From: Methylobacterium oryzae
Lineage (GTDB): Bacteria; Pseudomonadota; Alphaproteobacteria; Rhizobiales; Beijerinckiaceae
Reading direction: 5' to 3'
Length of the DNA: 64,000 bases
Assembly: GCF_021398735.1 (NCBI RefSeq)
Contig: NZ_CP090349.1
Coordinates: 874,501 to 938,500 of the forward strand
The notes below the pieces were generated by a model that ran no database searches, was not told the origin of the DNA, and saw nothing but the letters and a program-made list of their open reading frames with translations. Both the position numbers and the translations under genes were made by a program. Positions within the stretch are counted from its first letter, which is position 1. Every line of letters begins with the position of its first letter. This document shows positions 1 to 64,000 of the stretch, in pieces.

Positions 1-354
1 GGAGGCCATCGTCGCCGGCCGACGGTCCATCACGACGATGTCGCCGGGATTCTGGATCGCGGTGCGGTCGTCCTGCGCGCTGAACACGCGGCCCTTGAGC
101 GTGATGGCGACGTTCAGGGTCTCGTACTTGCCGTGCCGGCGGATCGTGTCCGGGGTCGCGACGGTGGTGACGGCGCTCTGCGTCACGCGCGTGATCAGCA
201 GCGGCCCGACCTCCGCGGCCTCCAGCGTGCCGGTGAAAGCGTGCGCCACGGCAGGCGTAAGTTCGACCGGCACGATCCGCTCGAAGATCGTCTCACGCCA
301 GAGGCGGAAACTGTCTTTCGGCTTGAAATCCGCCGTAGAGAACAAAGTCCTCAT
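1..354 (-). CDS. AraC-type regulator, N-terminal part (cut by window edge)
   Basis: The reverse strand reads as an open frame of 118 codons from an ATG at 354 to the window edge, beginning MRTLFSTADFKPKDSFRLW. The pattern (F-RLWRETIFERIVP, then ITRVTQSAV, then NPGDIVVMD) resembles the N-terminal cupin-like sensing domain of FeaR/AraC_binding_2 regulators. The C-terminal double HTH would lie outside the window, so the AraC assignment rests on the sensor half only. It is divergent from the MucR-type gene that starts at 476; the 121 bases between them probably hold both promoters. Confidence 0.6.
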   Translation of the reverse strand, partial: MRTLFSTADFKPKDSFRLWRETIFERIVPVELTPAVAHAFTGTLEAAEVGPLLITRVTQSAVTTVATPDTIRRHGKYETLNVAITLKGRVFSAQDDRTAIQNPGDIVVMDRRPATMAS

Positions 355-475
355 AGAAAATTCTTGTATTCATGCTTCGCCGCGCGCGCTCGGGAAAACG
401 GTAGCACGCTTTCAGGCAAGCGCAACGGCGCCGACCAACCTAAGAGGGTTCTCGACCTTGTCAGGAGCCCATAAC

Positions 476-919
476 GTGTCCGATTCGTCCCTCGTCAGCC
501 CCCAATCCAATATCGTGCTGACGGCAGGGCTCGTCGCTGCCTATGTATCGAACAATCGGGTTCCGACCGCCGACCTTCCGACCCTCATCGCGCAGTGTCA
601 CGACGCGATCACCGCGCTGGCCGCCAACGGGGCGGCGTCGATCGAGGCGGCGGGGGACACGGACGCGCTGCGCGACCGGCCTACCGCCGCGCAGATCCGC
701 AGCTCGATCCGGCCCGACGGCATCGTGAGCTTCATCGACGGGCGCCGGTACAAGACGCTCAAGCGCCATCTCACGGCCCACGGCCTGCACCCGCAGAGCT
801 ACCGCGAGCGCTACGGTCTGCCGGCCGATTATCCGATGGTCGCGCAGGAATATGCCGAGCGCCGGTCCGCGCTGGCGCGCTCCATCGGCCTCGGCGTGCC
901 GGGCGAGCGCGCCGCCTGA
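476..919 (+). CDS. Ros/MucR-family transcriptional regulator lacking the zinc cysteine (copy 1)
   Basis: A 147-residue protein. The frame is open much further upstream, but the family homology begins at a GTG at 476 preceded by AGGAG at 463-467, which fixes the start. The N-terminal part (AGLVAAYVSNNRVPTADLP) matches the MucR oligomerisation region. The DNA-binding part reads VSFIDGRRYKTLKRHLTAHG and ends in RYGLPADYPMVAQEYAERR, the usual MucR tail. The position of the first zinc-ligand cysteine holds serine, while both histidines of KRHLTAH remain. MucR proteins are global regulators that bind AT-rich DNA. Here the target is unknown; its own divergent intergenic region is the obvious candidate. 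Confidence 0.9.
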   Translation: MSDSSLVSPQSNIVLTAGLVAAYVSNNRVPTADLPTLIAQCHDAITALAANGAASIEAAGDTDALRDRPTAAQIRSSIRPDGIVSFIDGRRYKTLKRHLTAHGLHPQSYRERYGLPADYPMVAQEYAERRSALARSIGLGVPGERAA

Positions 920-970
920 GCCGACCCGCCTCGGCAGGCCGCGGCTGATTCGTGGCTGGCGCTCCGGGCC

Positions 971-1489
971 TCAGGCGGCCGCGTGCCGTCCGTCGGGCAG
1001 CAGATCCCGGCTCGCCTGCTCGATCCGTTTGAGCCAGTCCTCGGCCGCCGCCGCCCGCAGGGTCGCGGCCTCGGCCCGCGCCTGGGCCTCCCGGACGCGC
1101 CGGTCGGCTTCCGCCTCGCGTTCGAGGACCTGCCGCGCCGCCTGCGCCCGCGCTTCCTCCAGGAGCGCCCGCAGGGTCCGGATCTCCTGCTGGGCGGCCT
1201 CCAGATCCGCGGCCAGCGTCTCGCAGGCGGTCGATTGCTGGTGCAGGCGCTGATCCTGCGCCTGCTTCGCAACGGTCGCGGCCGACAGGGTGTCGAGGAT
1301 CTGGCTCCAGTCCGCCACCGGCCGCGACGGCGTCTCCGGATCGGGTTCGGGGGACGCTTCGGAACGCGCCGCCGGGCTCGGTGCGTCGGCCACGAGGGGG
1401 CCGTCGGCGATCCCCGGAGCCGGCTCCGTCGGTTCTCCGCGCTCGCGCGCGATGCGGGCGTCGAGCTGGGCCCAGAACGTCGCGTTCAT
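971..1489 (-). CDS. coiled-coil protein of unknown function
   Basis: A 172-residue protein I do not recognise. The first 60 residues are Pro/Ala/Glu-rich and probably disordered. From about residue 65 there is a long Ala/Glu/Arg-rich heptad-like stretch (KQAQDQRLHQQ to AEDWLKRIEQA) typical of a coiled coil. No signal peptide or membrane segment is visible. It lies 31 bases downstream of another coiled-coil gene on the same strand, so the two are probably co-transcribed and may form a hetero-oligomer. The start has only a weak Shine-Dalgarno. Confidence 0.6.
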   Translation of the reverse strand: MNATFWAQLDARIARERGEPTEPAPGIADGPLVADAPSPAARSEASPEPDPETPSRPVADWSQILDTLSAATVAKQAQDQRLHQQSTACETLAADLEAAQQEIRTLRALLEEARAQAARQVLEREAEADRRVREAQARAEAATLRAAAAEDWLKRIEQASRDLLPDGRHAAA

Positions 1490-1520
1490 CGCCGTGGCGG
1501 TTCCGCAGGGCCCGCGCCGG

Positions 1521-2057
1521 TCACGAAGCCGCCCGCGTCGCGGAAGCCCGAGCGCTGCCCGCCTGGCCGGTCACCTGTCCGCCCGGCTGCATCACGAATT
1601 CCGCGTCGATCGTCTCGGCGATGCGCTGGAGCATCTGCTCCGCTGCCGCGGCCCGCTCCTCGGCGGCCGCGGCCCGGTCCTCGGCGGCCTGGATCAGCTT
1701 GATCGCCTGCGCGTGGACCTCGTGGGTCTCCCGCTCGGCCGCCAGCACCTGGGCGCGGGCCGCGTCCATGTCGGCGCGCACCTGCCGCAGCAGGTCCTGG
1801 ACGTGCGTCTCCTGCTCCTGTGCCCGGTCCTCGACGTTCCGGATGTAGCGCGCCGCGCCCTGCACCCGCTCCAGCAGGTCGGGCCACCGCTCGACCGGCG
1901 ACGGGTTCTGGTTGCGCCCCTGCGCCGAGACGCGCTCGTCCGCGGCGAGCAGGACGAGGTTGCCGGTGCGGATCCGGGTCGTCGGCTCGCGGGCGTCGCG
2001 CGCGACGGCATCGATCTGGTCCAGCGCCTCGGCCTTGGGGTGCTTCGTCTGTTCCAT
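1521..2057 (-). CDS. coiled-coil protein of unknown function
   Basis: A 178-residue protein beginning MEQTKHPKAEALDQID. I chose the ATG at 2057 because CAGGA sits about 8 bases upstream; ten further in-frame codons upstream have no ribosome site. The N-terminal 70 residues look globular (TGNLVLLAADERVSAQGRN). Residues 75-165 form a continuous Ala/Glu/Gln-rich coiled coil (RNVEDRAQEQETHVQDLL, AAAAEERAAAAEQMLQRI). It is the first gene of a two-gene unit with the coiled-coil gene at 971-1489. An AT-rich stretch at about 2130-2155 could hold the promoter. No function can be assigned. Confidence 0.65.
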   Translation of the reverse strand: MEQTKHPKAEALDQIDAVARDAREPTTRIRTGNLVLLAADERVSAQGRNQNPSPVERWPDLLERVQGAARYIRNVEDRAQEQETHVQDLLRQVRADMDAARAQVLAAERETHEVHAQAIKLIQAAEDRAAAAEERAAAAEQMLQRIAETIDAEFVMQPGGQVTGQAGSARASATRAAS

Positions 2058-2181
2058 CACGCGTCCTGCCGACAGGGTGCAGCGCAAGCCTTCGGTGAGG
2101 CATCGGCGTCCGCCTCACACCGACGGAAAATGGTTAACAACTCCTTAATGTTCGCGCTAGGGTTGCGCTGCCGCGGCGATA

Positions 2182-2201
2182 CCCGCGCGACGTCGCGCGG
2201 G
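2182..2201. terminator. 20-bp perfect palindrome after the pirin gene
   Basis: CCCGCGCGAC followed directly by GTCGCGCGGG, 21 bases beyond the pirin stop codon. It could act as a stem in the pirin transcript end, though a loop-less palindrome with no T-run is not a typical intrinsic terminator. A protein-binding palindrome is the alternative. Confidence 0.35.
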
Positions 2202-2222
2202 ACCGCCGGATCGCGGGCCGTC

Positions 2223-3161
2223 TCACGGGTAGCGGACGGGCTGCGGGTCCTCCGGCAGCGGGATGAACTCGGCGTCGTTCGGCACGGTGTCGAACCGGCC
2301 CTGGCGCCAATCCTCCTTGGCCTGCGCGATCCGCTCGGGCCGGGACGAGACGAAATTCCACCACAGGTGGCGCGGGCCGTCCATTGGCTCGCCGCCCAGC
2401 ACCATGAACCGGGCCGATTCCGTGGCGCGCACGCTGATGCGGTCGCCGGGGCGGAACACCAGCAGCTGGCCGGGGCCGAAGCCGTCGCCGGCGATCTCGA
2501 TGGCGCCCGCGACCGTGTAGATCGCCCGCTCGTCGTAGGTCGGATCGAGGGGCAGGACGGCGCCGGCCTCGAGGGCCACGTCGGCGTAGACCATCGGGCT
2601 CGAGGTCCGGACCGGCGAGCGCGCGCCGAAGGCCTCGCCGGCGATCAGCCGGACGGTCTTGCCCTCGCCGGTGAGGACAGGTAGCGCGGCGGCGTCGTAG
2701 TGCTCGAAGGCGGGGGCGTTCTCCTCGTCCCGGTCCGTCAGCGCGACCCAGCTCTGGATGCCGAACAGGCGGGAGCCGGTCTGACGCAGCGTCGGGGCGG
2801 TGCGTTCCGAGTGCGTGATGCCGCGGCCGGCGGTCATCCAGTTCAGCTCGCCCGGCCGGATCGGCAGCTCCGTGCCGAGGCTGTCGCGGTGCATGATCTC
2901 GCCGTCGAACAGGTAGGTGACGGTGGAGAGGCCGATATGCGGGTGCGGCCGCACGTCCATGCCCTGCCCGAGGAGGAATTCCGAGGGGCCCATCTGGTCG
3001 AAGAAGATGAAGGGGCCGACCATCCGGCACTCGGTGGAGGGCAGCGCCCGGCGCACCGCGAAGGAGCCGAGATCGCGCGAGCGGGGCACGATCAGGGTCT
3101 GGATCGCGTCGCAGCTGAAATGGTCGCCCGGGATCGGGTCATCGGCACTGTGCCAGCTCAT
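2223..3161 (-). CDS. pirin family protein
   Basis: A 312-residue bicupin beginning [17 protein letters not shown]. The pirin core is plain: [38 protein letters not shown] (metal-binding His-x-His and later His) and [17 protein letters not shown]. The second cupin follows and the C-terminus ends in [16 protein letters not shown]. The ATG at 3161 is preceded by GGAGGAG about 7 bases upstream; the longer frame adds 15 residues without a better site. Pirins bind iron and act as quercetinases or as protein cofactors. The role here is unknown, but the gene is the last of the minus-strand run, 135 bases after the aldo/keto reductase. Confidence 0.92.
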
Positions 3162-3296
3162 CGCCTTGCTCCTCCGCGCGGGGATCGGCCCCCCATCCGC
3201 AGGCATCCTGGACCGGGAGCGTCCGGGTTGGAACAGAAACGATCGAAACGCATCGTTTCTGAAAAATCGCTCGATCGTCCCGGCCGGGGCGACGGC

Positions 3297-4328
3297 CTAC
3301 CAGCGCGTCGGCTTGGGGTTGCGCTCGTCGAAGCCGCGCTGGTGCCAGTACGGGTAGATCGGGGTCTCCTGGCTCGCCGCGTCGAGCCGGGCGACCTGCT
3401 CGGCCGTCAGGGTCCAGCCGAGGGCGCCGAGGTTCTGCTTCAACTGCTCCTCGTTGCGGGCGCCGACCACGATGTTGCAGACGGTCGGCCGGGTCAGCAG
3501 CCAGTTGAGCGCCACCTGCGCCACCGTCTTGCCGGTCTCGGCCGCCACGGCGTCGAGGGCGTCGACCACGCCGAACAGGTAGTCGTCGGAGACCGGCGGC
3601 CCGCCCTCGGCGCCGCCGGCGGCGATGCGGCCGCTCTGGTTGGCCTGTCCGCGGCGGATCTTGCCGGTGAGACGGCCCCAGCCCAGCGGGCTCCAGACCA
3701 TCAGGCCGACGCCCTGGTCGAGGCCGAGCGGCATCAGCTCCCACTCGTAGTGGCGGCCGATCAGCGCGTAGTAGCCCTGGTAGGCGACGTAGCGGGCGAG
3801 CCCGTGGCGCTCGGAGGTCGCGAGCGCCTTCATCAGCTGCCAGCCCGAGAAGTTGGAGGCGCCGATATAGCCGATCTTGCCCGCGCGGGTGAGGTCGTCG
3901 AGCGCCCGCAGCGTCTCGTCCACGGGGGTGAGGGCGTCGAAGCCGTGCATGAAGTAGACGTCGATATGGTCGGTGCCGAGCCGCTTCAGACTGGCCTCGC
4001 AGGCGCGGACCAGGTGGTAGCGCGAGGAGCCGACCTGGTTCAGCTCGTCGTTGAACCGGAAGGTCGCCTTGGTGGAGATCAGCGCCCGGTCGCGCTTGCC
4101 CTTCAGGGCCTGGCCCAGGATCTCCTCCGAGGCGCCGCCCGAGTAGATGTCGGCCGTGTCGAAGAAGTTGACGCCGGAGTCGAGGCAGAGATCGACCATG
4201 CGGGTCGCCTCGGCGACGTCCGTCTGCCCCCAGCGCTGGAAGAATTCGTTCGTGCCGCCGAAGGTGCCGGTGCCGAAGCTGAGCACCGGCACGGTGAGGC
4301 CGGAGCGTCCGAACTGCCTGTAGTCCAT
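3297..4328 (-). CDS. aldo/keto reductase
   Basis: A 343-residue NADPH-dependent oxidoreductase. The family landmarks are present: MDYRQFGRSGLTVPVLSFGT, the catalytic FFDTADIYSGGASE (Asp, Tyr), the Lys of LISTKATF, HIDVYFMHGFD, and GYIGASNFSGWQL. The cofactor-binding C-terminus is NIVVGARNEEQL. It belongs to the AKR group of voltage-gated channel beta subunit/YajO-like enzymes, which reduce aldehydes. The ATG at 4328 follows GAGGA closely. It starts 92 bases after the stop of the HlyD-type efflux adaptor, in the same direction, so it may be co-transcribed with the aromatic-acid efflux genes. The substrate is unknown. Confidence 0.93.
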   Translation of the reverse strand: MDYRQFGRSGLTVPVLSFGTGTFGGTNEFFQRWGQTDVAEATRMVDLCLDSGVNFFDTADIYSGGASEEILGQALKGKRDRALISTKATFRFNDELNQVGSSRYHLVRACEASLKRLGTDHIDVYFMHGFDALTPVDETLRALDDLTRAGKIGYIGASNFSGWQLMKALATSERHGLARYVAYQGYYALIGRHYEWELMPLGLDQGVGLMVWSPLGWGRLTGKIRRGQANQSGRIAAGGAEGGPPVSDDYLFGVVDALDAVAAETGKTVAQVALNWLLTRPTVCNIVVGARNEEQLKQNLGALGWTLTAEQVARLDAASQETPIYPYWHQRGFDERNPKPTRW

Positions 4329-4420
4329 CGGGTCCTCGTCGCGATCGCGGCCGCCGCGCGGCGGCGCGCCTGCCGGATCAACGCGCCGCGCCGCCCGGTT
4401 TTCCCGGCCGGCGCGCGTCG

Positions 4421-5416
4421 TCAGCGCCGCGACTCGACGACCGGCGCCCCGTCGCAGCGCTGGCCGGCGGCCGCGCCCGTGCGCCGGCCGGGCGGCAGTG
4501 CGTCCGGCGACCCGGCTGTCTCGGCCAGGATCGCGACGTTCGCCGTCATCCCGGCCGCCAGCACGATCGGGCAGGGCACGTCGTCGAGGTCGATCCGGAT
4601 CGGCACCCGCTGCGCCAGCCGGACCCAGGTGAAGATCGGGTTGACCGTCGGCAGCCCCTGGACGCCCGGGGCGGCGTCGGCGACGCTGATCCCGCGGCCG
4701 AGGCCGGTGACGCGCCCCCGGATCGGACGGTCCGGCCACGCCATCAGCGACACGCGCGCGGCGTCGCCCGCGCCGATGCGCGGGAGCTGCGTCTCCTCGA
4801 AATAGCCCTCGATCCAGAAGCTGTCGCCGTTGACCAGCGTCAGCGCCGGCTGTCCCGTGGCGGCGAACCCGCCCTCCTGCAGCAGCAGGTTGGTGACCCA
4901 GCCGTTCACGGTCGCCCGCAGGGTCGTGCGCTCCAGGTTGAGCCGCGCCTGCGCGAGCGCACCCTCCGCCTGGACCACGTCGGCCTGGGCGGCCTGCGCC
5001 TGGCCGCTGGTCGTCTGCTTCTGCTGCGGCGTGGTGGCGAGGTCGTCGAGGTCGGCGGTGCGCTGCGCGATCCCCGCGAGGTACCCGGCCCGCGCCCGGG
5101 CACTGGCGAGGGCGCCCTCGGCCTGGGTCACGGCGTTCCTGAACGTGCCGGGATCGATCGTGAACAGCACGTCGCCCTTGCGGACGAACTGGTTGTCGCG
5201 GACCCGGACCGCCACCACCGTGCCGGAGACCTCGGGCGCCACCTGCACGGTGTAGACGCGCACGCGCCCGTCCCGGGTCCAGGGCGTGTAGGCGTAGTAG
5301 AGGAAGGCGAGGTAGGCGAGGCCCACGGCCGCCGCCAGCGCCAGCAGGGTGGCGGCGACGTTGTAGGCGGGCGGCGGCTGCCAGTCGCGCAGCGACGGTC
5401 GCGGTTTCAGGGCCAT
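4421..5416 (-). CDS. HlyD/EmrA-type efflux adaptor subunit (AaeA-like)
   Basis: A 331-residue periplasmic membrane-fusion protein. A single N-terminal membrane anchor covers about residues 20-42 (NVAATLLALAAAVGLAYLAF). The lipoyl-like half motif VSGTVVAVRVRDNQFVRKGD, an alpha-helical hairpin and the matching half LRATVNGWVTNLLLQEGGF follow. A beta-barrel (DSFWIEGYFEETQLPRI) completes it. It is one base downstream of the DUF1656 gene and two genes downstream of FUSC. This is the gene content of AaeXAB-type aromatic carboxylic acid efflux pumps, with AaeA-like proteins linking the inner-membrane pump to an outer-membrane channel. Confidence 0.93.
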   Translation of the reverse strand: MALKPRPSLRDWQPPPAYNVAATLLALAAAVGLAYLAFLYYAYTPWTRDGRVRVYTVQVAPEVSGTVVAVRVRDNQFVRKGDVLFTIDPGTFRNAVTQAEGALASARARAGYLAGIAQRTADLDDLATTPQQKQTTSGQAQAAQADVVQAEGALAQARLNLERTTLRATVNGWVTNLLLQEGGFAATGQPALTLVNGDSFWIEGYFEETQLPRIGAGDAARVSLMAWPDRPIRGRVTGLGRGISVADAAPGVQGLPTVNPIFTWVRLAQRVPIRIDLDDVPCPIVLAAGMTANVAILAETAGSPDALPPGRRTGAAAGQRCDGAPVVESRR

Positions 5417-5417
5417 C

Positions 5418-5642
5418 TCACGGGCCCTGGACGCGCAGGGACAGGATCAGCAGCGCCGTCACGGCGGTCAGGAGGCTGAAGTCGAACAGGGCGCGGTTCC
5501 AGACAAGGTGGTTGATGCCGATCCAGTCCAAGATCCAGCGCAGGGCCCAGGTGATCACCAGGGCGGCGAGCAGGCAGATCACCGCGGGCTCGACGAAGAG
5601 CCCCAGCACGTCGACCGCCCGCAATCCGACCACGCCGATCAC
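5418..5642 (-). CDS. DUF1656 small membrane protein (AaeX-like)
   Basis: A 74-residue protein. It has the DUF1656 layout: a short N-terminus (RAVDVLGLFVEPAVICLLAALV), then WALRWILDWIGINHLVWNRALFDFSLL and a second membrane segment at the C-terminus. It starts at a GTG at 5642 inside the FUSC stop (GTGA, 4-base overlap), so translation is coupled. DUF1656 proteins accompany FUSC and HlyD-type genes in aromatic-acid exporters; their exact job is not known. Confidence 0.88.
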   Translation of the reverse strand: MIGVVGLRAVDVLGLFVEPAVICLLAALVITWALRWILDWIGINHLVWNRALFDFSLLTAVTALLILSLRVQGP

Positions 5643-7495
5643 GCCCGCCCTCCCGGATCGAGGTTCGGCCAGCCCGCGCGGTCGAGATCCGACACGAGGG
5701 CGGCCAGCGCCCCGATGCGCTCCGCCTGGAGGGGCAGGGTCGCCCGGTCGGCGAGCGCGCGCAAGGGATCCGGCACCGTCTCCGGCCCCGCCGGACGGGA
5801 CGCGGCGAGCCGCGCCCAGACCGCCCGGCCGACGCGGCGGCCCTCCCGGTCGTCCGTCTCCCGCAGGGCGAGCAGCAGGAGCCCGATGACGAGCAGGCGC
5901 TCGCCGCTCCGGGCCGCCGCGTCGTCCGCGCCGATGAGGGCGAGTCGGCCGAAGCCCCGGGCGAGGTAGCGGTCGAGCGGCGGCAGCAGGAGCGCCGGGT
6001 CGAGGGCCGCGCCGCGCACCGACCGGACCAGCCGGCGTCGGGCCCGCAGGCGCAGGGTCGCGGCGCTCACCGGCGGCGGCAGGGCGGCGAACGCGATCGC
6101 CGCCACCGCCATGCCGAGCAGCTCGGCCAGCACGGTGTTGAGCGAGTCGGCGAGGTCGTAGGTCATCGGGTTCTTGGGATCGAGCACGCCGAAGACGAAG
6201 AACCCGAAGCCGATCCCGTAGATCGCGCGCTTGTCGGCGCGGCCGACCACCGCCAGCATCGCCACCGGCAGCAGCACCGCGGCCAGCAGCGCGAAGCTCC
6301 CGGTGGTCGTCAGCAGGGTGTAGCGGACTGTGAGCCCGACCACGCCGGCGAGCAGCGCGCCAACCAGGAAGGCGCGGGATTCCGCACGCGGGTCGGCATG
6401 GGCGGCGAGCAGGACGCAGACGAGGCTCGCCCAGGTCGCGGCGCCGGCCCCGTGCGACCAGCCGGTGACGTACCAGAAGCCGTTGACGAGCAGGACGGCG
6501 GCGGCGGTGCGCAGGGCGTTGTCGAAGGCGTGCCAGCCGTCCCAGTCCAGGTCGTTCCACAGGAGCAGGTGCGGGCGGAACGGGACGCGCCGCCGGCCCA
6601 CGCGCCCGCCGGCCCGCAGGAGCCGCGCCGAGACCCGGACGCGCCCGACCTGCCGGACGGCGATCGCCCCGCCGGCCCCGATCAGGTCGGTCGAGCGCGA
6701 TCCCGGCCGGTCCGGCAGCAGCGCCCGCAGCAGGCCCGCGGCGAGCACCCGCCGCAGCCGGGGGGCGGCGTTGCGGATGCCGCGGCCGCCGGAGCGCAGG
6801 GAGGGCTGCTCGGTGAACGTGTCGGTGACCTCCTCGCCCAGGGTCATGACCGCGGCGATCGGCATCGGGCCGGGCCGCTCGCCCCGCCGCAGGGCGGCCA
6901 TCCAGGCGTCGCAGGCCTCCGCGGCCGCCTCGAGCCGCCCCGCCAGGGCGCGGCTGACGGCGGGGACGCCCGGCGCCACGAACACGTTCGACGCGTAGGC
7001 GCAGCCGATCCCGAGCAGGATCGTCGAGCAGCGGTCGACGCCGATCTGGAACACGGCCTCCGGGTTCTGCACGTCGGCCAGCGCGATGATCGGCACGGTG
7101 AAGCCCATCGAGGCGAAGCCGTAGGCGCGCTGGCCGCTCTCGACGCTGGAGGCCGCGGTGAGCAGGCCCATCCACAGGGCCAGCGCGAGGTCGAAGGCCA
7201 GGGTCGCCTGGGCGAAATTGGCCACCAGCACCATCGCGACGGTGACGCCCACCAGCGTGCTGCCGGCGCGCCACAGGCTCTTGCGCAGGGAGGCCGCGCG
7301 GGTGGCGAGCGTCACCGAGATGACCGTCCAGCCGGCCCAGTGCGGCAGCGCCAGCTCGAGCCACATGGCGAGCCAGATCGCCGCGATGGCGGTGAGCGCG
7401 ATGCGCACGGCCTCGGCCGCCTCGCGCGGCCACCACGCCGCGAGGCGCTGCAGGAGGCCCGGCGCGTCGTCGGAAAGGGCCACCTCACCGGCCAT
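5639..7495 (-). CDS. FUSC-family inner-membrane exporter (AaeB-like)
   Basis: A 618-residue protein. It has two blocks of membrane helices separated by a cytoplasmic region, as in FUSC/aromatic acid exporters. The first block (about residues 25-180) contains AIWLAMWLELALPHWAGWTVI, SLRKSLWRAGSTLVG and FASMGFTVPIIAL. The second (about 325-480) contains FDNALRTAAAVLLVNGFWYV and VGLTVRYTLLTTTGSFALL. It opens the FUSC-DUF1656-HlyD operon and follows the bd oxidase gene by 47 bases. The likely role is efflux of hydroxylated aromatic acids or similar weak acids; the substrate is not shown by the sequence. Confidence 0.92.
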   Translation of the reverse strand: MAGEVALSDDAPGLLQRLAAWWPREAAEAVRIALTAIAAIWLAMWLELALPHWAGWTVISVTLATRAASLRKSLWRAGSTLVGVTVAMVLVANFAQATLAFDLALALWMGLLTAASSVESGQRAYGFASMGFTVPIIALADVQNPEAVFQIGVDRCSTILLGIGCAYASNVFVAPGVPAVSRALAGRLEAAAEACDAWMAALRRGERPGPMPIAAVMTLGEEVTDTFTEQPSLRSGGRGIRNAAPRLRRVLAAGLLRALLPDRPGSRSTDLIGAGGAIAVRQVGRVRVSARLLRAGGRVGRRRVPFRPHLLLWNDLDWDGWHAFDNALRTAAAVLLVNGFWYVTGWSHGAGAATWASLVCVLLAAHADPRAESRAFLVGALLAGVVGLTVRYTLLTTTGSFALLAAVLLPVAMLAVVGRADKRAIYGIGFGFFVFGVLDPKNPMTYDLADSLNTVLAELLGMAVAAIAFAALPPPVSAATLRLRARRRLVRSVRGAALDPALLLPPLDRYLARGFGRLALIGADDAAARSGERLLVIGLLLLALRETDDREGRRVGRAVWARLAASRPAGPETVPDPLRALADRATLPLQAERIGALAALVSDLDRAGWPNLDPGGRA

Positions 7496-7542
7496 CGCGC
7501 GGCCTCGCCGGCCGGGGCGGGTCCGGGAATCCGGCTGCAGGC

Positions 7543-8529
7543 TCAGTCATAGTGCTCGGCGATGTCGACCTTCCCCTTGAACACCCGGTAGACCACCAGG
7601 GTGTAGATCAGGGTGATCGGCAGGACCACGATGCCTGCGCCCCAGAACATGAAGGACAGGCTCGCCTCCGGCGCCGCCGCCTCGGTCACCGTCACGCTGA
7701 ACGGCACCATGTAGGGCAGGAACGAGGCGGCGAGCGTCGCGAAGGCGGCGGCGAAGATCAGCGCCAACAGCGGGAAGGGCAGGGCATCGATCCGGCGCCG
7801 CGCCGCGTAGAGGAGCCCGGCGCAGGCCACGGCCCCCACGAGCGGCAGGACCAGCATCTCGGGCCGCTCGACCCAGCGGTGCAGCACCCGCAGGTTCATC
7901 GCCAGCGCGTACGCGAAGGCCGCGCCGAGGAAGACCAGGACGCCCAGCAGGAGCCGCGGCAGCAGCCGGAAGCCGAGGTCGCGCACGTCGGACTCGGTCT
8001 TGCCGCACAGCCACGCGGCGCCGAGCAGCGCGTAGCCGAGGCACAGGCCGAGCCCGCAGAGCAGCGAGAACGGCGTGAGCCACGTGAACGCCCCGCCGGC
8101 GTAGAGCCCGCCCTGCACCGGCAGCTCCTGCACGAGCGCCCCGACCGTCACGCCCTGCACGAAGGCCGCGCAGTAGGAGCCGCCGACGAAGCCCGCGTCC
8201 CAGACCCGCCGCAGCCGCCGGGACTTGTAGCGGAACTCGAAGGCGACGCCGCGCAGGATCAGGGCCGCGAGCATCAGGAGGAGCGGCAGGTAGAAGGCCG
8301 AGAGCAGCAGCGCGTAGACCGTCGGGAAGGCGCCGAACAGGATCGTGGCGGCGAGCACCAGCCAGGTCTCGTTGCCGTCCCAGACCGGGGCGATCGCCTG
8401 CATCATGTGCCGGCGCGCCGTCTCGTCCGGGGCGATCCCGAACAGCATGCCGACGCCGAGGTCGAACCCGTCGAGCAGCACGTAGAGCATCAGGGTGAGG
8501 GCGAGGGCGGCGGCCCAGAATTCGATCAC
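7543..8529 (-). CDS. cioB: cytochrome bd-type (cyanide-insensitive) quinol oxidase subunit II
   Basis: A 328-residue membrane protein with about eight hydrophobic helices. Family signatures are YVLLDGFDLGVGMLFG near the N-terminus, VWDGNETWLVLAA, and RGVAFEFRYKSR. The length is that of CioB/CydB of the short type. Its start lies 6 bases after the subunit I stop, so the two are co-translated. With subunit I it forms a quinol:O2 oxidoreductase that pumps no protons but generates a potential by vectorial chemistry. CioB itself carries no haem ligand. Confidence 0.96.
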   Translation of the reverse strand: MIEFWAAALALTLMLYVLLDGFDLGVGMLFGIAPDETARRHMMQAIAPVWDGNETWLVLAATILFGAFPTVYALLLSAFYLPLLLMLAALILRGVAFEFRYKSRRLRRVWDAGFVGGSYCAAFVQGVTVGALVQELPVQGGLYAGGAFTWLTPFSLLCGLGLCLGYALLGAAWLCGKTESDVRDLGFRLLPRLLLGVLVFLGAAFAYALAMNLRVLHRWVERPEMLVLPLVGAVACAGLLYAARRRIDALPFPLLALIFAAAFATLAASFLPYMVPFSVTVTEAAAPEASLSFMFWGAGIVVLPITLIYTLVVYRVFKGKVDIAEHYD

Positions 8530-8535
8530 GGCCGC

Positions 8536-9948
8536 TCACTCCGCCGGATTGCTGCTGGGGGTGCCGGGACTGTCGCCCGGCACGGCGAGCGGCCGCTTGG
8601 GGTTGGCGGCGCTCCCCGCACGGGCCGGGGTCGGCAGGATGCCGGCCTTGAGCATGCGGTAGATGTAGACGGTGCCGGCCGCGAAGATCAGCGCGTAGAC
8701 CGCGCCGAACACGGCGAGCGAGGTCGCAACCTGCGGCGCGGCCAGGAACGGCGTCGCCGCGTCGGCGGTGCGCAGCTGGCCGTAGACCGTCCAGGGCTGG
8801 CGCCCGACCTCGGCGGTGAACCAGCCGGTCAGGGTTGCGACGAAGCCGAGCGGGAACGACAGGAAGATCGCCCATTGCAGCCAGCGCGCCCGCTCTAGCC
8901 GCCCGGTGGCGTAGAAGGCCATCCCGCCCCAGGCCAGCGCCAGCATCAGCAGCCCGCAGCCGACCATGATGCGGAAGGCGAAGAACGGGATCAGCACCGG
9001 CGGCCGGTCGGCCTTGGGGATGTCCTTGATGCCGATCACCTTGCCGGTGAGGGTGCCGTCGTCGATCAGGCTGCCGATCGGGGCGGGCAGCGCGATGACG
9101 AAGTGGTTCTTCTCCTGCGCCTCGTCGGGCCACGCGAACAGGATCTCGCCGGCCGGCGCCTGGCTCTCCCAGTGACCCTCGATCGCGGCGATCTTCGAGG
9201 GCTGGTGCTTGACGACGTAGTCGCCGGTGAGGTGGCCGAAGAACAGCTGCAGCGGCACCAGGATCGCGGCGAGGCCGAGCCCCATCCGGATCATGGCGCG
9301 GGCCTCGATCCGGTCGCTGCCGCGCAGCATGTACCACGCCCCCGTCGCGGCCACGCAGAAGCTGGTGGTGACGTAGGCGGCCAGGACCATGTGGGGGAAG
9401 CGGACCCAGACGACCCCGTTGAAGATGATCGCCCACCAGTCCGTCGGTACGAACACGCCGTCCGGGCGCTGGGCGAAGCCGGTCGGGTACTGCATCCACG
9501 AGTTGTTCACGAGGATCCAGAAGGACGACAGGCTGGTGCCGAGGCAGACCATCAGGCAGGCGAACAGGTAGAACCAGCGCGGCACCCGCCTGCGGCCGAA
9601 CATCAGCACCCCGAAGAACGAGGCCTCGAGCGCGAAGGCCGTGAAGCTCTCGTAGCCGAGGAGCGGCCCCTGGATCGGGCCGGTGCGGCGGGCGAGCTCG
9701 CTCCAGTTGGTGCCGAACTGGAACGCCATGACGATGCCGGAGACGACGCCGAGCCCGAAGGCGACGGCGAAGATCTTGAGCCAGAAGGCGAACAGGCGGT
9801 CGTAGACCGGCTCGCGCGCGATCATCGCCCGCGCCTGCAGGAAGGCGAGCCAGGCCGCCAGCCCGACCGTGAAGGCCGGGAAGATGATGTGGAACGACAC
9901 CGTGAAGGCGAACTGGATGCGCGAGAGCATCAGGGCGGAGATGTCCAT
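8536..9948 (-). CDS. cioA: cytochrome bd-type (cyanide-insensitive) quinol oxidase subunit I
   Basis: A 470-residue subunit with about nine membrane helices. His20 in FTVSFHIIFPAF is the conserved haem ligand of the first helix. FGTNWSELARRTG and GYESFTAFALEASFFG follow, and the quinol-loop region ends at the family motif EVGRQPW. It lacks the long Q-loop insertion of E. coli CydA, which places it with the CIO/short Q-loop class. It is 107 bases downstream of mqo and directly upstream of subunit II. No FNR/FixK-like box is evident in those 107 bases. A second, separate subunit I gene begins at the right edge of the window. Confidence 0.96.
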   Translation of the reverse strand: MDISALMLSRIQFAFTVSFHIIFPAFTVGLAAWLAFLQARAMIAREPVYDRLFAFWLKIFAVAFGLGVVSGIVMAFQFGTNWSELARRTGPIQGPLLGYESFTAFALEASFFGVLMFGRRRVPRWFYLFACLMVCLGTSLSSFWILVNNSWMQYPTGFAQRPDGVFVPTDWWAIIFNGVVWVRFPHMVLAAYVTTSFCVAATGAWYMLRGSDRIEARAMIRMGLGLAAILVPLQLFFGHLTGDYVVKHQPSKIAAIEGHWESQAPAGEILFAWPDEAQEKNHFVIALPAPIGSLIDDGTLTGKVIGIKDIPKADRPPVLIPFFAFRIMVGCGLLMLALAWGGMAFYATGRLERARWLQWAIFLSFPLGFVATLTGWFTAEVGRQPWTVYGQLRTADAATPFLAAPQVATSLAVFGAVYALIFAAGTVYIYRMLKAGILPTPARAGSAANPKRPLAVPGDSPGTPSSNPAE

Positions 9949-10055
9949 CGTTCCTCTCTCCGGCCGAAGCTCGCCGGTCCGCCGCCGCGGGCCGGGCGCG
10001 TCGCACCCTCAGATGTCCGCCGGCGGGGCGCGGGGAACCGCGCCTCGCGAACCTG

Positions 10056-11567
10056 TCAGACGTTGTCGATCCTCAGGACCGGCGCCGTCTCGGCCCGGGT
10101 GCGGCGGCAGGCCTCGGCGTCCCGCTTGAGGTCGATGCCGTAGGTCGGGATCACCGCCTTGAGGCGGGGCAGCCAGGCATCCGGCGTGAGCCGGTCGGCG
10201 AAGCACTTCTCCAGGACCTCGACCGCGATGAAGGCCGCCGTCGAGGCGCCGGGCGAGGCGCCGAGCAGCGCGCAGATCGAGTTGTCGGCCGCGGCCACCA
10301 GCTCCGTGCCGAATTCGAGGTCGCCTTCCTCCAGCGGGTTCGCCTTGCCGGTCGGCTTGATCGTCTGCACCCGCTGGCCGGCCACCGCCGAGGTCCAGTC
10401 CTGCTTCAGCGCCTTGGGGAAGAAGTCCTTGAGGGTCGCGAACTGGTGGTCGGAGCTCTGGAGCACCTGGCCCACGAGGTACTCGGTGAGCGCGACGTTG
10501 TCCTTGGCGACGTCCAGCAGCGGCACGATGTTGTGCGGTGTCAGCGCGGTGAACAGGTCGGTGAGCGACCCGTGCTTCAGGAAGCGCGACGAGAAGCCCG
10601 CGTAGGGCCCGAACAGCAGCGAGCGCTTGCCGCCGATGATGCGGGTGTCGAGGTGGGGGACCGACATCGGCGGCGAGCCGGAGGCGGCCTTGCCGTAGAC
10701 CTTGGCGTGGTGGCGTGCGCTGACCGCGTCGACGTCGCAGCGCAGCCAGATCCCCGAGACCGGGAAGCCGCCGTAGCCGCGCCCCTCCGGGATCTTCGAG
10801 GCCTGCAGCAGCGGCAGCGAGCCGCCGCCCGCGCCGATGAACACGAACTTGGCCGTCACGGTCTGGCGCGTGCCGTCGTAGGTGTCCTCGACGGTCACGG
10901 CCCAGCGGCCGTCGTCGACCCGGTCGAGGGCGACGACCTTGCGGTTGTAGTGGACGGCGAAGCCGGGCTGTGCCGCGAGCTGCTTGACCAGCAGGTGCGT
11001 CAGGGCGCCGTAATCGACGTCCGTCCCGGTGACGATCCGGGTGGCGGCGATCGGCTCGCCGGGATCGCGGCCCTCGATGATCAGCGGCGCCCAGCCGGCG
11101 ATGACCTGCGGGTCCTCGCTGTACTCCATGCCGTGGTAGCAGTGGTGCGCCGACATCGCGGCGTAGCGCGCCTTGAGGAAGGCGACGTTCTCGGCCCCCC
11201 AGACGAAGCTCATGTGCGGGCAGGGATGGATGAAGGCGCGGGGGTCCGGGATCGCGCCCTTCCTCACCAGATGCGCCCAGAGCTGGCGCGAGATGTCGAA
11301 CTCGGTGTTCACCTCCAGGGCCTTGGCGATGTCGACGCTGCCGTCGGGGCGCTGGGGCGTGTAGTTCAGCTCGCAATTGGCCGCGTGGCCGGTGCCGGCG
11401 TTGTTCCAGCCCTCCGAGCTCTCCTGCGCGCAGTCGTGCAGCGTCTCGAACATCGCGATCCTGAGCGACGGCTCCAGCTCCTTCAGGACCGTGCCGAAGG
11501 TCGCGCTCATGATCCCGGCGCCGATCAGCACCACGTCGGGAGCGTCGTCGAAGCTGATCTCGGCCAT
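10056..11567 (-). CDS. mqo: malate:quinone oxidoreductase
   Basis: A 503-residue FAD-dependent membrane-associated enzyme that oxidises malate to oxaloacetate and passes electrons to quinone. The Rossmann motif is VVLIGAGIMSATFG near residue 12. Other family marks are SSEGWNNAGTGHAANCELNYTP (quoted in part), FIHPCPHMSFVWG, FVFIGAGGGSLPLLQ, SGIWLRCD and CALLGASPGASTAAF. The ATG at 11567 has GAGGAGG about 6 bases upstream, so 83 further in-frame upstream codons are excluded. It follows the cupin gene by 11 bases, making a fumC-poxB-cupin-mqo unit. Fumarase makes its substrate. Confidence 0.97.
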   Translation of the reverse strand: MAEISFDDAPDVVLIGAGIMSATFGTVLKELEPSLRIAMFETLHDCAQESSEGWNNAGTGHAANCELNYTPQRPDGSVDIAKALEVNTEFDISRQLWAHLVRKGAIPDPRAFIHPCPHMSFVWGAENVAFLKARYAAMSAHHCYHGMEYSEDPQVIAGWAPLIIEGRDPGEPIAATRIVTGTDVDYGALTHLLVKQLAAQPGFAVHYNRKVVALDRVDDGRWAVTVEDTYDGTRQTVTAKFVFIGAGGGSLPLLQASKIPEGRGYGGFPVSGIWLRCDVDAVSARHHAKVYGKAASGSPPMSVPHLDTRIIGGKRSLLFGPYAGFSSRFLKHGSLTDLFTALTPHNIVPLLDVAKDNVALTEYLVGQVLQSSDHQFATLKDFFPKALKQDWTSAVAGQRVQTIKPTGKANPLEEGDLEFGTELVAAADNSICALLGASPGASTAAFIAVEVLEKCFADRLTPDAWLPRLKAVIPTYGIDLKRDAEACRRTRAETAPVLRIDNV

Positions 11568-11578
11568 CGGGCCCCTCC

Positions 11579-11977
11579 TCAGGCGGTCTTGTTCGGGACG
11601 AAGGGGAGCCGGGCCTCGGCGCCGGGGGCGAGGATCACGTAGGCCCGGCACCAGGGCTCGTCGTCGACGAGGCGCCAGGAATGGCCGGAGCCGGCCGTGT
11701 CCTCGGCGATGAGGATGTCGCCGGGGCGGATCGTGAAGTGCGCGCCGGCCCTCGTCTGGAAGTCGAGGGTGCCGCGCAGGGTGATGACGAACTGCCGGGT
11801 CGGCGCCGCGTGCCACGCGTAGGTCCCGCCGGCCTGGGTCTCGCGGAAGGAGATCGAGACCACGTCGGTCGTGCCGCTGAGGATGTCGCCGCGCTCGCCG
11901 TGGGGCAGGTCGATGACGCCTTCCTCGAAGTAGGAATTGTCGTCGTCACCGGTCCAGATGCGTACGCAGCGGATCAT
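11579..11977 (-). CDS. cupin-domain protein
   Basis: A 132-residue single cupin. The beta-barrel motifs are G-TYAWHAAPTRQFVITLRG (motif 1, His) and TIRPGDILIAEDTAGSGHSW (motif 2, His). It ends ILAPGAEARLPFVPNKTA. No signal peptide is present. Similar stand-alone cupins bind a metal or small acid, but no substrate can be read here. It sits 30 bases after poxB and 11 before mqo, so it is almost certainly co-transcribed with these respiratory dehydrogenases. It might sense or bind an organic acid of that pathway; this is inference. Confidence 0.85.
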   Translation of the reverse strand: MIRCVRIWTGDDDNSYFEEGVIDLPHGERGDILSGTTDVVSISFRETQAGGTYAWHAAPTRQFVITLRGTLDFQTRAGAHFTIRPGDILIAEDTAGSGHSWRLVDDEPWCRAYVILAPGAEARLPFVPNKTA

Positions 11978-12007
11978 CGGGCAGAGCTCCGGCTTCGGAA
12001 GGGCGCC

Positions 12008-13735
12008 TCAGCGCCAGAGGTTGGTCTTGGCGAGGTCGATGATCTCGGTGCCGCGCCCGTCGATGACCGCCCGGGCGAGCCACATCCCGAAGCCCGTCAC
12101 CTGCTCGAGGCCGACCTTCGGCGGCATCGACAGCTCCTGGCGGGCCGAGACGACGTCGAGCAGCGCCGGGCCGTCATGGGCGAGCATCGCGGCCATCGCG
12201 TCCGGCAGCGCGGCCGGGTCCTCCACGCGCCGGGCGAAGATGCCGGCCCCGCTCGCCATGGCGGCGAAGTCCGGGTTCACCAGCTCGACGCCGGTCTCGA
12301 GGAAGCCCGCCGCCTTCATCTCCATCTCGACGAAGCCCAGCGTGCCGTTGTTCAGCACCACGATCTTCACCGGCAGCTTGTGCTGGTTGAGGGTCAGCAG
12401 GTCGCCCATCAGCATGGCGAAGCCGCCGTCGCCGGAGAACGAGATGATCTGCCGCCCGGGATAGGCCGCCTGCGCGCCGATCGCCTGCGGCAGGGCGTTG
12501 GCCATCGAGCCGTGGTTCAGCGAGCCGATCAGCCGGCGCTTGCCGTTCATGGCGAGGTAGCGCGCCGCCCAGATCGTCGGCGTGCCGACGTCGAAGGTGA
12601 AGACCGCGTCCTCGGAGGCCGCCTCGCTGAGCGTCCGGGCGACGTATTGCGGGTGGATCTTGCCGCCGGGCTTGCCGACCGCCAGCGCGTCGAGCCCGGC
12701 GCGGGCCTTGCGGTAATGGGCGAGGCTGTCGTCGAGATGCGCCCGGTCGGTCTTGGCCTGCAGCTTCGGGAGCAGCGCCGCGATCGTCTCCCCGACGTCG
12801 CCGATCAGGCCGAGATCGATCCGGCAGTGGCGCCCGAGGCTCCCGGCCCGCAGGTCGACTTGCGCGACCTTGGCGTCGTCCGGGTAGAACTGGCGGTAGG
12901 GGAAGCCGGTGCCGAGCAGCAGCAGGGTGTCGCAGTCGAGCATCGCCCGGTAGCCCGACGAGAAACCGATCAGGCCGGTCATGCCGACGTCGTAGGGATT
13001 GTCCCACTCGACGTGCTCCTTGCCGCCGAGCGCGTGGACGACCGGCGCCTTCAGCGCCTCGGCGAGTTGCAGCAGCTCCGCGTGGGCGCCGGCGCAGCCG
13101 CGGCCGCAGAACAGGGTCACGCGCCCGGCCGCGTTGAGCATCCCGGCGAGCGCGTCGAGGTCGGCCTCGCGCGGGCGCACCACGGGCGGGGGCGGCACCA
13201 GGGCGGCCGAGAGCTCGGGCGCGTTCCCCGGCATGGCCATGAGGCCGACATCGCCGGGGATCACCACGACGGCGACCCCGCGCTCGGCGATGGCGACGCG
13301 CATCGCGGTCTCGATCACGCCGGGCAGCTGGGCCGGCGAGGAGACCAGCTCGCAGTAGTGGCTGCATTCCTGGAACAGGTTCTGCGGGTGCGTCTCCTGG
13401 AAGTAGCCCCGGCCGATCTCCGCCGAGGGGATCTGGGCCGCGATGGCCAGCACGGGCACGCGGGAGCGGTGCGCGTCGAACAGGCCGTTGATCAGGTGCA
13501 GGTTGCCCGGCCCGCAGGATCCGGCGCAGACCGCGAGCTCGCCGGTCAGGTGCGCCTCGGCGCCGGCTGCGAAGGCGGCGCTCTCCTCGTGGCGCGTGTG
13601 GATCCAGGCGATCGAGCCGTCCTGGCGCAGGGCCTCGGTCAGGCCGTTGAGGCTGTCACCGACCACGCCGTAGATGCGCTTCACGCCGGCCTGCGCCAGC
13701 GCCCGGACGAACAGATCGGCGACCTTCGTGCTCAT
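12008..13735 (-). CDS. poxB: pyruvate dehydrogenase (quinone) / pyruvate oxidase
   Basis: A 575-residue thiamine-diphosphate flavoenzyme that converts pyruvate to acetate and CO2 and reduces quinone at the membrane. The catalytic Glu is in [20 protein letters not shown]. The central FAD domain has [15 protein letters not shown]. The TPP motif is [17 protein letters not shown] with LNNGTLGF following. The C-terminal [14 protein letters not shown] tail corresponds to the membrane-binding end of E. coli PoxB. The related acetolactate synthases have other partners and are less likely, given the PoxB-type tail and the Mqo/Cio neighbours. It lies 46 bases after fumC. Confidence 0.94.
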
Positions 13736-13781
13736 GGTGTCTCGCTCAGCTGAGGGGGCGGACGGACGGTCCCGGCGCGCT

Positions 13782-15239
13782 TCAGGCGCCGGCCAGCCCG
13801 TGGCCGATCATGGTTCTGGGATCGCACACCGCGTCGAAGCGCTCGGCCGGGACGCCCTCGGCCAGGGCGGCCGCGCGCAGCGTCGTCCCCTCGTCGTTGG
13901 CGCGGTGGGCGATCTTCGAGGCGAGGTCGTAGCCGATCACCGGCGACAGGGCCGTGACCAGCATCAGCGACTGGTTCACGGTCTCGTCGATCCGCGTCCG
14001 GTTGAGTTCGGTGCCCTCGACCGAGTAGGTCCGGAACTTCTCGCAGGCGTCGCCCAGCACGCGGATCGAATGCAGCGTGTTGTTGATGATGATCGGGCGC
14101 ATCGCGTTGAGCTCGAAGTTGCCCTGCGAGCCCGCGAAGGCGACCGCGTTGTCCTCGCCGATCACCTGGATGCAGACCATCACCAGGGCCTCGCACTGGG
14201 TCGGGTTGACCTTGCCGGGCATGATCGAGGAGCCCGGCTCGTTGGCGGGCAGCAGCAGCTCGCCGAGGCCGCAGCGGGGCCCCGAGGCGAGCCAGCGCAT
14301 GTCGTTGGCGATCTTCATCAGCGCGACCGCGAGCCCGCGCACCGCCGCCATGGCGGCGACCATGGCGTCCAGCGACCCCTGCGCGGCGAACTTGTTGGGC
14401 GCCGTGACGAACGGCTTGCCGGTGAGATCGGCGATCCTGGCGGCGATCTCCGCGCTGAACCCCTCCGGAGCGTTGAGGCCGGTGCCGACCGCGGTGCCGC
14501 CGGCCGCCAGCTTGTACAGCCCGGCGCGCGACGCCTCGACGAGGGCCAGCGCGTCGCGCATCTGCGCCACGTAGCCCGACCATTCCTGGCCGACGGTGAG
14601 CGGCGTCGCGTCCTGCAGGTGCGTCCGGCCGGTCTTGACCACGTCCATCCAGGCCCGCGCCTTGGCGTCGATCGCGTCGGCCAGCGCCCGCGCCTTGGGG
14701 AGCAGGACCTCGTCGAGTTCGAGCACCGTGGCGACGTGCATCGCGGTCGGGAAGGTGTCGTTCGACGACTGGCCCATGTTGACGTGGTCGTTCGGGTGGA
14801 CCGGGCTCTTGGAGCCGAGCACACCGCCGAGGAGCTGGATCGCGCGGTTCGACAGCACCTCGTTGACGTTCATGTTGGACTGGGTGCCGGAGCCGGTCTG
14901 CCAGACGTAGAGCGGATAGTGCGCGTCGAGCTTGCCGGCGATCGTCTCGTCGGCGGCCTGGACGATGGCCTGCGCGCGCCAGTCCTCCAGGCGGCCGGCG
15001 GCGGCGTTGACCAGGGCGGCGGCCTTCTTGACGTAGCCGTAGGCGTGGTAGACCCGCTTGGGCATGCGATCGTCGCCGATCGAGAAGTGCTGGAGCGAGC
15101 GCTGCGTCTGCGCGCCCCAGTAGCGGTCCGCCGGCACGTCGATCCCGCCCATCGAGTCCGTCTCGTGCCGCATCCCGGTGGCGGCGATGCCGATCGGAAC
15201 GTCGCGCAGGATGGGGTGGCCCGGGGCAGACTCGTTCAT
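13782..15239 (-). CDS. fumC: class II fumarate hydratase
   Basis: A 485-residue enzyme of the fumarase/aspartase superfamily. It shows [18 protein letters not shown], the active-site [14 protein letters not shown], the His/Thr of [14 protein letters not shown], and the superfamily signature [13 protein letters not shown] near residue 335. The C-terminus [16 protein letters not shown] is typical of FumC. The ATG at 15239 has GAAGG at suitable distance. The N-terminus is about 25 residues longer than the usual start at [10 protein letters not shown], so an internal start remains possible. It is the promoter-proximal gene of the run to poxB, cupin and mqo. Confidence 0.95.
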
Positions 15240-15508
15240 CGTCATCCTTCTCGGTGTCGGACCGTCTGGCACAGTGCGAGACGGGTTCGGCGAACCGGGT
15301 GCGCTTTGACGTAAACGGTGGTATTATTTTCGGTCTTCGGTCGATATGTGCAGATTTTAAGAAGACTGACTATTAAATCTTCACTTAAACCTAGTATTAA
15401 AAACGCCGACAAAACGCATTACAGATCATGAAGGCGAATTGCCAGATAACATAGATCGGTGTCAAGCGTTCCGCCGCGCGGAGGCTGCAAAAACATTCCC
15501 GCGATTGG
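15240..15508. promoter_or_regulatory. AT-rich control region upstream of fumC
   Basis: About 270 bases without a gene. Positions 15304-15460 are strikingly AT-rich for this window, with runs such as ATTTTAAGAAG, TATTAAATCTTC and TATTAAAAACG. This is the only plausible place for the promoter of the fumC-poxB-cupin-mqo unit, and AT-rich DNA of this kind is what MucR/Ros proteins bind. It also carries the 10-mer AACATAGATC at 15448-15457, which recurs at two other intergenic sites. No exact promoter hexamers could be fixed. Confidence 0.5.
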
Positions 15509-16963
15509 TCAATTTATAGCGCTTCTGCTCCCCGGAGCGGCTTTCGAGCCGGACAAGCGCGCGCCGCCGAAATGTCTGACTTGTGCGGCCTCCGCCGTGC
15601 CGAGATCGCAGGCCGGGCGATCCCACCGCAGCGGCGCGCCCTCGATCCGCACGGGCGCGTGCAGCCGGAGGGCAGGTCCCCACGCCGTGTCCTCGATCTC
15701 CGGGGCGTAATCCGCGTCCCGATATCCGCCGAAGGCGGGCCCCGGCGCGCTGCCGGGATGGTCCGTGAGCAGGCGCGCGGTCCGGGCCAGGGAGAGCCGC
15801 GCGATGACGGCGTGCCCGTCGCGCTGCCGGGCGATCAGGCCTCGCACGGCCGCCGCCGCCATCAGGTAGCCGGTGGCGTGATCGAGCGCCTGGACGGGCA
15901 GCGGCACCGGCCGGTCGGCCTGTTTCCACCGCTGCCCGGCCGCCGCGATGCCCGTCGCCATCTGGACGAGGCTGTCGAAGCCGCGCCGTCCGGCCCAGGG
16001 TCCGGTCCAGCCGTAGGCGCAGAGCGCGACGTCGATCAGGTCCGGGTTGAGTGCCCGGCGTCGCGCCGCGCCGTAGCCGAGCCGCTCCAGGGCGTCCGGG
16101 CGGTACCCGTGCACGAGGATGTCGGCCTCGGCGAGCAGGGTCTCGAAGTGCCGGCGGTCGTCGACCTGCCGGAGGTCGAGGCGCGTGCAGACCTTGCCCA
16201 GGGTGACGTCGGGCGCCAGGGACGGTTCGTCCCAGCCGGGCGGGTCGATCCGCAGGACGTCGGCCCCGAGGCCGGCCAGGACGCGCGTGGCCACCGGCCC
16301 GGCCAGGATGCGGGTCAGGTCGAGGACCCGGATCCCCGCGAGGGGACGGGCCGGGTCCGGGCGCCACGGCGACCGGTGCTGGACGGGCCGTTCCGCGACC
16401 GCCACGAGGGGCTCGGCCCGGACCGCCCGGCCCTGGTCCAGGCCTTCCCAATCGTCCGGACCGCGCATCGCCGCGGCGCAGCCGCCGGCGCGCAGGATCG
16501 CCCCTTCCAGGTCCTCGGCCGCCGTGCGGGCCACGGCGGCCGTGACCGCCTCCCGCTCGCCCGGGCAGTCGAGGATTGCGAGGGCGGCGGCGCGGTGATG
16601 GGGCGCGTTGGTGTGCAGCCGGATCCAGCCATCCGCCGCCTGGTAGTCGCCGGCGATCGGGTCCCAGGCGGCCGGCAGCGTCCAGCCCTGCGGCCGCACG
16701 GAGGTGCCGAACCACGCTGAGGCCAGGTGCCGGTCGACCGTGACGGCGGGCGCGGGGCCGGACAGGCCGAGGAGTTCGGAGACGGCGAGGCCGGCGGCGC
16801 CGATCGACGCCGTCGCCAGCGCGGTGACCGGGAAGCAGGAGGGCAGGCTCCCGGTGCCGGTCACCGCCAGCCGGTCCCCGGCCTCGGGCGGCAGCGCCAG
16901 GGCGGCCAGCGCCTCCGCGAGGATCGGCGCCAGGGCGTCGTGGTCGGCGTGTCGTTCGCGCAT
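15509..16963 (-). CDS. family III CoA transferase (CaiB/BaiF type), two-module
   Basis: A 484-residue protein. The canonical N-terminal motif of the family, PLAGIRVLDLTRILAGPVAT followed by LGADVLRIDPPGWDEP, appears only at about residue 208. Then come LRQVDDRRHFETLLAEADIL-HGYRPDALERLGYG and the probable catalytic Asp in PVQALDHATGYLMAAAAVRG. The first 200 residues are not a standard leader; parts (AADGWIRLHTNAPHHRAA, AAMRGPDDW) resemble the C-terminal module of such enzymes, suggesting a rearranged or partly duplicated protein. These enzymes move CoA between carboxylic acids. The gene is divergent from a citrate-synthase-like gene, 75 bases away, implying a shared acyl-CoA pathway. Confidence 0.85.
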   Translation of the reverse strand: MRERHADHDALAPILAEALAALALPPEAGDRLAVTGTGSLPSCFPVTALATASIGAAGLAVSELLGLSGPAPAVTVDRHLASAWFGTSVRPQGWTLPAAWDPIAGDYQAADGWIRLHTNAPHHRAAALAILDCPGEREAVTAAVARTAAEDLEGAILRAGGCAAAMRGPDDWEGLDQGRAVRAEPLVAVAERPVQHRSPWRPDPARPLAGIRVLDLTRILAGPVATRVLAGLGADVLRIDPPGWDEPSLAPDVTLGKVCTRLDLRQVDDRRHFETLLAEADILVHGYRPDALERLGYGAARRRALNPDLIDVALCAYGWTGPWAGRRGFDSLVQMATGIAAAGQRWKQADRPVPLPVQALDHATGYLMAAAAVRGLIARQRDGHAVIARLSLARTARLLTDHPGSAPGPAFGGYRDADYAPEIEDTAWGPALRLHAPVRIEGAPLRWDRPACDLGTAEAAQVRHFGGARLSGSKAAPGSRSAIN

Positions 16964-17013
16964 GGTCCCGGCCCTCGATCGGTTCGCGCAGGCTGCCGGC
17001 CATCGACGGATCG

Positions 17014-17037
17014 ATCAATCTTGATACATCTAATCAA
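17014..17037. promoter_or_regulatory. ATCAA/TTGAT triple-repeat operator candidate
   Basis: ATCAA (17014-17018), TTGAT (17021-17025) and ATCAA (17033-17037) stand in the 75-base gap between two divergent genes. The first pair forms a palindrome with a 2-base spacer; the second pair forms an inverted repeat with a 7-base spacer. The last copy ends one base before the ATG of the HTH-citrate synthase fusion, whose HTH domain is a natural candidate to bind it. Confidence 0.5.
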
Positions 17038-17038
17038 C

Positions 17039-18172
17039 ATGACGGAATGGCTGGACCGCGCCGAAGCCCTCGACGCCCTCGGGATCCGGGCCCAGACGCT
17101 CTACGCCTACGTCAGCCGCGGGCTGATCGAGGCGCGGCGGGCGCCGGGGCGGCGGCACAGCCAGTACCGGGCCGCCGACGTCGCGACGCTCGCCGACCGG
17201 CGCGGCCGGAGCCGCGCCAGCGCGGCGATCGCCGCGGGGGCCATGGCCTGGGGCGAGCCGTCGGTCGTCACCGCGATCAGCACCGTCCACCGGGGCAGCC
17301 TGATCTACCGCGGCCGCGACGCCGTGGCGTTCGCCCGCGACGCGAGCCTGGAGGCGACCGCCGACCTCCTGTGGGACAGCCCGGAGGCGACGCTGTTCGA
17401 GGTTCCGGCCGACGCGGCCGCGACGCCGTTCCTGGCGCTGGCCGGGCTTCTGCAGGAGGCCGAAGCCGCGCTGGGCCGCGGGCACCACCGCCTGTGCCGC
17501 GACGCGCGCCGCGCCGTCGCGCATCTCGCCGCGTCCTGCGGCATCCCCGAAGGCCGGGCGCCCCTGCATCAGGGCTTGGCGCGGCTCTGGTCCCTCGACG
17601 CCGCGACCGCCGACCGGGTCCGTCAGGCGCTGGTGCTGCTGGCCGACCACGAACTGAACGCCTCGACCTTCGCGACCCGGGTCGCCGCCTCCACCGGCGC
17701 GCCGATCGCGGCCTGCCTCATGGCCGGGTTGAGCGCCCTGTCGGGACCGCGCCACGGCGGCGCCGCGGCGGCGGTGCTGCGGCTCGTCGACGAGGCTGAC
17801 GCGACGAACCCCCGGGAGGCCGTGCGCGCCTGCCTGGATCGGAGCGGCGCGCTGCCGGGCTTCGGCCACCCGCTCTACCCGGACGGCGACGCCCGCGCCG
17901 CGGCCCTGGGCGCGGTCCTGCCCGCCGACCCCCTGCTGGACGCCGTCCGGGACTGCGCCGAGGCGGCGACGGGGGCGCGGCCGAACATCGACTTCGCGCT
18001 GACGGCGCTCGTCCGGACGGCGGGCCTGCCGCGGAGCGCGCCGTTCACGATCTTCCTGCTCGGCCGGAGCCTGGGCTGGGCGGCGCACGCCATGGAGCAG
18101 GGCCGCCAGGGGACGCTGATCCGGCCGCGGGCCCGGTACGAGGGGCGGCGCAGCCCGGCGGACCGCCCATAG
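17039..18172 (+). CDS. HTH-citrate synthase fusion (citrate synthase family protein)
   Basis: A 377-residue protein. The first 60 residues are a MerR/excisionase-like winged HTH (ALDALGIRAQTLYAYVSRGLI, then RHSQYRAADVATLADRR). The rest is a citrate synthase fold with its catalytic residues: ADHELNASTFATRV, the His of LSGPRHGGAAAAVL, the His of GFGHPLYPDGDARA, and the Asp of PNIDFALTALV. The enzyme half therefore looks active rather than a dead sensor. The ATG at 17039 was chosen because the HTH begins there; 104 open codons upstream run through the divergent promoter. It may both make a citrate-like acyl-CoA condensation product and regulate its locus. Physiological substrates are unknown. 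Confidence 0.9.
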   Translation: MTEWLDRAEALDALGIRAQTLYAYVSRGLIEARRAPGRRHSQYRAADVATLADRRGRSRASAAIAAGAMAWGEPSVVTAISTVHRGSLIYRGRDAVAFARDASLEATADLLWDSPEATLFEVPADAAATPFLALAGLLQEAEAALGRGHHRLCRDARRAVAHLAASCGIPEGRAPLHQGLARLWSLDAATADRVRQALVLLADHELNASTFATRVAASTGAPIAACLMAGLSALSGPRHGGAAAAVLRLVDEADATNPREAVRACLDRSGALPGFGHPLYPDGDARAAALGAVLPADPLLDAVRDCAEAATGARPNIDFALTALVRTAGLPRSAPFTIFLLGRSLGWAAHAMEQGRQGTLIRPRARYEGRRSPADRP

Positions 18173-18175
18173 CGA

Positions 18176-18201
18176 GAGGGCCGGCCTCGCGGCCGGCCCT
18201 C
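18176..18201. terminator. bidirectional hairpin terminator
   Basis: GAGGGCCGGCC, loop TCGC, GGCCGGCCCTC: a perfect 11-bp stem with a 4-base loop, 3 bases after one stop codon and 27 bases from the other in a convergent gene pair. There is no long T-run, as usual in GC-rich genomes. Confidence 0.7.
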
Positions 18202-18228
18202 AATCCGTCGCAGCCTCCCGCGCCGGCC

Positions 18229-19092
18229 TCAGGCGAACATGTCGGGCTGGGTCTCGGCGATGTGGCTGTACAGCGTCTGGAAGTGCAGCCAGCCGATGTA
18301 GTCGCTGCCGACGTGCTCGCGGCTGTAGCGGGCGGTCTTCTCCGAGAGGAGCTGCGGCTTGATGCCGGAGGCCTCGACCAGGAGCTGCTGCTGGCAGGCC
18401 CGCTCCAGGGCGATGAACCAGAAGGCCGCGTCGTCGATGCTGTGCTGCGAGCAGGTCAGCAGGCCGTGGTTCTGGTGCAGCACGCCGCGGTTGCGGCCGA
18501 TCTGCTGGGCGACCGACAGGCCGCTCTCCTTCTCCACCGCCACGGCGCCCGCCGAGGCGCCGATCACGGCGTGGCTGTTGTAGAAGGCCGCCGCGTCCTG
18601 GCTGATCATCTCCAGCGGTCGGCCGGTGGCGCACCACGCGGTGCCGTAGGTGGTGTGCGCGTGGCACATCGCCATGACCTCCGGGTACTCCTCGTGCACG
18701 GCGGCGTGGAGGACGAAGCCCGCGCGGTTGATGGCGTGGCGCCCCTCGACCACCCGGCCCTTGTGGTCGGCCAGGATCAGGTTCGACATCCGCACCTGCG
18801 AGAAGTGCACGCACATCGGGTTGGTCCAATACAGCTCCGGACGCTCCGGGTCGCGGATCGTCAGGTGGCCGGCGAAGCCGTAGTCGAAGCCGTGCATCGC
18901 GAAGGCGCGGCAGGCGGCCACGAGGTGCTTCTTGCGGTAGTCCCGCTCCTCGGCGTGGTCGGCGAAGTCCGGGATCTCCGGGAAGATCAGGCCGGCCTGC
19001 TCGGGCTGGTAGATCGAGGTCCGCCTGCGGCCGGCATCGTCGTTCGGCAGGTCGAGGGCGACGGCCGCCTCGTGGGCGTGGTCGTCGAGCAT
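18229..19092 (-). CDS. class II aldolase/adducin family protein
   Basis: A 287-residue protein of the zinc-dependent class II aldolase fold. It shows HGFDYGFAGHLTIRDPE, the zinc-ligand pair in MCHAHTTYGTAWCATG, and the third His in QNHGLLTC. The acidic residue usually supplied for catalysis would lie in LVLH-like segments that I cannot fix. The ATG at 19092 has AAGGAG 6 bases upstream. It is divergent from a LysR gene and near a homoserine-dehydrogenase-like oxidoreductase, an arrangement seen for sugar-acid catabolism. The substrate is unknown; epimerase or decarboxylase activity is equally possible in this fold. Confidence 0.88.
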   Translation of the reverse strand: MLDDHAHEAAVALDLPNDDAGRRRTSIYQPEQAGLIFPEIPDFADHAEERDYRKKHLVAACRAFAMHGFDYGFAGHLTIRDPERPELYWTNPMCVHFSQVRMSNLILADHKGRVVEGRHAINRAGFVLHAAVHEEYPEVMAMCHAHTTYGTAWCATGRPLEMISQDAAAFYNSHAVIGASAGAVAVEKESGLSVAQQIGRNRGVLHQNHGLLTCSQHSIDDAAFWFIALERACQQQLLVEASGIKPQLLSEKTARYSREHVGSDYIGWLHFQTLYSHIAETQPDMFA

Positions 19093-19198
19093 GGCGTCTC
19101 CTTTCGTCGGGGTACGGACCGGCCCGCCGATCGCGTCGTGGCCGGCACTATCCTGCCGGATCCGCGCGTTGACAAACGACGATTTTTCACGCTTTCCA

Positions 19199-19211
19199 TG
19201 AATTCAATTCA
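19199..19211. promoter_or_regulatory. palindrome TGAATT-C-AATTCA before the LysR gene
   Basis: A perfect 13-base odd palindrome in the divergent gap between the aldolase and LysR genes, 11 bases before the chosen LysR start. A TTGACA hexamer lies at 19169-19174, but no convincing -10 follows at 17 bases. LysR-type proteins usually bind a partly symmetric T-N11-A site near their own divergent promoter, so this is a candidate operator. Confidence 0.4.
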
Positions 19212-19221
19212 CGGATTGCGC

Positions 19222-20130
19222 ATGCGCCGGATCCCGAGCTTCTCCGCCCTGCGGGCCTTCGAGGCGGCCGCGCGCCTCGGCAGCTTCGCCCGCGCCAGCG
19301 CGGAGCTGCACCTCACGCCCTCGGCGGTGAGTCACCAGATCCGGGCGCTGGAGCGCTGGTTCGGGCGCGCCCTGTTCCGGAGGGCGAACCGCCAGGCGCT
19401 CCTCACCGCCGACGGCCAGCGCCTGCTGGCCGGGCTCTCGAGCGCCTTCGACGCGATCGAGGCGGTCTGCGCCGACCTCAGCCCGCCGTCGCCCACGTCG
19501 CTGGCCGTGCACTGCACGCCGAGCTTCGCGGCGAAGTGGCTCGGGCCGCGGCTCCCCGCCTTCGTGGAGGCGCATCCCGGCATCGCCATCCGCCTCTCCA
19601 CCAGCGCCGACCCGGTGGATCTCGGCCGGCACGAGGAGATCGACATCCTGATTGCCTACGGCCGGCCGCCGCACGGGCCCGGCCTGACCGTCGAGTCCCT
19701 CGGCCCGGAGGAGATCGCCGCCCTCTGCGCGCCGGAGGTCGCCCGGGCCGCGCAGCCGGACGCGGCCGGATCGATCGGGCCCTTCACCCGGCTCGACTCG
19801 TCCTTCAGCCCCGTCCGCTGGCCGGACTGGTTCGCCCATAACGGTCTGCCGGTCCCGGCCGGGGCGGCGGGCGCGGCTTTCGACCGGGGCTCGCTGGTGA
19901 TCTCGGCGGCCGTTCAGGGGCTCGGCGTGGCGCTGGAGACCCTGCGGTTCGCCCGGGACGAGCTCGCCGCCGGGCAGCTGGTGCGCCTCGGCGGCGATCG
20001 GGTCGCGAGCCTGACCCGCGACCTCCACTTCATCTGCTACCGCGAGCGCGACGGGGCCCTGGAGAAGATCCGGGCCTTCCGGCACTGGCTCCTCGACGTG
20101 GAGGCGCAGAGCCGGGCCGAGGCGGCCTGA
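19222..20130 (+). CDS. LysR-family transcriptional regulator (GcvA-like)
   Basis: A 302-residue regulator. The N-terminal HTH reads RIPSFSALRAFEAAARLGSF-RASAELHLTPSAVSHQIRALE, the GcvA/AmpR subgroup form, followed by a substrate-binding periplasmic-protein-like domain (VHCTPSFAAKWLGPRLPAF, VQGLGVALETLRFA). I prefer the ATG at 19222 over the one at 19198: GGA stands about 9 bases before it, while the earlier ATG has no ribosome site and overlaps the TGAATTCAATTCA palindrome. It likely controls the divergent class II aldolase gene and perhaps the oxidoreductase downstream; the inducer is unknown. Confidence 0.9.
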   Translation: MRRIPSFSALRAFEAAARLGSFARASAELHLTPSAVSHQIRALERWFGRALFRRANRQALLTADGQRLLAGLSSAFDAIEAVCADLSPPSPTSLAVHCTPSFAAKWLGPRLPAFVEAHPGIAIRLSTSADPVDLGRHEEIDILIAYGRPPHGPGLTVESLGPEEIAALCAPEVARAAQPDAAGSIGPFTRLDSSFSPVRWPDWFAHNGLPVPAGAAGAAFDRGSLVISAAVQGLGVALETLRFARDELAAGQLVRLGGDRVASLTRDLHFICYRERDGALEKIRAFRHWLLDVEAQSRAEAA

Positions 20131-20338
20131 GGCGGCCCGAGGCGGAGAGACCCGATCCCTCACCCCGCCCCGCTCCCGCACGGGAGAAGGGGGCGGCGCG
20201 TCGCCCGAACAGACCCCCCGTCTTTTCATCCGGCAGGCCTCAACGGCATCGGGAACCGCGCTAGGTCCCCGTCCAACGACGCGGCGAGCGCGGCGGGGTC
20301 CGGTCCCGACCGCGCGCCACCCAGGGAGAGAACGCCCC

Positions 20339-21700
20339 ATGTCCCTTTCCGCCAAGCTGCAGCGGCGCGCCGACGAGGGCCGGCCCGTCCGGGTTGGCTT
20401 GATCGGCGCCGGCAAGTTCGGCTCGATGTACCTGTCGCAGGCGCCGCGCACGCCCGGCATCCACCTCGTCGCGGTGGCCGACCTATCGCCCGACCGGGCG
20501 CGCGAATCGCTGCGCCGGGTCGGCTGGGACGATTCCCGGTTCGCCGCGCGGGGGCTAGAGGAGGCCGCGCGCGGCGGCACGACCCTCGTGACCGAGGATG
20601 CCGACGCGATGATCGCGAGCCCGTTCGTGGACATCGTCATCGACGCCACCGGCAGCCCGGCCGCCGGCATCCGCCACGCGCTCAAGGCCTTCGCGCACGG
20701 CAAGCACATCGTCATGGTCAACGTCGAGGCCGACGTGCTGGCCGGGCCGCTGCTGGCGCGCCGGGCGGCCGAGGCCGGGGTGATCTACTCCATGGCCTCG
20801 GGCGACCAGCCGGCGCTCATCGCCGAGCTGGTCGACTGGGCCCGCACCATCGGGCTGGAGGTGATCTGCGCCGGCAAGGGCACCAAGTACCTCCCGGCCT
20901 ACCACGCCTCCACGCCCGACACGGTCTGGGGCCATTACGGCTTCAGCGAGAGCCAAGTCGCGGGCGGCGACTTCAACCCGCAGATGTTCAACTCCTTCCT
21001 CGACGGCACCAAGTCGGCGCTGGAGATGGCCGCGGTGGCCAATGCCTGCGGGCTCACCCCGCCGCGCGACGGCCTCGCCTTCCCGCCCTGCGGCGTCGAC
21101 GACCTGCCGAGCGTCCTGAAGCCCGCGGCGGATGGCGGCCTCCTCACCGAGCGCGGCACCGTCGAGGTGGTCTCGTCGGTGGAGCGGGACGGGCGGCCGG
21201 TCTTCCGGGACCTGCGCTGGGGCGTCTACGCGGTGTTCGAGGCGCCGAGCGCCTACGTGCGCGACTGCTTCGCGCAATATGGCCTCAAGACCGATTCGAG
21301 CGGCCGGTTCGCCGCGACCTACAAGCCCTATCACCTGATCGGGCTCGAGCTCGGCATCTCGGTCGCCTCCATCGCGGTCCGCGGCGAGGCCACGGGGGCG
21401 ACGGGCGACTGGCGCGGCGACGTCGCCGCGACAGCCAAGCGCGCGCTGCGGGCCGGGGAGCGGCTCGACGGCGAGGGCGGGTTCACCGTCTACGGCAAGC
21501 TGATGCCGGCGGCGGATTCCCTGGCGCAGGACGCCCTGCCGATCGGCCTCGCCCACAACATGGTCCTGAAGAACGACGTGCCCGCGGGCCGGGCCGTGCG
21601 CTGGAGCGACGTCGCGTTCGACGCAGATCAGGAGGCGATCCGCGTCCGGCGCGAGATGGAGGCCCTGTTCCGCGGGGCGGCGGGGCGGGCCGCCGGGTAG
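20339..21700 (+). CDS. homoserine-dehydrogenase-like oxidoreductase with SAF-like C-terminus (COG4091 type)
   Basis: A 453-residue protein. The NAD(P)-binding domain starts VRVGLIGAGKFGSMYLSQA, with the second strand LVAVADLSPDRARES and DIVIDATGSPAAGIRHAL. The middle contains GDQPALIAELVDWA, GKGTKYLPAYHASTPD and VWGHYGFSESQ. The C-terminal 100 residues (AHNMVLKNDVPAGRAVRWSDV) are SAF-like. Members of this group oxidise sugar acids or related hydroxy acids rather than homoserine in the known cases I recall, but the substrate cannot be assigned here. It is 208 bases downstream of LysR on the same strand and convergent with an AraC gene 4 bases away. Confidence 0.82.
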   Translation: MSLSAKLQRRADEGRPVRVGLIGAGKFGSMYLSQAPRTPGIHLVAVADLSPDRARESLRRVGWDDSRFAARGLEEAARGGTTLVTEDADAMIASPFVDIVIDATGSPAAGIRHALKAFAHGKHIVMVNVEADVLAGPLLARRAAEAGVIYSMASGDQPALIAELVDWARTIGLEVICAGKGTKYLPAYHASTPDTVWGHYGFSESQVAGGDFNPQMFNSFLDGTKSALEMAAVANACGLTPPRDGLAFPPCGVDDLPSVLKPAADGGLLTERGTVEVVSSVERDGRPVFRDLRWGVYAVFEAPSAYVRDCFAQYGLKTDSSGRFAATYKPYHLIGLELGISVASIAVRGEATGATGDWRGDVAATAKRALRAGERLDGEGGFTVYGKLMPAADSLAQDALPIGLAHNMVLKNDVPAGRAVRWSDVAFDADQEAIRVRREMEALFRGAAGRAAG

Positions 21701-21704
21701 CGCC

Positions 21705-22652
21705 TCAGGCGCGCCGGCCGGCCGTGCGCCCGGTCGGCGAGCGCCCGACGAGCTTCCGGAACGTGCGGCTCATGGCACTGGCGCTCGTGAAGCCCGATCG
21801 CGCGGCGACCTCCGCCATCGATCCCGCGCCGGAGCGGATCAGGGCCTCGGCCCGGCCGACGCGCTCGCGCATGATGTACTGGTAGGGCGTGACCCCGGTG
21901 GTCTGGCGGAAGGCTCGGATGAAGTAGCCCTCGCTGAGCCCGACGATGCCGGCCAGGGCGGAGACGGTGATCTCCCGGTCCAGGTGCTCCCGGATATACG
22001 CGCAGGCCCGCCCGGCCTGCGACGCCGAGAGGTCGGGCGCCGCCGACCGGCCCGGAGCGCGCGCGGCGACGACCGAGCGCAGGATCGCCAGGTGGAGGCT
22101 CTCGATCAGCAGCGCGTCGGGCGACGGGTCGTCCCGGTGCGCGCAAGCCAGCGCGTCGAGGATGTGCCAGGTGCTGCGGCAGGCGCGGAGATCGCGCCCG
22201 TCCGCCGCGAAGGCGATCTTGCCGATCGGCGCCTCGGCCAGCCGCTCGACGGCGGCGGCCGAGAAGGAGAGGACGCGGCCGGCATACGGGCCCGCCCAAC
22301 GGGTCGTGCCGTTCAGGCCGGGACGCCGGACCAGCAGGCCCTCGCGCTCGCTCAGCCGCGCCGCGATCTCGTAATCGACCGCGTGGTGCGCCCCCGCGGG
22401 CTGCGTGCTGGCGGCGACCTCGAGGCCCGTGACCGCGTGCGTGCTCCACCCGCCGGTCGGGAAGCGGAAATCGATGAAGGCGACCTCCGGGAGGCCGCGG
22501 TCGCTCGGTGCGTAGCAGGTCAGCTCGGGGCGGCCGGAGAGATGCCCGGTGCTGCCGCTCGTTGCGTACGCGATCGTCTCGGCTGTGGTCGCGGCTGAAC
22601 TCTCGGCTGTGCTGTCCATGCGGGCCCGTGATTCCGGTGTCGTCGCGGTCAC
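21705..22652 (-). CDS. AraC-family transcriptional regulator
   Basis: A 315-residue protein. The C-terminal two-HTH domain is clear: REITVSALAGIVGLSEGYFIRAF-QTTGVTPYQYIMRERV and AEVAARSGFTSASAMSRTFRKLVGRSP. The first 200 residues form a sensor domain I cannot classify. The start is a GTG at 22652; an internal ATG at 22619 (MDSTAESS) is possible, and neither has a strong ribosome site. The low-complexity Ser/Thr/Ala N-terminus supports the later start. It lies just downstream, in the same direction, of the double-glycine peptide gene and is separated from it by a hairpin. Whether it regulates that gene is unknown. Confidence 0.88.
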   Translation of the reverse strand: MTATTPESRARMDSTAESSAATTAETIAYATSGSTGHLSGRPELTCYAPSDRGLPEVAFIDFRFPTGGWSTHAVTGLEVAASTQPAGAHHAVDYEIAARLSEREGLLVRRPGLNGTTRWAGPYAGRVLSFSAAAVERLAEAPIGKIAFAADGRDLRACRSTWHILDALACAHRDDPSPDALLIESLHLAILRSVVAARAPGRSAAPDLSASQAGRACAYIREHLDREITVSALAGIVGLSEGYFIRAFRQTTGVTPYQYIMRERVGRAEALIRSGAGSMAEVAARSGFTSASAMSRTFRKLVGRSPTGRTAGRRA

Positions 22653-22665
22653 GCCCCGCGACGGA

Positions 22666-22691
22666 GGAGGGCGGCCCCGCGGCCGCCCTCC
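22666..22691 (-). terminator. hairpin terminator of the peptide gene
   Basis: GGAGGGCGGCC, loop CCGC, GGCCGCCCTCC: a perfect 11-bp stem with a 4-base loop, 13 bases beyond the stop of the peptide gene at 22705. It would end the short peptide transcript before the AraC gene. The structure closely resembles the hairpin at 18176-18201. Confidence 0.7.
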
Positions 22692-22704
22692 CGGTGTCAG
22701 ACCG

Positions 22705-22935
22705 TCAGCGCAGGGAGCCGGTCACGCCGCCGACGACACCGCCGACCGCGCCGAGCACGCTGCCCACCAGGCCGCTCACCAGACCGCCGACCTGGCCCAC
22801 GACCCCCGAGACCGCACCGAGCTCCTGGCTCGCGTCGACCCCGAGGCCGACAGTGAGGCCGACCCCGAGGCCACCGCCGACCTGGTCCAGCTCGGCGGCG
22901 CTCAGCTCGCGGACGGTATCGATGCTGTCCTGCAT
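22705..22935 (-). CDS. double-glycine-leader peptide, candidate class II microcin precursor
   Basis: A 76-residue peptide. Residues 1-22 (MQDSIDTVRELSAAELDQVGGG) fit the double-glycine leader consensus, with REL, then xEL, then V-x-GG. Cleavage is expected after Gly22, or one residue earlier. The 54-residue core has no cysteine, one Arg at the very end and two acidic residues near its start. It is very rich in Gly, Val, Leu and Ser, with glycines every 3-4 residues from 40 to 73 (GAVSGVVGQVGGLVSGL and on). GGAG lies 8 bases before the ATG. It is encoded divergently from a CvaA-like adaptor and a C39-peptidase ABC exporter, the machinery that cuts and exports such peptides. It could be an antimicrobial microcin or a signal peptide. 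No immunity gene is recognisable. Confidence 0.85.
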   Translation of the reverse strand: MQDSIDTVRELSAAELDQVGGGLGVGLTVGLGVDASQELGAVSGVVGQVGGLVSGLVGSVLGAVGGVVGGVTGSLR

Positions 22936-23487
22936 GATCGTTCTCCAGATTGAGATTCAGGTAGAAGGTTATTTGCTTCGATCTATTGCCTGATCGTAGC
23001 GTCTAGGCGCCTTGGACGTCGGCACCTGCCTTTAGGATTACAGAGATGTGCTTCGTGTCAATCGGTCATGGCCAGCCGATAATGCTCGCGGACGATCGAG
23101 CCCGGCCAATGCGCAAAAACTGACAGGCCTTGTCTTTCCCAGGCCGTGCTCCAGACGCTGTCGGCACTGCGGCCGCCTGCGCTGCGAAGCGGCGCGTCTC
23201 ACCGCGTCTCACGCCGTCGAGTTTTCGCAGCGCAGCACGCGATGATGCAAAAACTGACGTCCTGTTGCGCTGCAAAGTAAGCTCGACGACGAACCGGAAT
23301 AAGCCGTTGAAATACAGACGGTTTTCAACACGTGCGCGACGTTCTGACGCGGCCAGGATTATTCAAAATTCGCCGTGTCGGCAAGTGTTGACATGAAACT
23401 CCCGTGATGCGACCGAGTAAGGTGGCAAATGCGCTGAGCATTGTCCTCGAATACGGCTGTCTCCTTCAGGAAGGTTGCTTTCTCCGG
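22936..23487. promoter_or_regulatory. divergent control region of the peptide-export locus
   Basis: About 550 bases between the peptide gene and the exporter genes, holding no convincing gene. It contains an exact 12-base direct repeat, GCAAAAACTGAC, at 23113-23124 and 23247-23258, 134 bases apart. It also has an inverted repeat GTTGAAA/TTTCAAC at 23306-23312 and 23323-23329, and a TTGACA hexamer at 23388-23393 pointing towards the exporter genes. No good -10 can be placed after it. The composition at 23230-23400 is lower in GC than the surroundings. Confidence 0.5.
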
Positions 23488-24804
23488 GTGCCAAGTCCGC
23501 TCTTTCGACTTGAGGTTATCGAGGCGCGACGCAACGCGTGGCTGGGCGAGGCGCAGATCATCCAGCCTCTGCCGGTCCGCCTCGTGGCCGCGGCCTGCGT
23601 GATCATGGTGGCGGCGGTCGGCCTGTATGGCTGGCAGGGCACCTACACGCGCCGCATCCACGCCGTCGGCCTTCTCGCGCCCGATATCGGGCTGATCAGC
23701 CTCGCCAGCCCGGTGGCGGGGCGCGTCGGCTCGACCGGCGTCCGCGAGGGCGACAAGGTCGCGCGCGGGCAGCTCCTGTACACGATCGACCTCGACGCCG
23801 TGTCGGCGAGCGGCCCCACGCAGGAGCGCGTGATCGCCGAGCTGGAGCGCCAGCGCCAGAGCGTCGAGCGGCAGCGGACCGCCCGGGCCGATCTGGCCGG
23901 CACGGAGCGGCAGGCGCTGCGCGAGCAGGTGGCGAATCTGAGCGAGCAGTCGGCCCAGCTCGCCAAGCAGATCGACCTGCAGGACAAGCTCGTGCCGCCG
24001 CTCCGGGCGCGGGTCGAGGAACTCGCCGACGCCGTGGCGCGCGGCTACGCCCGCGCCGCCGACTTCCAGAGCCAGAACTACCTCTACATGCAGGCGAGCG
24101 CGCAGCTCGCCCAGTTCCAGCAGAGCCGCCTCCAGATCGACGGCAAGCTCGCCGACACGAAGTCCCAGCTCGCCGCCTACGACGACCGGTTGGCCCGCGA
24201 CCTCGCCGACCTCGACCGGACCGCCGCCCAGCTGGCGCAGCAGAAGGCCGAGAGCGAGGCGCGCCGCGCCATCGAGGTCCGGGCGCCGGAGGCCGGGACC
24301 CTGACGTCGATCCGCGCGCAGGTCGGCCAGACCGTGGCGGCCGGGGCGACGCTCCTGACCCTGCTGCCGAGCGCCGGGCGCCTCCAGGCCAACCTGTTCG
24401 TCGATTCGTCGGCCATCGGCTTCGCCGAGGCCGGCGCGCCCGTGATGCTGCGCTACGCCGCCTTCCCGTTCCAGCGCTTCGGCCTGCACCGCGGCGTCGT
24501 CACCGAGGTCACGCGGGCGCCGCTGGGCAGCGACGACGCGCCCGACTTCGCGCGGCGCGCCGCCGCCCGGGGGGAGGGGACCGACCTCTACCGCATCGTG
24601 GTCCGGCCCGATTCCGACACCGTGCTGGCCTACGGCGAGCGGCGCAGCCTCGAGGCGGGCATGCGCGTCGAGGCCGACATCGCCCTGGAGAAGCGGTCGC
24701 TCTACCGCTGGCTGCTCGATCCCGTGACGCATGTCCGGGAGAGCCTCGCCCTCGTCACGCGCGGCGGCCTCGACGCCCTGCCGGTCCGGAAGGCCGCCCC
24801 GTGA
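23488..24804 (+). CDS. HlyD-family adaptor of a peptide exporter (CvaA-like)
   Basis: A 438-residue membrane-fusion protein. The start region PLFRLEVIEARRNAWLGEAQIIQPL matches the beginning of colicin V secretion protein CvaA, so I start at the GTG at 23488; the frame is open to a GTG at 23404, giving 28 more residues of uncertain status. A membrane anchor follows (VRLVAAACVIMVAAVGLYGW). Then come a lipoyl half (LASPVAGRVGSTGVREGDKV), a long coiled-coil hairpin (IAELERQRQSVERQRTA to QLAQQKAESEARR), the second half (RAPEAGTLTSIRAQVGQTV) and a barrel. It overlaps the ABC exporter start by 4 bases (GTGA). It would link that exporter to an outer-membrane channel such as TolC, which is not in this window. 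Confidence 0.93.
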   Translation: MPSPLFRLEVIEARRNAWLGEAQIIQPLPVRLVAAACVIMVAAVGLYGWQGTYTRRIHAVGLLAPDIGLISLASPVAGRVGSTGVREGDKVARGQLLYTIDLDAVSASGPTQERVIAELERQRQSVERQRTARADLAGTERQALREQVANLSEQSAQLAKQIDLQDKLVPPLRARVEELADAVARGYARAADFQSQNYLYMQASAQLAQFQQSRLQIDGKLADTKSQLAAYDDRLARDLADLDRTAAQLAQQKAESEARRAIEVRAPEAGTLTSIRAQVGQTVAAGATLLTLLPSAGRLQANLFVDSSAIGFAEAGAPVMLRYAAFPFQRFGLHRGVVTEVTRAPLGSDDAPDFARRAAARGEGTDLYRIVVRPDSDTVLAYGERRSLEAGMRVEADIALEKRSLYRWLLDPVTHVRESLALVTRGGLDALPVRKAAP

Positions 24805-26945
24805 CGGCGCCGTCCCTCGCCGCCCGGCTGGATTTCGGGCTCCGCCGCCGGGTGCCGGTCGTCCTCCAGGCCGAGGCCGCCGAGTGCGGCATGGCCTGCC
24901 TCGCCATGGTCCTGGCCTATCACGGGCGCCAGATCGACCTCGCGACGCTGCGGCGGCGCCATCCCCTGTCCCTCAAGGGCATGACCCTGCGCAACCTGAT
25001 CGACCTCTGCGGCGCCCAGGGCCTGACCGCCCGCGCGCTCCGGGTCGAGCTCACGGACCTGCCCCGCCTCCGGTTGCCCTGCATCCTGCACTGGGGCCTC
25101 AACCACTTCGTGGTGCTGACCCGGGTCGAGCGCGGCGGCCTCGTCATCAACGATCCGGGCCGCGGCCGGCGGCGGATCAGCCTCGCGGAGGCCTCGCGGG
25201 AATTCACCGGCGTCGCCCTGGAGGCGGTGCCCAATCCGGGCTTCCGGCGCGAGCGGGCCGCCCCGGGCCTGCGGCTGCGCGACCTGTTCCGCAACATGGC
25301 CGGCATCCGCGCGGTTCTGGCCCAGGTCCTGGCCCTCTCCCTCGGGATCGAGCTCGTCGCCCTCCTGATGCCCATCGCCTCGCAGGTCGTCATCGACGAG
25401 GTGATCGTGAACGCCGACCACGACCTGCTCCTCGTGGTGGCGATCGGCCTCGCGCTGCTGCTGCTGCTCCAGCTCGGCCTCAGCATCGCCCGCACCTGGG
25501 CGATCATGCTGGCCGGGACCCGGCTGAACTACCAGTGGTCGGCCGGCCTGTTCGACCACCTGTCGCGGCTGCCCCTCGACTACTTCGAGAAGCGCCATGT
25601 CGGCGACGTGATCTCGCGGTTCGGCTCCCTCGCCACCATCCAGAAGGGCCTGACGACCGATCTCGTCCAGGCCATGCTCGACGGGCTCATGGCGGTCGGC
25701 ATGCTGGTGATGCTGACGGTCTACGGCGGCTGGCTGGTCGCCGTGGTCCTGGCCTCGACGGCGCTCAACGCGGTCCTGCGGGTCTTCGCCTACGGCGCGT
25801 ACCGGGAGGGGAGCGAGGAGGCCCTCGTGGCCGAGGCCCGCCAGCAGACGCACTTCATCGAGACGGTCCGCGGCATGGCGAGCGTCAAGCTCCTCGACCT
25901 GCGCGAGCGGCGCGGCGGCGCCTGGATGAACCACTTCGTCACGGCCCTGAACGCCCGGCTGCGGCTGCAGCGCCTCGACCTCGTGTTCGGCCGCGCGAAC
26001 GAGTTCCTGTTCGGCCTCGACCGGCTGATCCTGCTGGTGCTCGGCGCCCGCGCGGTCATCGGCGGGTCCCTGTCGCTCGGGATGCTGGTGGCGTTCCTGG
26101 CCTATCGCGACCAGTTCGCCACCCGGATCGGCAGCCTGATCGACGCGTGGTTCAAGCTGCGCATGCTCGACGTGCAGACCGACCGGCTCGCCGACATCGT
26201 GCTGTGCGAGCCGGAGGAGCAGGATCTCGCCGCCGGGGCGCGGCCGGGGGCGCCCCCGGTCGTCGCCCTGAAGGCCGGAACGCTCGCCGGCGCGGGCCTG
26301 GCGCTGCGCTACGGGGCCGACGAGCCCTGGATCTTCCGCGGCGTCTCGCTGTCCGTCCGGGCCGGCGCGTGCTTCGCGATCACCGGTCCCTCGGGATGCG
26401 GCAAGACCTCGCTCATGAAGGTGATGATGGGGCTGACGCCGCCCAGCGAGGGGATCGTCACCGCCGACGGCCAGGACATCCGCACCGCCGCCGGGTCCTA
26501 CAGGCGCCGGATCGCCGGCGTGATGCAGAGCGACGGCCTGTTCGCCGGCTCGATCGCCGAGAACATCGCGGCCTTCGACGAGCATCCGGACGCGGGCTGG
26601 ATCGCCGAGTGCGCCGCCCGGGCGGCGATCCTGGACGACATCCGCCGCATGCCCATGGGCTTCGAGAGCCTCGTCGGCGACATGGGCTCGACCCTGTCGG
26701 GCGGCCAGAAGCAGCGCATCGTGCTGGCGCGCGCCCTCTACCGGCGGCCCGAGATCCTGTTCCTCGACGAGGCCACGAGCCACCTCGACGAGGCCACCGA
26801 GGCGGTGATCGCCCAGGCCCTGCGCGACCTGCGGATGACGCGGGTCATCGTCGCCCACCGCCCGGCGACGATCGCCCACGCGGACGCGGTGTTCGATTTC
26901 CCCGCCCAGGTCCGCGACCGGGCGGATCTCGCCGCCGCGGGCTGA
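24801..26945 (+). CDS. peptidase-containing ABC exporter (CvaB/C39 type)
   Basis: A 714-residue protein with three domains. The N-terminal C39 peptidase has Gln23, Cys29 in AECGMACL, His102 in LNHFVVL and Asp118 in NDPGRG, so the leader-cutting triad is complete. The membrane domain covers about residues 165-450 (VLALSLGIELVALLMPIASQ, YFEKRHVGDVISRFGS). The ATPase domain has Walker A GPSGCGKTS near 529, signature LSGGQKQRIVLARAL near 632, Walker B EILFLDEATSHLD and a switch His in VIVAHRPA. Such exporters remove double-glycine leaders and secrete the core peptide; the peptide at 22705-22935 is the obvious cargo. The GTG start at 24801 overlaps the adaptor stop. Confidence 0.96.
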   Translation: MTAPSLAARLDFGLRRRVPVVLQAEAAECGMACLAMVLAYHGRQIDLATLRRRHPLSLKGMTLRNLIDLCGAQGLTARALRVELTDLPRLRLPCILHWGLNHFVVLTRVERGGLVINDPGRGRRRISLAEASREFTGVALEAVPNPGFRRERAAPGLRLRDLFRNMAGIRAVLAQVLALSLGIELVALLMPIASQVVIDEVIVNADHDLLLVVAIGLALLLLLQLGLSIARTWAIMLAGTRLNYQWSAGLFDHLSRLPLDYFEKRHVGDVISRFGSLATIQKGLTTDLVQAMLDGLMAVGMLVMLTVYGGWLVAVVLASTALNAVLRVFAYGAYREGSEEALVAEARQQTHFIETVRGMASVKLLDLRERRGGAWMNHFVTALNARLRLQRLDLVFGRANEFLFGLDRLILLVLGARAVIGGSLSLGMLVAFLAYRDQFATRIGSLIDAWFKLRMLDVQTDRLADIVLCEPEEQDLAAGARPGAPPVVALKAGTLAGAGLALRYGADEPWIFRGVSLSVRAGACFAITGPSGCGKTSLMKVMMGLTPPSEGIVTADGQDIRTAAGSYRRRIAGVMQSDGLFAGSIAENIAAFDEHPDAGWIAECAARAAILDDIRRMPMGFESLVGDMGSTLSGGQKQRIVLARALYRRPEILFLDEATSHLDEATEAVIAQALRDLRMTRVIVAHRPATIAHADAVFDFPAQVRDRADLAAAG

Positions 26946-26964
26946 CGCGCCCGACGCGCTTCGC

Positions 26965-27933
26965 CTAGGGGAGCGCGGGCCGGAGGTCGCCCGGGGCCAG
27001 GCCGAAGCGCTTGCGGAAGCCGCGGTTGAAGGTCGGCACGTCGGTGAAGCCGCACGCGTAGGCGATCGAGGCGATCCGCAGCTTGTCGTCGCGGCGGGCC
27101 TCGAGGCGCCGGCGCGCGAGGTCGAGGCGCGCGTCGCGGATCGCCGCCGCGATGCCGCCGGTCTCCGCGAAGGCGCGGTACAGGCTGGTCCGGGAGAGAC
27201 CGAGCGCGCGCTGGATGTCCTGCGGGTTCAGGTCGGGATCGTGCATCCGCCGCGCGATGTGGGCGCGGGCGAGCGACACGACGGCCGCCTGCGAGACCGC
27301 CTCCGGATCGCCGCGCCGGGCCGCGCCGTCGACGAGGTGGCCGAGGAGGTGGAGCACGCCCTCGACGGCCGCCTGCGCCTCGTCGGCGGACATCCAGGCG
27401 ACCGAGCCGGCCACCCCGCGCAGCCGCGCCCGAACCTCCGCCCCGGCCGGGAGCGGGCCGAGGCTGCGGCCCGCGAAGGCGTCGGCGTCGCCGACGAAAG
27501 CCTCGAACATCTTGCGCGGGACGGCGAGGCGGATCTCGCCGTAGGCGCTCTGGGTGCCGGCCACGAAGGGCCGGTTCCGCGTCAGGAAGCTGATGTCGCC
27601 GGGGGTCAGCTGGGCCCCGCGGCCGTTCTGTTCCTGGTAGCCGACGCCGTCGAGCGCGAGGCCGATCACCACCATCCCGCGGGCGTTCCGGTCGACGTGG
27701 CGGGAGCGGAACTCCACCGCGACCGGGCTGCTCACCGTGTGGGTCAGCGACCAGCCGGCCGAGGCCACGCTCAGGCGCTTGGCCGCGAACCGCTCCCGGG
27801 GGTGCCGCCGGCCGATGTCGCCGAACCCGGCCAGGGCCGTGCAGCGCCAGAACTCGAAGGTCTGCTTGGGGTCGACGTGGCTGGTCGTCTCGACGAGGCT
27901 CGGGACGAGCACCGGGCTAGACACGTGTGACAC
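26965..27933 (-). CDS. AraC-family transcriptional regulator
   Basis: A protein of up to 322 residues. The N-terminal 200 residues form an AraC_binding_2-like sensor (RHVDRNARGMVVIGLALDG, QLTPGDISFLTRNRPF). The C-terminal HTH pair is NPQDIQRALGLSRTSLYRAF and RIASIAYACGFTDVPTFNRGFRK. It is the same class as the truncated gene at the left edge. The start is uncertain: GTG at 27933 or GTG at 27924, both within a TCACACGTG motif. It is convergent with the peptide exporter, 19 bases away, so it may or may not belong to that locus. Confidence 0.9.
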   Translation of the reverse strand: MSHVSSPVLVPSLVETTSHVDPKQTFEFWRCTALAGFGDIGRRHPRERFAAKRLSVASAGWSLTHTVSSPVAVEFRSRHVDRNARGMVVIGLALDGVGYQEQNGRGAQLTPGDISFLTRNRPFVAGTQSAYGEIRLAVPRKMFEAFVGDADAFAGRSLGPLPAGAEVRARLRGVAGSVAWMSADEAQAAVEGVLHLLGHLVDGAARRGDPEAVSQAAVVSLARAHIARRMHDPDLNPQDIQRALGLSRTSLYRAFAETGGIAAAIRDARLDLARRRLEARRDDKLRIASIAYACGFTDVPTFNRGFRKRFGLAPGDLRPALP

Positions 27934-28026
27934 CCCCGGCGTGCCCGGCGGTTCCGTCCGGCTGCCTGCGCAACTTTATCGTGTGAATCTTGCCAGATTG
28001 GCAACCGACGCCATCCGGCGCGGCGC

Positions 28027-28045
28027 CGCGGGTCGGAGACCCGCG
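28027..28045 (-). terminator. hairpin after the MFS gene
   Basis: CGCGGGTC, loop GGA, GACCCGCG: an 8-bp perfect stem with a 3-base loop, 13 bases beyond the MFS transporter stop codon. No T-run follows. Confidence 0.5.
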
Positions 28046-28058
28046 CTTCCGGGTTTCC

Positions 28059-29456
28059 CTAAGCAAGGGCCTGCCCGGACAGGCCGCGCGGTCCGGCGAG
28101 GAGCAGGGCCGCGCTCGCCGCGAGGACGAGCGTGATCACCGCGAACATCGCGTGCGGCCCGTAGGCCGAGAGGATCGGCAGGAGGATGATCGGCGCCAGC
28201 GCGGCCGCGACCCGGCCGCCGGCCCAGGCGCAGGTCATGGCCGAGGCCCGCAGCGGCGTCGGGAGCAGCTCCGTCGCGTAGACGGCGAGGATGCTGCCGT
28301 AGGTCGCCGCCGCGGTGTTGAAGGCGATGCCGACCAAGACCAGGGTCAGGAACGTGCCGCTCGCGGCGAAGGCCGTGCCGAGGGCCGCCATCGCCGCCGC
28401 CAGGGCCGTCAGGACGGCGCGCCGCTCGAGCCGGTCGATCGCCAGCGCGGTCAGCAGGGTACCCAGGGGCGGGCCGAGCATCGACAGCGCGGCGAAGACG
28501 AGGGATTGATCGACCTTGAAGCCCTTCTCCACCATCACGACGGCGCTGAGCAGCGGGAAGGCGATCGTCGCCAGGGGGGCGAGGGTGTAGAGGCCGACGA
28601 ACAGGGCCGTCCGGCGCAGCTGGCGCGTCTCGGCGAACAGGCCCCGGAACCCCGCGGGCCCGGTCGCGGGCGGGTCCGTGTCCGGGTCGGCGGGGGCGGC
28701 GACCCGGCTCCGGCCGGCCGCGCGCTCGAACCGGCGGCAGGCGGCGTCGGCCTCGGCAGAGCGCCCGACCGAGGCGAGCCACCGCGGTGATTCCGGCAGC
28801 CGCGCGAATAGGACGCCGCCGAGCGCCGCCAGGGCGCCCCCGAGGATCAGCGCCCAGCGCCACGGCTCGATCCCGAGCGGCGCGGCCGGTGCCATCATCT
28901 GGACCAAGCCGATCGCGGCCAGGCCTCCGAGGAGCCCGAGTCCGGCGCAGACCAGCAGCGTCGCGCCGCGTCGGCGCGCGGGCGTCACCTCGGCGAGGTA
29001 GGTGGCGACCAGGGGCGGGAACCCGCCGATCGCGAACCCCGAGACCGTCCGGGCGATCGTCAGCGCCGTGAGCCCCTGGCTCGCGGCGGCCGCCAGCGAT
29101 CCGGCGGCCATCAGCGCGAGGGAGGCCTGGAGCGCGCGCCTGCGGCCGAGGCGATCCCCCAGCATCCCGAAGACGGGCGCGCCCACGGCGCCGCCGGCGA
29201 ACACGGAGGCGAGGAGCAGCGAGAGGCTGCCCCGCGACATGTTGTGGGGCGGCGCGAGGAAGATGGCCGCCAGGGCGTTGCTCAGGGCGACCTCGGCGAT
29301 GTCGGTGAACAGGCCCAGCGTGCAGACGGCGAGCGCCGCCGCGTGAAGCCGCGTCATCGGAAGGGAATCGAGCCGCCGCGAGACGGCCGCGATCGACCCG
29401 GCGACCGATGCGGCGGCATCGGAGGCACTCGCGGTCTGGCTTCCGGCGTCGATCAA
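28059..29456 (-). CDS. MFS transporter (metabolite:H+ symporter type)
   Basis: A 465-residue protein with twelve hydrophobic segments. Family motifs are RLDSLPMTRLHAAALAVCTLG at the start of helix 1, the loop 2-3 motif GDRLGRRRALQ, SGFAIGGFPPLVATYLAEVTP (sugar/aromatic acid symporter type), and RLPESPRWL before the central loop. The TTG at 29456 is preferred: GAGAGGA lies about 9 bases upstream, and the RLDSLP-TR segment that related transporters carry before helix 1 is then included. The first ATG (29357) would cut it off. The substrate is likely an organic or aromatic acid. A perfect palindrome lies 63 bases upstream. Confidence 0.87.
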   Translation of the reverse strand: MIDAGSQTASASDAAASVAGSIAAVSRRLDSLPMTRLHAAALAVCTLGLFTDIAEVALSNALAAIFLAPPHNMSRGSLSLLLASVFAGGAVGAPVFGMLGDRLGRRRALQASLALMAAGSLAAAASQGLTALTIARTVSGFAIGGFPPLVATYLAEVTPARRRGATLLVCAGLGLLGGLAAIGLVQMMAPAAPLGIEPWRWALILGGALAALGGVLFARLPESPRWLASVGRSAEADAACRRFERAAGRSRVAAPADPDTDPPATGPAGFRGLFAETRQLRRTALFVGLYTLAPLATIAFPLLSAVVMVEKGFKVDQSLVFAALSMLGPPLGTLLTALAIDRLERRAVLTALAAAMAALGTAFAASGTFLTLVLVGIAFNTAAATYGSILAVYATELLPTPLRASAMTCAWAGGRVAAALAPIILLPILSAYGPHAMFAVITLVLAASAALLLAGPRGLSGQALA

Positions 29457-29518
29457 GCGTGTGAGTCCTCTCCGGCCGGAGCGTGCCCGCAACCGGTGAC
29501 GCACCGCCACGGCAGCGT

Positions 29519-29535
29519 GTTCCCCACCGGGGAAC
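29519..29535. promoter_or_regulatory. inverted repeat GTTCCCC-ACC-GGGGAAC
   Basis: A perfect 7-bp inverted repeat with a 3-base spacer, 63 bases upstream of the MFS transporter start. A second inverted repeat, ACCATG-N5-CATGGT, follows at 29556-29572. Their position in the gap between divergent MFS and acetyltransferase genes suggests operators. Confidence 0.45.
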
Positions 29536-29737
29536 GTGACGGCGTTCACAAATGCACCATGCGCGCCATGGTTGCGGGTCGCAGGGAGGTCGGCGGTCCG
29601 CGGGTCTTGCGGAGCTGTCGATCCGCCCTCCGCCGGGAGCCTCGGCGCGGGGGCCGCACCGCCGTTCCGCGCCTTGCTGATCGTCGATCGGGAGGACATC
29701 CTGCGCGGGGGATGTCGGGGCGGATGGCCGGGGCACG

Positions 29738-30199
29738 ATGTTCGAGATCGCGCGGGACGACCTGTCCGATACGCAGACACGGGCGCTGCTGGCGCTCCAT
29801 CTTGCCGGCATGCACGCATCCTCGCCGCCGGGCAGCGTGTTCGCTCTCGACCTGTCAGGCCTGCAAGCACCGGACGTGACCGTCTGGACGGCGCGCCGCG
29901 GCGGGCGGGTGGCGAGCGTCGGGGCGCTCAGGATGGCGACGGACGGCACCGCGGAGGTGAAGTCCATGCGGACGCACCCCGACTTCCTCCGCCTGGGAGC
30001 CGGCGCGGCGATCCTCGACACCATTATCGCGGCCGCCGCCGCCCGCGGCGCGCGATGCCTCAGCCTCGAGACCGGATGCGGACCCGCATTCGCGCCCGCG
30101 CTCGAACTCTATCGGCGTCGGGGCTTCGTGAACGGCCCCGCGTTCGGGACCTACGTGCCGAGCGACTTCAACCAGTTCCTCCATCTCGCGATCGCCTGA
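29738..30199 (+). CDS. GNAT-family N-acetyltransferase
   Basis: A 153-residue single-domain acetyltransferase. The acetyl-CoA-binding motif A is EVKSMRTHPDFLRLGAGAAIL (R-x-x-G-x-G/A form), with the next strand CLSLETGCGPAFAPALELY and motif B YRRRGFVNGPAFGTY. It begins MFEIARDDLSDTQTRALL, like PhnO/YafP-type enzymes annotated for small-molecule or N-terminal acetylation. The substrate is unknown. It is divergent from the MFS gene, with a 280-base gap that holds inverted repeats and no other gene. Confidence 0.92.
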   Translation: MFEIARDDLSDTQTRALLALHLAGMHASSPPGSVFALDLSGLQAPDVTVWTARRGGRVASVGALRMATDGTAEVKSMRTHPDFLRLGAGAAILDTIIAAAAARGARCLSLETGCGPAFAPALELYRRRGFVNGPAFGTYVPSDFNQFLHLAIA

Positions 30200-30358
30200 C
30201 GGGTCGGGTCGGCGTCCTCGTCGCGCCGCCGTTCCCGAAGCGGCCCGCGCCGCGCGTCCGCGATCCGTACGTCCAGGCGCAGAGGCCGACTGGGTTAGGG
30301 CCAGCAAGGCTGGCTGTCGGCCCGGTGAGTCGCGCGCGTCAGGGGCCGCCCAGGACCC

Positions 30359-31198
30359 TCAAGGCCCGTCCAGGAAGCCGAGGAGCGCCGCGTTGAAGAG
30401 CGCCGGATCCTGGAGGAACGCGAAGTGGCTGGCATTGGGCAGGATCAGCAGCCCAGCCCCGGGAATCGTGGCAGCGAGGTACTCGGTGTGCGCGCGCTTG
30501 ATAACCTCGTCGTGGTCGCCGTCCGCGATGAGGACCGGCGCGCGGATCCGCTTCAGATCGGCTTCGGTCCAGCGCGGCTGCCCGCCCCACATCCGGCCAA
30601 CCGCGTCGACGAAGGCGGCGTAGTCCTTCGGGGTCGGCGAGAGGGCCTCGTACTCCTTGCCGGCTCGGTCGATGAAGGCGGCGAAGGTCGGGTTCGTCTC
30701 CACGCCCTCGATCAGGCCCGACGGGTCGGCGTTGGCCCCGAACGCGAACACCTTGCCGACGCGGTCGGGGTGGCGCATCGCCATGTCGAGACCGAGGATC
30801 GCGCCGTCGCTCCACCCGACGATGTCGGCGCGCGGGATCTTCAGCACGTCGAGCAGCCCGACCACGTCGTCGGTCATCAGGTCGTAGCCGAATGGCCGAT
30901 CGTCCCGGGTGCTGCGGCCGTGCCCGCGGCTGTCCACGAGGATGACCGTGCGGCGGGCGGCGAGCGCCGCGACCTGGTGGCCCCAGTAATCGGAGTTCGA
31001 CAGGCCGCCGTGCAGCAGGACGACCGGCGGACCGTTGCCGATCGTGGCGTAATACAGCCGGATGCCGTTGACAGCGGCGCGACCGGAGACCGTGCCGGCG
31101 ACCGGCGCGGGGGTCGGCGGCAGGTCCTGCCAGCGCGGTCCGGCCCAGGCCGGGGCTCCGGCCAGCAGAAGCGTCACGGCGATCGCAGTCCGAAGCAT
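30359..31198 (-). CDS. secreted alpha/beta hydrolase
   Basis: A 279-residue protein with a Sec signal peptide (MLRTAIAVTLLLAGAPAWAG, cut near residue 19-20). The hydrolase core follows: VVLLHGGLSNSDYWG (oxyanion), LVDSRGHGRSTRD, nucleophile Ser in IVGWSDGAILGLD, acid Asp in LIADGDHDEV, and His in LPNASHFAFLQDP. All three catalytic residues are present, so an active periplasmic esterase or lactonase is likely. No neighbour points to a substrate. The convergent GNAT gene ends 160 bases away. Confidence 0.93.
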   Translation of the reverse strand: MLRTAIAVTLLLAGAPAWAGPRWQDLPPTPAPVAGTVSGRAAVNGIRLYYATIGNGPPVVLLHGGLSNSDYWGHQVAALAARRTVILVDSRGHGRSTRDDRPFGYDLMTDDVVGLLDVLKIPRADIVGWSDGAILGLDMAMRHPDRVGKVFAFGANADPSGLIEGVETNPTFAAFIDRAGKEYEALSPTPKDYAAFVDAVGRMWGGQPRWTEADLKRIRAPVLIADGDHDEVIKRAHTEYLAATIPGAGLLILPNASHFAFLQDPALFNAALLGFLDGP

Positions 31199-31420
31199 CG
31201 AGCACCTGTCGTCGTTGCCGGGGCCGGGCTGCCGGGGCGATCCGGTCCAGCGCGACCCGCCGCGACCGCGATCTGCGGTCGACCTGCGCGCGGACCGTGA
31301 CCGGCTCGGATTACAGAACGATTTCAGGCCGTGGCCCGCGGGCGGCGAGCGCCGTCTCCGCCGACGCCCGGGCGCCGAAGGCCGGCGCGCAGCACGGCGC
31401 TCGCGCGAGGAGCGGGGCCT

Positions 31421-31663
31421 CTAGAAGCGCGGGCTCGTGCGGCGGGGCCGGTCCGGCCGGGGCGCGGGGGCGGCTGGCGCATGTCGATGGCCGACCACGT
31501 CGCCGTTGCGGTAGGCCTCCTGGATGTTGCGTCGCGCGGCCCGCCCCGCCGTCCCACCGGGCTGCGTCACGGCCGAGTCTCCGGACGGGGCCAGGACGGT
31601 CTGCGCTGAGGCCGGTCCGATGCCGAGGAGAAGGAGGGCGACGCAGCCAGACAGACCCTTCAT
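31421..31663 (-). CDS. small secreted protein of unknown function
   Basis: An 80-residue product with a clear signal peptide (MKGLSGCVALLLLGIGPASA, cut before Gln21). The mature part is short and Pro/Arg/His-rich (TAGRAARRNIQEAYRNGDVV, then APAAPAPRPDRPRR), probably disordered and basic. I do not recognise it. It stands alone downstream of the second MucR gene in the same direction, 137 bases away. Confidence 0.6.
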   Translation of the reverse strand: MKGLSGCVALLLLGIGPASAQTVLAPSGDSAVTQPGGTAGRAARRNIQEAYRNGDVVGHRHAPAAPAPRPDRPRRTSPRF

Positions 31664-31800
31664 GGCCAGATCCCTCTCACCCGATCGCGTTGCCAGACGG
31701 GCCAACCCGCAGTGCCGGCACGCGCGCGCCGCCCCGCCCAGCGCATCTACGTCCGTGCGGGCCATCGGTTCACGGGGGCTCGGCGGACGGGCTGCGTCGA

Positions 31801-32214
31801 TCAGGCGGCCTTGCTGCCGAGCCGGATCGCCTTGGCGATCTCTGACCGGCGCTCGGCGTAGCCCGGCGCGGTCATCGGGTAATCGTCCGGCAGCCCGTAG
31901 CGCGCGCGGTAGAGTTCCGGCGTCAGCCCGTGCGCCGTGAGATGCCGCTTCATGGTCTTGTACGACCGGCCGTCGATGAAGCTGACGATGCCGTCCTGGC
32001 GGACCGAGCCGCGGATCTGAGCGGCGTCGGGCTGCTCGGGCGGCGCCTCGACGACCGCGGGCCGGTCGGTGAGCGCGGAGAGCGCGCCGTGCACGGTGAG
32101 CAGGAGCGGCGGTATGCTGGTGTGCGGCAGCGCGTTGTTCGACAGATAGGCGGTCACGACGCGCAGGGCCACGTCGCTGATGGTCGGCTCGAGCTGGTCC
32201 TGGTTCTTGCGCAA
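31801..32214 (-). CDS. Ros/MucR-family regulator lacking the zinc cysteine (copy 2)
   Basis: A 137-residue protein. The MucR N-terminal part is ISDVALRVVTAYLSNNALP. The DNA-binding part is VSFIDGRSYKTMKRHLTAHG followed by RYGLPDDYPMTAPGYAERR. Serine again replaces the first zinc-ligand cysteine. I start at a TTG at 32214, with AAGGGG 8 bases upstream. The frame is open to a GTG at 32247, but a perfect TATAAT -10 hexamer (reverse strand, 32255-32250) lies directly upstream of that GTG, so the message should begin near 32243. It is monocistronic. Confidence 0.88.
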   Translation of the reverse strand: MRKNQDQLEPTISDVALRVVTAYLSNNALPHTSIPPLLLTVHGALSALTDRPAVVEAPPEQPDAAQIRGSVRQDGIVSFIDGRSYKTMKRHLTAHGLTPELYRARYGLPDDYPMTAPGYAERRSEIAKAIRLGSKAA

Positions 32215-32600
32215 AGCGATCGACCCCTTCTTCGACCCTGCCAACACCTATTATAGACCAGGAATACTCGGACATTATCGTCTGTCAATGCAGAATGACA
32301 TGCTTGGCAAGTAACGAATTTTGAATGCAGAATTTCGATGCGACGCGCGCCGTCCGGTTGGTCAATGACATGGCCATGGTCCTGGCCGAGATTGGGAGAG
32401 CGCCGCCGGATTTTTCGGGTCGCGCCTGCCGGACACTTCGCCGGCGCGGTTCCGACGCTTCCACTTCGCAGATCTTCGTGATCCAATACGCTTCGAGCGC
32501 ATCGCGAAGTCCGTTCATGGCCGCCACACGCCGCCCGTCCGTGCCGAGGTCGAGGGTCCGGAAGTCCCGCACCGTGCCTGGGGCGGGATGGGGACGCGCG
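32215..32600. promoter_or_regulatory. MucR promoter region and ambiguous sequence
   Basis: On the reverse strand, TATAAT at 32255-32250 is a likely -10 for the MucR gene; no clean -35 is found at 17 bases. An exact 10-base repeat AATGCAGAAT occurs at 32287-32296 and 32321-32330. The remainder (32325-32600) is open on both strands: forward as an N-terminal extension of the next gene (MQNFDATRAVRLVNDMAMVL), and reverse as 77 codons from 32518 (MNGLRDALEAYWITKICEVE). Neither has a ribosome site, so I call no gene. Confidence 0.4.
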
Positions 32601-32951
32601 ATGCTGGCGGCGCTCCTCGGAGGCATGCTCGCGGCGCCGTTCGCCCACGGGCAGGGCGCCGACGATCTGGAGGCCGAGATGCGGGCGCGGGTCGCCGCGG
32701 CCTTCCCGGATGCGGGCCTCGTGAGATTCCGCAAGATCCGACCGATCCCCGCCGAGGCGGAGTCCGCCGTGGCGTTCTGCGGCCAGGTCAGCAGCGGCCC
32801 CGTCGGGCAGGGGCGGTCGGATTTCCAGGTGTTCCTGTACGACCGCACCGCGTCGGCCGAGACCGTCCGCATCCTCGGATCGGAATCCCTCAACGGCTAC
32901 CGCGTCGGCCGGAAGCTGATCGGCGCCCTGCGGCGGGTCGGCTGCCTGTGA
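32601..32951 (+). CDS. secreted protein of unknown function
   Basis: A 116-residue product. The ATG at 32601 is chosen because a signal peptide starts there (MLAALLGGMLAAPFAHG, cut before Gln18) and GGGGA stands 6 bases upstream; the frame is open another 92 codons upstream without such signals. The mature domain (DLEAEMRARVAAAFPDAGLV, AVAFCGQVSSGPVGQGRSDF) has two cysteines, one near the middle and one as the second-last residue, which could form a disulfide. It ends GALRRVGCL. Not recognised. Confidence 0.65.
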   Translation: MLAALLGGMLAAPFAHGQGADDLEAEMRARVAAAFPDAGLVRFRKIRPIPAEAESAVAFCGQVSSGPVGQGRSDFQVFLYDRTASAETVRILGSESLNGYRVGRKLIGALRRVGCL

Positions 32952-33003
32952 GGCGTGCGGCCGGGGTGGTCTGTCTCACACGTGACGAAAATGTGGCAGA
33001 AGC

Positions 33004-33033
33004 TTGACTATTGCTCCAAGGTCGGTTTATAGC
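33004..33033 (+). promoter_or_regulatory. sigma70-type promoter
   Basis: TTGACT (33004-33009), 18-base spacer, TATAGC (33028-33033), with the AUG of the next gene about 48 bases downstream. The octamer AGCTTGAC occurs at both 33001-33008 and 33031-33038, so the promoter is framed by a direct repeat that could bind a regulator. TCACACGTG lies just upstream at 32976-32984. Confidence 0.55.
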
Positions 33034-33080
33034 TTGACCGTGGCGTTGCGGTTACACCCCCGAGTCCCATGGAGGTTCGG

Positions 33081-33341
33081 ATGTGCGCGCGGAAGACCTT
33101 CTACATTTTCGTTTCGGCCTCGGACGAGGAGCAGTTCTGCGCCGTCCGACAGGACCAGCCCATCCCGTCGCTCATCGACGGTGTCCGATGGATGTATGTC
33201 GGCTGCATCGATACGACCCGGGACAGGCCGTACGGATTCGACGTGGACGCGGCGCACGCGGCGATGCGCCACCGCGGCGTCTACTTCTACCGGCGCGAAT
33301 TGATGTTCCGCCGGGCCAACTTCCTCCTCGAAGCCGCCTGA
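33081..33341 (+). CDS. small protein of unknown function
   Basis: An 86-residue cytoplasmic protein beginning MCARKTFYIFVSASDEEQF. GGAGG 6 bases before the ATG at 33081 fixes the start; an ATG 12 bases earlier overlaps that ribosome site. The sequence looks globular, with aromatic and charged residues (IDGVRWMYVGCIDTTRDRPYG, shortened here, and GVYFYRRELMFRRANFLLEA). No signal peptide or membrane helix. Its stop overlaps the start of the next gene (TGATG), so the two are co-translated. Confidence 0.75.
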   Translation: MCARKTFYIFVSASDEEQFCAVRQDQPIPSLIDGVRWMYVGCIDTTRDRPYGFDVDAAHAAMRHRGVYFYRRELMFRRANFLLEAA

Positions 33342-33748
33342 TGGTGGCTGCCCCCGGACCGATCCTGGCCGGCGCCCTCGTGGTCGCCGGTCTCGGGTTC
33401 GCGTCCGCCGCCGAGGCGCAGGTGCCGACGCGGGTCGGCACCTGCGCGGCGACCACCATCGCGCGGATCGGGACCCGGTTCAGCGACACGCTCGTGAAGC
33501 CGAAGGGCGACGGGATCGGCGACGGGACGAGCGTCGATCTCAAGAACGGCGTCTACGGCGTCTCCTACGCGTATGTCGAAGCGGTCGCGCGGTCGCGGGT
33601 CGGCGACCGGGTCATGACCTGCCTCGTACTCGTGCCGACGGGCTGCCCCAAGGGCGACGATCGCGGCAAGATGTACACGACGACCAACCTGCGCACGCTG
33701 GATTCCTGGACTTTGCCCGACTCCCAGCACATGTGCGGCGGGGCCTGA
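33341..33748 (+). CDS. secreted protein of unknown function
   Basis: A 135-residue protein with a signal peptide (GALVVAGLGFASAAEAQ, cut before Gln27). The mature domain has four cysteines (RVGTCAATT, MTCLVLVPTGCPKGDD, HMCGGA) suited to two disulfides. It also has a well-ordered core (IGTRFSDTLVKPKGDGIGDG, DLKNGVYGVSYAYVEAVARS). Similar conserved secreted proteins occur widely without a known role. The region coding for the signal cleavage site contains a 14-bp perfect hairpin (33416-33447). Translation is coupled to the preceding gene. Confidence 0.8.
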   Translation: MVAAPGPILAGALVVAGLGFASAAEAQVPTRVGTCAATTIARIGTRFSDTLVKPKGDGIGDGTSVDLKNGVYGVSYAYVEAVARSRVGDRVMTCLVLVPTGCPKGDDRGKMYTTTNLRTLDSWTLPDSQHMCGGA

Positions 33749-33832
33749 TCGGGCGTCCGTGAACCCGCCGCCCGGAGGGGCGTGCTGCCTCAGGGGGTGG
33801 GATCCGGGGCTCGGTGAAGAGGAGAGGGATCC

Positions 33833-34144
33833 GTGTCGCTCAGGAACGCTCTTGCCGCCCTCGCACTGGCGGTGGCGGGCTCCGCGCCGGTCCCCGCCTG
33901 GGCGTGGGGCGTCCCCGGATGCATCAACCTTCCCGAGTACAACCGCGCCCTGGGCGCCCTGCAGGGCATGACGAGCGCCTGCGACATGAGCGTCGAGGAA
34001 GCCCGCCGGATCGTCGCCGCCCGTGACGGCGTCGCGCCCGGGCCCCCGGTCGCCGCCGCGGAGCCGCCGGCGGCGCCGCGGGTCGCGCCGCGGCACCGCA
34101 GGGCGCGGGCGCACCGGAGCGCGCGGCCGCGGCATCACCGCTGA
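33833..34144 (+). CDS. small secreted protein of unknown function
   Basis: A 103-residue product starting at a GTG at 33833 with AGGAGAGGG just upstream. The signal peptide is LRNALAALALAVAGSAPVPAWA, cut before residue 25. The mature part has two cysteines (GVPGCINLPEYNRALG and MTSACDMSVEEARRIV), followed by a Pro/Ala linker and a very basic, His/Arg-rich tail (PRHRRARAHRSARPRHHR). The tail could bind anionic surfaces or metal. It is not recognised. Confidence 0.7.
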   Translation: MSLRNALAALALAVAGSAPVPAWAWGVPGCINLPEYNRALGALQGMTSACDMSVEEARRIVAARDGVAPGPPVAAAEPPAAPRVAPRHRRARAHRSARPRHHR

Positions 34145-34160
34145 GCCGGCCGACCGGCGC

Positions 34161-34625
34161 TCAGGTCCCGTCCTCCGGCGCCCCCGGGGGATCCGCGCGG
34201 GTGCGCGCCCAGTCCCGGTCGCGCTCCGCCTGCCGGGCGCGCTGCTCCGCCACGTAGGCCTCCTGGTCGGCGCGCTCCCGCTTCCGGCGGCGGTCGGCGG
34301 CGGCCGCGCTGCGCTTGCGCCACGCCTCCGTCTCGGCCTTCTGGCGCAGCAATTCCTCGACCGTGACGGGTGTCACCGGTTCCTTGGGTTGCGCCCAGGG
34401 ATAGGACCGCCGGGGCGGGGGCGGGCGGGCCGCCCGATCGGCGGAGGCCTGCCCGCTCCGCCGGAGCGCCTCGGCCGCCGCCGCGAGGGTCAGCCCGGCA
34501 CCCCGGGCGATGCGCTCGGCGGCCGCCCGGGCGGCCGCGCGCTCGCCCGCCGTGGCCCCCTGATCGGCGAGCGCGAGGCACTTCTCGAACCGGTCTCGGT
34601 CGGCGGGCGTCATGGGCGACGTCAT
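34161..34625 (-). CDS. coiled-coil protein of unknown function
   Basis: A 154-residue protein. The first 60 residues look like a small helical domain (TPADRDRFEKCLALADQGAT, then AERIARGAGLTLAAAAEAL) resembling the N-terminus of DUF2786-like proteins; this is a weak likeness. A Pro-rich linker (RPPPPRRSYPWAQP) leads to a strongly charged helix (RKRSAAAADRRRKRERADQE). No signal peptide. It is convergent with the secreted protein gene at 33833-34144, 16 bases away. Confidence 0.6.
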   Translation of the reverse strand: MTSPMTPADRDRFEKCLALADQGATAGERAAARAAAERIARGAGLTLAAAAEALRRSGQASADRAARPPPPRRSYPWAQPKEPVTPVTVEELLRQKAETEAWRKRSAAAADRRRKRERADQEAYVAEQRARQAERDRDWARTRADPPGAPEDGT

Positions 34626-34764
34626 GGGCAGCGTCTTATCGCCGAGTCGACCCGCCTGTCCCGTCGCACCGGATCCGTCGATCCGGTTTCGCGCCAGCCT
34701 CCGTGCCGGTCAGGCCGCCGCGGCCGCGCGTCTCGCCGGCCGTCCGGCGCCGCGACCCGCGCGG

Positions 34765-34983
34765 CTACGTCTGGGCGCGTCCGTTCCCGCCCGGACCGAT
34801 CGCCGGCAGTCCGGCCCCGTCCGGCAGGCCGCCGAGCACCACGAGGATCCGTCCCAGGAGCACCCGCGAGTGCCGCGCACCGCTGCCGATGGCCGTGAGG
34901 TCCGGCCGGCCCGCGCGGGCCTCGTAGGCCGCGCGCAGCCGGTCGAGCTGCCGCCTGCGCGTCTCGGGATCGCTGGAACCCAT
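34765..34983 (-). CDS. small protein of unknown function
   Basis: A 72-residue product beginning MGSSDPETRRRQLDRLRAAY. The ATG at 34983 has GGAGG 8 bases upstream, which excludes a longer frame. The N-terminal half is a charged helix; the C-terminal half has a moderately hydrophobic stretch (VLLGRILVVLGGLPDGAGLP) that could touch the membrane. Not recognised. The 257 bases upstream, to 35240, hold no gene that I can support. Confidence 0.55.
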   Translation of the reverse strand: MGSSDPETRRRQLDRLRAAYEARAGRPDLTAIGSGARHSRVLLGRILVVLGGLPDGAGLPAIGPGGNGRAQT

Positions 34984-35240
34984 GGCCCATCCTCCCGGCG
35001 GGCCCTGGCTCGCGGTGCGCCCCCGCGAGCGAGCCTTCGACCATCCCGAGTCGGGGAGTTGGAAAACCGTGTCTGAACGGTCCCTACGACCTTTAGCGCC
35101 GGAACGCCTGGACATACGCCGCAGGCTCCCCGACCGTGTGGCCAAGGATACGGGTGCCGTTGTGGTCGGCACCGACCATCAGACAGGGGGTTCCACGCCC
35201 CAGGGCCGCGCGTACGGCCCCGCTGGCCTTCTAGTCGCCT

Positions 35241-35984
35241 CTAGGAAGGAAATCCAGCCCGGCGTGCCGCGCCGCGCTCGAGTCGGCGGAAACCGCCGTC
35301 GATCAGGAGCGCCAGCGCGGACACGACGAGGCCGCCCTGCAGGACGTAGGCGGTGTTGCCGGTCAGCAGGCCGGAGATGATCACCTCGCCGAGGGTGCTG
35401 GCGGCGACCGTGGAGCCGATGGTCGCCGTCGCCAGCCCGATGATCGCGGCGAGGCGGATCCCCGACAGGATCATGGGCAGCGCCAGGGGCAGCTCGACGC
35501 GGACGAGTCGCTGCCGGTCGGTCAGACCCATGCCGCGGGCGGCCTCCATCAGCGCCGGGTCGAGATCCTCGAGCCCGGTGAGCGCGGTCTCGAAGATCGG
35601 CAGGAGCCCGTAGAGGACGAGGGCGATCAGGGTCGGGACCGCGCCGAACCCGAGGATCGGCACGGCCAGGGCCAGGACCGCGACGGGCGGGAAGGTCTGC
35701 CCGATTCGGGCCACCGACCGGGCGAAGGGCAGCACGTCGCGGCCGGCCGGCCGCGTGGCCGCGACCGCGAGGCCGAGGGCGATCGCGGCCGCGGTCACGG
35801 TCGCGGTGGCGACGAGCAGGAGGTGGTTGACGGCGAGCGTCAGCAGCGGCGTCTGGGCGTAGATCGGCGGCGTGTCGCCGGGGGCGAAGGGCCGGAACAG
35901 GGGCGCGAACCACCCCGGAGCGACCAGGAACGCCCCGAGCAGGGCGAGGAGCGCGGCCCGGGCGATCTGCGGGGCGCGGATCAC
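35241..35984 (-). CDS. yehW: osmoprotectant ABC transporter permease (YehW-like)
   Basis: A 247-residue permease with six hydrophobic segments. The inner-membrane permease motif is ALMEAARGMGLTDRQRLVRV-LPLALPMILSGIRL, the EAA loop that contacts the ATPase, preceded by VARIGQTFPPVAVLALAVP. It starts at a GTG at 35984 inside the ATPase stop (GTGA). Gene order is binding protein, long permease, ATPase, short permease, the order of E. coli yehZYXW. That system imports glycine betaine with low affinity; other quaternary amines are possible here. Confidence 0.9.
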   Translation of the reverse strand: MIRAPQIARAALLALLGAFLVAPGWFAPLFRPFAPGDTPPIYAQTPLLTLAVNHLLLVATATVTAAAIALGLAVAATRPAGRDVLPFARSVARIGQTFPPVAVLALAVPILGFGAVPTLIALVLYGLLPIFETALTGLEDLDPALMEAARGMGLTDRQRLVRVELPLALPMILSGIRLAAIIGLATATIGSTVAASTLGEVIISGLLTGNTAYVLQGGLVVSALALLIDGGFRRLERGAARRAGFPS

Positions 35985-36913
35985 GGCCGGGCGCCCCGCG
36001 CCTCGAGGGCCTCCCGCGTCACCCGGCCCAGGACGACGCCGTCGCGGCTGACCGGCAGCGCCGGGCGCCGGGACCACAGGCTCTCGGCGAGGGCGGCCCG
36101 CACCGTGGTCCCGGCCGGGATGGGCGGGCCCGGCGCCGGGCCGGGCTCGATCAGATCGTCCACGGCGCGCAGGGCCATGAGCTGGAAGGCCCGGTCGCCG
36201 CTGCCGAGGAGGGCGCCGACGAAGGCGGTGGCGGGCGCGCCGACGAGGTCTGCCGGCGCGGCCTCCTGCACGAGGCGCCCGCCATCCATCACGGCGACCC
36301 GGTCGCCGAGATGCAGGGCCTCGGTCATGTCGTGGGTCACCAGCACGATCGTGGTGCCGTAGCGCGCCTGGATCGCCAGAAGGTCCGCCTGCGCCCGCCC
36401 GCGGATGATCGGATCGAGGGCGCCGAAGGGCTCGTCCATGAGCAGGATCGGCGGCTCGGCCGCGAGCGCGCGGGCGACGCCGATCCGCTGCTGCTCGCCG
36501 CCGGAGAGCGCCGCCGGCAGGCGGTCCCGGTAGATCGCCGGATCGAGGTTGAACAGGCCGAGGAGCTCGTCGACCCGCGCGGCGATCCGCCGGCGGTCCC
36601 AGCCGACGAGCCTCGGCACCACCGCGATGTTCTCCGCGACCGTGCGGTGGGGGAACAGCCCGTGGCCCTGGATGGCGTAGCCGATCCCGCGCCGCAGCAG
36701 GTGCGGCGGCACCTCCCGGACGTCCCGGCCCGCGATCCGGATCGTCCCGGCGCTCGGCTCGATCAGGCGGTTGATCATGCGCAGCAGGGTGGTCTTGCCC
36801 GATCCCGAGGTGCCGACCACCGTCAGGATCGTCCCGGTCTCGACCCGCAGGGTGACGTCCGCCACCACCGTGCGCCCCTCGAAGACGCGGCTCACCCCGG
36901 CGAGGTCGATCAT
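35981..36913 (-). CDS. yehX: osmoprotectant ABC transporter ATPase (YehX-like)
   Basis: A 310-residue ATPase beginning MIDLAGVSRVFEGRTVVADV. It shows Walker A VGTSGSGKTTLLRMINRL, the ProV/OpuBA-type Q-loop GYAIQGHGLFPHRTVAENIAV, signature LSGGEQQRIGVARALA, Walker B ILLMDEPFGALDPI and switch His in VLVTHDMTEAL. About 70 residues after the ATPase core (DDLIEPGPAPGPPIPAG onward) resemble a shortened CBS-like end. The length matches E. coli YehX (308). Its ATG is 1 base inside the upstream permease stop. Confidence 0.94.
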   Translation of the reverse strand: MIDLAGVSRVFEGRTVVADVTLRVETGTILTVVGTSGSGKTTLLRMINRLIEPSAGTIRIAGRDVREVPPHLLRRGIGYAIQGHGLFPHRTVAENIAVVPRLVGWDRRRIAARVDELLGLFNLDPAIYRDRLPAALSGGEQQRIGVARALAAEPPILLMDEPFGALDPIIRGRAQADLLAIQARYGTTIVLVTHDMTEALHLGDRVAVMDGGRLVQEAAPADLVGAPATAFVGALLGSGDRAFQLMALRAVDDLIEPGPAPGPPIPAGTTVRAALAESLWSRRPALPVSRDGVVLGRVTREALEARGARP

Positions 36914-38106
36914 GGGATCCGCTCCGCCGCGCGGCCGCGGCTCAGGTCGATGACGGCGTCGAGCAGCACCGCGGCGCCGGTCGCCATGGCGACGGTCGGC
37001 AGCGCGCCGAGCAGGACGAGGTCGCCCGCGTTCTGGCTGATGCCCTGGAAGACGAACACGCCGAGGCCGCCGCCGCCCACGAGACCCGCGATCACCGCGA
37101 GGCCGATATTCTGGACGAGGACGATCCGGATCCCGGTCAGGATCGCCGGCAGGGCGAGGGGCAGGTCGACCTGGAACAGCCGCTGGCGCGCGGTCATGCC
37201 GACGCCCCGGGCGGCGTCGCGCACCGGCCGGGGCACCGCGTCGAGGCCCGCGACGGTCGCGGCGGCCACGGGCAGGAGCGCGTAGGCGAACAGCGCCACG
37301 AAGGCCGGCGCGGCGCCGATCCCCGCGATGCCGAGGGCGGCCGCGCCCGGCACCTCCCGGCCGATCCAGGCCAGGGGCGCGATCAGCATGCCGAACAGCG
37401 CCATGGACGGGACGGTCTGCACGACGTTGAGGCTCGTGAGCAGGCCCGCCCGCAGGGGCTGGACCGGGCGCGCCAGCACGGCCGCCGGGATCCCGACCAG
37501 GGCGGCGGCCGCCACCGATGCGAGGGCGAGGGCGGCGTGGGTCCGCAGCTCCCGGCCGAACGTGTCGGAGCGGCCGGCATATTCCCGCAGGACCGAGAGG
37601 TTGTCCCAGAAGCCGGTGCGCAGGGCGAGCCCCGTCGCGGCGACCAGCAGGGCGAGCGCGGCGATCCGCAGGACCGGCCCCGGCCGCAGCCGCGCCAGCC
37701 CGTCGCCGGCCGCGAGGGCCGCCGTCCCGGAGGCGAGCCACCAGCCCGCGTCCGGCGAGACCCGGCCGTACCGGTCGCCCGGCGCGGTCAGGTGATCGGC
37801 CGCCCAGCCGGCCGCGAGGCCGAGCAGCAGCAGGACCGCGGCGGCGGCAGCCAGCCGCAGGATCGGCGCCGACCGCAGGACCAGCGGCGGCAGCGCGAGG
37901 GCGACGACGCCCCCGAGGAGGAGCGCCGCGCCGGGAGGGAGCGCCGACCACGCCGTCAGCGCGGTGCCGGCCGCGATCCGGTTCGGCCGGGTCGTCATCA
38001 GCGGCAGGGCGAGCAGGCTCAGTGCCAGGACGGCCGCGAAGGCCGCGCCCAGCGGATCGACGCCCGGGCGAAACCGCCCGGTCGCGAGGGATTCCCCCAT
38101 CCTCAC
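36910..38106 (-). CDS. yehY: osmoprotectant ABC transporter permease, long form (YehY-like)
   Basis: A 398-residue permease. The C-terminal 200 residues are a normal OpuBB-type permease with EAA motif VRDAARGVGMTARQRLFQVD-PLALPAILTGIRI. The N-terminal 180 residues add four or five extra hydrophobic helices (AFAAVLALSLLALPLM, AALLLGGVVALALPPLVL). This long form is what distinguishes YehY (385 residues) from OpuBB. The start is either GTG at 38106 or ATG at 38100. It follows the binding-protein gene by about 200 bases, a gap that holds no other gene. Confidence 0.92.
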   Translation of the reverse strand: MRMGESLATGRFRPGVDPLGAAFAAVLALSLLALPLMTTRPNRIAAGTALTAWSALPPGAALLLGGVVALALPPLVLRSAPILRLAAAAAVLLLLGLAAGWAADHLTAPGDRYGRVSPDAGWWLASGTAALAAGDGLARLRPGPVLRIAALALLVAATGLALRTGFWDNLSVLREYAGRSDTFGRELRTHAALALASVAAAALVGIPAAVLARPVQPLRAGLLTSLNVVQTVPSMALFGMLIAPLAWIGREVPGAAALGIAGIGAAPAFVALFAYALLPVAAATVAGLDAVPRPVRDAARGVGMTARQRLFQVDLPLALPAILTGIRIVLVQNIGLAVIAGLVGGGGLGVFVFQGISQNAGDLVLLGALPTVAMATGAAVLLDAVIDLSRGRAAERIP

Positions 38107-38307
38107 GCTGCGGCGGCGCCCGGGGGCGCGACGATGGACGGAAATGCGGCGGGTCTCATGAGGCGGGTCACCGGCGTCGCGACGCTCTCGGGCGCCCCGC
38201 CGCGCATCCTTGCCGGCGGAGCCCCGGCTTGTCGACGCGGGATCCCGCGGGCCGCGGACGGCTCCGCCGGTGAGGGCGCGTCGCGCCGCGCTGTCCGCGC
38301 GGCCGGC

Positions 38308-39240
38308 TCACCGCACGAACCCGTTTTGCCGGAGGAAGTCCGCCGCGACCGCAGAGGCCGGCTCGCCGCCGATCTGGACCCGGCCGTTGAGATCCCGGAG
38401 CGTGGCCAGATCGAGCTTGCGGAAGATCGGGTCCAGCACCGCGGCGATCTCCGGATGGGCCTTGAGGACCGCGCCGCGGACCACCGGCGCCGGCTGGTAG
38501 ACTGGCTGGACGCCCTTGTCGTCGTCCAGCATGACGAGGCGCGCGACCGCCATGCTGCCGTCGGTGCCGAACACCATGGCGGCGTTCGTGCCGGAGGTGC
38601 CCCGCGCCGCCGCCGCGATCGTCGCGGCCGTGTCGCCGCCGGCCAGGATGACGAGCTGGTCCGGCCGGAGGGTGAAGCCGTAGGCCCGGCCGAAGGCCGG
38701 CAGCGCCCCCGGGCTGGTCACGAATTCCGACGAGGCGGCGAGCTTGATCGCGCCGCCGCCCGCCACGTAGCGGCCGAAGTCGCTCATGGTCCTCAGGCCC
38801 GCGGCCCGCGCGACCTCCTCGCGCACCGCGATCGCCCAGGTGTTGTTGGCCGAGGCGGGCGTCAGCCAGACGAGGTCGTTGGCCGCGCGATCCAGGTCCC
38901 GGGCCGTGCGGTAGGCCGCCTCCGGGTCCTTCCAGACCGGGAGATCGGCCTTCCCGAAGAAGAACGCCGCGTTGCCGGTGTATTCGGGATAGATGTCGAT
39001 CTGCCCCTCGATCAGGGCCTGGCGGACGATCGCGGTGGCGCCGAGCTGGATCTTGTCGACGGTCGGCAGGCCTCGGGCCTGGAGCGCCTGCAGGATGATG
39101 TTCCCGAGCACCCCGCCCTCCGTGTCGAGCTTGGAGGCGACGACGATCCCGGCCGCCGGCGCGCCGGGCGTGGGCGCGCACTGGGCTGTCAGCAGCGCGA
39201 GCCCTGCCGCGACGAGCCCCGCCCGGATCCGCTTCACCAT
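38308..39240 (-). CDS. osmF: osmoprotectant-binding lipoprotein (OsmF/YehZ-like)
   Basis: A 310-residue binding protein with a lipoprotein signal: VKRIRAGLVAAGLALLTAQC, lipobox LTAQC, so it is anchored to the outer face of the inner membrane. E. coli YehZ is instead a soluble periplasmic protein. The OpuAC-type domain follows (VVASKLDTEGGVLGNIILQ, DIYPEYTGNAAFFF, TPASANNTWAIAV). The ATG at 39240 is preferred over one 57 bases upstream because the signal peptide begins there; GGAGG stands only 2 bases away. It opens the yehZYXW-type operon, probably induced by osmotic or stationary-phase stress. Confidence 0.91.
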   Translation of the reverse strand: MVKRIRAGLVAAGLALLTAQCAPTPGAPAAGIVVASKLDTEGGVLGNIILQALQARGLPTVDKIQLGATAIVRQALIEGQIDIYPEYTGNAAFFFGKADLPVWKDPEAAYRTARDLDRAANDLVWLTPASANNTWAIAVREEVARAAGLRTMSDFGRYVAGGGAIKLAASSEFVTSPGALPAFGRAYGFTLRPDQLVILAGGDTAATIAAAARGTSGTNAAMVFGTDGSMAVARLVMLDDDKGVQPVYQPAPVVRGAVLKAHPEIAAVLDPIFRKLDLATLRDLNGRVQIGGEPASAVAADFLRQNGFVR

Positions 39241-39682
39241 GGCCTCCGGCTCTGCCCTGCGCCCCGTCGGTCCGGTCGGGCGCCCGCTTTCCGACATCTA
39301 GGGCCGGTCCCGGTCAAGTTGAGGCGGAGGCGCACCGAGCCTGTGCCGCACGGGAGAGGGGAATGGCGCGACTGACTCCGCCCGAATCGTCGTCCGTCGA
39401 GACCGCTGCGACACGATTGGGCACGGCTCTCGGGCCGGCGCCGCGGCGTGATTCGGTGCCCGAACCCGGTCGACAGCCGCGTCTCCCGCACCGGACCGAT
39501 CCGGCGTCGCGGGCCGCGCGACCCCCGCGAAGACCTGCGCGCCCGGCGAGTCCAACCGGGGCCGTATCAAATCAACACATTCCCGTTAACGTTGTTTAAC
39601 CTTTACACGATCCTTCCGCGAACGATCCTGGCTTTGACGATATAATCTTGAGTACATGCTTTGTGTCGAAAGGAGGGGGGAT
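39241..39682. promoter_or_regulatory. divergent intergenic region with a TATAAT promoter
   Basis: About 440 bases. The left 300 bases are GC-rich and hold nothing I can support. From 39575 it becomes AT-rich. TATAAT at 39641-39646 is a perfect -10 for the small gene at 39683, giving a leader of roughly 30 bases with a full AAGGAGG at 39670-39676; no clear -35 matches at 17 bases. GTTAA/TTAAC repeats at about 39585-39600 may be part of a regulator site. Confidence 0.5.
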
Positions 39683-39898
39683 ATGTCGTATTCGATTCTG
39701 GTTCGCGATCTCACCCGCGAGACCGACGGTACTCCCAAACTTCTGGCCTACGACATTCGCGACCGCTCGGCGGCCGAGACTCTCGTGTCGGTGATCGCCA
39801 CTTCGTACCAGGATCACGGTTTCAATCCAGCGACCCGCGTCCACTGGTTTCGCCACGCGGGCGGGCTGCGCGAGATCTTCACGTGGCCGCGGTCCTGA
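39683..39898 (+). CDS. small protein of unknown function
   Basis: A 71-residue protein beginning MSYSILVRDLTRETDGTPKL. It has an unusually strong ribosome site (AAGGAGG, 7 bases before the ATG) and a perfect -10 hexamer upstream, so it is probably highly expressed. The sequence looks globular: RDRSAAETLVSVIATSYQDH, then PATRVHWFRHAGGLREIFTW. No signal peptide, membrane helix or cysteine. It resembles small stress-associated orphans, but I cannot name a family. It is convergent with selO, 16 bases away. Confidence 0.75.
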   Translation: MSYSILVRDLTRETDGTPKLLAYDIRDRSAAETLVSVIATSYQDHGFNPATRVHWFRHAGGLREIFTWPRS

Positions 39899-39914
39899 CC
39901 GGCGGCGCGCGGGC

Positions 39915-41390
39915 TCAGGTGCCGCAGAAGGTCCGGTAGCCGACGCCGCCGCCCGCGGGCGCCTCCGCGAAGGCGGCGTGGTCCGGCTGGTCGTCGTAGG
40001 GGCGGGCCAGGACGGCGAGGAGCGTCGCGAACGGCGCGAAGTCGTCCCGCTCCACGGCGGCCTCGATCATCGCCTCGACCCGGTGGTTGCGCGGGATGAA
40101 GGCCGGGTTCTCCCGGCGCATCGCGGCGGCGGTCTCGACCGGGTCGCGTGCCTCCTGCGCCAGCCGCGCGCGCCACGCGGCCGCCCAGGCATCGTAGCGC
40201 GTCGGGTCGACGAACAGGTCGCGCACGGCGGCGTCGGCCTCAGGCCGCGCCGCCGCGTCGCAGAGCCGGCGGAACGTCAGGGTGAAGTCGGCCTGGTTCT
40301 CGGCCATGCCCTTGAGGAGGTCGCCCGCCAGCTCGGCGTCGCCGTCGCGGGTCTCGGCGAGGCCGAGCTTGCGGGCGAGGCCGCCGTGATAGGCCGCCTC
40401 GAAGCGCGGCGCGAAGGTGGCCAGCGCCGCTTCGGCCTCGGCGACGGCGGCGTCCTCGCCCTCGGCGAGGAGCGGCAGCAGGGTCTCGGCGAGGCGGGTC
40501 AGGTTCCAAAGCGCGATCCGCGGCTGCTGGCCGTAGGCGTAGCGGCCGTTGCGGTCGATGGAGCTGTAGACCGTCCGGGGATCGTAGGCGTCGAGGAACG
40601 CGCAGGGCCCGTAATCGATCGTCTCGCCCGCGACCGACATGTTGTCGGTGTTCATCACCCCGTGGACGAAGCCGACGTGCAACCAGCGGGCGACGAGGGC
40701 CGCCTGGGCCGCGACGACGCCCTCCAGCAGCGCCCGGTAGGGATTGCCGGCCCCGGCCGCGTCCGGATGGTGCCGGGCGACGACGTGGTCGGAGAGCGCC
40801 CGCAGGCCCTCGACGTCGCCCCGCGCCGCGAAGAACTGGAAGGTGCCGACCCGGATGTGGCTCGCCGCCACGCGCGTGAGGACCGCGCCCGGCAGGAGCG
40901 TCTCGCGCACCACCGGCTCGCCGGTCGTCACGGCGGCGAGGGCCCGGGTGGTCGGGATGCCGAGCGCCGCCATGGCCTCGCTGACGAGGTACTCGCGCAG
41001 GACCGGGCCGAGCGCTGCCCGCCCGTCGCCCCGCCGGGAGAACGGCGTCGGGCCCGCGCCCTTCAGCTGGATGTCGCGGCGGCGCCCGTTCCGGTCGACG
41101 ACCTCGCCGAGCAGGACCGCGCGGCCGTCGCCGAGCTGGGGCACGAACTGGCCGAACTGGTGCCCGGCATAGGCCGCGGCGATCGGGTCAGCGCCGTCCG
41201 GGACCGCGTTCCCCGCGAGCGCCGCGACGCCGTCCGGGCCGGCGAGCCAGTCCGGATCGAGACCGAGCTCCTCGGCGAGCGCACGGTTCAGCCGGACGAG
41301 GCGCGGCGCCGCCACGGGCGTCGGCGGCCGGCGGGCGTAGAAGCGCTCCGGCAGGCGGGCGTAGCTGTTGTCGAAGGGGAGTGCCGTCAT
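39915..41390 (-). CDS. selO: protein adenylyltransferase SelO (YdiU/UPF0061)
   Basis: A 491-residue pseudokinase that transfers AMP to Ser/Thr/Tyr of target proteins. It shows the family start [41 protein letters not shown], the nucleotide-binding [20 protein letters not shown], and [21 protein letters not shown] with the metal-binding Asn and Asp. Then comes [21 protein letters not shown]. The C-terminal [15 protein letters not shown] and FCGT (Cys two residues before the end) are usual. Bacterial SelO acts under redox stress. It stands alone on its strand; the PAP2 gene begins well upstream. Confidence 0.97.
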
Positions 41391-41611
41391 CGTCGGGATC
41401 TATGGAGCGCGGGGTCGGGGGGCAAGCGGGGCCGTCGGGGCCGCGGGATCCGGGCGGTGCCGTCGGCGCCCGTGGGCCTCTCGGACATCGACCGGAGCCG
41501 CGCGGCGGCGACGGAACCGCGGATCGTCCACCGGGTCCGGGTCATCGTCGCGCCTTCCCCGCCCCCTGGCCCATCCGCCGGGCGCGGGGATGTTCGCGGC
41601 CCGACCCGTTC

Positions 41612-42670
41612 TCAGGCGTCGGCGGGCCGGATCGCTTCGAGCGCCTCGATCCTCCGGGTGGTGGGATCGCGCGCGGCGGGATCGGCCGTCGACCCGCGCC
41701 GCCGGGCGCGGCAGGCCAGGGCCGCGAGGGCCAGGAGACCGCCCGCCAGCACGTCCGGCAGGTAATGACCGCCCGACCCGACGGTCGCGACGATCACGGC
41801 GGCGTTCAGCAGGACGGCCAGGGGGCCAAGGAGCGGCATCGGCGCCAGCGCCCAGGCCGTGAGGATCGCGAGGCACACGTGGAAGGACGGGAAGGTCGCG
41901 AGGCCGCGCAGGTCGCCGAGCGCCAGCGTGTGCAGGGTGCCGGCCCGCAGCCGCGCCACCGGCTCAAGGTGCCAGAGCGCGCCGACCGTCTCCAGGGGCT
42001 CGGACGGGACGACCCGCGGGGCGTAGTGGGCGTAGGGGCCGAGGGCCGGCAGCAGGGCGGCGAGGACGATCACGCACAGCAGCGTCGCGGAAAACAGCCG
42101 GATGTAGGTCCAGAGCCGGCCGAGGCGGCGGGTCGCGCTCAGCGCGATCACCACGAGCCCGACCTGCGGGCCGCTGGAATGGTAGGCGAGCGCCAGCCAC
42201 CACGACAGCGTCGGGTGCCGCGCCAGGAACGCCACGTGACCGGTCCAGTCGAAGCCGAGGGCGGCCTCGATGCGGGCCAGCGCGGGATCGACGAAGGGCA
42301 GCCCGATCCCGGCGGCGAGGAAGTGCAGGACCGCCACCGGCACCGTGAAGGCGATGAGGAACGCGCTCGCCAGGGCCATGCCGCGCAGGGGCGGGTCGGA
42401 CTTCACCGTGCTCAGGCAGGAGGCGGCGCTCAGCAGGACGAGGACGGCGAGGCCGGCGAGCGCGAAGCCCAGGGGCGCGGCGGCGATGCCGGACGCGGCC
42501 ATCCAGACGGCGTCGACCGCGACGATCGCCAGGGTCAGGGCCCAGAGACGCGGGTCCGGCGCGGCGATGCCGGTGCTGTGCCGGCGCAGCAGGCGCCACC
42601 AGGGACGTGCCGGGTTTCGAGCGCGGACGATGGGCGCGCGGCCGGCGTGAACGGCCCGGTCTGGACGCAT
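41612..42670 (-). CDS. PAP2-superfamily membrane phosphatase
   Basis: A 352-residue protein with several membrane helices. The C-terminal phosphatase motifs are TFPSFHVCLAILTAWAL (Ser-Phe-His) and GSGGHYLPDVLAGGLLALA (second His and Asp). The N-terminal third adds helices (LWALTLAIVAVDAVWMAAS) and the middle has AYHSSGPQVGLVVIALSATR. This is the PAP2_3/inositol phosphorylceramide synthase-like branch rather than a small PgpB. It probably dephosphorylates a lipid phosphate or transfers a head group; the substrate is unknown. The ATG is at 42670. The 221 bases between its stop and selO hold no gene. Confidence 0.88.
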   Translation of the reverse strand: MRPDRAVHAGRAPIVRARNPARPWWRLLRRHSTGIAAPDPRLWALTLAIVAVDAVWMAASGIAAAPLGFALAGLAVLVLLSAASCLSTVKSDPPLRGMALASAFLIAFTVPVAVLHFLAAGIGLPFVDPALARIEAALGFDWTGHVAFLARHPTLSWWLALAYHSSGPQVGLVVIALSATRRLGRLWTYIRLFSATLLCVIVLAALLPALGPYAHYAPRVVPSEPLETVGALWHLEPVARLRAGTLHTLALGDLRGLATFPSFHVCLAILTAWALAPMPLLGPLAVLLNAAVIVATVGSGGHYLPDVLAGGLLALAALACRARRRGSTADPAARDPTTRRIEALEAIRPADA

Positions 42671-42795
42671 GATCCGGCTCACCTCGCCCGACAGGGCCGA
42701 TGCGCGGCCGGGACGAGGCTCGGCCGCGACGGGGATGTGGCCGCCGGCCGGGGGTGGCGGCGGGCGGACAGGGTTGGGGGTGAGGGGGGCGGACT

Positions 42796-43056
42796 CTACC
42801 GGCCGGTCGTCGGGGCGTCGCCCGTGGCCGGTGGCTTGCCGGTACCGACCGCGCCCTCGGTCGGCGGCACGGCGGAGGGATGCGTGACGGCCTCCGTCGC
42901 GGTCTTGCCCGGGTCCTTCGTGTCGGCCGCCGGCTTCGGCGCGGTCTCGGCCGGTGGCGCCGCCCCGGGGCCGGGCCGATCCTGCGCCCGGGCCGCGGCC
43001 GGAAGGGCGGCCAGCGTGGCGGCGGCGAGGACGAGGGCGGGGATCGATCGGGTCAA
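42796..43056 (-). CDS. small secreted Pro/Ala/Thr-rich protein
   Basis: An 86-residue product with a good signal peptide (TRSIPALVLAAATLAALPAAARA, cut before Gln25). The mature 62 residues are low-complexity and rich in Pro, Ala, Thr and Gly (GAAPPAETAPKPAADTKDPG, then PPTEGAVGTGKPPATGDAPT), probably unfolded in the periplasm. No cysteine or recognisable domain. Proteins of this kind are common orphans; no function can be assigned. Confidence 0.6.
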   Translation of the reverse strand: MTRSIPALVLAAATLAALPAAARAQDRPGPGAAPPAETAPKPAADTKDPGKTATEAVTHPSAVPPTEGAVGTGKPPATGDAPTTGR

Positions 43057-43248
43057 GCGTGGCTCCGTCGCGCGGTCGGGCGTTCAACCGGCCCAACGGC
43101 TGGCCGCAGGGGTCGTTCCGACGCGCGCCGGTCCGGGACCGGCCGGGAGGTGACGGGTGGGTCCGGCGAGGCCGTACCCGGTCCCGTCATCTCAGGTCCT
43201 GGCGCGCGGGGCGCCGGCAGTGCGCGCCGGTGCACGCGGCCGGGGGCC

Positions 43249-43779
43249 TCACGCCTCCGCGGCGGCCTTCCGGGTCTTGCGGCCCTTGGGAGCCTTCGTG
43301 CCGGCGCCGGCCTCCGCCGCGACGGTCTCCGCGGGCTCGCTCCGCTTGGCGGCCGGGCCGCGGCGCTTGTGGCCGAGGCCGGCGTTGCGGGCGAACTCGG
43401 CGCGCATCGCCGAGTAGTTGGACGCGGTCGTCGGGTAGTCCGGCGGCAGCCCGTAGCGCTGCCGGTACTGCTCGATCGTCATGCCGTTGCCGGTGAGATG
43501 CCGCTTGAGCGTCTTGTACGGCTTGCCGTCGATGAAGCTGATCAGGGCGTCGGGCGTGATCGACTTCTTGATCTGCGCGGGCGTCGCCTTCTTGAATTCG
43601 GGCTCCGACGTGACCGTCGCGTGCCCGAGACCGGCCAGCGCGGCGTGGACGCCGGACAGCAGCGACGGGAGGTCGGGAACCGGAACGGAGTTGTTGGCGA
43701 CATAAGCCGAAACAATGTCGGCGGTCAGCTCGACGAAATCGATCGGGTCCTGATGCGGTGCAGGATTGCTATCTTCCAT
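43249..43779 (-). CDS. Ros/MucR-family regulator lacking zinc ligands (copy 3)
   Basis: A 176-residue protein. The N-terminal part is FVELTADIVSAYVANNSVPV. The DNA-binding part is ISFIDGKPYKTLKRHLTGNG and then RYGLPPDYPTTASNYSAMR. Serine replaces the first zinc-ligand cysteine, and the last histidine is also replaced (GNG instead of AHG), so a metal site is unlikely. A Lys/Ala-rich tail of about 45 residues (GHKRRGPAAKRSEPAETVAA, KAPKGRKTRKAAAEA) is unique to this copy and could add non-specific DNA binding. The ATG at 43779 has GAGAGG nearby; CTCAC-GT-GTGAG lies just upstream. Confidence 0.93.
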   Translation of the reverse strand: MEDSNPAPHQDPIDFVELTADIVSAYVANNSVPVPDLPSLLSGVHAALAGLGHATVTSEPEFKKATPAQIKKSITPDALISFIDGKPYKTLKRHLTGNGMTIEQYRQRYGLPPDYPTTASNYSAMRAEFARNAGLGHKRRGPAAKRSEPAETVAAEAGAGTKAPKGRKTRKAAAEA

Positions 43780-44140
43780 GGGCGCCTCTCACGTGTGAGT
43801 GATCCATGAACGTGCATTCGCTTCTCGGCAGTCAAGTCCTTATCTGCACGAAGATAACCCATTATGCCTGTTATCTACCGAATGGAGTGGCGAATACCAA
43901 CATAGATCAGTGGCGCATTTCGCGCCGGATCTTTCGCCCGCCGGCACCCCGACTGCCGGATCCTCGGGCGCCTTCGGCCGCAGCCGACCAGCCGGACCGG
44001 GCGGGGCTCTTCACAAAGCGTTAACCCTGACCGTGGTCACTGACAGGGTCGCTCCGGCTTTGGGGGTAAGAAGCCGAACGACAGGCGGGCCGAGCCCTGC
44101 CCCTCCATGCTCGGCCCGCGCCCTCGCGCCGCGGCGACGC
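43780..44140. promoter_or_regulatory. control region upstream of MucR copy 3
   Basis: About 360 bases with no supported gene. Next to the MucR start is CTCAC-GT-GTGAG (43788-43799). An AT-rich tract at 43830-43915 probably holds the MucR promoter, and it contains the recurring 10-mer AACATAGATC at 43899-43908. The 44000-44070 part has ACCCTG...CAGGGT flanking TGACC-GT-GGTCA, which could fold as the end of the transcript from the gene at 44141. Confidence 0.45.
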
Positions 44141-44443
44141 TCAGGCGTTGGCCGCGGTCCCGATCGGCGTGGCGATCGCGCCCCGCGTCCCGGGCGGGAT
44201 GACGGCCTGCAGGACCCGCGCGGGCCCGGCCGCGTAGTCGGCGCGGTAGCTGCGCTCGAGGGTCATCAGGGTGCGCATCGGCGCCTCGGCCAAGTCGAGC
44301 AGGCGGGCGTCGCGCCAGCGGAGCTTGGTGAGGCCGGTGCGGCTGAACCACCGCGGCCTCTCTTCCTCGACGAGCAGGACCAGCTTGCCCGTCCACGTCT
44401 TGCGGAACCAGAACCGTCCCGTGAGCTTGGCCGCGCCGAACAT
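44141..44443 (-). CDS. protein of unknown function
   Basis: A 100-residue protein beginning MFGAAKLTGRFWFRKTWTGK. GAGG stands 7 bases before the ATG at 44443, so a 33-codon upstream extension is rejected. The N-terminal half is basic and aromatic with alternating strands (LVLLVEEERPRWFSRTGLTK, LRWRDARLLDLAEAPMRTL). The C-terminal end is hydrophobic-neutral (VLQAVIPPGTRGAIATPIG). No signal peptide. A membrane-associated or phage-like small protein is possible, but no family is recognised. Confidence 0.6.
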   Translation of the reverse strand: MFGAAKLTGRFWFRKTWTGKLVLLVEEERPRWFSRTGLTKLRWRDARLLDLAEAPMRTLMTLERSYRADYAAGPARVLQAVIPPGTRGAIATPIGTAANA

Positions 44444-44572
44444 GCAGCACCTCGCGTGAGAGCCCCTCGAGGCAACGCGGGTCAAGCTCGGCGGTTTCCG
44501 CGCGCGGCCCGTCGTCGGGCACCGGGCCGGCGCCGCGGCCATGCGCTGCCAGCATGGGCGGCGCGACGCGGC

Positions 44573-44998
44573 TCAGCCGCAGGTGCGGTCGCCCAGATCG
44601 CGGCCGGCCAGGGTGGTGCCGGTCACGGGGCCGCCGGCGAGGGCGCGGTCGGCCAGGATCGCGAGCGGGCGGCCCGCCAGGGCGCCGACGAGCCCGGCGG
44701 CGGCCTTGATCAGGAAGTCGTCGAACCGGCCGTGGCGGGTTCCGGTGAGGGTCTGGCCGGCTTCCAGGCCGCCGGCGAGGACGACGCTGCCCGCCAGGAT
44801 CCAGAACCAGTGCCGCGGGTAGGCCACCGTCATGAGCAGCCCGGCCAGAGCGTAGGCCGCGACGCGCTCGTAGCCGGGATTGGCCGTGACCACCGGGCGG
44901 AGGCCGATCGGCACCAGCGTGACCGCGGCGATCAGCGCCACCAGGATCCAGGCCGCGACCCGTATCAGGCCGTGCCACTGCGCGTTCGATCTCAGCAT
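44573..44998 (-). CDS. VanZ-like membrane protein
   Basis: A 141-residue protein with about four membrane segments (IRVAAWILVALIAAVTLVPI, RVAAYALAGLLMTVAYP, WFWILAGSVVLAGGLEAGQT, AAAGLVGALAGRPLAIL). The arrangement PxGLRP early, then EAGQTLTGTRHGRFDDFLIKAAAG, is that of VanZ-family proteins (E-x-xQ...GR-x-x-D-D-x-x-x-N, with Lys for Asn here). VanZ proteins influence glycopeptide resistance or lie in cell-envelope loci; the function of this one is unknown. It is divergent from the CDP-diacylglycerol pyrophosphatase gene, 96 bases away. Confidence 0.75.
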   Translation of the reverse strand: MLRSNAQWHGLIRVAAWILVALIAAVTLVPIGLRPVVTANPGYERVAAYALAGLLMTVAYPRHWFWILAGSVVLAGGLEAGQTLTGTRHGRFDDFLIKAAAGLVGALAGRPLAILADRALAGGPVTGTTLAGRDLGDRTCG

Positions 44999-45094
44999 CG
45001 CGGAAACGTAACCTCACGGCGACGGCGGCCGCGTACAACGATGGCGCGCCGCCCGACGTATCATAACGACGGCCGGGGACCGGAACATCTGATC

Positions 45095-45853
45095 ATGCGT
45101 GGTACTCTGGTCGTCGCGACCCTTCTCGCCTTCTCGGCGGTGCCGGCCGCCATCGCGGCCAATCCGGTGCGGGACGTGCTCTGGGTGGCGCTGCAGGGCT
45201 GCGTGCTCGCCAAGAAGGCCGCGGACCGGAGCTTTCCCTGCCTCGCGGTCGATCTCGGCGACGCCGCGCGCCCGGGAACGGCGGTGCTGCGGGCGCCGGG
45301 TCAGCCCACCCACACGGTGGTGATGCCCACCGACAGCGTCTCGGGCATCGAGGCCCCCGTGCTCCAGGGACCGCGAGGGGCGGCCTACTGGCGGGCGGCG
45401 CTCGCGGCCCGGCACTACGTGTCGGACGCGCTGCAGGGCCGTCTGCCCCCCTCCGCGGTGGGCCTGGAGGTGAACTCCGTGGGCGGCCGCAGCCAGGATC
45501 AGCTGCACATCCACCTCGACTGCATGCGCCGGAGCGTCACGGCGGCCCTGAAGGCCCACGGCGACGCCGTCGGCGACAGCTGGGCCCCGTTCCCGGTGCC
45601 GCTGGCGGAGGTGTCCTACCTCGCCATGCGGGTCCCGGCCGACGCGGTCGCGGCGTTCAACCCGTTCGCCGCTCTGGCCCGCGTGCCCGGCTGGCAGGGC
45701 CACCTGCACGACGCGAGCTTCGCGGCGGTGGAGGCCGATCCCGGGGATCCGCGGGGCGGGATGATCCTGCTCGCCTATCGGGAGCCGGAGGCCAGCGCCG
45801 AATACCTGATGGATCACGGCTGCCGGGTGGCCAGGCACGGCCGGGCCGGCTGA
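45095..45853 (+). CDS. cdh: CDP-diacylglycerol pyrophosphatase
   Basis: A 252-residue protein with an N-terminal signal/anchor (RGTLVVATLLAFSAVPAAIA, possibly cut after residue 21). The Cdh motifs are clear: LWVALQGCVLAKKAADRSFP, VMPTDSVSGIEAPVLQGP, and the HIT-like catalytic GGRSQDQLHIHLDCMRRSV. The length equals E. coli Cdh (251). The enzyme cuts CDP-diacylglycerol to CMP and phosphatidate on the outer face of the inner membrane. The ATG at 45095 has a weak ribosome site (CGGAACA). It is adjacent to VanZ-like and PAP2 genes, both envelope-related. Confidence 0.9.
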   Translation: MRGTLVVATLLAFSAVPAAIAANPVRDVLWVALQGCVLAKKAADRSFPCLAVDLGDAARPGTAVLRAPGQPTHTVVMPTDSVSGIEAPVLQGPRGAAYWRAALAARHYVSDALQGRLPPSAVGLEVNSVGGRSQDQLHIHLDCMRRSVTAALKAHGDAVGDSWAPFPVPLAEVSYLAMRVPADAVAAFNPFAALARVPGWQGHLHDASFAAVEADPGDPRGGMILLAYREPEASAEYLMDHGCRVARHGRAG

Positions 45854-45952
45854 CCGGCCGCCGAGCCGACCCGCGCCCACCCGCGCCGAGCCGCGACCAC
45901 TGTTGCTGCTACGTTCTATCCCTCGGGGGCACGAATCGGGCATAGAGCGAGC

Positions 45953-46288
45953 ATGCGCATGCCGGTGCTCAGCTTGTCCGCGATGCTCCTCCTGACCACC
46001 GGACCCGCGGTTGCGGGGCCGGCCGCCGGAGCCGCCGATCCGGCCGAGCTGGAGCGCGCGTGGCACCGCTGCCTGCGGGACGCCACGGGGCATCAGCCGA
46101 CGGGGCAGAGCCGCGCCGGCGACGAGCGCAACGCCCTCGACGAGTGCAAGACCCGCGAGGATGCCCTGGTGGCGGCCCTGATGTCCGGCGCGCGCCCGGC
46201 GGATGCCCGCACCGGCACGGTGTGGTCGCGGACCTGGGCGGCGTTCGTGGAGCCGCTCACCGCGTGGCTCGGCGCGCTGCGGCGCTGA
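45953..46288 (+). CDS. small secreted protein of unknown function
   Basis: A 111-residue product with a signal peptide (RMPVLSLSAMLLLTTGPAVA, cut near residue 21). The mature part is helical with two cysteines (ELERAWHRCLRDATGHQPTG and NALDECKTREDALVAALMSG), then TGTVWSRTWAAFVEPLTAWL near the end, which may sit at a membrane. The AWHRC...C pattern recalls small periplasmic helical hairpins with one disulfide. Not recognised. Confidence 0.65.
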   Translation: MRMPVLSLSAMLLLTTGPAVAGPAAGAADPAELERAWHRCLRDATGHQPTGQSRAGDERNALDECKTREDALVAALMSGARPADARTGTVWSRTWAAFVEPLTAWLGALRR

Positions 46289-46331
46289 GCGCGTCGCGGT
46301 CTCCGCGCCGACCGTGCCGGGTGGTACGGCG

Positions 46332-46499
46332 TCAGGCGCCGCCGATGCCGGTCGTCACCGTGCCGCTGCCCCGGCATTCGGAGCACTGCGCATCGGCGAC
46401 CTTGCCGGTGCCGCCGCAGGTCCGGCACAGGTTCTCGCCGGTACCCGGCGTGCCGGGCGGGGCCTCGTCCCCGGGTTTGCGCGGATCCGCCTCGGCCAT
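46332..46499 (-). CDS. mini zinc-ribbon protein with two DnaJ-type CxxCxGxG repeats
   Basis: A 55-residue protein beginning MAEADPRKPGDEAPPGTPG. The C-terminal half holds LCRTCGGTGKV and QCSECRGSGTV, exactly the zinc-binding CxxCxGxG repeats of the DnaJ cysteine-rich domain, and nothing else of DnaJ. GGGAGAGGG about 8 bases before the ATG at 46499 supports expression. It may bind one zinc ion and act as a redox or chaperone accessory; this is inference. Too short for a full DnaJ or BSD2-like protein. Confidence 0.72.
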   Translation of the reverse strand: MAEADPRKPGDEAPPGTPGTGENLCRTCGGTGKVADAQCSECRGSGTVTTGIGGA

Positions 46500-46653
46500 C
46501 GTCAGCCCTCTCCCGACGCTCGTTCCTGACCGGCAAACCGTGTCGGTCCGGCGCTGTTCCCGGTCGCGTGCGTCGTCGAGGCTCGGGGCCGTCCGCGGCG
46601 TCGCACCGCGCACGGCCCGGCGAACCGCGGCCCGCGCGGGCCGTTGGCCGACC

Positions 46654-46899
46654 ATGAGCGATCAGACCTCCAAACCGCACCCGGATCCCGTCACCGAGGC
46701 GCGCCGGCGCGAGATGGCGACCGAGCATCTCCTGTTCGGGACGATGCGGTTCCTGGCGCGGCAGAACCCGGAGCTGCTGGACGAGCTCGAGGGCAGCCTC
46801 GTCCATCTGTGGGACACGGTCGAGGGCGAGGCGCGGGACGATGAGGCCGTGCGCACCATCGCCCGGCGCATGCTCAAGGGGCTGCGGGCCGAGCGATGA
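46654..46899 (+). CDS. small helical protein of unknown function
   Basis: An 81-residue cytoplasmic protein beginning MSDQTSKPHPDPVTEARRRE. The rest is one or two amphipathic helices (TEHLLFGTMRFLARQNPELL, DELEGSLVHLWDTVEGEARD, DEAVRTIARRMLKGLRAER). No signal peptide or cysteine. It is divergent from the zinc-ribbon gene and convergent with the small gene ending at 46915. Not recognised. Confidence 0.6.
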   Translation: MSDQTSKPHPDPVTEARRREMATEHLLFGTMRFLARQNPELLDELEGSLVHLWDTVEGEARDDEAVRTIARRMLKGLRAER

Positions 46900-46914
46900 T
46901 CGGCCCGGCCCGGC

Positions 46915-47103
46915 TCACCGCTGGGCGGCGTCGGTCACCTTGATGGTCGGGATCATCGCCACGGCCTGCGCGGTCACGCGGTCGAACGTCTCCCCGGTCA
47001 GGCCCCGCTCCGTCGCGAGCTTCCGGATCCGGTCCGCGTGCTGCGAGAGGGTCAGGCCGAAATAGGTCTTCTCTGCCGCCTGTTCGACAGACTCGTTTGC
47101 CAC
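46915..47103 (-). CDS. small protein of unknown function
   Basis: A 62-residue protein. The start is a GTG at 47103, because AGGAG stands 7 bases upstream; an ATG at 47121 has no ribosome site and itself overlaps that AGGAG. The product reads ANESVEQAAEKTYFGLTLSQ, then HADRIRKLATERGLTGETFD, then RVTAQAVAMIPTIKVTDAAQ. It is helical and soluble. A toxin-antitoxin component cannot be excluded, but no partner is visible. Not recognised. Confidence 0.6.
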   Translation of the reverse strand: MANESVEQAAEKTYFGLTLSQHADRIRKLATERGLTGETFDRVTAQAVAMIPTIKVTDAAQR

Positions 47104-47188
47104 GTGGTCACTCCTGTTCATGGTCAGTGGAGGCGCGCTGATCTGGGCCAGGGCGGCCGGGGCTTCAACCCCCGGCGCGGCCACCGCA

Positions 47189-47219
47189 CCCCGGCCATGA
47201 ACCGCGGTCATGGCCGGGG
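47189..47219 (-). terminator. 12-bp perfect hairpin
   Basis: CCCCGGCCATGA, loop ACCGCGG, TCATGGCCGGGG: a 12-bp stem with a 7-base loop, 52 bases beyond the stop of the secreted-protein gene at 47271 (reverse strand) and 86 bases before the next gene start. Probably that gene's terminator. Confidence 0.55.
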
Positions 47220-47270
47220 CGCCGTCAGGACTACCGTCGTGCCGACGCCTTGCCGCCCCCGGGCAACCTC

Positions 47271-47534
47271 TCAGCGGTTGCAGCCGATGCAGATGCCGCG
47301 GGTGATCGCGTCGTTGCGCTCCTCGACGGCGTCGCGGCGCTCGATACTGCCGGTCTCGTTCGGGCCGAGGGCGCCGGGATTGGGCACCGTCTGGCCGGTC
47401 GCGGCGGTATGGGGCGCCTTGGCGGTGGTGGCGGGCCCGCCGCCGGTGCCCGTCTGGCTCACCGGGTCGGCCCAGGCGGTGACGGAGGCCAGGGTCAGGG
47501 CGGCGGCCATGGCGAGAGTCGCGGATCTGCGCAT
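47271..47534 (-). CDS. small secreted protein of unknown function
   Basis: An 87-residue product with a signal peptide (RRSATLAMAAALTLASVTAWA, cut before Asp23). The mature part is Thr/Gly/Pro-rich (SQTGTGGGPATTAKAPHTAA), then IERRDAVEERNDAITRGICI and a final GCNR, with two cysteines close to the C-terminus (C-I-G-C). The ATG at 47534 has GGGAG upstream. The conserved-looking C-terminal ITRGICIGCNR suggests a real family, but I cannot name it. Confidence 0.7.
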   Translation of the reverse strand: MRRSATLAMAAALTLASVTAWADPVSQTGTGGGPATTAKAPHTAATGQTVPNPGALGPNETGSIERRDAVEERNDAITRGICIGCNR

Positions 47535-47751
47535 GTGAAGCTCCCAGCACTGCGTGCGTCGGTCTGTGCGAAACTGACGCACGCGCGCGCGAGAAGTTCC
47601 CGCCCCCGCGCGCGATCCGCACCCCGGCGCGAGTCGTTCGGCGGCTGAATGCGGCCGTTCACCTTCGGGCGTAACGGCTAAGCCATTTTGAGAACTGTCT
47701 TCGCTTCCGAATTCGGGAATCGTGGTGCTGTAACATTCGGAGGCGTACGTC

Positions 47752-48141
47752 ATGAACCCGACCGTCAAGGCCGTGCTGCTGAACGAACGGGCCTCTGTGC
47801 TCTCGGCGATCGCGGCGCGTCAGGGCACCGTCTCCGACCTCCTCGTGCAGATCAACGGCGTCGAAAACGATATCTGGCGGCTGCGCCACCGCCTCATCGA
47901 TATCGAGGCGTACCTGGTCGGGCATCGCGTCGAGCTGCCGGATCTCGGCGAAGGGCAGACGGAGACTGCGGACGGGACGGAGGTTCTCGTTCCGCGCAAT
48001 GCGGCGCCGCAGGCCGCGCCCCGGTCGGTCGAGGTGATCGGACTGCCGACCTGCAAGCCCCTCGGCGATTTCGTCCGCCCGAAGACGTCCGCGCGGAAGG
48101 CCCAGGCGGCCGCGGGGCCCCGCCAAGTCGAGACCGCCTGA
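47752..48141 (+). CDS. coiled-coil protein of unknown function
   Basis: A 129-residue protein starting at an ATG with GGAGG upstream. Residues 10-60 form a coiled coil (NERASVLSAIAARQGTVSDL, VENDIWRLRHRLIDIEAYL). The middle is a linker, and the end is basic (RPKTSARKAQAAAGPRQVE). No signal peptide. It heads a run of three small genes on the plus strand (47752, 48163, 48429). Not recognised. Confidence 0.65.
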   Translation: MNPTVKAVLLNERASVLSAIAARQGTVSDLLVQINGVENDIWRLRHRLIDIEAYLVGHRVELPDLGEGQTETADGTEVLVPRNAAPQAAPRSVEVIGLPTCKPLGDFVRPKTSARKAQAAAGPRQVETA

Positions 48142-48162
48142 GGTCGTCCGGGGATCACGCCC

Positions 48163-48363
48163 ATGCACCGCATCCGCCTCGGCCTTCGGCGGAGGGCCCC
48201 TGTGCCGCCGGCGCCGGCGCTGCCCGAGAGCCTGACCCGCTACGTGTCGCCGCCGGCTCCCGAGGCCGGGTTGATCACCGCACCGCTCCGGGACATCGGC
48301 ATGGCGCTGCTGGTCGGTGTCGTCGTCGCGCTCGTCGGCGGCCGGATTCTCGAAGCCTGGTAG
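48163..48363 (+). CDS. small single-pass membrane protein
   Basis: A 66-residue protein. The first 40 residues are basic and Pro-rich (HRIRLGLRRRAPVPPAPALP), followed by one membrane helix at about residues 43-62 (IGMALLVGVVVALVGGRILE). It would sit with its N-terminus in the cytoplasm. It is 21 bases downstream of the coiled-coil gene, so co-transcription is likely. Unknown function. Confidence 0.6.
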   Translation: MHRIRLGLRRRAPVPPAPALPESLTRYVSPPAPEAGLITAPLRDIGMALLVGVVVALVGGRILEAW

Positions 48364-48428
48364 CCGGTCCTGACTGTGTCCCGGCCATGGCCTATGAGGA
48401 TCGGTGAGGATCCCGAGGGGGTGGACGG

Positions 48429-48734
48429 ATGGGCAACGGCGACGGCAGCGGCGCGCCGAGCGCGAAGATCGCGGAGGTTCAGCGCCTGGCCACGGCGCTC
48501 GCGGCGCGCGTGCGCTACGCGCAGCTGGTAGGCCGGCCGGTCTACGAGGCGCAGATCTCCGCGCTGGTCGGCGCGGCCCGCCTGATGGATGAGGAGAGGG
48601 CCCCCTGGCCGCCGATGGTGGAGGAGGTGCTGACCGAGCTCGCCCGCGCGATCGATGGGGCCGAACCCGCCGCGGAGGGCGCGGCGGACGATACCGGGGG
48701 AGACCCGGCGAAGGACGCGCCCGGACAGCCCTGA
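48429..48734 (+). CDS. small helical protein of unknown function
   Basis: A 101-residue soluble protein. Residues 10-80 are helical (KIAEVQRLATALAARVRYAQ, YEAQISALVGAARLMDEE, MVEEVLTELARAIDGAEP), with an acidic disordered tail (AADDTGGDPAKDAPGQ). The ATG at 48429 follows GAGGGGG. No family is recognised. Confidence 0.6.
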   Translation: MGNGDGSGAPSAKIAEVQRLATALAARVRYAQLVGRPVYEAQISALVGAARLMDEERAPWPPMVEEVLTELARAIDGAEPAAEGAADDTGGDPAKDAPGQP

Positions 48735-48804
48735 GCGCACCGCTCCCGTCGCCACAGTCCCGTCGCCGGCCCCGCCGCCCGCCCCGTCACAACCCTTGTA
48801 CCGG

Positions 48805-49209
48805 TCATCGCGCGATCGCGCCGGGCTTCCGGCCGGGATCACCCGGAGACTGGCTGCGCCTGTCGCGCGCCCTCAGCCAGATGGCGGCATCCAGCATGAC
48901 GACGGGCGCCACCGCCAGGGCCGCCGCCAGGGTGCGGTTGCGCCGCGGGTTCGAGGGCGTGGCGCGGGCCGCCAGCAGGCCGGCATCGAGGAGATCCCCG
49001 CCCACCCGCAGGCCGAGAAGCCGCTCCGGCTCGGCGGCAGCCAGGATCGCCGCCCCCGAGGCGATCTCGCGAAGGCCGTAGAGCTGGATCAGGCCCTCGT
49101 GGCCGTCGAGGCCGGTCGCGGCCGCGACGCGCCGGGGCGCGAAGGTCTCGGCGAGGCCGAGCCCGATCCCGAACCAAGCCAGCCCGCGGGCCATCTGCCT
49201 GTCATCCAT
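48805..49209 (-). CDS. small membrane protein, cyclase/dehydrase-associated type
   Basis: A 134-residue protein. The sequence ARGLAWFGIGLGLAETFAPR, then LIQLYGLREIASGAAILAAA, resembles the membrane domain that often precedes SRPBCC/cyclase-dehydrase proteins in alphaproteobacteria, here as a stand-alone protein. Three to four membrane segments are predicted by eye, the last being LAVAPVVMLDAAIWLRAR. The ATG at 49209 has AGGA upstream. Function unknown. Confidence 0.65.
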   Translation of the reverse strand: MDDRQMARGLAWFGIGLGLAETFAPRRVAAATGLDGHEGLIQLYGLREIASGAAILAAAEPERLLGLRVGGDLLDAGLLAARATPSNPRRNRTLAAALAVAPVVMLDAAIWLRARDRRSQSPGDPGRKPGAIAR

Positions 49210-49417
49210 CTGCGATCCTGCCCCGCGCGGCCACCGGTCCATGGTTGGCCAACCGGGCGGGCCCGGCCGTGTTCCGGACCGCCGCGAGGCCGGAACTTCG
49301 GGGCGAAGGGCTGATTGATCAGGGTGCCGGCACGGAGATCCGCGCCGCCGCCGCGGTGCGACGATCGCCTCCGGTCGCACACCCTCAACCCGCTCGCGTC
49401 GTGAAGGCGATGGCCGC

Positions 49418-49663
49418 ATGATCCTGAGCCTGCAGGCCGTGCAGGTCGCGACCGGCAGCGACGATGCCGAGAGTCAGCTCGTCTTCGCCGACGGGTTCCT
49501 GGTCGCGATCCTGGTTCGTCTCTCGGCGCAGCACGGGGCCGATGCCGGGAAATGGTTCCTTGAAGCCGGGTTCGGCCCGATCGATCCCCTCGCGCCGCCG
49601 CTGTTCGCGGACCTGCCGGCGGCCCGGGCCTGGATCATGCGGCAGCTGATCGCCGCGGCCTGA
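49418..49663 (+). CDS. small protein of unknown function
   Basis: An 81-residue protein beginning MILSLQAVQVATGSDDAESQ. It looks globular (LVFADGFLVAILVRLSAQHG, FLEAGFGPIDPLAPPLFADL, ARAWIMRQLIAAA) and has no signal peptide. The ribosome site is weak (GAAGG at a long distance). It is convergent with the DUF4336 gene. Not recognised. Confidence 0.55.
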   Translation: MILSLQAVQVATGSDDAESQLVFADGFLVAILVRLSAQHGADAGKWFLEAGFGPIDPLAPPLFADLPAARAWIMRQLIAAA

Positions 49664-49693
49664 CGGCGTCGACGGCGAAACTCGGGGCGATCC

Positions 49694-50485
49694 TCAGGAC
49701 GGCGTCCCGAGCCAGCGGAGGGAGCGCTTCAGGCGCGCCGCACCGTCCGCGGCGAACCAGGGTCCGTGCGCGAACACGACCCGCTCCGGCGCCAGGCCGA
49801 CGAGATCCGCGGCCGCCCGCGCGGCGTCGCGCCGCCGGAGCTTGATCACGAGGCGCAGGTAGGGCGGCGGCTCGCCGTGCGGCGGCGTCATGCGGGCGAG
49901 GCGCAGGAGCGGACGCAGCAGCGCCGGCATCTTCGCGGGCTCCAGGTTGAGGACGAGATCGGTCAGGATCAGCGTGCGGCTCGTGCTGTGGAAGAACGCG
50001 ACTTCCCGGAAGCCGAATCCGCCCGGCACGACGATCTGGCGCAGGTCCGCCGCCCAATCGGGCGGCGGCGCATCCTCCAGGACCCGGTCGACGCGCAGGC
50101 CGGCGCGGCGGACCTGGCGACGCTCGCGCAGGTTGGGGGCTGCCCAGGTCAGGGCCTCCGGACACTGGGTCTGCCAGTCCTTCAGGAAGGTCCAGTGGGC
50201 GATGTTGGGCGCGACCAGGTGGCGGATCGGTCCGAGCGCGGCGATCGCGCGGTGCAGTCCCGCGTCGTAGCGCGTGGGGGAGTGCAGCCAGACCGATCCG
50301 TCCCCGAGACGGACGACGGTCATCCGGACGGGCAGGGGGATGCCGAGGGCGCGGAGCGGCCCGCTGTCGACGATCCAGACGCCCTCGGCCACCGGCTTGA
50401 GCACGTCGAGGGGTGGATAGGTCGCGTCCGGCAAATCCCGCTCTCTTCCTCGGCCGCGGGACGTCACGCCCCCGCACCTGTGCAA
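49694..50485 (-). CDS. DUF4336 protein (metallo-beta-lactamase-like fold)
   Basis: A protein of up to 263 residues. It contains the DUF4336 landmarks GVWIVDSGPLRALGIPLPVR, MTVVRLGDGSVWLHSPTRYD, HLVAPNIAHWTFLKDWQ, EVAFFHSTSRTLILTDLVLN and VFAHGPWFAADGAARLKRSL. The family is related to the metallo-hydrolase fold, but metal ligands are only partly kept (HSP, NIAH, TD, HG). The start is uncertain: ATG at 50485, or a downstream GTG/TTG at about 50464 or 50434. Function unknown. Confidence 0.82.
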   Translation of the reverse strand: MHRCGGVTSRGRGRERDLPDATYPPLDVLKPVAEGVWIVDSGPLRALGIPLPVRMTVVRLGDGSVWLHSPTRYDAGLHRAIAALGPIRHLVAPNIAHWTFLKDWQTQCPEALTWAAPNLRERRQVRRAGLRVDRVLEDAPPPDWAADLRQIVVPGGFGFREVAFFHSTSRTLILTDLVLNLEPAKMPALLRPLLRLARMTPPHGEPPPYLRLVIKLRRRDAARAAADLVGLAPERVVFAHGPWFAADGAARLKRSLRWLGTPS

Positions 50486-50537
50486 CGGCGGGGCCGCGGC
50501 GGATTTCCCGGATCGATCGCCGCAGGCGCAGGGTGCC

Positions 50538-51122
50538 TCACGCCCGCGCGCAGTCGGGCGCGACCGGCTCCATCGGCGGGACCGGGGCGGCGCGCAGCAG
50601 CGCGATCGCGAGACCGAGGATCGTCAGCACGTCGCAGGTCAGGCCGAAGACCGAGCCCACCAGCAGATTGTGCCCGGCCCAGCACAGGGAGGCGCCGAGG
50701 AAGAGCTGCCGCATCGCCTGCGGCGCCGCCTGGAGCCGCGCGCCGGTGGCGAGCAGCGAGCCCGCGGCCGCGCAGGCCGACGGCCAGCCGTTCCACGTGG
50801 CCGCCGTCAGGCACGCCGCCGCGAGGGTGCTCGCGGCGAAGACCGGCGGCACCCAGCCGCCCCGGCCGGGCGCGCCGACGCAGCGGAGGGAGACGAGGCT
50901 CTGCAGCACCGAGATGGCGCACATCGCCGTCCCGGTGAGCGCCCCGAGCGTCAGGTAATGCGCGCCGAAGCAGGCGGCACAGGCCGCCGAGGCCGCGAGG
51001 ATCCAGGCGCGCCGCGGCATCACCCCCGCAGTAAAGCCCAGGATCAGGCCCAGCGACCCGAACAGATCGAGGTGCGTCGCGGCGGCGGCGGACCAGGAAT
51101 ACAGGAATGATGCGGCGTTCAT
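50538..51122 (-). CDS. YgjV-family inner-membrane protein
   Basis: A 194-residue protein with about six membrane helices (LFGSLGLILGFTAGVMPRRA, LAASAACAACFGAHYLTLGA, FGLTCDVLTILGLAIALLRA). The pattern GAHYLTLGALTGTAMCAISV and WAGHNLLVGSVFGL fits the YgjV/Imp-YgjV family, whose function is unknown. It stands alone. Its upstream region contains the recurring 10-mer AACATAGATC about 250 bases before the start. Confidence 0.78.
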   Translation of the reverse strand: MNAASFLYSWSAAAATHLDLFGSLGLILGFTAGVMPRRAWILAASAACAACFGAHYLTLGALTGTAMCAISVLQSLVSLRCVGAPGRGGWVPPVFAASTLAAACLTAATWNGWPSACAAAGSLLATGARLQAAPQAMRQLFLGASLCWAGHNLLVGSVFGLTCDVLTILGLAIALLRAAPVPPMEPVAPDCARA

Positions 51123-51518
51123 CGTGCGCGACCGGCCGGCGCGGGGGCGCCGTTTCAGTCGATCGCGCTAGGATCGCCCGGTAATCGGATGGTTAACGCC
51201 GCCTCCGGCGACGATCGCGACCCGGCGAGCGTGTCCGCGCCGCCGCACCGCGGTCCCGCGCGGCGACCAGCCGTGCCCACATGTCGGTGGGCCCGATCAT
51301 CGGTCATTCCGTGTGTCGATCTACATCATGTGAGTATTAAACCAAAACAAGATGTTTGAAATCCGGGATTAACATAGATCAGGGGCCGATCTGCGCGTAT
51401 TGCGCAGGGAACAACGCCTGCGGCTTCCGGTTCTCCGGGCATTCGAGTCGGGACGACACCGCGGCCGGTCGGGCGGGGGTGCGCGCGCCGGCTACCGGTG
51501 GTGTGAACCGACGCTCCG
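51123..51518. other. intergenic region
   Basis: Nearly 400 bases between the divergent YgjV-like gene and a decayed gene. No supported coding frame. 51180-51380 includes an AT-rich stretch (TGAGTATTAAACC, AAACAAGATGTTTG) and the 10-mer AACATAGATC at 51371-51380, in the orientation TTAACATAGATCAG, which resembles a degenerate FNR/FixK-type site. Confidence 0.4.
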
Positions 51519-51758
51519 ATGCAGCTTCCCACGTATGACGATCACCATCCCGTCGCCGCGCGGTTCCGGGACTTCATCGGGCCTGGACGACGCCCGCATC
51601 TACCTGGCCCTGCTCGCCTTCCTCTGTCGGTACCGCGCGGTACCGCGCGCAGCCGGGCCTGTTCCGGAGCTTCGCGGTGCTGTTCGACCGGGGACGTCCG
51701 CCAGGTCGCCGCCGGTCGCGCGTCGTGCGCCTTCGTGATGCACCGGATGGACAGCTGA
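51519..51758 (+). pseudogene. frameshifted remnant of a small gene upstream of the methyltransferase
   Basis: Four protein-like segments in shifting frames join into one plausible product of about 75 residues. They are MQLPTYDDHHPVAARFRDFI, then LDDARIYLALLAFLCRYRA, then QPGLFRSFAVLFD, then GDVRQVAAGRASCAFVMHRM with a stop at 51758. The second shift is caused by an exact tandem duplication of GTACCGCGCG (51630-51639 and 51640-51649). The others need one extra base near 51583 and one near 51688. The stop is 10 bases before the methyltransferase ATG, so it would have been the first gene of that operon. Sequencing error is the alternative. I do not recognise the protein. Confidence 0.45.
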
Positions 51759-51768
51759 GGGCCGACCG

Positions 51769-52743
51769 ATGACGCGTTCCGTTTCGACTGCCGCTCCGTT
51801 TCCCGCGGACGAGGAGGCGGTGCTGGCGCTGGCGCGCGCCCTGCGCGAGACCGGCTACACCTTCACCACCGTGACTCCGGCCACCCACGCCCACGTCAAC
51901 GCCCGGCCGCGGCACGCCGAGGCGCGCAGCCTGCGCGACGTGTTCGGTTGGAGCCGGCCGTTCCGCGCCGACCTGGTCCCGGAGCCGATCCTGCGCCTGA
52001 TGCGGGCGGCCGGCGCCGTGATCGAGGACGGCCCGCTGCTGCGGCCGACGCTGCGCGTCTCCAGCCTCGACGGCGAGCTGTTCGCCCATTCCGCGTATCC
52101 CCCGAGCGCGGCCGACGCGGTGTTCTTCGGTCCCGACACGATGCGCTTCGCCGCGGGGGTGATCGCGCATCTCGAGGCGCGGTCGCGGCCGGTGCGGCGC
52201 GCGGTCGATATCGGCTGCGGCTCGGGTGCGGCCGGGATCTGCGTCGCCAAGCGGGCACCGGGCGCCGAGGTGGTGCTCGTGGACATCAACCCGGCGGCCA
52301 TGCGGGCGGCGCGCGTCAACGCCCGGCTCGCCGGGACCGACGGGGTCGATGTCCGCCGCAGCGACCTGCTGCGCGACGTCGAGGGCCCGTTCGACCTCAT
52401 CGTGTCCAACCCGCCCTTCATGATCGACACGGCGGAACGGGCCTACCGGCACGGCGGCGGCCCCCTCGGGGCCGGGCTTCCGCTCGCGGTGGCCGAGCAG
52501 GCGGCCGGGCGGCTCGCGCCCGGCGGCAGCCTCGTCCTGTTCACCGGCGCGGCCATCGTCGACGGGGCGGACCCGTTCCGCGACGCCGTGGCCGACCTCT
52601 GCGGCTGGGCCGGGCTGGACTGGACCTACCGCGAGTTCGATCCGGACGCGTACGGCGAGGAACTCGCGACGCCCGCCTACGACGCGGTCGAGCGGCTCGC
52701 CCTCGTCGTCCTGACCGCCACGCGCCCGGTGACCCGGCCATGA
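51769..52743 (+). CDS. class I SAM-dependent methyltransferase (PrmC/HemK-like)
   Basis: A 324-residue enzyme. The SAM-binding motif is AVDIGCGSGAAGICVAKRAP at about residue 145, followed by VVLVDINPAAMRAARVNARL, and the N-methyltransferase motif DLIVSNPPFMID at about 212. The N-terminal 140 residues (LRDVFGWSRPFRADLVPEPI, FFGPDTMRFAAGVIAHLEAR) form a substrate domain seen in free-standing RlmG/PrmC-like enzymes. NPPF indicates methylation of a planar nitrogen. Its stop overlaps the egtD start (ATGA), so it is translationally coupled to a histidine N-methyltransferase and may act in the same pathway. The exact substrate is unknown. Confidence 0.88.
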   Translation: MTRSVSTAAPFPADEEAVLALARALRETGYTFTTVTPATHAHVNARPRHAEARSLRDVFGWSRPFRADLVPEPILRLMRAAGAVIEDGPLLRPTLRVSSLDGELFAHSAYPPSAADAVFFGPDTMRFAAGVIAHLEARSRPVRRAVDIGCGSGAAGICVAKRAPGAEVVLVDINPAAMRAARVNARLAGTDGVDVRRSDLLRDVEGPFDLIVSNPPFMIDTAERAYRHGGGPLGAGLPLAVAEQAAGRLAPGGSLVLFTGAAIVDGADPFRDAVADLCGWAGLDWTYREFDPDAYGEELATPAYDAVERLALVVLTATRPVTRP

Positions 52744-53699
52744 CCGACAGCATGACCGACAGCTCGACCGACAGCTCGACCGACACCTTCCTCCGGGACG
52801 CCCTCGCGGGCCTCTCCGCCGAGCCGAAGACGCTGCCGGGAAAGTATCTCTGGGACGAGACCGGCTCGGACCTGTTCGACAGGATCTGCCACAGCGCCGA
52901 CTACTACCCGACCGCGCAGGAGATGACCGTCCTGCCGCAGGTCGCCGCAGACGTGGCGCGCCGGGTGACGCCGGGGGTGACCGTCGTCGAGTTCGGCAGC
53001 GGCGCGAGCCGCAAGATCCGCACGCTCCTCGACGCGCTGCCCGAACCGGCGGCCTACGTGGCGATCGACATCTCCGGGGCGTACCTGGAGGCCGCGATCC
53101 GGCGGCTCGCCGCCGATTACCCCGGCATCCCGATGATCCCGGTCTGCGCCGACTACTCGCAGCCGGTCCAGCTGCCGCGAGGTGCCGGGCCGGGGGGCAT
53201 CCTGGGCTTCTATCCGGGAACGAGCATCGGCAACTTCGACCCGCGCGGGGCCCGGCAGTTCCTCGAGCGCGCGCGCGCCACGCTCGGGCCGAGCCTCTTC
53301 CTCGTCGGCGCGGACGGCACCGCCGACCCGGATCGCCTGCAGCGCGCCTACGGGCGCGCCGACGGCCTCATGGCCGCGTTCCACCGCAACATCCTGATGC
53401 GGCTGAACCGGGAACTCGGCGCCGATTTCGACAGCGACAATTTTCGGCACGCCGTGCGGATCTGCCCGGACCCGCTGCGGGTCGAGGCCCACCTCGTCGC
53501 GACCCGGCCGGCGAGCTACCGGCTGGGCGACCGGACCATCGCGTTCGCGGCGGGGGAGAGCGTCCGGACCGACACGTCGCACAAGTACCCGGCGGACGCC
53601 TTCCGGGCGCTCGCGGCCGAGAGCGGCTGGCAGCCCCGCGCCCTGTGGACGGGGGACGGCGGAGATTTCAACCTCCACCTGCTGCAGGCGGAGGCCTGA
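52740..53699 (+). CDS. egtD: L-histidine N(alpha)-methyltransferase
   Basis: A 319-residue enzyme that makes hercynine (histidine betaine), the first step of ergothioneine synthesis. Family marks are LPGKYLWDETGSDLFDRICH, TVVEFGSGASRKIRTLLDAL (SAM binding), YVAIDISGAYLEAAI, GFYPGTSIGNFDP, and ESVRTDTSHKYPADAF. The first 16 residues come from four 12-base repeats (MTDS MTDS STDS STDT) that precede the conserved domain, so translation could also start at the second ATG (52752). The sulfoxide synthase EgtB is not in this window. Confidence 0.93.
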   Translation: MTDSMTDSSTDSSTDTFLRDALAGLSAEPKTLPGKYLWDETGSDLFDRICHSADYYPTAQEMTVLPQVAADVARRVTPGVTVVEFGSGASRKIRTLLDALPEPAAYVAIDISGAYLEAAIRRLAADYPGIPMIPVCADYSQPVQLPRGAGPGGILGFYPGTSIGNFDPRGARQFLERARATLGPSLFLVGADGTADPDRLQRAYGRADGLMAAFHRNILMRLNRELGADFDSDNFRHAVRICPDPLRVEAHLVATRPASYRLGDRTIAFAAGESVRTDTSHKYPADAFRALAAESGWQPRALWTGDGGDFNLHLLQAEA

Positions 53700-53769
53700 C
53701 TCGGCGCGGAACTCTTCTCCCGACACGCTCGCGCGCGCCGGGCCAGTAGTTGATCCGGCGGCGGGCGCT

Positions 53770-53994
53770 CTAGACGGCCTCGATCGGCGCGTGCTTGCCG
53801 TCGTGGGCGGAGCCCGACTCCATGCTCCGCGTCTCGCCGGCCTGCCGCTGGTCCCGGGCCGGCGGCGGGTAATCCGTCAGCGGGCGCCAGGGGGCGGACG
53901 GAGTGCCGAGGCGCGCGCCGGACGGCCGCATCGACATCCAGATCGCGACGGCCATCCACGGGACGACGAAGAAGACGAAGGCGGCGAGCCCCAC
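53770..53994 (-). CDS. small single-pass membrane protein
   Basis: A 74-residue protein starting at a GTG at 53994 with GGAGG 7 bases upstream. One N-terminal membrane helix (GLAAFVFFVVPWMAVAIWMS) is followed by a hydrophilic Pro/Arg-rich tail (RPSGARLGTPSAPWRPLTDY, ending GKHAPIEAV). The layout is that of small membrane subunits or cbb3/bd-accessory peptides, but there is no direct link. It is convergent with egtD. Confidence 0.6.
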   Translation of the reverse strand: MGLAAFVFFVVPWMAVAIWMSMRPSGARLGTPSAPWRPLTDYPPPARDQRQAGETRSMESGSAHDGKHAPIEAV

Positions 53995-54199
53995 GGCGAT
54001 CCTCCTTAGGTACGGTGACGCCGGGAGAACGCCGGAACAGCGGCCGCGGATCCGACGCGATCGGGCCTGGAGCCCGGCGCGGTCAGAACCTACAAGGATG
54101 GGCCGCTCGGCCGGGCCCACCGGGCCTGATCGGCGGCCCCGCCGGGCGCGGCCCGGTCCGGACGCCCGCGCGGCGCCGCGCAGCCTGCTGGAGCGAGCA

Positions 54200-54928
54200 A
54201 TGGCAGATCTTTCTGGAAAGACGGTCCTGGTCACGGCGGCGGGTCAGGGGATCGGGCGCGCCAGCGCGCTCGCCTTCGCCCGCGCCGGGGCGCGGGTCCA
54301 CGCCACCGACATCAACGCGGACGCCCTCGCCGACCTGCGCGCCGACAACCTCAGCACCGCGACCCTCGACGTGCTGGACGCGGAGGCGGTCGGGGCCCTG
54401 GTCGCGCGCATCGGCGCGGTCGACATCCTGTTCAACTGCGCCGGCACCGTCCACGCCGGCACCATCCTGGAGATGCGCGACGACGAGCTCGACTTCGCCC
54501 TCGACCTCAACGTCAAGGCGATGATCCGCACGATCCGGGCGGTCCTGCCCGGCATGCTGGAGCGCCGCGACGGCGCCATCGTCAACATGGCCTCGGTGGC
54601 CTCCTCGGTGAAGGGCGTGCCCAACCGCTTCGCCTACGGGGTGACGAAGGCGGCGGTGATCGGCCTGACCAAGGCGGTGGCCGCCGACTATGTCGGCCAC
54701 AACGTCCGCTGCAACGCCATCTGCCCCGGCACGGTGGAGAGCCCGTCGCTGCAGGAGCGCATCCGCCAGCAGGGCGACTACGAGCAGACCCGCGCGGCCT
54801 TCATCGCGCGCCAGCCGATCGGCCGGCTCGGCACGCCTGAGGAGATCGCCGACCTCGCCGTCTACCTCGCGGGCGCGACCTACACGACCGGCCAGGCCGT
54901 CGTGATCGACGGCGGCTGGACGATCTGA
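54200..54928 (+). CDS. short-chain dehydrogenase/reductase (DHRS6-like)
   Basis: A 242-residue SDR. The cofactor motif is KTVLVTAAGQGIGRASALAF, with Asp in VHATDINADAL indicating NAD preference. Next come DILFNCAGTVHAG, the catalytic Ser in VNMASVASSVKG, and Tyr/Lys in RFAYGVTKAAVIG. The end is VYLAGATYTTGQAVVIDGGW. It is closest in pattern to DHRS6/type 2 3-hydroxybutyrate or 2-keto-3-deoxy-L-fuconate dehydrogenases; the latter would fit a sugar-acid pathway like that suggested by the dehydratase at 61487. Substrate unproven. Confidence 0.9.
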   Translation: MADLSGKTVLVTAAGQGIGRASALAFARAGARVHATDINADALADLRADNLSTATLDVLDAEAVGALVARIGAVDILFNCAGTVHAGTILEMRDDELDFALDLNVKAMIRTIRAVLPGMLERRDGAIVNMASVASSVKGVPNRFAYGVTKAAVIGLTKAVAADYVGHNVRCNAICPGTVESPSLQERIRQQGDYEQTRAAFIARQPIGRLGTPEEIADLAVYLAGATYTTGQAVVIDGGWTI

Positions 54929-54944
54929 TCCGCCGGGGCGGGCC

Positions 54945-55388
54945 TCAGAACCGGGCGACCAGCGCCACGCCGCCGATCATCAGGGCGCCGCCGAGGATGC
55001 GCCACAGGCCGGCCTCGTGGACCTTGAAGCCCACGAGGCCGAAATGGTCGAGCAGGATCGACGTGACGACGCCCGCCGTCACGATCAGTCCGAGAAAGGT
55101 GGCGGCCCCGATCCGCGCGGAGACGGAGAGCTGCGCCATCGTCAGGCCCGCGCTCATCACGCCGCCGAGCCACGCCCACCAGGGCACCTGCGCGAGGCGG
55201 TCCAGCGTCGGCCACCCGTACTGCCCCGTCACCAGCATGGCGACGCAGATCGCCGCGACGCTGACGACGAGGCTCACCACGCCGGCGAGCAGCGGCCGCG
55301 CGAGGGACTTGGCGAGGCCCGCGTTCTGGCCCGGTTCGATCGCGGTGGCGATGCCCGCGAGCAGCGCGAAGCCGTACAGGAAGAGCAT
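54945..55388 (-). CDS. DMT-family transporter, short YdcZ/DUF606 type
   Basis: A 147-residue protein with five hydrophobic segments, the DUF606 layout. The landmarks are LLAGIATAIEPGQNAGLAKS near the N-terminus, PWWAWLGGVMSAGLTMAQLS, FLGLIVTAGVVTSILLDHFG, and GLWRILGGALMIGGVALVAR. It is about half the size of an EamA protein and its neighbour at 55432-55881 is a paralogue, so the pair probably works as a heterodimer. The direction and substrate are unknown. It is convergent with the SDR gene, 16 bases away. Confidence 0.9.
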   Translation of the reverse strand: MLFLYGFALLAGIATAIEPGQNAGLAKSLARPLLAGVVSLVVSVAAICVAMLVTGQYGWPTLDRLAQVPWWAWLGGVMSAGLTMAQLSVSARIGAATFLGLIVTAGVVTSILLDHFGLVGFKVHEAGLWRILGGALMIGGVALVARF

Positions 55389-55431
55389 GCTGGGATCCTG
55401 AGGGTGCGAGGCGTTCGGATCGACGGGTCCG

Positions 55432-55881
55432 TCAGAACGCCGCCACGAGGGCGACGCCCGCGACCATCAGCGCGCCGCCGAGGATGCGCCAGCGCCCGGC
55501 GCGGTGGCGCGCGAAGCCCACGAGGCCGTGATGGTCGAGGATGATCGAGCCGACCACGCCCGCGGTGATCACGCAGCCCAGGAATGGCGCCGCGCCGACT
55601 TTCTCGGAGATGTAGAGCTGCGCCAGGACGACCGCCGCCCCGAGCACGCCGCCCGGCCAAGCCCACCAGGGCACGGGCGTGGCCGCTTCGGCCTGGGAGC
55701 GGCCGCGCAGCCGGGCGACGGCCATCGCGGCGAGGAAGCAGGCGATCGCGAGGCCGAAGCAGAACAGGCCGGCCAGCATCGGCTGCCCCGTGACCTTCGC
55801 CAGCGTGGCGTTCTGGCCCGGCTCGATGGCGTTCGCGACGCCGGCCACGAGGGCGATGCCGTAGAGATACCACTTGGACAA
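55432..55881 (-). CDS. DMT-family transporter, short YdcZ/DUF606 type (paralogue)
   Basis: A 149-residue paralogue of the protein at 54945-55388. It has the same order: LVAGVANAIEPGQNATLAKV, PWWAWPGGVLGAAVVLAQLY, FLGCVITAGVVGSIILDHHG, RWRILGGALMVAGVALVA. No ATG precedes the conserved N-terminus closely; I start at a TTG at 55881 (SKWYLYGIALVAG) with GGAAGG about 8 bases upstream. A 43-base gap separates the two genes. Small paired DMT proteins often have opposite membrane topology. Confidence 0.87.
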   Translation of the reverse strand: MSKWYLYGIALVAGVANAIEPGQNATLAKVTGQPMLAGLFCFGLAIACFLAAMAVARLRGRSQAEAATPVPWWAWPGGVLGAAVVLAQLYISEKVGAAPFLGCVITAGVVGSIILDHHGLVGFARHRAGRWRILGGALMVAGVALVAAF

Positions 55882-56097
55882 GGCGGCGCCTTCCCGACGA
55901 GGAGCGGATCGCACCCGGACGGGGCGGTCTGCTGCCAAACCCGCCGCCGCGCCGGGTGACTGCATCACAGGCCTGGTCGGCGCCGGGACACATCGCCCCA
56001 GGGCGGGGCGGGGCAGGGTGAGGCCGGGCGGGCCGGGCGCGGCGCGGGAACGTTTCCGGCCCCTCGCGTGCTGTGCCTGTGGCAGCCCGAGTGGACG

Positions 56098-58107
56098 ATG
56101 GACGCCCGCAGCCCGACGATCACGCCGACGACGCAGGACCGTCAGGCCGAGCTGACCCTGCGGGGGATCGCGCTCGGCGCGGCCATCACGGTCGTGTTCA
56201 TGGCCGCCAACCTCTACATGGGCCTGAAGACCGGGATGACGTTCTCGTCCTCGATCCCGGCCGCGATGATCTCGATGGGCGCGTTCCGGCTGATGGGCGG
56301 CGCCGGCATCCTCGAGAACAACATCGTGCAGACGCAGGCCTCGGCGGCCGGCACCCTGTGCAACGTCATCCTGGCGCTTCCCGGGCTCGTCCTCGTCGGC
56401 CACTGGCACGGCTTCCCGTTCTGGCAGACCACGGCGGTCTGCCTGCTGGGTGGCCTGCTCGGCGTCGCCTTCTCGATCCCGCTCCGCCGCGCGCTCGTGT
56501 CGGGCAGCGATCTCCCCTATCCCGAGGGCATCGCCGCCGCGGAGGTGCTCAGGACCGGCCACGAGGAGCAGGGCGGCCACGGCCTGCGGGACCTGCTCGG
56601 GGCCGCTGCGGCCGCCGGGACGATCGGGCTCGCCACCACGGGGCTGAAGGTTCTGGGCGAGGGGCTCAACGGCGCGGTCAGCCTCGGCGGCGCGGTGTTC
56701 CGCACCGGGACCGGCTTCTCGCTGGCGCTGGTCGGCGTCGGCTACCTCGTGGGCATCGGCGCCTGCCTCGCGCTGCTGACCGGCGTCCTGATCGCCTGGG
56801 GGATCGCGGTCCCGATCCTCACCGCCCTGTCGCCCGATCCCGCCAAGTCGGCGGGCGCGGCCGCCGAGGCGGTCTGGTCGGGCCAAGTGCGCCTCATGGG
56901 CGCCGGGATCATCGCGGTGGGCGGGCTCTGGACCGTGGGCTCGCTGGCGCGCCCGATCCTCGGGAGCATCCGCGCCGCCCTGTCGGGCAGCGGCGGTCTC
57001 GGCAAGGATCACCCGCGCGAGGACCGCGACCTGCCGATCACCTGGGTGGCCGCCGCGACCCTGGGCCTGTGCGTGCCGCTCGCGCTGCTGTTCTGGGCCT
57101 TCGCCGGGGCCGCCGACCTCGGCGGCCTGACGATCGTGCTGGCGGTGGCCGCCACCCTGTTCACCGTCCTGTTCGGCTTCCTGATGGCGGCGGCCTGCGG
57201 CTACCTCGCGGGCCTGCTGGGCTCCTCGTCGAGCCCGATCTCGGGGATCGGCATCCTGACCACGATGGCGACCGCGCTGCTCCTGCCCCTGGTCCTGGGG
57301 CATTCCGCCGGGCCCGAGGGAGACCGGTTCGTCACCGGCATGGCGCTGCTGCTGACGTCGGTCATCATCACCACCTCGTCGATCGCCAACGACAACCTGC
57401 AGGACCTGAAGACCGGGCAGGTGCTCGGCGCCACGCCCTGGCACCAGCAGGTCGCGCTCATCCTCGGCGTCGGGGTCGGCGCCGTGGTGATCGCCCCGCT
57501 CCTGTCGCTGCTCTACGAGGCCTACGGCTTCGTCGGTGCCCCCGCGCGGGACGGGCAGGACGCGGGGAGCGCCATGCCGGCGCCCCAGGCGGCCCTGATG
57601 ACCCAGATCGCCAACGGCATCACGCACGGCGAGTTGCCCTGGACCATGGTGCTGATCGGCGCCGGGCTCGGGGTGGTCCTGGTGGCGGCCGAGACGTGGC
57701 TGAAGCGGCGCGACCTCACCTTCCCGGCGCTGACGGTCGGCATCGGCATGTACCTGCCGCTCTCGGTGGAGATGACGATCGCCATCGGCGGCATCCTCGG
57801 CTGGGTCGCCGAGCGCCGGCTGCGCGCCCGGGTCGGCGCGAAGGGCGACGCGAAGGCTGACAGGACGGTCGGCACTGCCCGCCGCCGGGGTGTCCTCCTC
57901 GCGTCCGGGTTCCTCGTCGGCGAGAGCTTCGTGGGCGTGCTGCTCGCCGGCACCGACCTACTGGCGGGCCACAGCTCGGCGATCGCCGTGGCCGGCAAGG
58001 ATTTCGCGCCCTACGCCACCGGGCTCGGCCTCGCGGTCTTCCTGGCGGGGCTCGCCGTCTACCTGCGGATGGTCTCGCGACCGGAAGCGGTCCCGCGGGA
58101 GGCGTGA
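56098..58107 (+). CDS. OPT-family oligopeptide transporter
   Basis: A 669-residue protein with about fifteen membrane helices. Family motifs include LGAAITVVFMAANLYMGLKTG and SSIPAAMISMGAF at the start, NNIVQTQASAAGTLCNVILA, DLPYPEGIAAAEVLRTG, SSSSPISGIGILTTMATALL, and SSIANDNLQDLKTGQVLGAT. It is the bacterial OPT branch (YSL-related), which imports peptides or metal chelates by proton symport. The ATG at 56098 is taken because the ten residues upstream are not family-like. Its stop overlaps the DUF2243 start (GTGA). Confidence 0.94.
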   Translation: MDARSPTITPTTQDRQAELTLRGIALGAAITVVFMAANLYMGLKTGMTFSSSIPAAMISMGAFRLMGGAGILENNIVQTQASAAGTLCNVILALPGLVLVGHWHGFPFWQTTAVCLLGGLLGVAFSIPLRRALVSGSDLPYPEGIAAAEVLRTGHEEQGGHGLRDLLGAAAAAGTIGLATTGLKVLGEGLNGAVSLGGAVFRTGTGFSLALVGVGYLVGIGACLALLTGVLIAWGIAVPILTALSPDPAKSAGAAAEAVWSGQVRLMGAGIIAVGGLWTVGSLARPILGSIRAALSGSGGLGKDHPREDRDLPITWVAAATLGLCVPLALLFWAFAGAADLGGLTIVLAVAATLFTVLFGFLMAAACGYLAGLLGSSSSPISGIGILTTMATALLLPLVLGHSAGPEGDRFVTGMALLLTSVIITTSSIANDNLQDLKTGQVLGATPWHQQVALILGVGVGAVVIAPLLSLLYEAYGFVGAPARDGQDAGSAMPAPQAALMTQIANGITHGELPWTMVLIGAGLGVVLVAAETWLKRRDLTFPALTVGIGMYLPLSVEMTIAIGGILGWVAERRLRARVGAKGDAKADRTVGTARRRGVLLASGFLVGESFVGVLLAGTDLLAGHSSAIAVAGKDFAPYATGLGLAVFLAGLAVYLRMVSRPEAVPREA

Positions 58108-58748
58108 CGGATCCGCCGGCGCCCCGGGCGGGTTCCCCGCAGGACGCCGTCGCCCGCGCGGCCGCGGCCTCCGCCACGCCGGAGTTGCGCATGAGAGCGG
58201 CTGACAGAGCGGCTGACAGAGCGGCTGACAGGGCGGTTGAGAGAGCGGCCGACACCCGGGAGCGCGTCTTCCCCGTGAGCGCCGGCATCCTGTTCGGGCT
58301 CGGCCTCGGCGGCTTCTTCGACGGGATCGTGCTGCACCAGATCCTGCAATGGCACCACATGCTGAGCAGCTGGTACCCGATCGACACGATCCCGAACCTC
58401 GAGCTGAACACCCGCTGGGACGGCTTCTTCCACAGCGCGACCTACGTCTTCGTGGTCCTCGGGCTGTTCCTCCTCTGGCGCGCCGCGCACCGCACGCACC
58501 TCTACTGGTCCAGCAAGCTGCTCGCCGGGTCGCTCCTGATCGGCTGGGGCCTGTTCAACCTCGTCGAGGGCCTGATCGACCACGAGATCCTCGGCGTGCA
58601 CCACGTCAACGAGCGGGCACCGCCGGAGCAGTGGCTCTACTGGGACATCGGCTTCCTGCTCTGGGGCGGCGCCATGCTGGCCGCGGGTCTGGGCCTCGTG
58701 GTGGTCGGCAAGGGCGAGGAGGCGTCGCTGGCGCGGAATCCCGCGTGA
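58104..58748 (+). CDS. DUF2243 membrane protein
   Basis: A 214-residue protein. The DUF2243 domain begins at about residue 58 with ILFGLGLGGFFDGIVLHQIL and QWHHMLSSWYP, then WDGFFHSATYVFVVLGLFLL and LVEGLIDHEILGVHHVNERA, with several conserved His that could bind metal. The N-terminal extension contains the sequence AADR repeated from 12-base DNA repeats (58191-58250), which is unusual for the family. It starts at a GTG inside the OPT stop codon and ends inside the next start (GTGA), so three genes are coupled. Function unknown. Confidence 0.88.
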   Translation: MTDPPAPRAGSPQDAVARAAAASATPELRMRAADRAADRAADRAVERAADTRERVFPVSAGILFGLGLGGFFDGIVLHQILQWHHMLSSWYPIDTIPNLELNTRWDGFFHSATYVFVVLGLFLLWRAAHRTHLYWSSKLLAGSLLIGWGLFNLVEGLIDHEILGVHHVNERAPPEQWLYWDIGFLLWGGAMLAAGLGLVVVGKGEEASLARNPA

Positions 58749-58900
58749 GGGCCGCCGGTCCCGGCCTGCGCCCGGTCCTGCCCTGGCTCGCCCTGGCGGC
58801 CGGCCTGATCCTCGCCACCCTGCCGGCCTGGCGGCCCCTGGTCTTCGGGACCGCGCTCACCGTCGAGGATCTTCTCACGCTCCGCTGCCTGACGCGCTGA
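58745..58900 (+). CDS. 51-residue membrane mini-protein
   Basis: A 51-residue product starting at a GTG within the DUF2243 stop codon (GTGA). It has one membrane helix (VLPWLALAAGLILATLPAW) flanked by basic residues, then VFGTALTVEDLLTLRCL. Tight coupling to DUF2243 suggests a partner subunit. No family is recognised and only context supports it. Confidence 0.6.
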   Translation: MRAAGPGLRPVLPWLALAAGLILATLPAWRPLVFGTALTVEDLLTLRCLTR

Positions 58901-58934
58901 ATCCCGCGTCCCGGCCCGTTCCGTAGGCCCCTTC

Positions 58935-59696
58935 TCACGCCCCTTCGGCCGCCTCGCCGAGCAGCGTCCGGACGAACCGGCGGGTGCGCGGGTCGGCCGG
59001 CCGGGCGAAGACGTCGGCGGCCGCGCCCTGCTCGACGATATGCCCCCCTTCCAGGAACACCACCGTGTCGGCGACGCGCCGCGCGAGGCGCAGGTCGTGG
59101 GTCGCCATCAGCATGGTCGTGCCCTCGCCCGCGAGGCCGGCCAGCACGTCCACCACCTCGGCGGCGAGTTCCGGATCGAGGGCCGAGGTCGGCTCGTCGC
59201 AGAGCAGCAGGCGCGGGGACGGGGCCAGCGCCCGGGCGATCGCCACCCGCTGCTGCTGGCCGCCCGACAGGCTGGCGGGCCAGTCCGCGGCCTTGTGGGC
59301 GAGGCCGACGCGCTCCAGCAGCTCCAGGGCGCGCGCCCGGGCCCGGGCCTGCGGCCACTTGCCGACGGTGACGAGCCCCTCGGTGACGTTCTCCATCACG
59401 GTCCGGTGGGGGAAGAGCTGGAAATTCTGGAACACCATCCCGGTCTGCCGGCGCACGGCGAGCACGTCCCGCCGCGCCGGCGGGCTGCCGGGCCGGAAGG
59501 TGAGGCGGATCTCGCCGAGGGTCAGCGTCCCGGCCTGCGGGACCTCCAGCAGGTTCGCGCAGCGCAGGAGCGTCGACTTGCCCGAGCCCGACGGGCCGAT
59601 CAGCGCCGTGACCCGCCCCTCCGGCACCGCGAGGTCGACGCCGCGCAGGACCGGGTTGTCGCCGAACCGCTTCTCGATGGCCGACAGGGCGATCAC
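58935..59696 (-). CDS. tcyN: polar amino acid (cystine-type) ABC transporter ATPase
   Basis: A 253-residue ATPase. It shows ALSAIEKRFGDNPVLRGVDL, Walker A LIGPSGSGKSTLLRCANLLE, QTGMVFQNFQLFPHRTVMEN, signature LSGGQQQRVAIARALA, Walker B LLLCDEPTSALDPE and switch His MLMATHDLRLAR. This is the GlnQ/HisP/TcyN class. It starts at a GTG at 59696 inside the permease stop. With the permease and a FliY-like binding protein it makes a complete importer, best matched to L-cystine. Confidence 0.92.
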   Translation of the reverse strand: MIALSAIEKRFGDNPVLRGVDLAVPEGRVTALIGPSGSGKSTLLRCANLLEVPQAGTLTLGEIRLTFRPGSPPARRDVLAVRRQTGMVFQNFQLFPHRTVMENVTEGLVTVGKWPQARARARALELLERVGLAHKAADWPASLSGGQQQRVAIARALAPSPRLLLCDEPTSALDPELAAEVVDVLAGLAGEGTTMLMATHDLRLARRVADTVVFLEGGHIVEQGAAADVFARPADPRTRRFVRTLLGEAAEGA

Positions 59697-60373
59697 GCGC
59701 GGGCCTCCAGGTAGCCGCCGTAGCGCCCGAGGCGTCGCTCCAGCAGCGTCTGGAGCCAGGACAGCAGCGTCGACAGGACGAGGTAGATCAGCGCCACCTC
59801 GATGTAGAGGATCAGCGGCTCGTAGGTGACGGCGACGATGCGCTGGGCCGCCTGGAACAGTTCCGGCACCGTGATGGCGGCCGCGAGCGAGGTGTCCTTC
59901 ACCAGGGCGATGAAGGAGTTGGCGAGCGACGGCACCGCCACCCGCGCCGCCTGGGGCAGGATCGTGCGGCGCAGGGACTGGACCGGATTCATGCCGGTGG
60001 CGTAGGCCGCCTCCCACTGCCCCTTCGGGATGGAGGCGATGGCCGCGCGGACGATCTCCGACGTGTAGGCGCCGACGTTGAGGGTGAACCCGATCACGGC
60101 GGCCGGGAAGGCGTCGATCAGGATGCCGGCGCTCGGCAGGCCGTAGAAGATCACGAACAGCTGCACGAGGAGCGGCGTGCCCCGGAAGATCCACACGTAG
60201 AGCCACGCCAGCGCGGCCAGCGGCCGGGGCGCGAACAGGCGCACGAGGGCGGTCCCGAGCCCGAGCGCGAGGCCCAGCGCGAAGGCGATGAGCGTCAGCG
60301 GCACGGTGAAGCGCAGGCCGGCCGCGAGCAGCGGCCCCAGCGACTGGAGCATGAGGTCGAGCCAGTGCGGCAC
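59693..60373 (-). CDS. tcyL: polar amino acid (cystine-type) ABC transporter permease
   Basis: A 226-residue permease of the HisM/YecS class. Motifs are RFTVPLTLIAFALGLALGLG, YVWIFRGTPLLVQLFVIFYG, FTLNVGAYTSEIVRAAIASI-KGQWEAA and the EAA region GMNPVQSLRRTILPQAARVA-PSLANSF. It starts at a GTG at 60373 with AGGAG about 10 bases upstream; an ATG seven codons later is possible. It lies between the binding-protein and ATPase genes. Confidence 0.92.
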   Translation of the reverse strand: MPHWLDLMLQSLGPLLAAGLRFTVPLTLIAFALGLALGLGTALVRLFAPRPLAALAWLYVWIFRGTPLLVQLFVIFYGLPSAGILIDAFPAAVIGFTLNVGAYTSEIVRAAIASIPKGQWEAAYATGMNPVQSLRRTILPQAARVAVPSLANSFIALVKDTSLAAAITVPELFQAAQRIVAVTYEPLILYIEVALIYLVLSTLLSWLQTLLERRLGRYGGYLEARA

Positions 60374-60465
60374 GGGGCGGCGTCTCCTACCGGGCGATCG
60401 AAGCGTGGGGCTGTACGGGGCGGCGCCCGGGCGAGATCCGTCCGGGCGGGCCCTCTGCGGACGGT

Positions 60466-61251
60466 CTACTTGGAGACGTCGGCCCCGAAGTACTTCTGGG
60501 CGATCGCCGCGTAGCTGCCGTCGGCCTTGATCGCCTCCAGCGCCTTGTCGATCGCCGCCTTCAGCGCCGGGTTGTTCTTGCGCATGATGATCCCGGAGGC
60601 GTCCGCGTCGGCCTGCTCGGCGGCGATCTTCACGGGGGCGTTCGGCTTCTGCTTGTGGAAGTCCAGGAACGACAGGCTGTCGTTGACGGTGGCGTCGGCG
60701 CGGCCGGTGAGGACGAGCTGGATCGACTGGTCGAAGCCGTCCGTCCCGACGAGCTCGGCGCCGGACTGCTCGGCGAGGCGCGCGAAGTTGCTGGAGAGGC
60801 TCTGGGCGGCCTTCTTGCCCTTGAGATCCGCGAAGGACTTGATGTCGGACCGGTCCGCCCGGGTGATCAGCACGGCCCGCGCGCGGATGTAGGGCTCGGA
60901 GAAGTCGAACTTCGCCTGCCGCTCCTTGGTGATGCCGACCTGGTTGATCACCACGTCGTAGCGCTTGCCGTCGAGCCCGGCGATCAGCCCGTCCCACTTG
61001 CCCTCGAGGAATTGCGGCGCGACGCCCAGCTGCTCGGCGACCTTGCGGCCGATCTCGACGTCGAAGCCGACGAGCTGCCCGGACGCGTCGTGGAACGTGA
61101 AGGGCGCGTAGGTGCCCTCGGTGCCGATGCGCAGGGTCTTGGCGGCGCGAATCGCGTCGAGATCGTCGGCCCGCGCGGGCGCGCCGGCGATTGCGCCGAG
61201 GAGCGTCGCCGCGACGAGAGCCGCGACGCGGCTCGCAGAGAAGAATCGCAT
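60466..61251 (-). CDS. tcyJ: cystine-type amino acid-binding protein (FliY/TcyJ-like)
   Basis: A 261-residue periplasmic binding protein with a signal peptide (AALVAATLLGAIAGAPARA, cut before Asp29). The mature protein closely follows E. coli FliY: LRIGTEGTYAPFTFHDASG, GFDVEIGRKVAEQLGV, KWDGLIAGLDGKRYDVVINQ, GITKERQAKFDFSEPYI, and the end AQKYFGADVSK. The ATG at 61251 has GGAG 8 bases upstream. It heads the three-gene importer. Gene symbols follow the cystine system by likeness only; another polar amino acid is possible. Confidence 0.9.
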   Translation of the reverse strand: MRFFSASRVAALVAATLLGAIAGAPARADDLDAIRAAKTLRIGTEGTYAPFTFHDASGQLVGFDVEIGRKVAEQLGVAPQFLEGKWDGLIAGLDGKRYDVVINQVGITKERQAKFDFSEPYIRARAVLITRADRSDIKSFADLKGKKAAQSLSSNFARLAEQSGAELVGTDGFDQSIQLVLTGRADATVNDSLSFLDFHKQKPNAPVKIAAEQADADASGIIMRKNNPALKAAIDKALEAIKADGSYAAIAQKYFGADVSK

Positions 61252-61486
61252 TACAGTAGCTCCGAAAAGAAAACGCCGTTCTCGTGCGGCCGCCGCGCCC
61301 GATCTCGGCTGTCGATGGACAAAGCAAAGAAGATCTCGGCCGTACAGGAAAGTTGGCGGGCTTGTCGACAGCGCGTTGCGTGCCCCGAACGCGCCAGGAT
61401 CGAGGCCGCGTGCTAAGAGGCGGCCGGATCCCGCCCGCGGACACGGTCGTCCGCCGGGATGCGCGATCCCGGCAGAAGGACCGCGC

Positions 61487-62413
61487 ATGACCTCGTCCGT
61501 CCCCGCCTATCGCGGCGTCTTTCCGGTCGCCCCCACGGTCTTCGACGCCGCGGGCGCCCTCGACCTCGACGGGCAGCGCCGGGCCGTCGACTTCATGATC
61601 GACGCCGGCAGCCAGGGGCTGTGCATCCTGGCGAACTTCTCCGAGCAGTTCGTCCTCACCGACGACGAGCGCGAGCGGGTGATGCACGCCGTGCTGGACC
61701 ACGTGGCCGGCCGCGTGCCGGTGATCGTGACGACGACGCACTTCGCCACGCAGGTCTGCGCCGAGCGCTCGCGCCGCGCCCAGGAGGCCGGCGCCGCGAT
61801 GGTGATGGTCATGCCGCCCTATCACGGCGCCACGATCCGCGTGCCGGAGCTCGGCATCGTCGACTTCTTCCGCGCGGTCTCGGACGCGATCGCGATCCCG
61901 ATCATGATCCAGGACGCGCCGGTGGCCGGCACGCCGCTGTCGGCACCGCTCCTGGCGCGCATGGCCCGGGAGATCGCGAACGTCGCCTACTTCAAGATCG
62001 AGACCGCTGGCGCCGCGGCCAAGCTCCGCGAGCTGATCGCGCTCGGCGGCGACGCGGTCGTGGGCCCCTGGGACGGCGAGGAGGCGATCACCCTGATGGC
62101 CGACCTCGACGCCGGCGCGACGGGTGCGATGACCGGCGGCGGCTACCCGGACGGCATCCGCCAGATCACCGACGCCTACGCGGCCGGGCGCCGGGAGGAG
62201 GCGATGGACGCCTACGCGCGCTGGCTGCCGCTGATCAACTACGAGAACCGGCAGTGCGGCCTGCTCGCCTGCAAGGCGCTCATGGCCGAGGGCGGGGTGA
62301 TCGCGAGCGAGACCGCGCGGCTGCCGATCCAGCCCCTGCACCCGGCGACGCGGGCCGGCCTGATCGAGCTCGCCCGGCGGAACGACGCGCTGGTCCTGCG
62401 CTGGGGCCGCTGA
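61487..62413 (+). CDS. L-2-keto-3-deoxyarabonate dehydratase (DapA/NAL superfamily)
   Basis: A 308-residue TIM-barrel lyase. It begins with RGVFPVAPTVFDAAGALDLD and has GLCILANFSEQFVLTDDERE, VIVTTTHFATQVCAERSRRA and MPPYHGATIRVPE. The Schiff-base lysine is in VAYFKIETAGAA. GPWDGEEAITLMADLDAGAT and NYENRQCGLLACKALMAEGG follow. This matches the dehydratase of the non-phosphorylative L-arabinose pathway of Azospirillum (2-keto-3-deoxy-L-arabonate to 2-oxoglutarate semialdehyde) in order and length. True DapA lacks these segments. The semialdehyde dehydrogenase and upstream enzymes are not in this window. Confidence 0.85.
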   Translation: MTSSVPAYRGVFPVAPTVFDAAGALDLDGQRRAVDFMIDAGSQGLCILANFSEQFVLTDDERERVMHAVLDHVAGRVPVIVTTTHFATQVCAERSRRAQEAGAAMVMVMPPYHGATIRVPELGIVDFFRAVSDAIAIPIMIQDAPVAGTPLSAPLLARMAREIANVAYFKIETAGAAAKLRELIALGGDAVVGPWDGEEAITLMADLDAGATGAMTGGGYPDGIRQITDAYAAGRREEAMDAYARWLPLINYENRQCGLLACKALMAEGGVIASETARLPIQPLHPATRAGLIELARRNDALVLRWGR

Positions 62414-62429
62414 GCCGCCTCCGCCCGAC

Positions 62430-63650
62430 TCAGTGCGCCGCCGCGGCCGGCGCCCGGGTCCCGAGCACGCCCGCGAGCCGGCGCACCGCCTCCCGCGCCA
62501 GGTCCGGGCTGATGGCGAAGCACATCCGCACCAGGCCCTCGCCCTCGGGTCCGAAGGCGGTGCCGGGCGCCACGCCGACCTTGGCCTCCCGCAGCAGGCG
62601 CAGCGCCAGGTCGAGGCTCGGCTCGTCGCCGCCCATCCGGGCCATGAGGTAGAAGGCCCCGTCCGGCGGCGCGACCGTGACGCCCGGCAGGCGCGACAGC
62701 CCTTCCACCAGGATCGCCCGGGCCTCGGCGCAGCGATCCACCATCGTGCGGATGAAGCCGTCGCCCTCCTCGAGGGCCGCGATGCAGGCGTGCTGGACGA
62801 AGGTCGGGATCGAGGTGGTGCTGTACTGCCCGAGCTTGGCGAAGGTCGGTGCGAGGCCGCGGGGATAGATCACCCAGCCGGCCCGCCAGCCGGTCATCGC
62901 CCAGTTCTTCGAGAAGGTGTTGGTCACGATCAGCCGGTCGTCCTCCGTGCAGATCTGCAGGAAGGACGGCGCGATCCGGTTGCCGTAGGTGAAGTGGGCA
63001 TAGACCTCGTCCGAGAGGATCCAGAGGCCGCGCTCCCGGGCGAGGTCGCGCAGGGCCGTCATCTCGGCGAGCGGCATGGTCCAGCCCGTCGGGTTCGAGG
63101 GCGAGTTCACCATGATCACCCGGGTGCGCGGTGTGATCGCCGCCGCGATGTCGGCGAGCGGCAGCGCGAAGCGCCCGTCCGGCAGGCGGCGATACGGCAC
63201 CGTCACGGGCACGCCGCCGGCGATGCGGACCGCCTCGCCGAGGTTGGGCCAGGCCGGGGAGGGGATGATCATCTCGTCGCCCGGCTCCAGCAGCACCTGG
63301 GCCGCCTGCATGATCGCGTTCATGCCACCCGCCGTGACGCCGAACCGGTCCGGCGGGATCTCCACGCCCCAGTGGCGGGCGTGGTAGGCGCCGAGCGCCG
63401 CCCGCAGCGCCGGCAGCCCCAGCGACGTGGTGTAGCGGGTGTGCCCGTCGAGCATCGCCCGGTGCGCGGCCTCGACGATGAAAGGCGGCGTCGGCAGGTC
63501 GCCCTCGCCAATCCACAGTTTCACCACCTCCGGGTCGTCCCGCCCGCGATCCGCCACGAGGCCGATCTGGCTCGTGCCGATGCCGCGGATGCGCGCCGAC
63601 AGCGCGGCGGCGAGATCGACGGGCGCGGCGGAGACGAGGGTGTCGGCCAT
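62430..63650 (-). CDS. class I/II aminotransferase (PLP-dependent)
   Basis: A 406-residue fold-type I aminotransferase. It shows VVKLWIGEGDLPTPPFIVEA, YTTSLGLPALRAALGAYHAR, GMNAIMQAAQVLLEPGDEMI, VMVNSPSNPTGWTM (Asn/Pro for PLP), LWILSDEVYAHFTYGN (Asp/Tyr), the PLP-lysine in NTFSKNWAMTGWRAGW, and the substrate Arg in VRMCFAISP. It is of the AspC/AAT-I gamma type; the amino donor and acceptor are not evident. It is convergent with the dehydratase gene, 16 bases away. 258 bases separate it from the divergent oxidase gene. Confidence 0.93.
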   Translation of the reverse strand: MADTLVSAAPVDLAAALSARIRGIGTSQIGLVADRGRDDPEVVKLWIGEGDLPTPPFIVEAAHRAMLDGHTRYTTSLGLPALRAALGAYHARHWGVEIPPDRFGVTAGGMNAIMQAAQVLLEPGDEMIIPSPAWPNLGEAVRIAGGVPVTVPYRRLPDGRFALPLADIAAAITPRTRVIMVNSPSNPTGWTMPLAEMTALRDLARERGLWILSDEVYAHFTYGNRIAPSFLQICTEDDRLIVTNTFSKNWAMTGWRAGWVIYPRGLAPTFAKLGQYSTTSIPTFVQHACIAALEEGDGFIRTMVDRCAEARAILVEGLSRLPGVTVAPPDGAFYLMARMGGDEPSLDLALRLLREAKVGVAPGTAFGPEGEGLVRMCFAISPDLAREAVRRLAGVLGTRAPAAAAH

Positions 63651-63844
63651 GGCGGCGCGTGCTCTCCGTGCGTCGGGACGCGGCGTCCCGTCGCGCGGCG
63701 CGCGTCCAGGGGCCCGCGTGGTCCCGACCTGTAGGGAATGCCGAGACCCTGACGCGTTCGGGCGCGGACGTCCAGACCCCGAGGCCGGACCGACCCCGGA
63801 CGCCGGCGCATGGCCAGGGCGCCGCATCGGCGACACAGGATGTT

Positions 63845-63878
63845 TTGACTTTTCAGAAATTTCTGAAATTGCTATACG
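63845..63878 (+). promoter_or_regulatory. promoter with 18-bp perfect palindrome before a second bd oxidase
   Basis: TTTCAGAAA-TTTCTGAAA (63851-63868) is a perfect 18-bp palindrome and the most AT-rich site of the last 10 kb. TTGACT (63845-63850) directly precedes it and TATACG (63873-63878) follows; the 22-base gap between them is too long for a standard promoter, so one hexamer is probably not used. A repressor dimer bound to the palindrome would block the promoter. The oxidase start codon is 31 bases downstream. Confidence 0.65.
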
Positions 63879-63908
63879 CCGAGTCGCGCACAGAGCCGGA
63901 GGCACGAC

Positions 63909-64000
63909 GTGCTCGCCAACCTCGATCCCTTGATCCTCGCCCGCATCCAGTTCGGGTTCACGGTCGCCTTCCACATCGTGTTCCCGGCCTTCTCGATCGG
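63909..64000 (+). CDS. bd-type quinol oxidase subunit I, second copy (cut by window edge)
   Basis: Thirty codons from a GTG at 63909 with GGAGG about 6 bases upstream: LANLDPLILARIQFGFTVAF, then HIVFPAFSIG. This is the first helix of a cytochrome bd subunit I, with the haem-ligand His22 and the same R-IQF-FTV-FHI-FPAF pattern as the CioA protein at 8536-9948. The rest lies outside the window, so short or long Q-loop type cannot be told. Confidence 0.85.
   Translation, partial: MLANLDPLILARIQFGFTVAFHIVFPAFSI

What the first reader, a model, noticed from the sequence alone, without database searches (positions are those of the whole stretch)
22705..26945. Candidate class II microcin / secreted peptide system with its own C39 exporter
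A 76-residue peptide with a textbook double-glycine leader (VRELSAAELDQVGGG) is divergent from a CvaA-like adaptor and a CvaB-like ABC transporter whose C39 protease residues (Gln23, Cys29, His102, Asp118) are all present. Double-glycine peptides beside such exporters are matured and secreted as microcins or signals. I know of no described microcin with this Gly/Val-rich, cysteine-free 54-residue core, and colicin V-type systems are poorly described in this kind of bacterium. No immunity gene can be recognised, so either it lies elsewhere, is one of the small unrecognised frames, or the peptide is not self-toxic.
Basis: partly seen in the sequence, partly recalled or inferred. Interest (0 to 1): 0.88.

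Follow-up and report, generated by a model that had tools for sequence, protein, structure and literature searches.

The report
Glycine-zipper peptide with its own exporter
Many methylotrophic bacteria carry the same small module: a glycine-rich peptide, the two-part pump expected to trim and export it and often a private gene switch, resembling a known contact-killing system of Caulobacter but with no recognisable protection gene beside it.

Summary
The 76-residue peptide has a canonical double-glycine leader and lies divergent from an HlyD-type adaptor and a C39 peptidase/ABC exporter with Q23, C29, H102 and D118 present. Among 111 same-genus genomes, the peptide (E 2e-15 or better) and the close exporter (74% identity or more) occur in exactly the same 43. 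A motif, CAAAAAYTGAC, lies between peptide and adaptor in 20 of the 22 genomes searched for it; 25 of all 42 matches in those genomes fall there. The core is conserved (dN/dS about 0.3 within the genus): an alternating hydrophobic segment, then a glycine zipper. No recurrent immunity-like gene was found near the peptide in 38 loci. It works most like the Caulobacter Cdz glycine-zipper system: the peptide is probably exported, trimmed and kept at the surface, where it may act on neighbours' membranes. Toxicity is unproven; a surface-building role is a serious rival. New variant of a known kind.

The parts
22705..22935 (-). 76-aa precursor (stop codon included in the coordinates): leader 1-22 ending in GG; mature core 23-76 = alternating hydrophobic/glycine segment (about 23-36) then glycine-zipper segment (about 49-74); no Cys, no Pro
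21705..22652 (-). AraC-family regulator (N-terminal beta-strand domain plus C-terminal HTH), starting 52 bp after the peptide stop; found at E 1e-25 only in carriers of the module (32 of 43 carriers, 0 of 68 others)
22665..22692 (-). stable stem-loop between peptide stop and regulator start; the 75 bases 22630-22704 fold at z = -3.7 against dinucleotide shuffles; no T-tract
23114..23124 (+). candidate operator copy 1, CAAAAACTGAC
23248..23258 (+). candidate operator copy 2, CAAAAACTGAC, 134 bp from copy 1
23488..24804 (+). HlyD/CvaA-type periplasmic adaptor (membrane fusion protein)
24801..26945 (+). C39 peptidase-containing ABC exporter; Q23, C29, H102, D118; overlaps the adaptor stop by 4 bp

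Best explanation
The module makes and exports one glycine-zipper peptide. The AraC-type regulator, probably binding the CAAAAAYTGAC sites in the shared intergenic region, switches on the peptide and the exporter. The C39 domain cuts the 22-residue leader after GG while the ABC exporter, the adaptor and an unlinked TolC-type channel move the 54-residue core to the outside. The strand-prone start and the glycine-striped segment of the core let it aggregate and insert into membranes. As with Caulobacter CdzC/CdzD, it most likely stays on the producer's surface and damages the envelope of touching cells, with self-protection not encoded beside it. Shown: gene content, exclusive pairing of peptide and exporter, dedicated regulator, core conservation. 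Inferred: cleavage, surface retention, operator function, membrane activity, target.
For: Peptide and close exporter in exactly the same 43 of 111 genus genomes. Peptide and exporter distances covary (Mantel r 0.87, 0 of 2000 permutations, n 37). A leader query finds one meaningful hit in the own genome, so probably one cargo. Catalytic residues intact. Glycine face at 100 degrees non-random (p 0.0002 for window residues 43-76; p 0.0085 or less in 7 of 7 chosen homologues). Size, GG leader, uninterrupted zipper, short polar tail, exporter operon divergent in the window (and in 30 of 38 loci) and 1-2 peptides per locus match what the Cdz paper lists (PMC5380434: abstract, sections 5, 13, 16, 18, 32 and found passages read). 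Bacteriocin_IIc (PF10439) matches 10 of 22 homologues at E up to 1, best 1.8e-5. AraC matches only at this locus; motif at this locus in 20 of 22 genomes.
Against: No CdzI-like or other recurrent small membrane gene near the peptide in 38 loci, whereas in Caulobacter cdzI alone could not be deleted. The core is conserved (core dN/dS about 0.31 within the genus), not diversified as expected of arms-race toxins. The window peptide itself does not match PF10439 at E up to 1. AraC is missing in 11 of 43 carriers and the motif is absent from all 8 fetched AraC loci with plus-strand peptides; its TTGAC form resembles a -35 box, so it could be a promoter element. Many Methylorubrum-group members carry an acidic residue inside the zipper, and Hansschlegelia-type homologues a Pro near the end. 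No expression or activity data.
Confidence: 0.45

Rival explanations
1. Surface-building peptide: the exported core is not a toxin but self-assembles (glycine zipper plus strand segment, functional-amyloid-like) into a coat or matrix on the producer, helping adhesion or protection on plant surfaces.
For: No recurrent immunity candidate in the 38 loci examined; core under purifying selection within the genus and recognisably conserved in other genera; tandem near-identical copies in 7 loci, as expected for dosage; strand plus zipper pattern in 7 of 7 chosen homologues; the Cdz paper says glycine zippers are often found in amyloids and that CdzC aggregates on cells.
Against: Leader and exporter belong to the bacteriocin-export kind; 68 of 111 genus genomes do without the module; I know of no structural peptide using such an exporter (recalled).
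Confidence: 0.27
2. Signal peptide: the exported core is a pheromone and the AraC regulator is part of an autoregulatory circuit that measures it directly or through a surface sensor.
For: Regulator found only with the module and next to the peptide; candidate operator concentrated at this locus; of 9 annotated alphaproteobacterial plasmid regions read around more distant exporters, 6 have a response regulator plus a kinase (annotated as hybrid histidine kinase in 4, as ATP-binding protein in 2).
Against: A 54-residue hydrophobic core is unlike known pheromones (recalled); no receptor gene is linked; 11 of 43 carriers lack the regulator; AraC sensor domains usually bind small molecules (recalled; nearest folds include fatty-acid-bound ToxT and Rns, weak whole-chain TM 0.27-0.31).
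Confidence: 0.13
3. Diffusible class II microcin or bacteriocin with an unlinked or lineage-specific immunity gene.
For: GG leader, C39 exporter and adaptor; weak PF10439 and PF17508 (MccV, 7 of 22, best E 0.013) matches among homologues.
Against: No immunity candidate near the peptide; conserved, hydrophobic, glycine-zipper core.
Confidence: 0.12

Closest known systems
Caulobacter CdzABCDI contact-dependent glycine-zipper bacteriocin (PMC5380434)
   Same: Small GG-leader peptides with glycine zippers; own type I exporter and adaptor in a divergent operon; one or two peptides per locus
   Different: No CdzI-like immunity gene found; an AraC regulator and candidate operator instead; core conserved between genera. 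No killing data; CdzC/D sequences not compared directly
Class II microcins such as microcin V (CvaC with CvaA/CvaB)
   Same: GG leader, C39 exporter, HlyD-type adaptor, unlinked TolC assumed
   Different: No immunity candidate found; glycine-zipper core; no Cys; only weak profile matches (PF17508 best E 0.013 among 22 homologues)
Pfam Bacteriocin_IIc (PF10439)
   Same: 10 of 22 homologues match at E up to 1, best 1.8e-5; one database member (P0029) carries the precomputed domain
   Different: The window peptide itself gives no PF10439 match
NHLP-type and other C39 bacteriocin exporters (TIGR03796 and kin)
   Same: Full-length match of the ABC exporter (TIGR03796, 462.8 bits)
   Different: Below the curated cut-off (853.3 bits), as for the other families shown for this protein
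Kinase/response-regulator-linked C39 exporters of Rhizobium, Phyllobacterium and Paracoccus plasmids
   Same: Exporter about 49-50% identical, dedicated regulator nearby, GG-type peptide nearby
   Different: Two-component system in place of AraC; unrelated peptide cores

Membership tests
Cdz-like systems | peptide of 60-151 residues | tested here: met
   76 aa; among fetched loci most are 66-79 aa, with L085 at 55 aa and L099 at 52 aa (contig end) below the range
Cdz-like systems | leader ending in G[G/A/S] | tested here: met
   GG at 21-22, invariant in the 22 aligned members
Cdz-like systems | one or two glycine zippers not interrupted by Pro or charge | tested here: met
   Window residues 49-74 carry none; many Methylorubrum-group members have a D in the segment, so met for the window but not for every homologue
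[quoted passage not shown]
   ends GSLR
Cdz-like systems | type I exporter and adaptor within 10 kb (in Caulobacter, divergent) | tested here: met
   peptide divergent from the exporter in the window and in 30 of 38 fetched loci, co-directional in 8
Cdz-like systems | small transmembrane immunity protein (CdzI) next to the toxin | tested here: not met
   no recurrent candidate in 38 loci; the Cdz paper says such proteins were only sometimes found near predicted relatives
Cdz-like systems | surface retention and contact-dependent killing | not testable with these tools
   needs culture work
Cdz-like systems | sequence or profile match to CdzC/CdzD | not tested
Class II microcins | GG leader plus C39 exporter and adaptor | tested here: met
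Class II microcins | adjacent immunity gene | tested here: not met
   within their limits
Class II microcins | antibacterial activity | not testable with these tools
   needs assay
Pfam PF10439 Bacteriocin_IIc | window peptide matches the family model | tested here: not met
   no match for the window peptide at E up to 1; whole own genome: only one match, elsewhere, 10.9 bits against a cut-off of 27.1
Peptidase-containing ABC transporters (PCAT) | N-terminal C39 domain with catalytic Q/C/H/D fused to ABC membrane and ATPase domains | tested here: met
   solved full-length relatives 4ry2, 8vp3, 8hf4

The most novel reading that the evidence does not exclude
A bacteriocin-type exporter and leader have been turned to a non-toxic use: an AraC-controlled, immunity-free, strongly conserved glycine-zipper peptide that self-assembles on the surface of methylotrophic alphaproteobacteria as a structural coat.
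Probability: 0.25. Interest if true: 0.72.

Novelty: new variant of a known kind. Interest (0 to 1): 0.52.

Why it matters
Methylobacterium and Methylorubrum are common leaf bacteria with genetically tractable laboratory strains (recalled). The module gives them a defined secreted peptide, apparently the exporter's only cargo, with its own regulator and a testable candidate operator. It bears on two questions: whether Cdz-like contact systems are common in alphaproteobacteria, and whether such peptides can be conserved without an adjacent immunity gene, which would mean either unlinked protection or a non-toxic role.

Tried and rejected
Rejected: (1) Chance or antisense frame: codon composition, dN/dS and exact co-occurrence with the exporter speak against it. 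(2) A conserved hidden immunity ORF: 1456 small frames around 38 loci were clustered; the recurrent clusters seen (4 or more loci, at most 45 clusters viewed) are peptide frames, frames antisense to the peptide or AraC gene, frames of or antisense to neighbouring genes, and clade-limited frames in the peptide-adaptor gap, these last without a strongly hydrophobic segment (assigned by position, not by a further test). A scan for frames with a hydrophobic segment gave 8: two extra peptide copies and six frames not shared between lineages. A hydrophilic, unlinked or lineage-specific immunity gene would be missed. (3) A second cleavage site at the core's QVGGL: V is not at -4, so the match is poor (inspection). 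(4) The AraC at 26965-27933 as part of the system: found at this place in only 4 of 40 loci. (5) Several cargos: the leader query gave one meaningful hit, the next at E 2.2 inside a 365-aa frame. (6) sigma-70 promoter scan: 1 site against 0.2 expected, not informative. (7) Peptide structure: one long helix, mean pLDDT 67.6, not used for a fold search. (8) Plasmid spread of the close form: of 743 plasmid records with a match at E 1e-120, only one (Methylobacterium bullatum 'plasmid 1', 2.8 Mb) is 60% identical or more.

Rows dropped and limits: 38 of 43 carrier loci were fetched wide (not G008, G037, G043, G079, G099). Four genomes (G006, G035, G083, G100) have only weak peptide matches (E 0.0045-0.0099) inside or as part of other frames and are counted as non-carriers. 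The G099 exporter match covers residues 5-498 only. A2 used 22 of 26 AraC loci; L100's AraC frame contains stops and was left out, unmended. dN/dS used 743 non-independent pairs with pS 0.05-0.6 and excluded the four divergent second peptides. Zipper and strand segments were chosen by eye before the shuffle tests, so those p values are optimistic. The motif was found by eye in alignments before being counted. Tree support values were not examined. The kinase-like gene in L105 was recognised by eye only.

Full report
What is there. The window lies in a 6.65-Mb genome (G000:C1:874501-938500) that belongs with Methylobacterium: the closest named match of the peptide is Methylobacterium sp. UNC378MF (L110). 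The exporter has the C39 residues Q23, C29, H102 and D118, Walker A, LSGGQ and Walker B, C39 and ABC Pfam domains, and solved full-length PCAT relatives, although ABCB1 chains score as high on the ABC part. It stays below the NCBIfam cut-offs shown (best TIGR03796, 462.8 of 853.3 bits).

It is a real pair. In 111 same-genus genomes the peptide (E 2e-15 or better) is found in 43, and the close exporter (74% identity or more) in the same 43. Of the other 68, four have only weak peptide matches (E 0.0045-0.0099), and two (G030, G106) have only distant exporters (46-51%) at E 1e-120. Of 40 loci fetched wide, 38 hold one or two GG peptides upstream of the exporter; in the two distant ones none of this family was seen, though L105 has an unrelated GG peptide. 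A named-genome scan gave 30 loci in Methylobacterium, Methylorubrum, Methylopila, Hansschlegelia, Chelatococcus, Chenggangzhangella, Methylovirgula and other MAGs. In 28 of them the peptide is beside adaptor and exporter. In L128 the contig start cuts the flank; in L138 only part of the exporter is held, and the peptide was not found by my leader pattern. In 397 sampled genomes of the same family, 34 match the peptide profile at E 0.001 or better: 24 of the own genus and 10 of five other genera, some weak. The large protein database gave 34 relatives at E 0.001. Peptide and exporter distances covary (Mantel r 0.87, 0 of 2000 permutations, n 37).

The peptide. The leader fits the C39 pattern with GG at 21-22. 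The core has no Cys in 48 peptides and no Pro in the 44 main-type ones; Hansschlegelia- and Chelatococcus-type homologues do have a Pro near the end. It has two parts that recur in 7 of 7 chosen homologues: an alternating hydrophobic segment (p 0.003 or less) and a glycine-striped segment (p 0.0085 or less) (window). AlphaFold gives one helix 13-75, with better confidence only towards the C-terminus. The core is under purifying selection within the genus (dN/dS about 0.31; leader 0.18; 743 non-independent pairs). Seven loci have tandem main-type copies, on the strand of the exporter; L080, L102 and L103 have a main copy plus a divergent second GG peptide, and L097 shows only the divergent one before its contig ends. 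I folded six chosen post-stop stretches against shuffles: the five after a last or only peptide have stem-loops at z -3.7 to -9.2, and the one after a first tandem copy does not (z 0.45). Not every locus is as strong: L094, L098 and L100 fold at only -27.5 to -30.9 kcal/mol over 80 bases. A stem-loop there would fit high peptide output relative to the genes that follow (inference).

The AraC-family gene 21705-22652 (-) starts 52 bp after the peptide stop. At E 1e-25 or better it occurs in 32 of 111 genomes, all among the 43 carriers, and the matches lie at this locus (for G039 the locus is split between contigs; G101's copy contains stops). Outside its nearest relatives it is divergent (26-40% identity) yet in the same place. 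Eleven carriers lack it: G007, G012, G013, G018, G022, G025, G033, G042, G047, G077, G102. The model shows an N-terminal beta domain and an AraC-type HTH; whole-chain hits are weak (TM 0.27-0.31), the DNA-binding domain is clear.

A candidate operator. CAAAAAYTGAC was noticed in alignments. It lies between peptide and adaptor in 17 of 27 AraC-bearing loci, in 0 of 11 without AraC, and nowhere else in those 38 loci. The eight AraC loci with plus-strand peptides all lack it; L091 and L092 have a one-base variant. In the 22 whole genomes of the AraC-downstream type there are 42 matches; 25 fall at this locus, in 20 of the 22 (my count from the listing), 17 fall elsewhere, and the reversed control pattern has 4 matches in all. 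In G000 there are 4 matches in 6.65 Mb, two of them at 23114 and 23248. Methylopila capsulata (L134), whose exporter nests inside the Methylobacterium exporters, has the AraC and the motif too (tree support not examined), which suggests transfer of the module. That AraC binds this motif is inference; its TTGAC form could also be part of a promoter.

No immunity gene found. Clustering of 1456 small frames around 38 loci and a hydrophobic-frame scan found no recurrent membrane protein near the peptide. In Caulobacter the three-TM protein CdzI is needed for immunity and could not be deleted alone (PMC5380434). An unlinked, hydrophilic or lineage-specific immunity protein cannot be excluded.

How it most likely works. 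The AraC protein controls the divergent promoters; C39 cuts after GG during export; the core, hydrophobic and zipper-bearing, aggregates at the surface and acts on neighbours' membranes. The first two steps follow from the families; the last is by analogy with CdzC/CdzD. The lack of a recurrent immunity candidate and the conserved core are real evidence against a toxin and in favour of a structural role, which I give about one chance in four.

Comparison and print. The Cdz paper's four peptide criteria and the exporter criterion are met by the window peptide; immunity is not met; killing is untested. The name 'Bacteriocin' is already attached to a Methylorubrum homologue in a database (P0006, truncated name). 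The Methylobacterium oryzae genome paper names four genes for a bacteriocin and transport system without detail (passages read); I did not establish whether it is this one. Searches of the held open-access library for double-glycine with Methylobacterium (one paper, a calcium review, seen in the listing only), Methylorubrum extorquens with bacteriocin (12 papers) and related term sets showed no description of this module in the titles and abstract starts listed or in the passages I read. Subscription journals are mostly not covered.

Noticed in passing
L168, L169, L171, L172, L174, L175: More distant relatives of this exporter (about 47-50% identical) on Paracoccus, Phyllobacterium, Rhizobium and Rhodobacter plasmids sit near a response regulator plus a kinase (hybrid histidine kinase in 4, 'ATP-binding protein' in 2): 6 of 9 annotated non-Methylobacterium regions read, of 742 records matched; unrelated GG-type peptides in some. 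Possible peptide-sensing circuits.
   Followed up: partly
L105 (G106): A same-genus genome has a 51% exporter with a kinase-like gene (recognised by eye) and an unrelated GG peptide, resembling the rhizobial arrangement.
   Followed up: no
L080, L097, L102, L103: A second, divergent GG peptide family (core starting QSELSVS or QSALSVS, with LNELIDTVH) occurs in four loci that lack the AraC gene; in L080, L102 and L103 it lies beside the main peptide.
   Followed up: partly
G000:C4:38304-38624 (L108): A second C39-like domain in the own genome on another contig (46.6 bits, over the Pfam cut-off), cargo unknown.
   Followed up: no
22665-22692: Strong stem-loop after the peptide stop, also seen after the last tandem copy in other loci; may set the ratio of peptide to downstream transcript.
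   Followed up: partly
L134: Methylopila capsulata carries the module (peptide, AraC, motif, exporter at 73%) nested within Methylobacterium in the exporter tree, unlike an uncultured Methylopila (L137, 51%): apparent transfer between lineages.
   Followed up: partly
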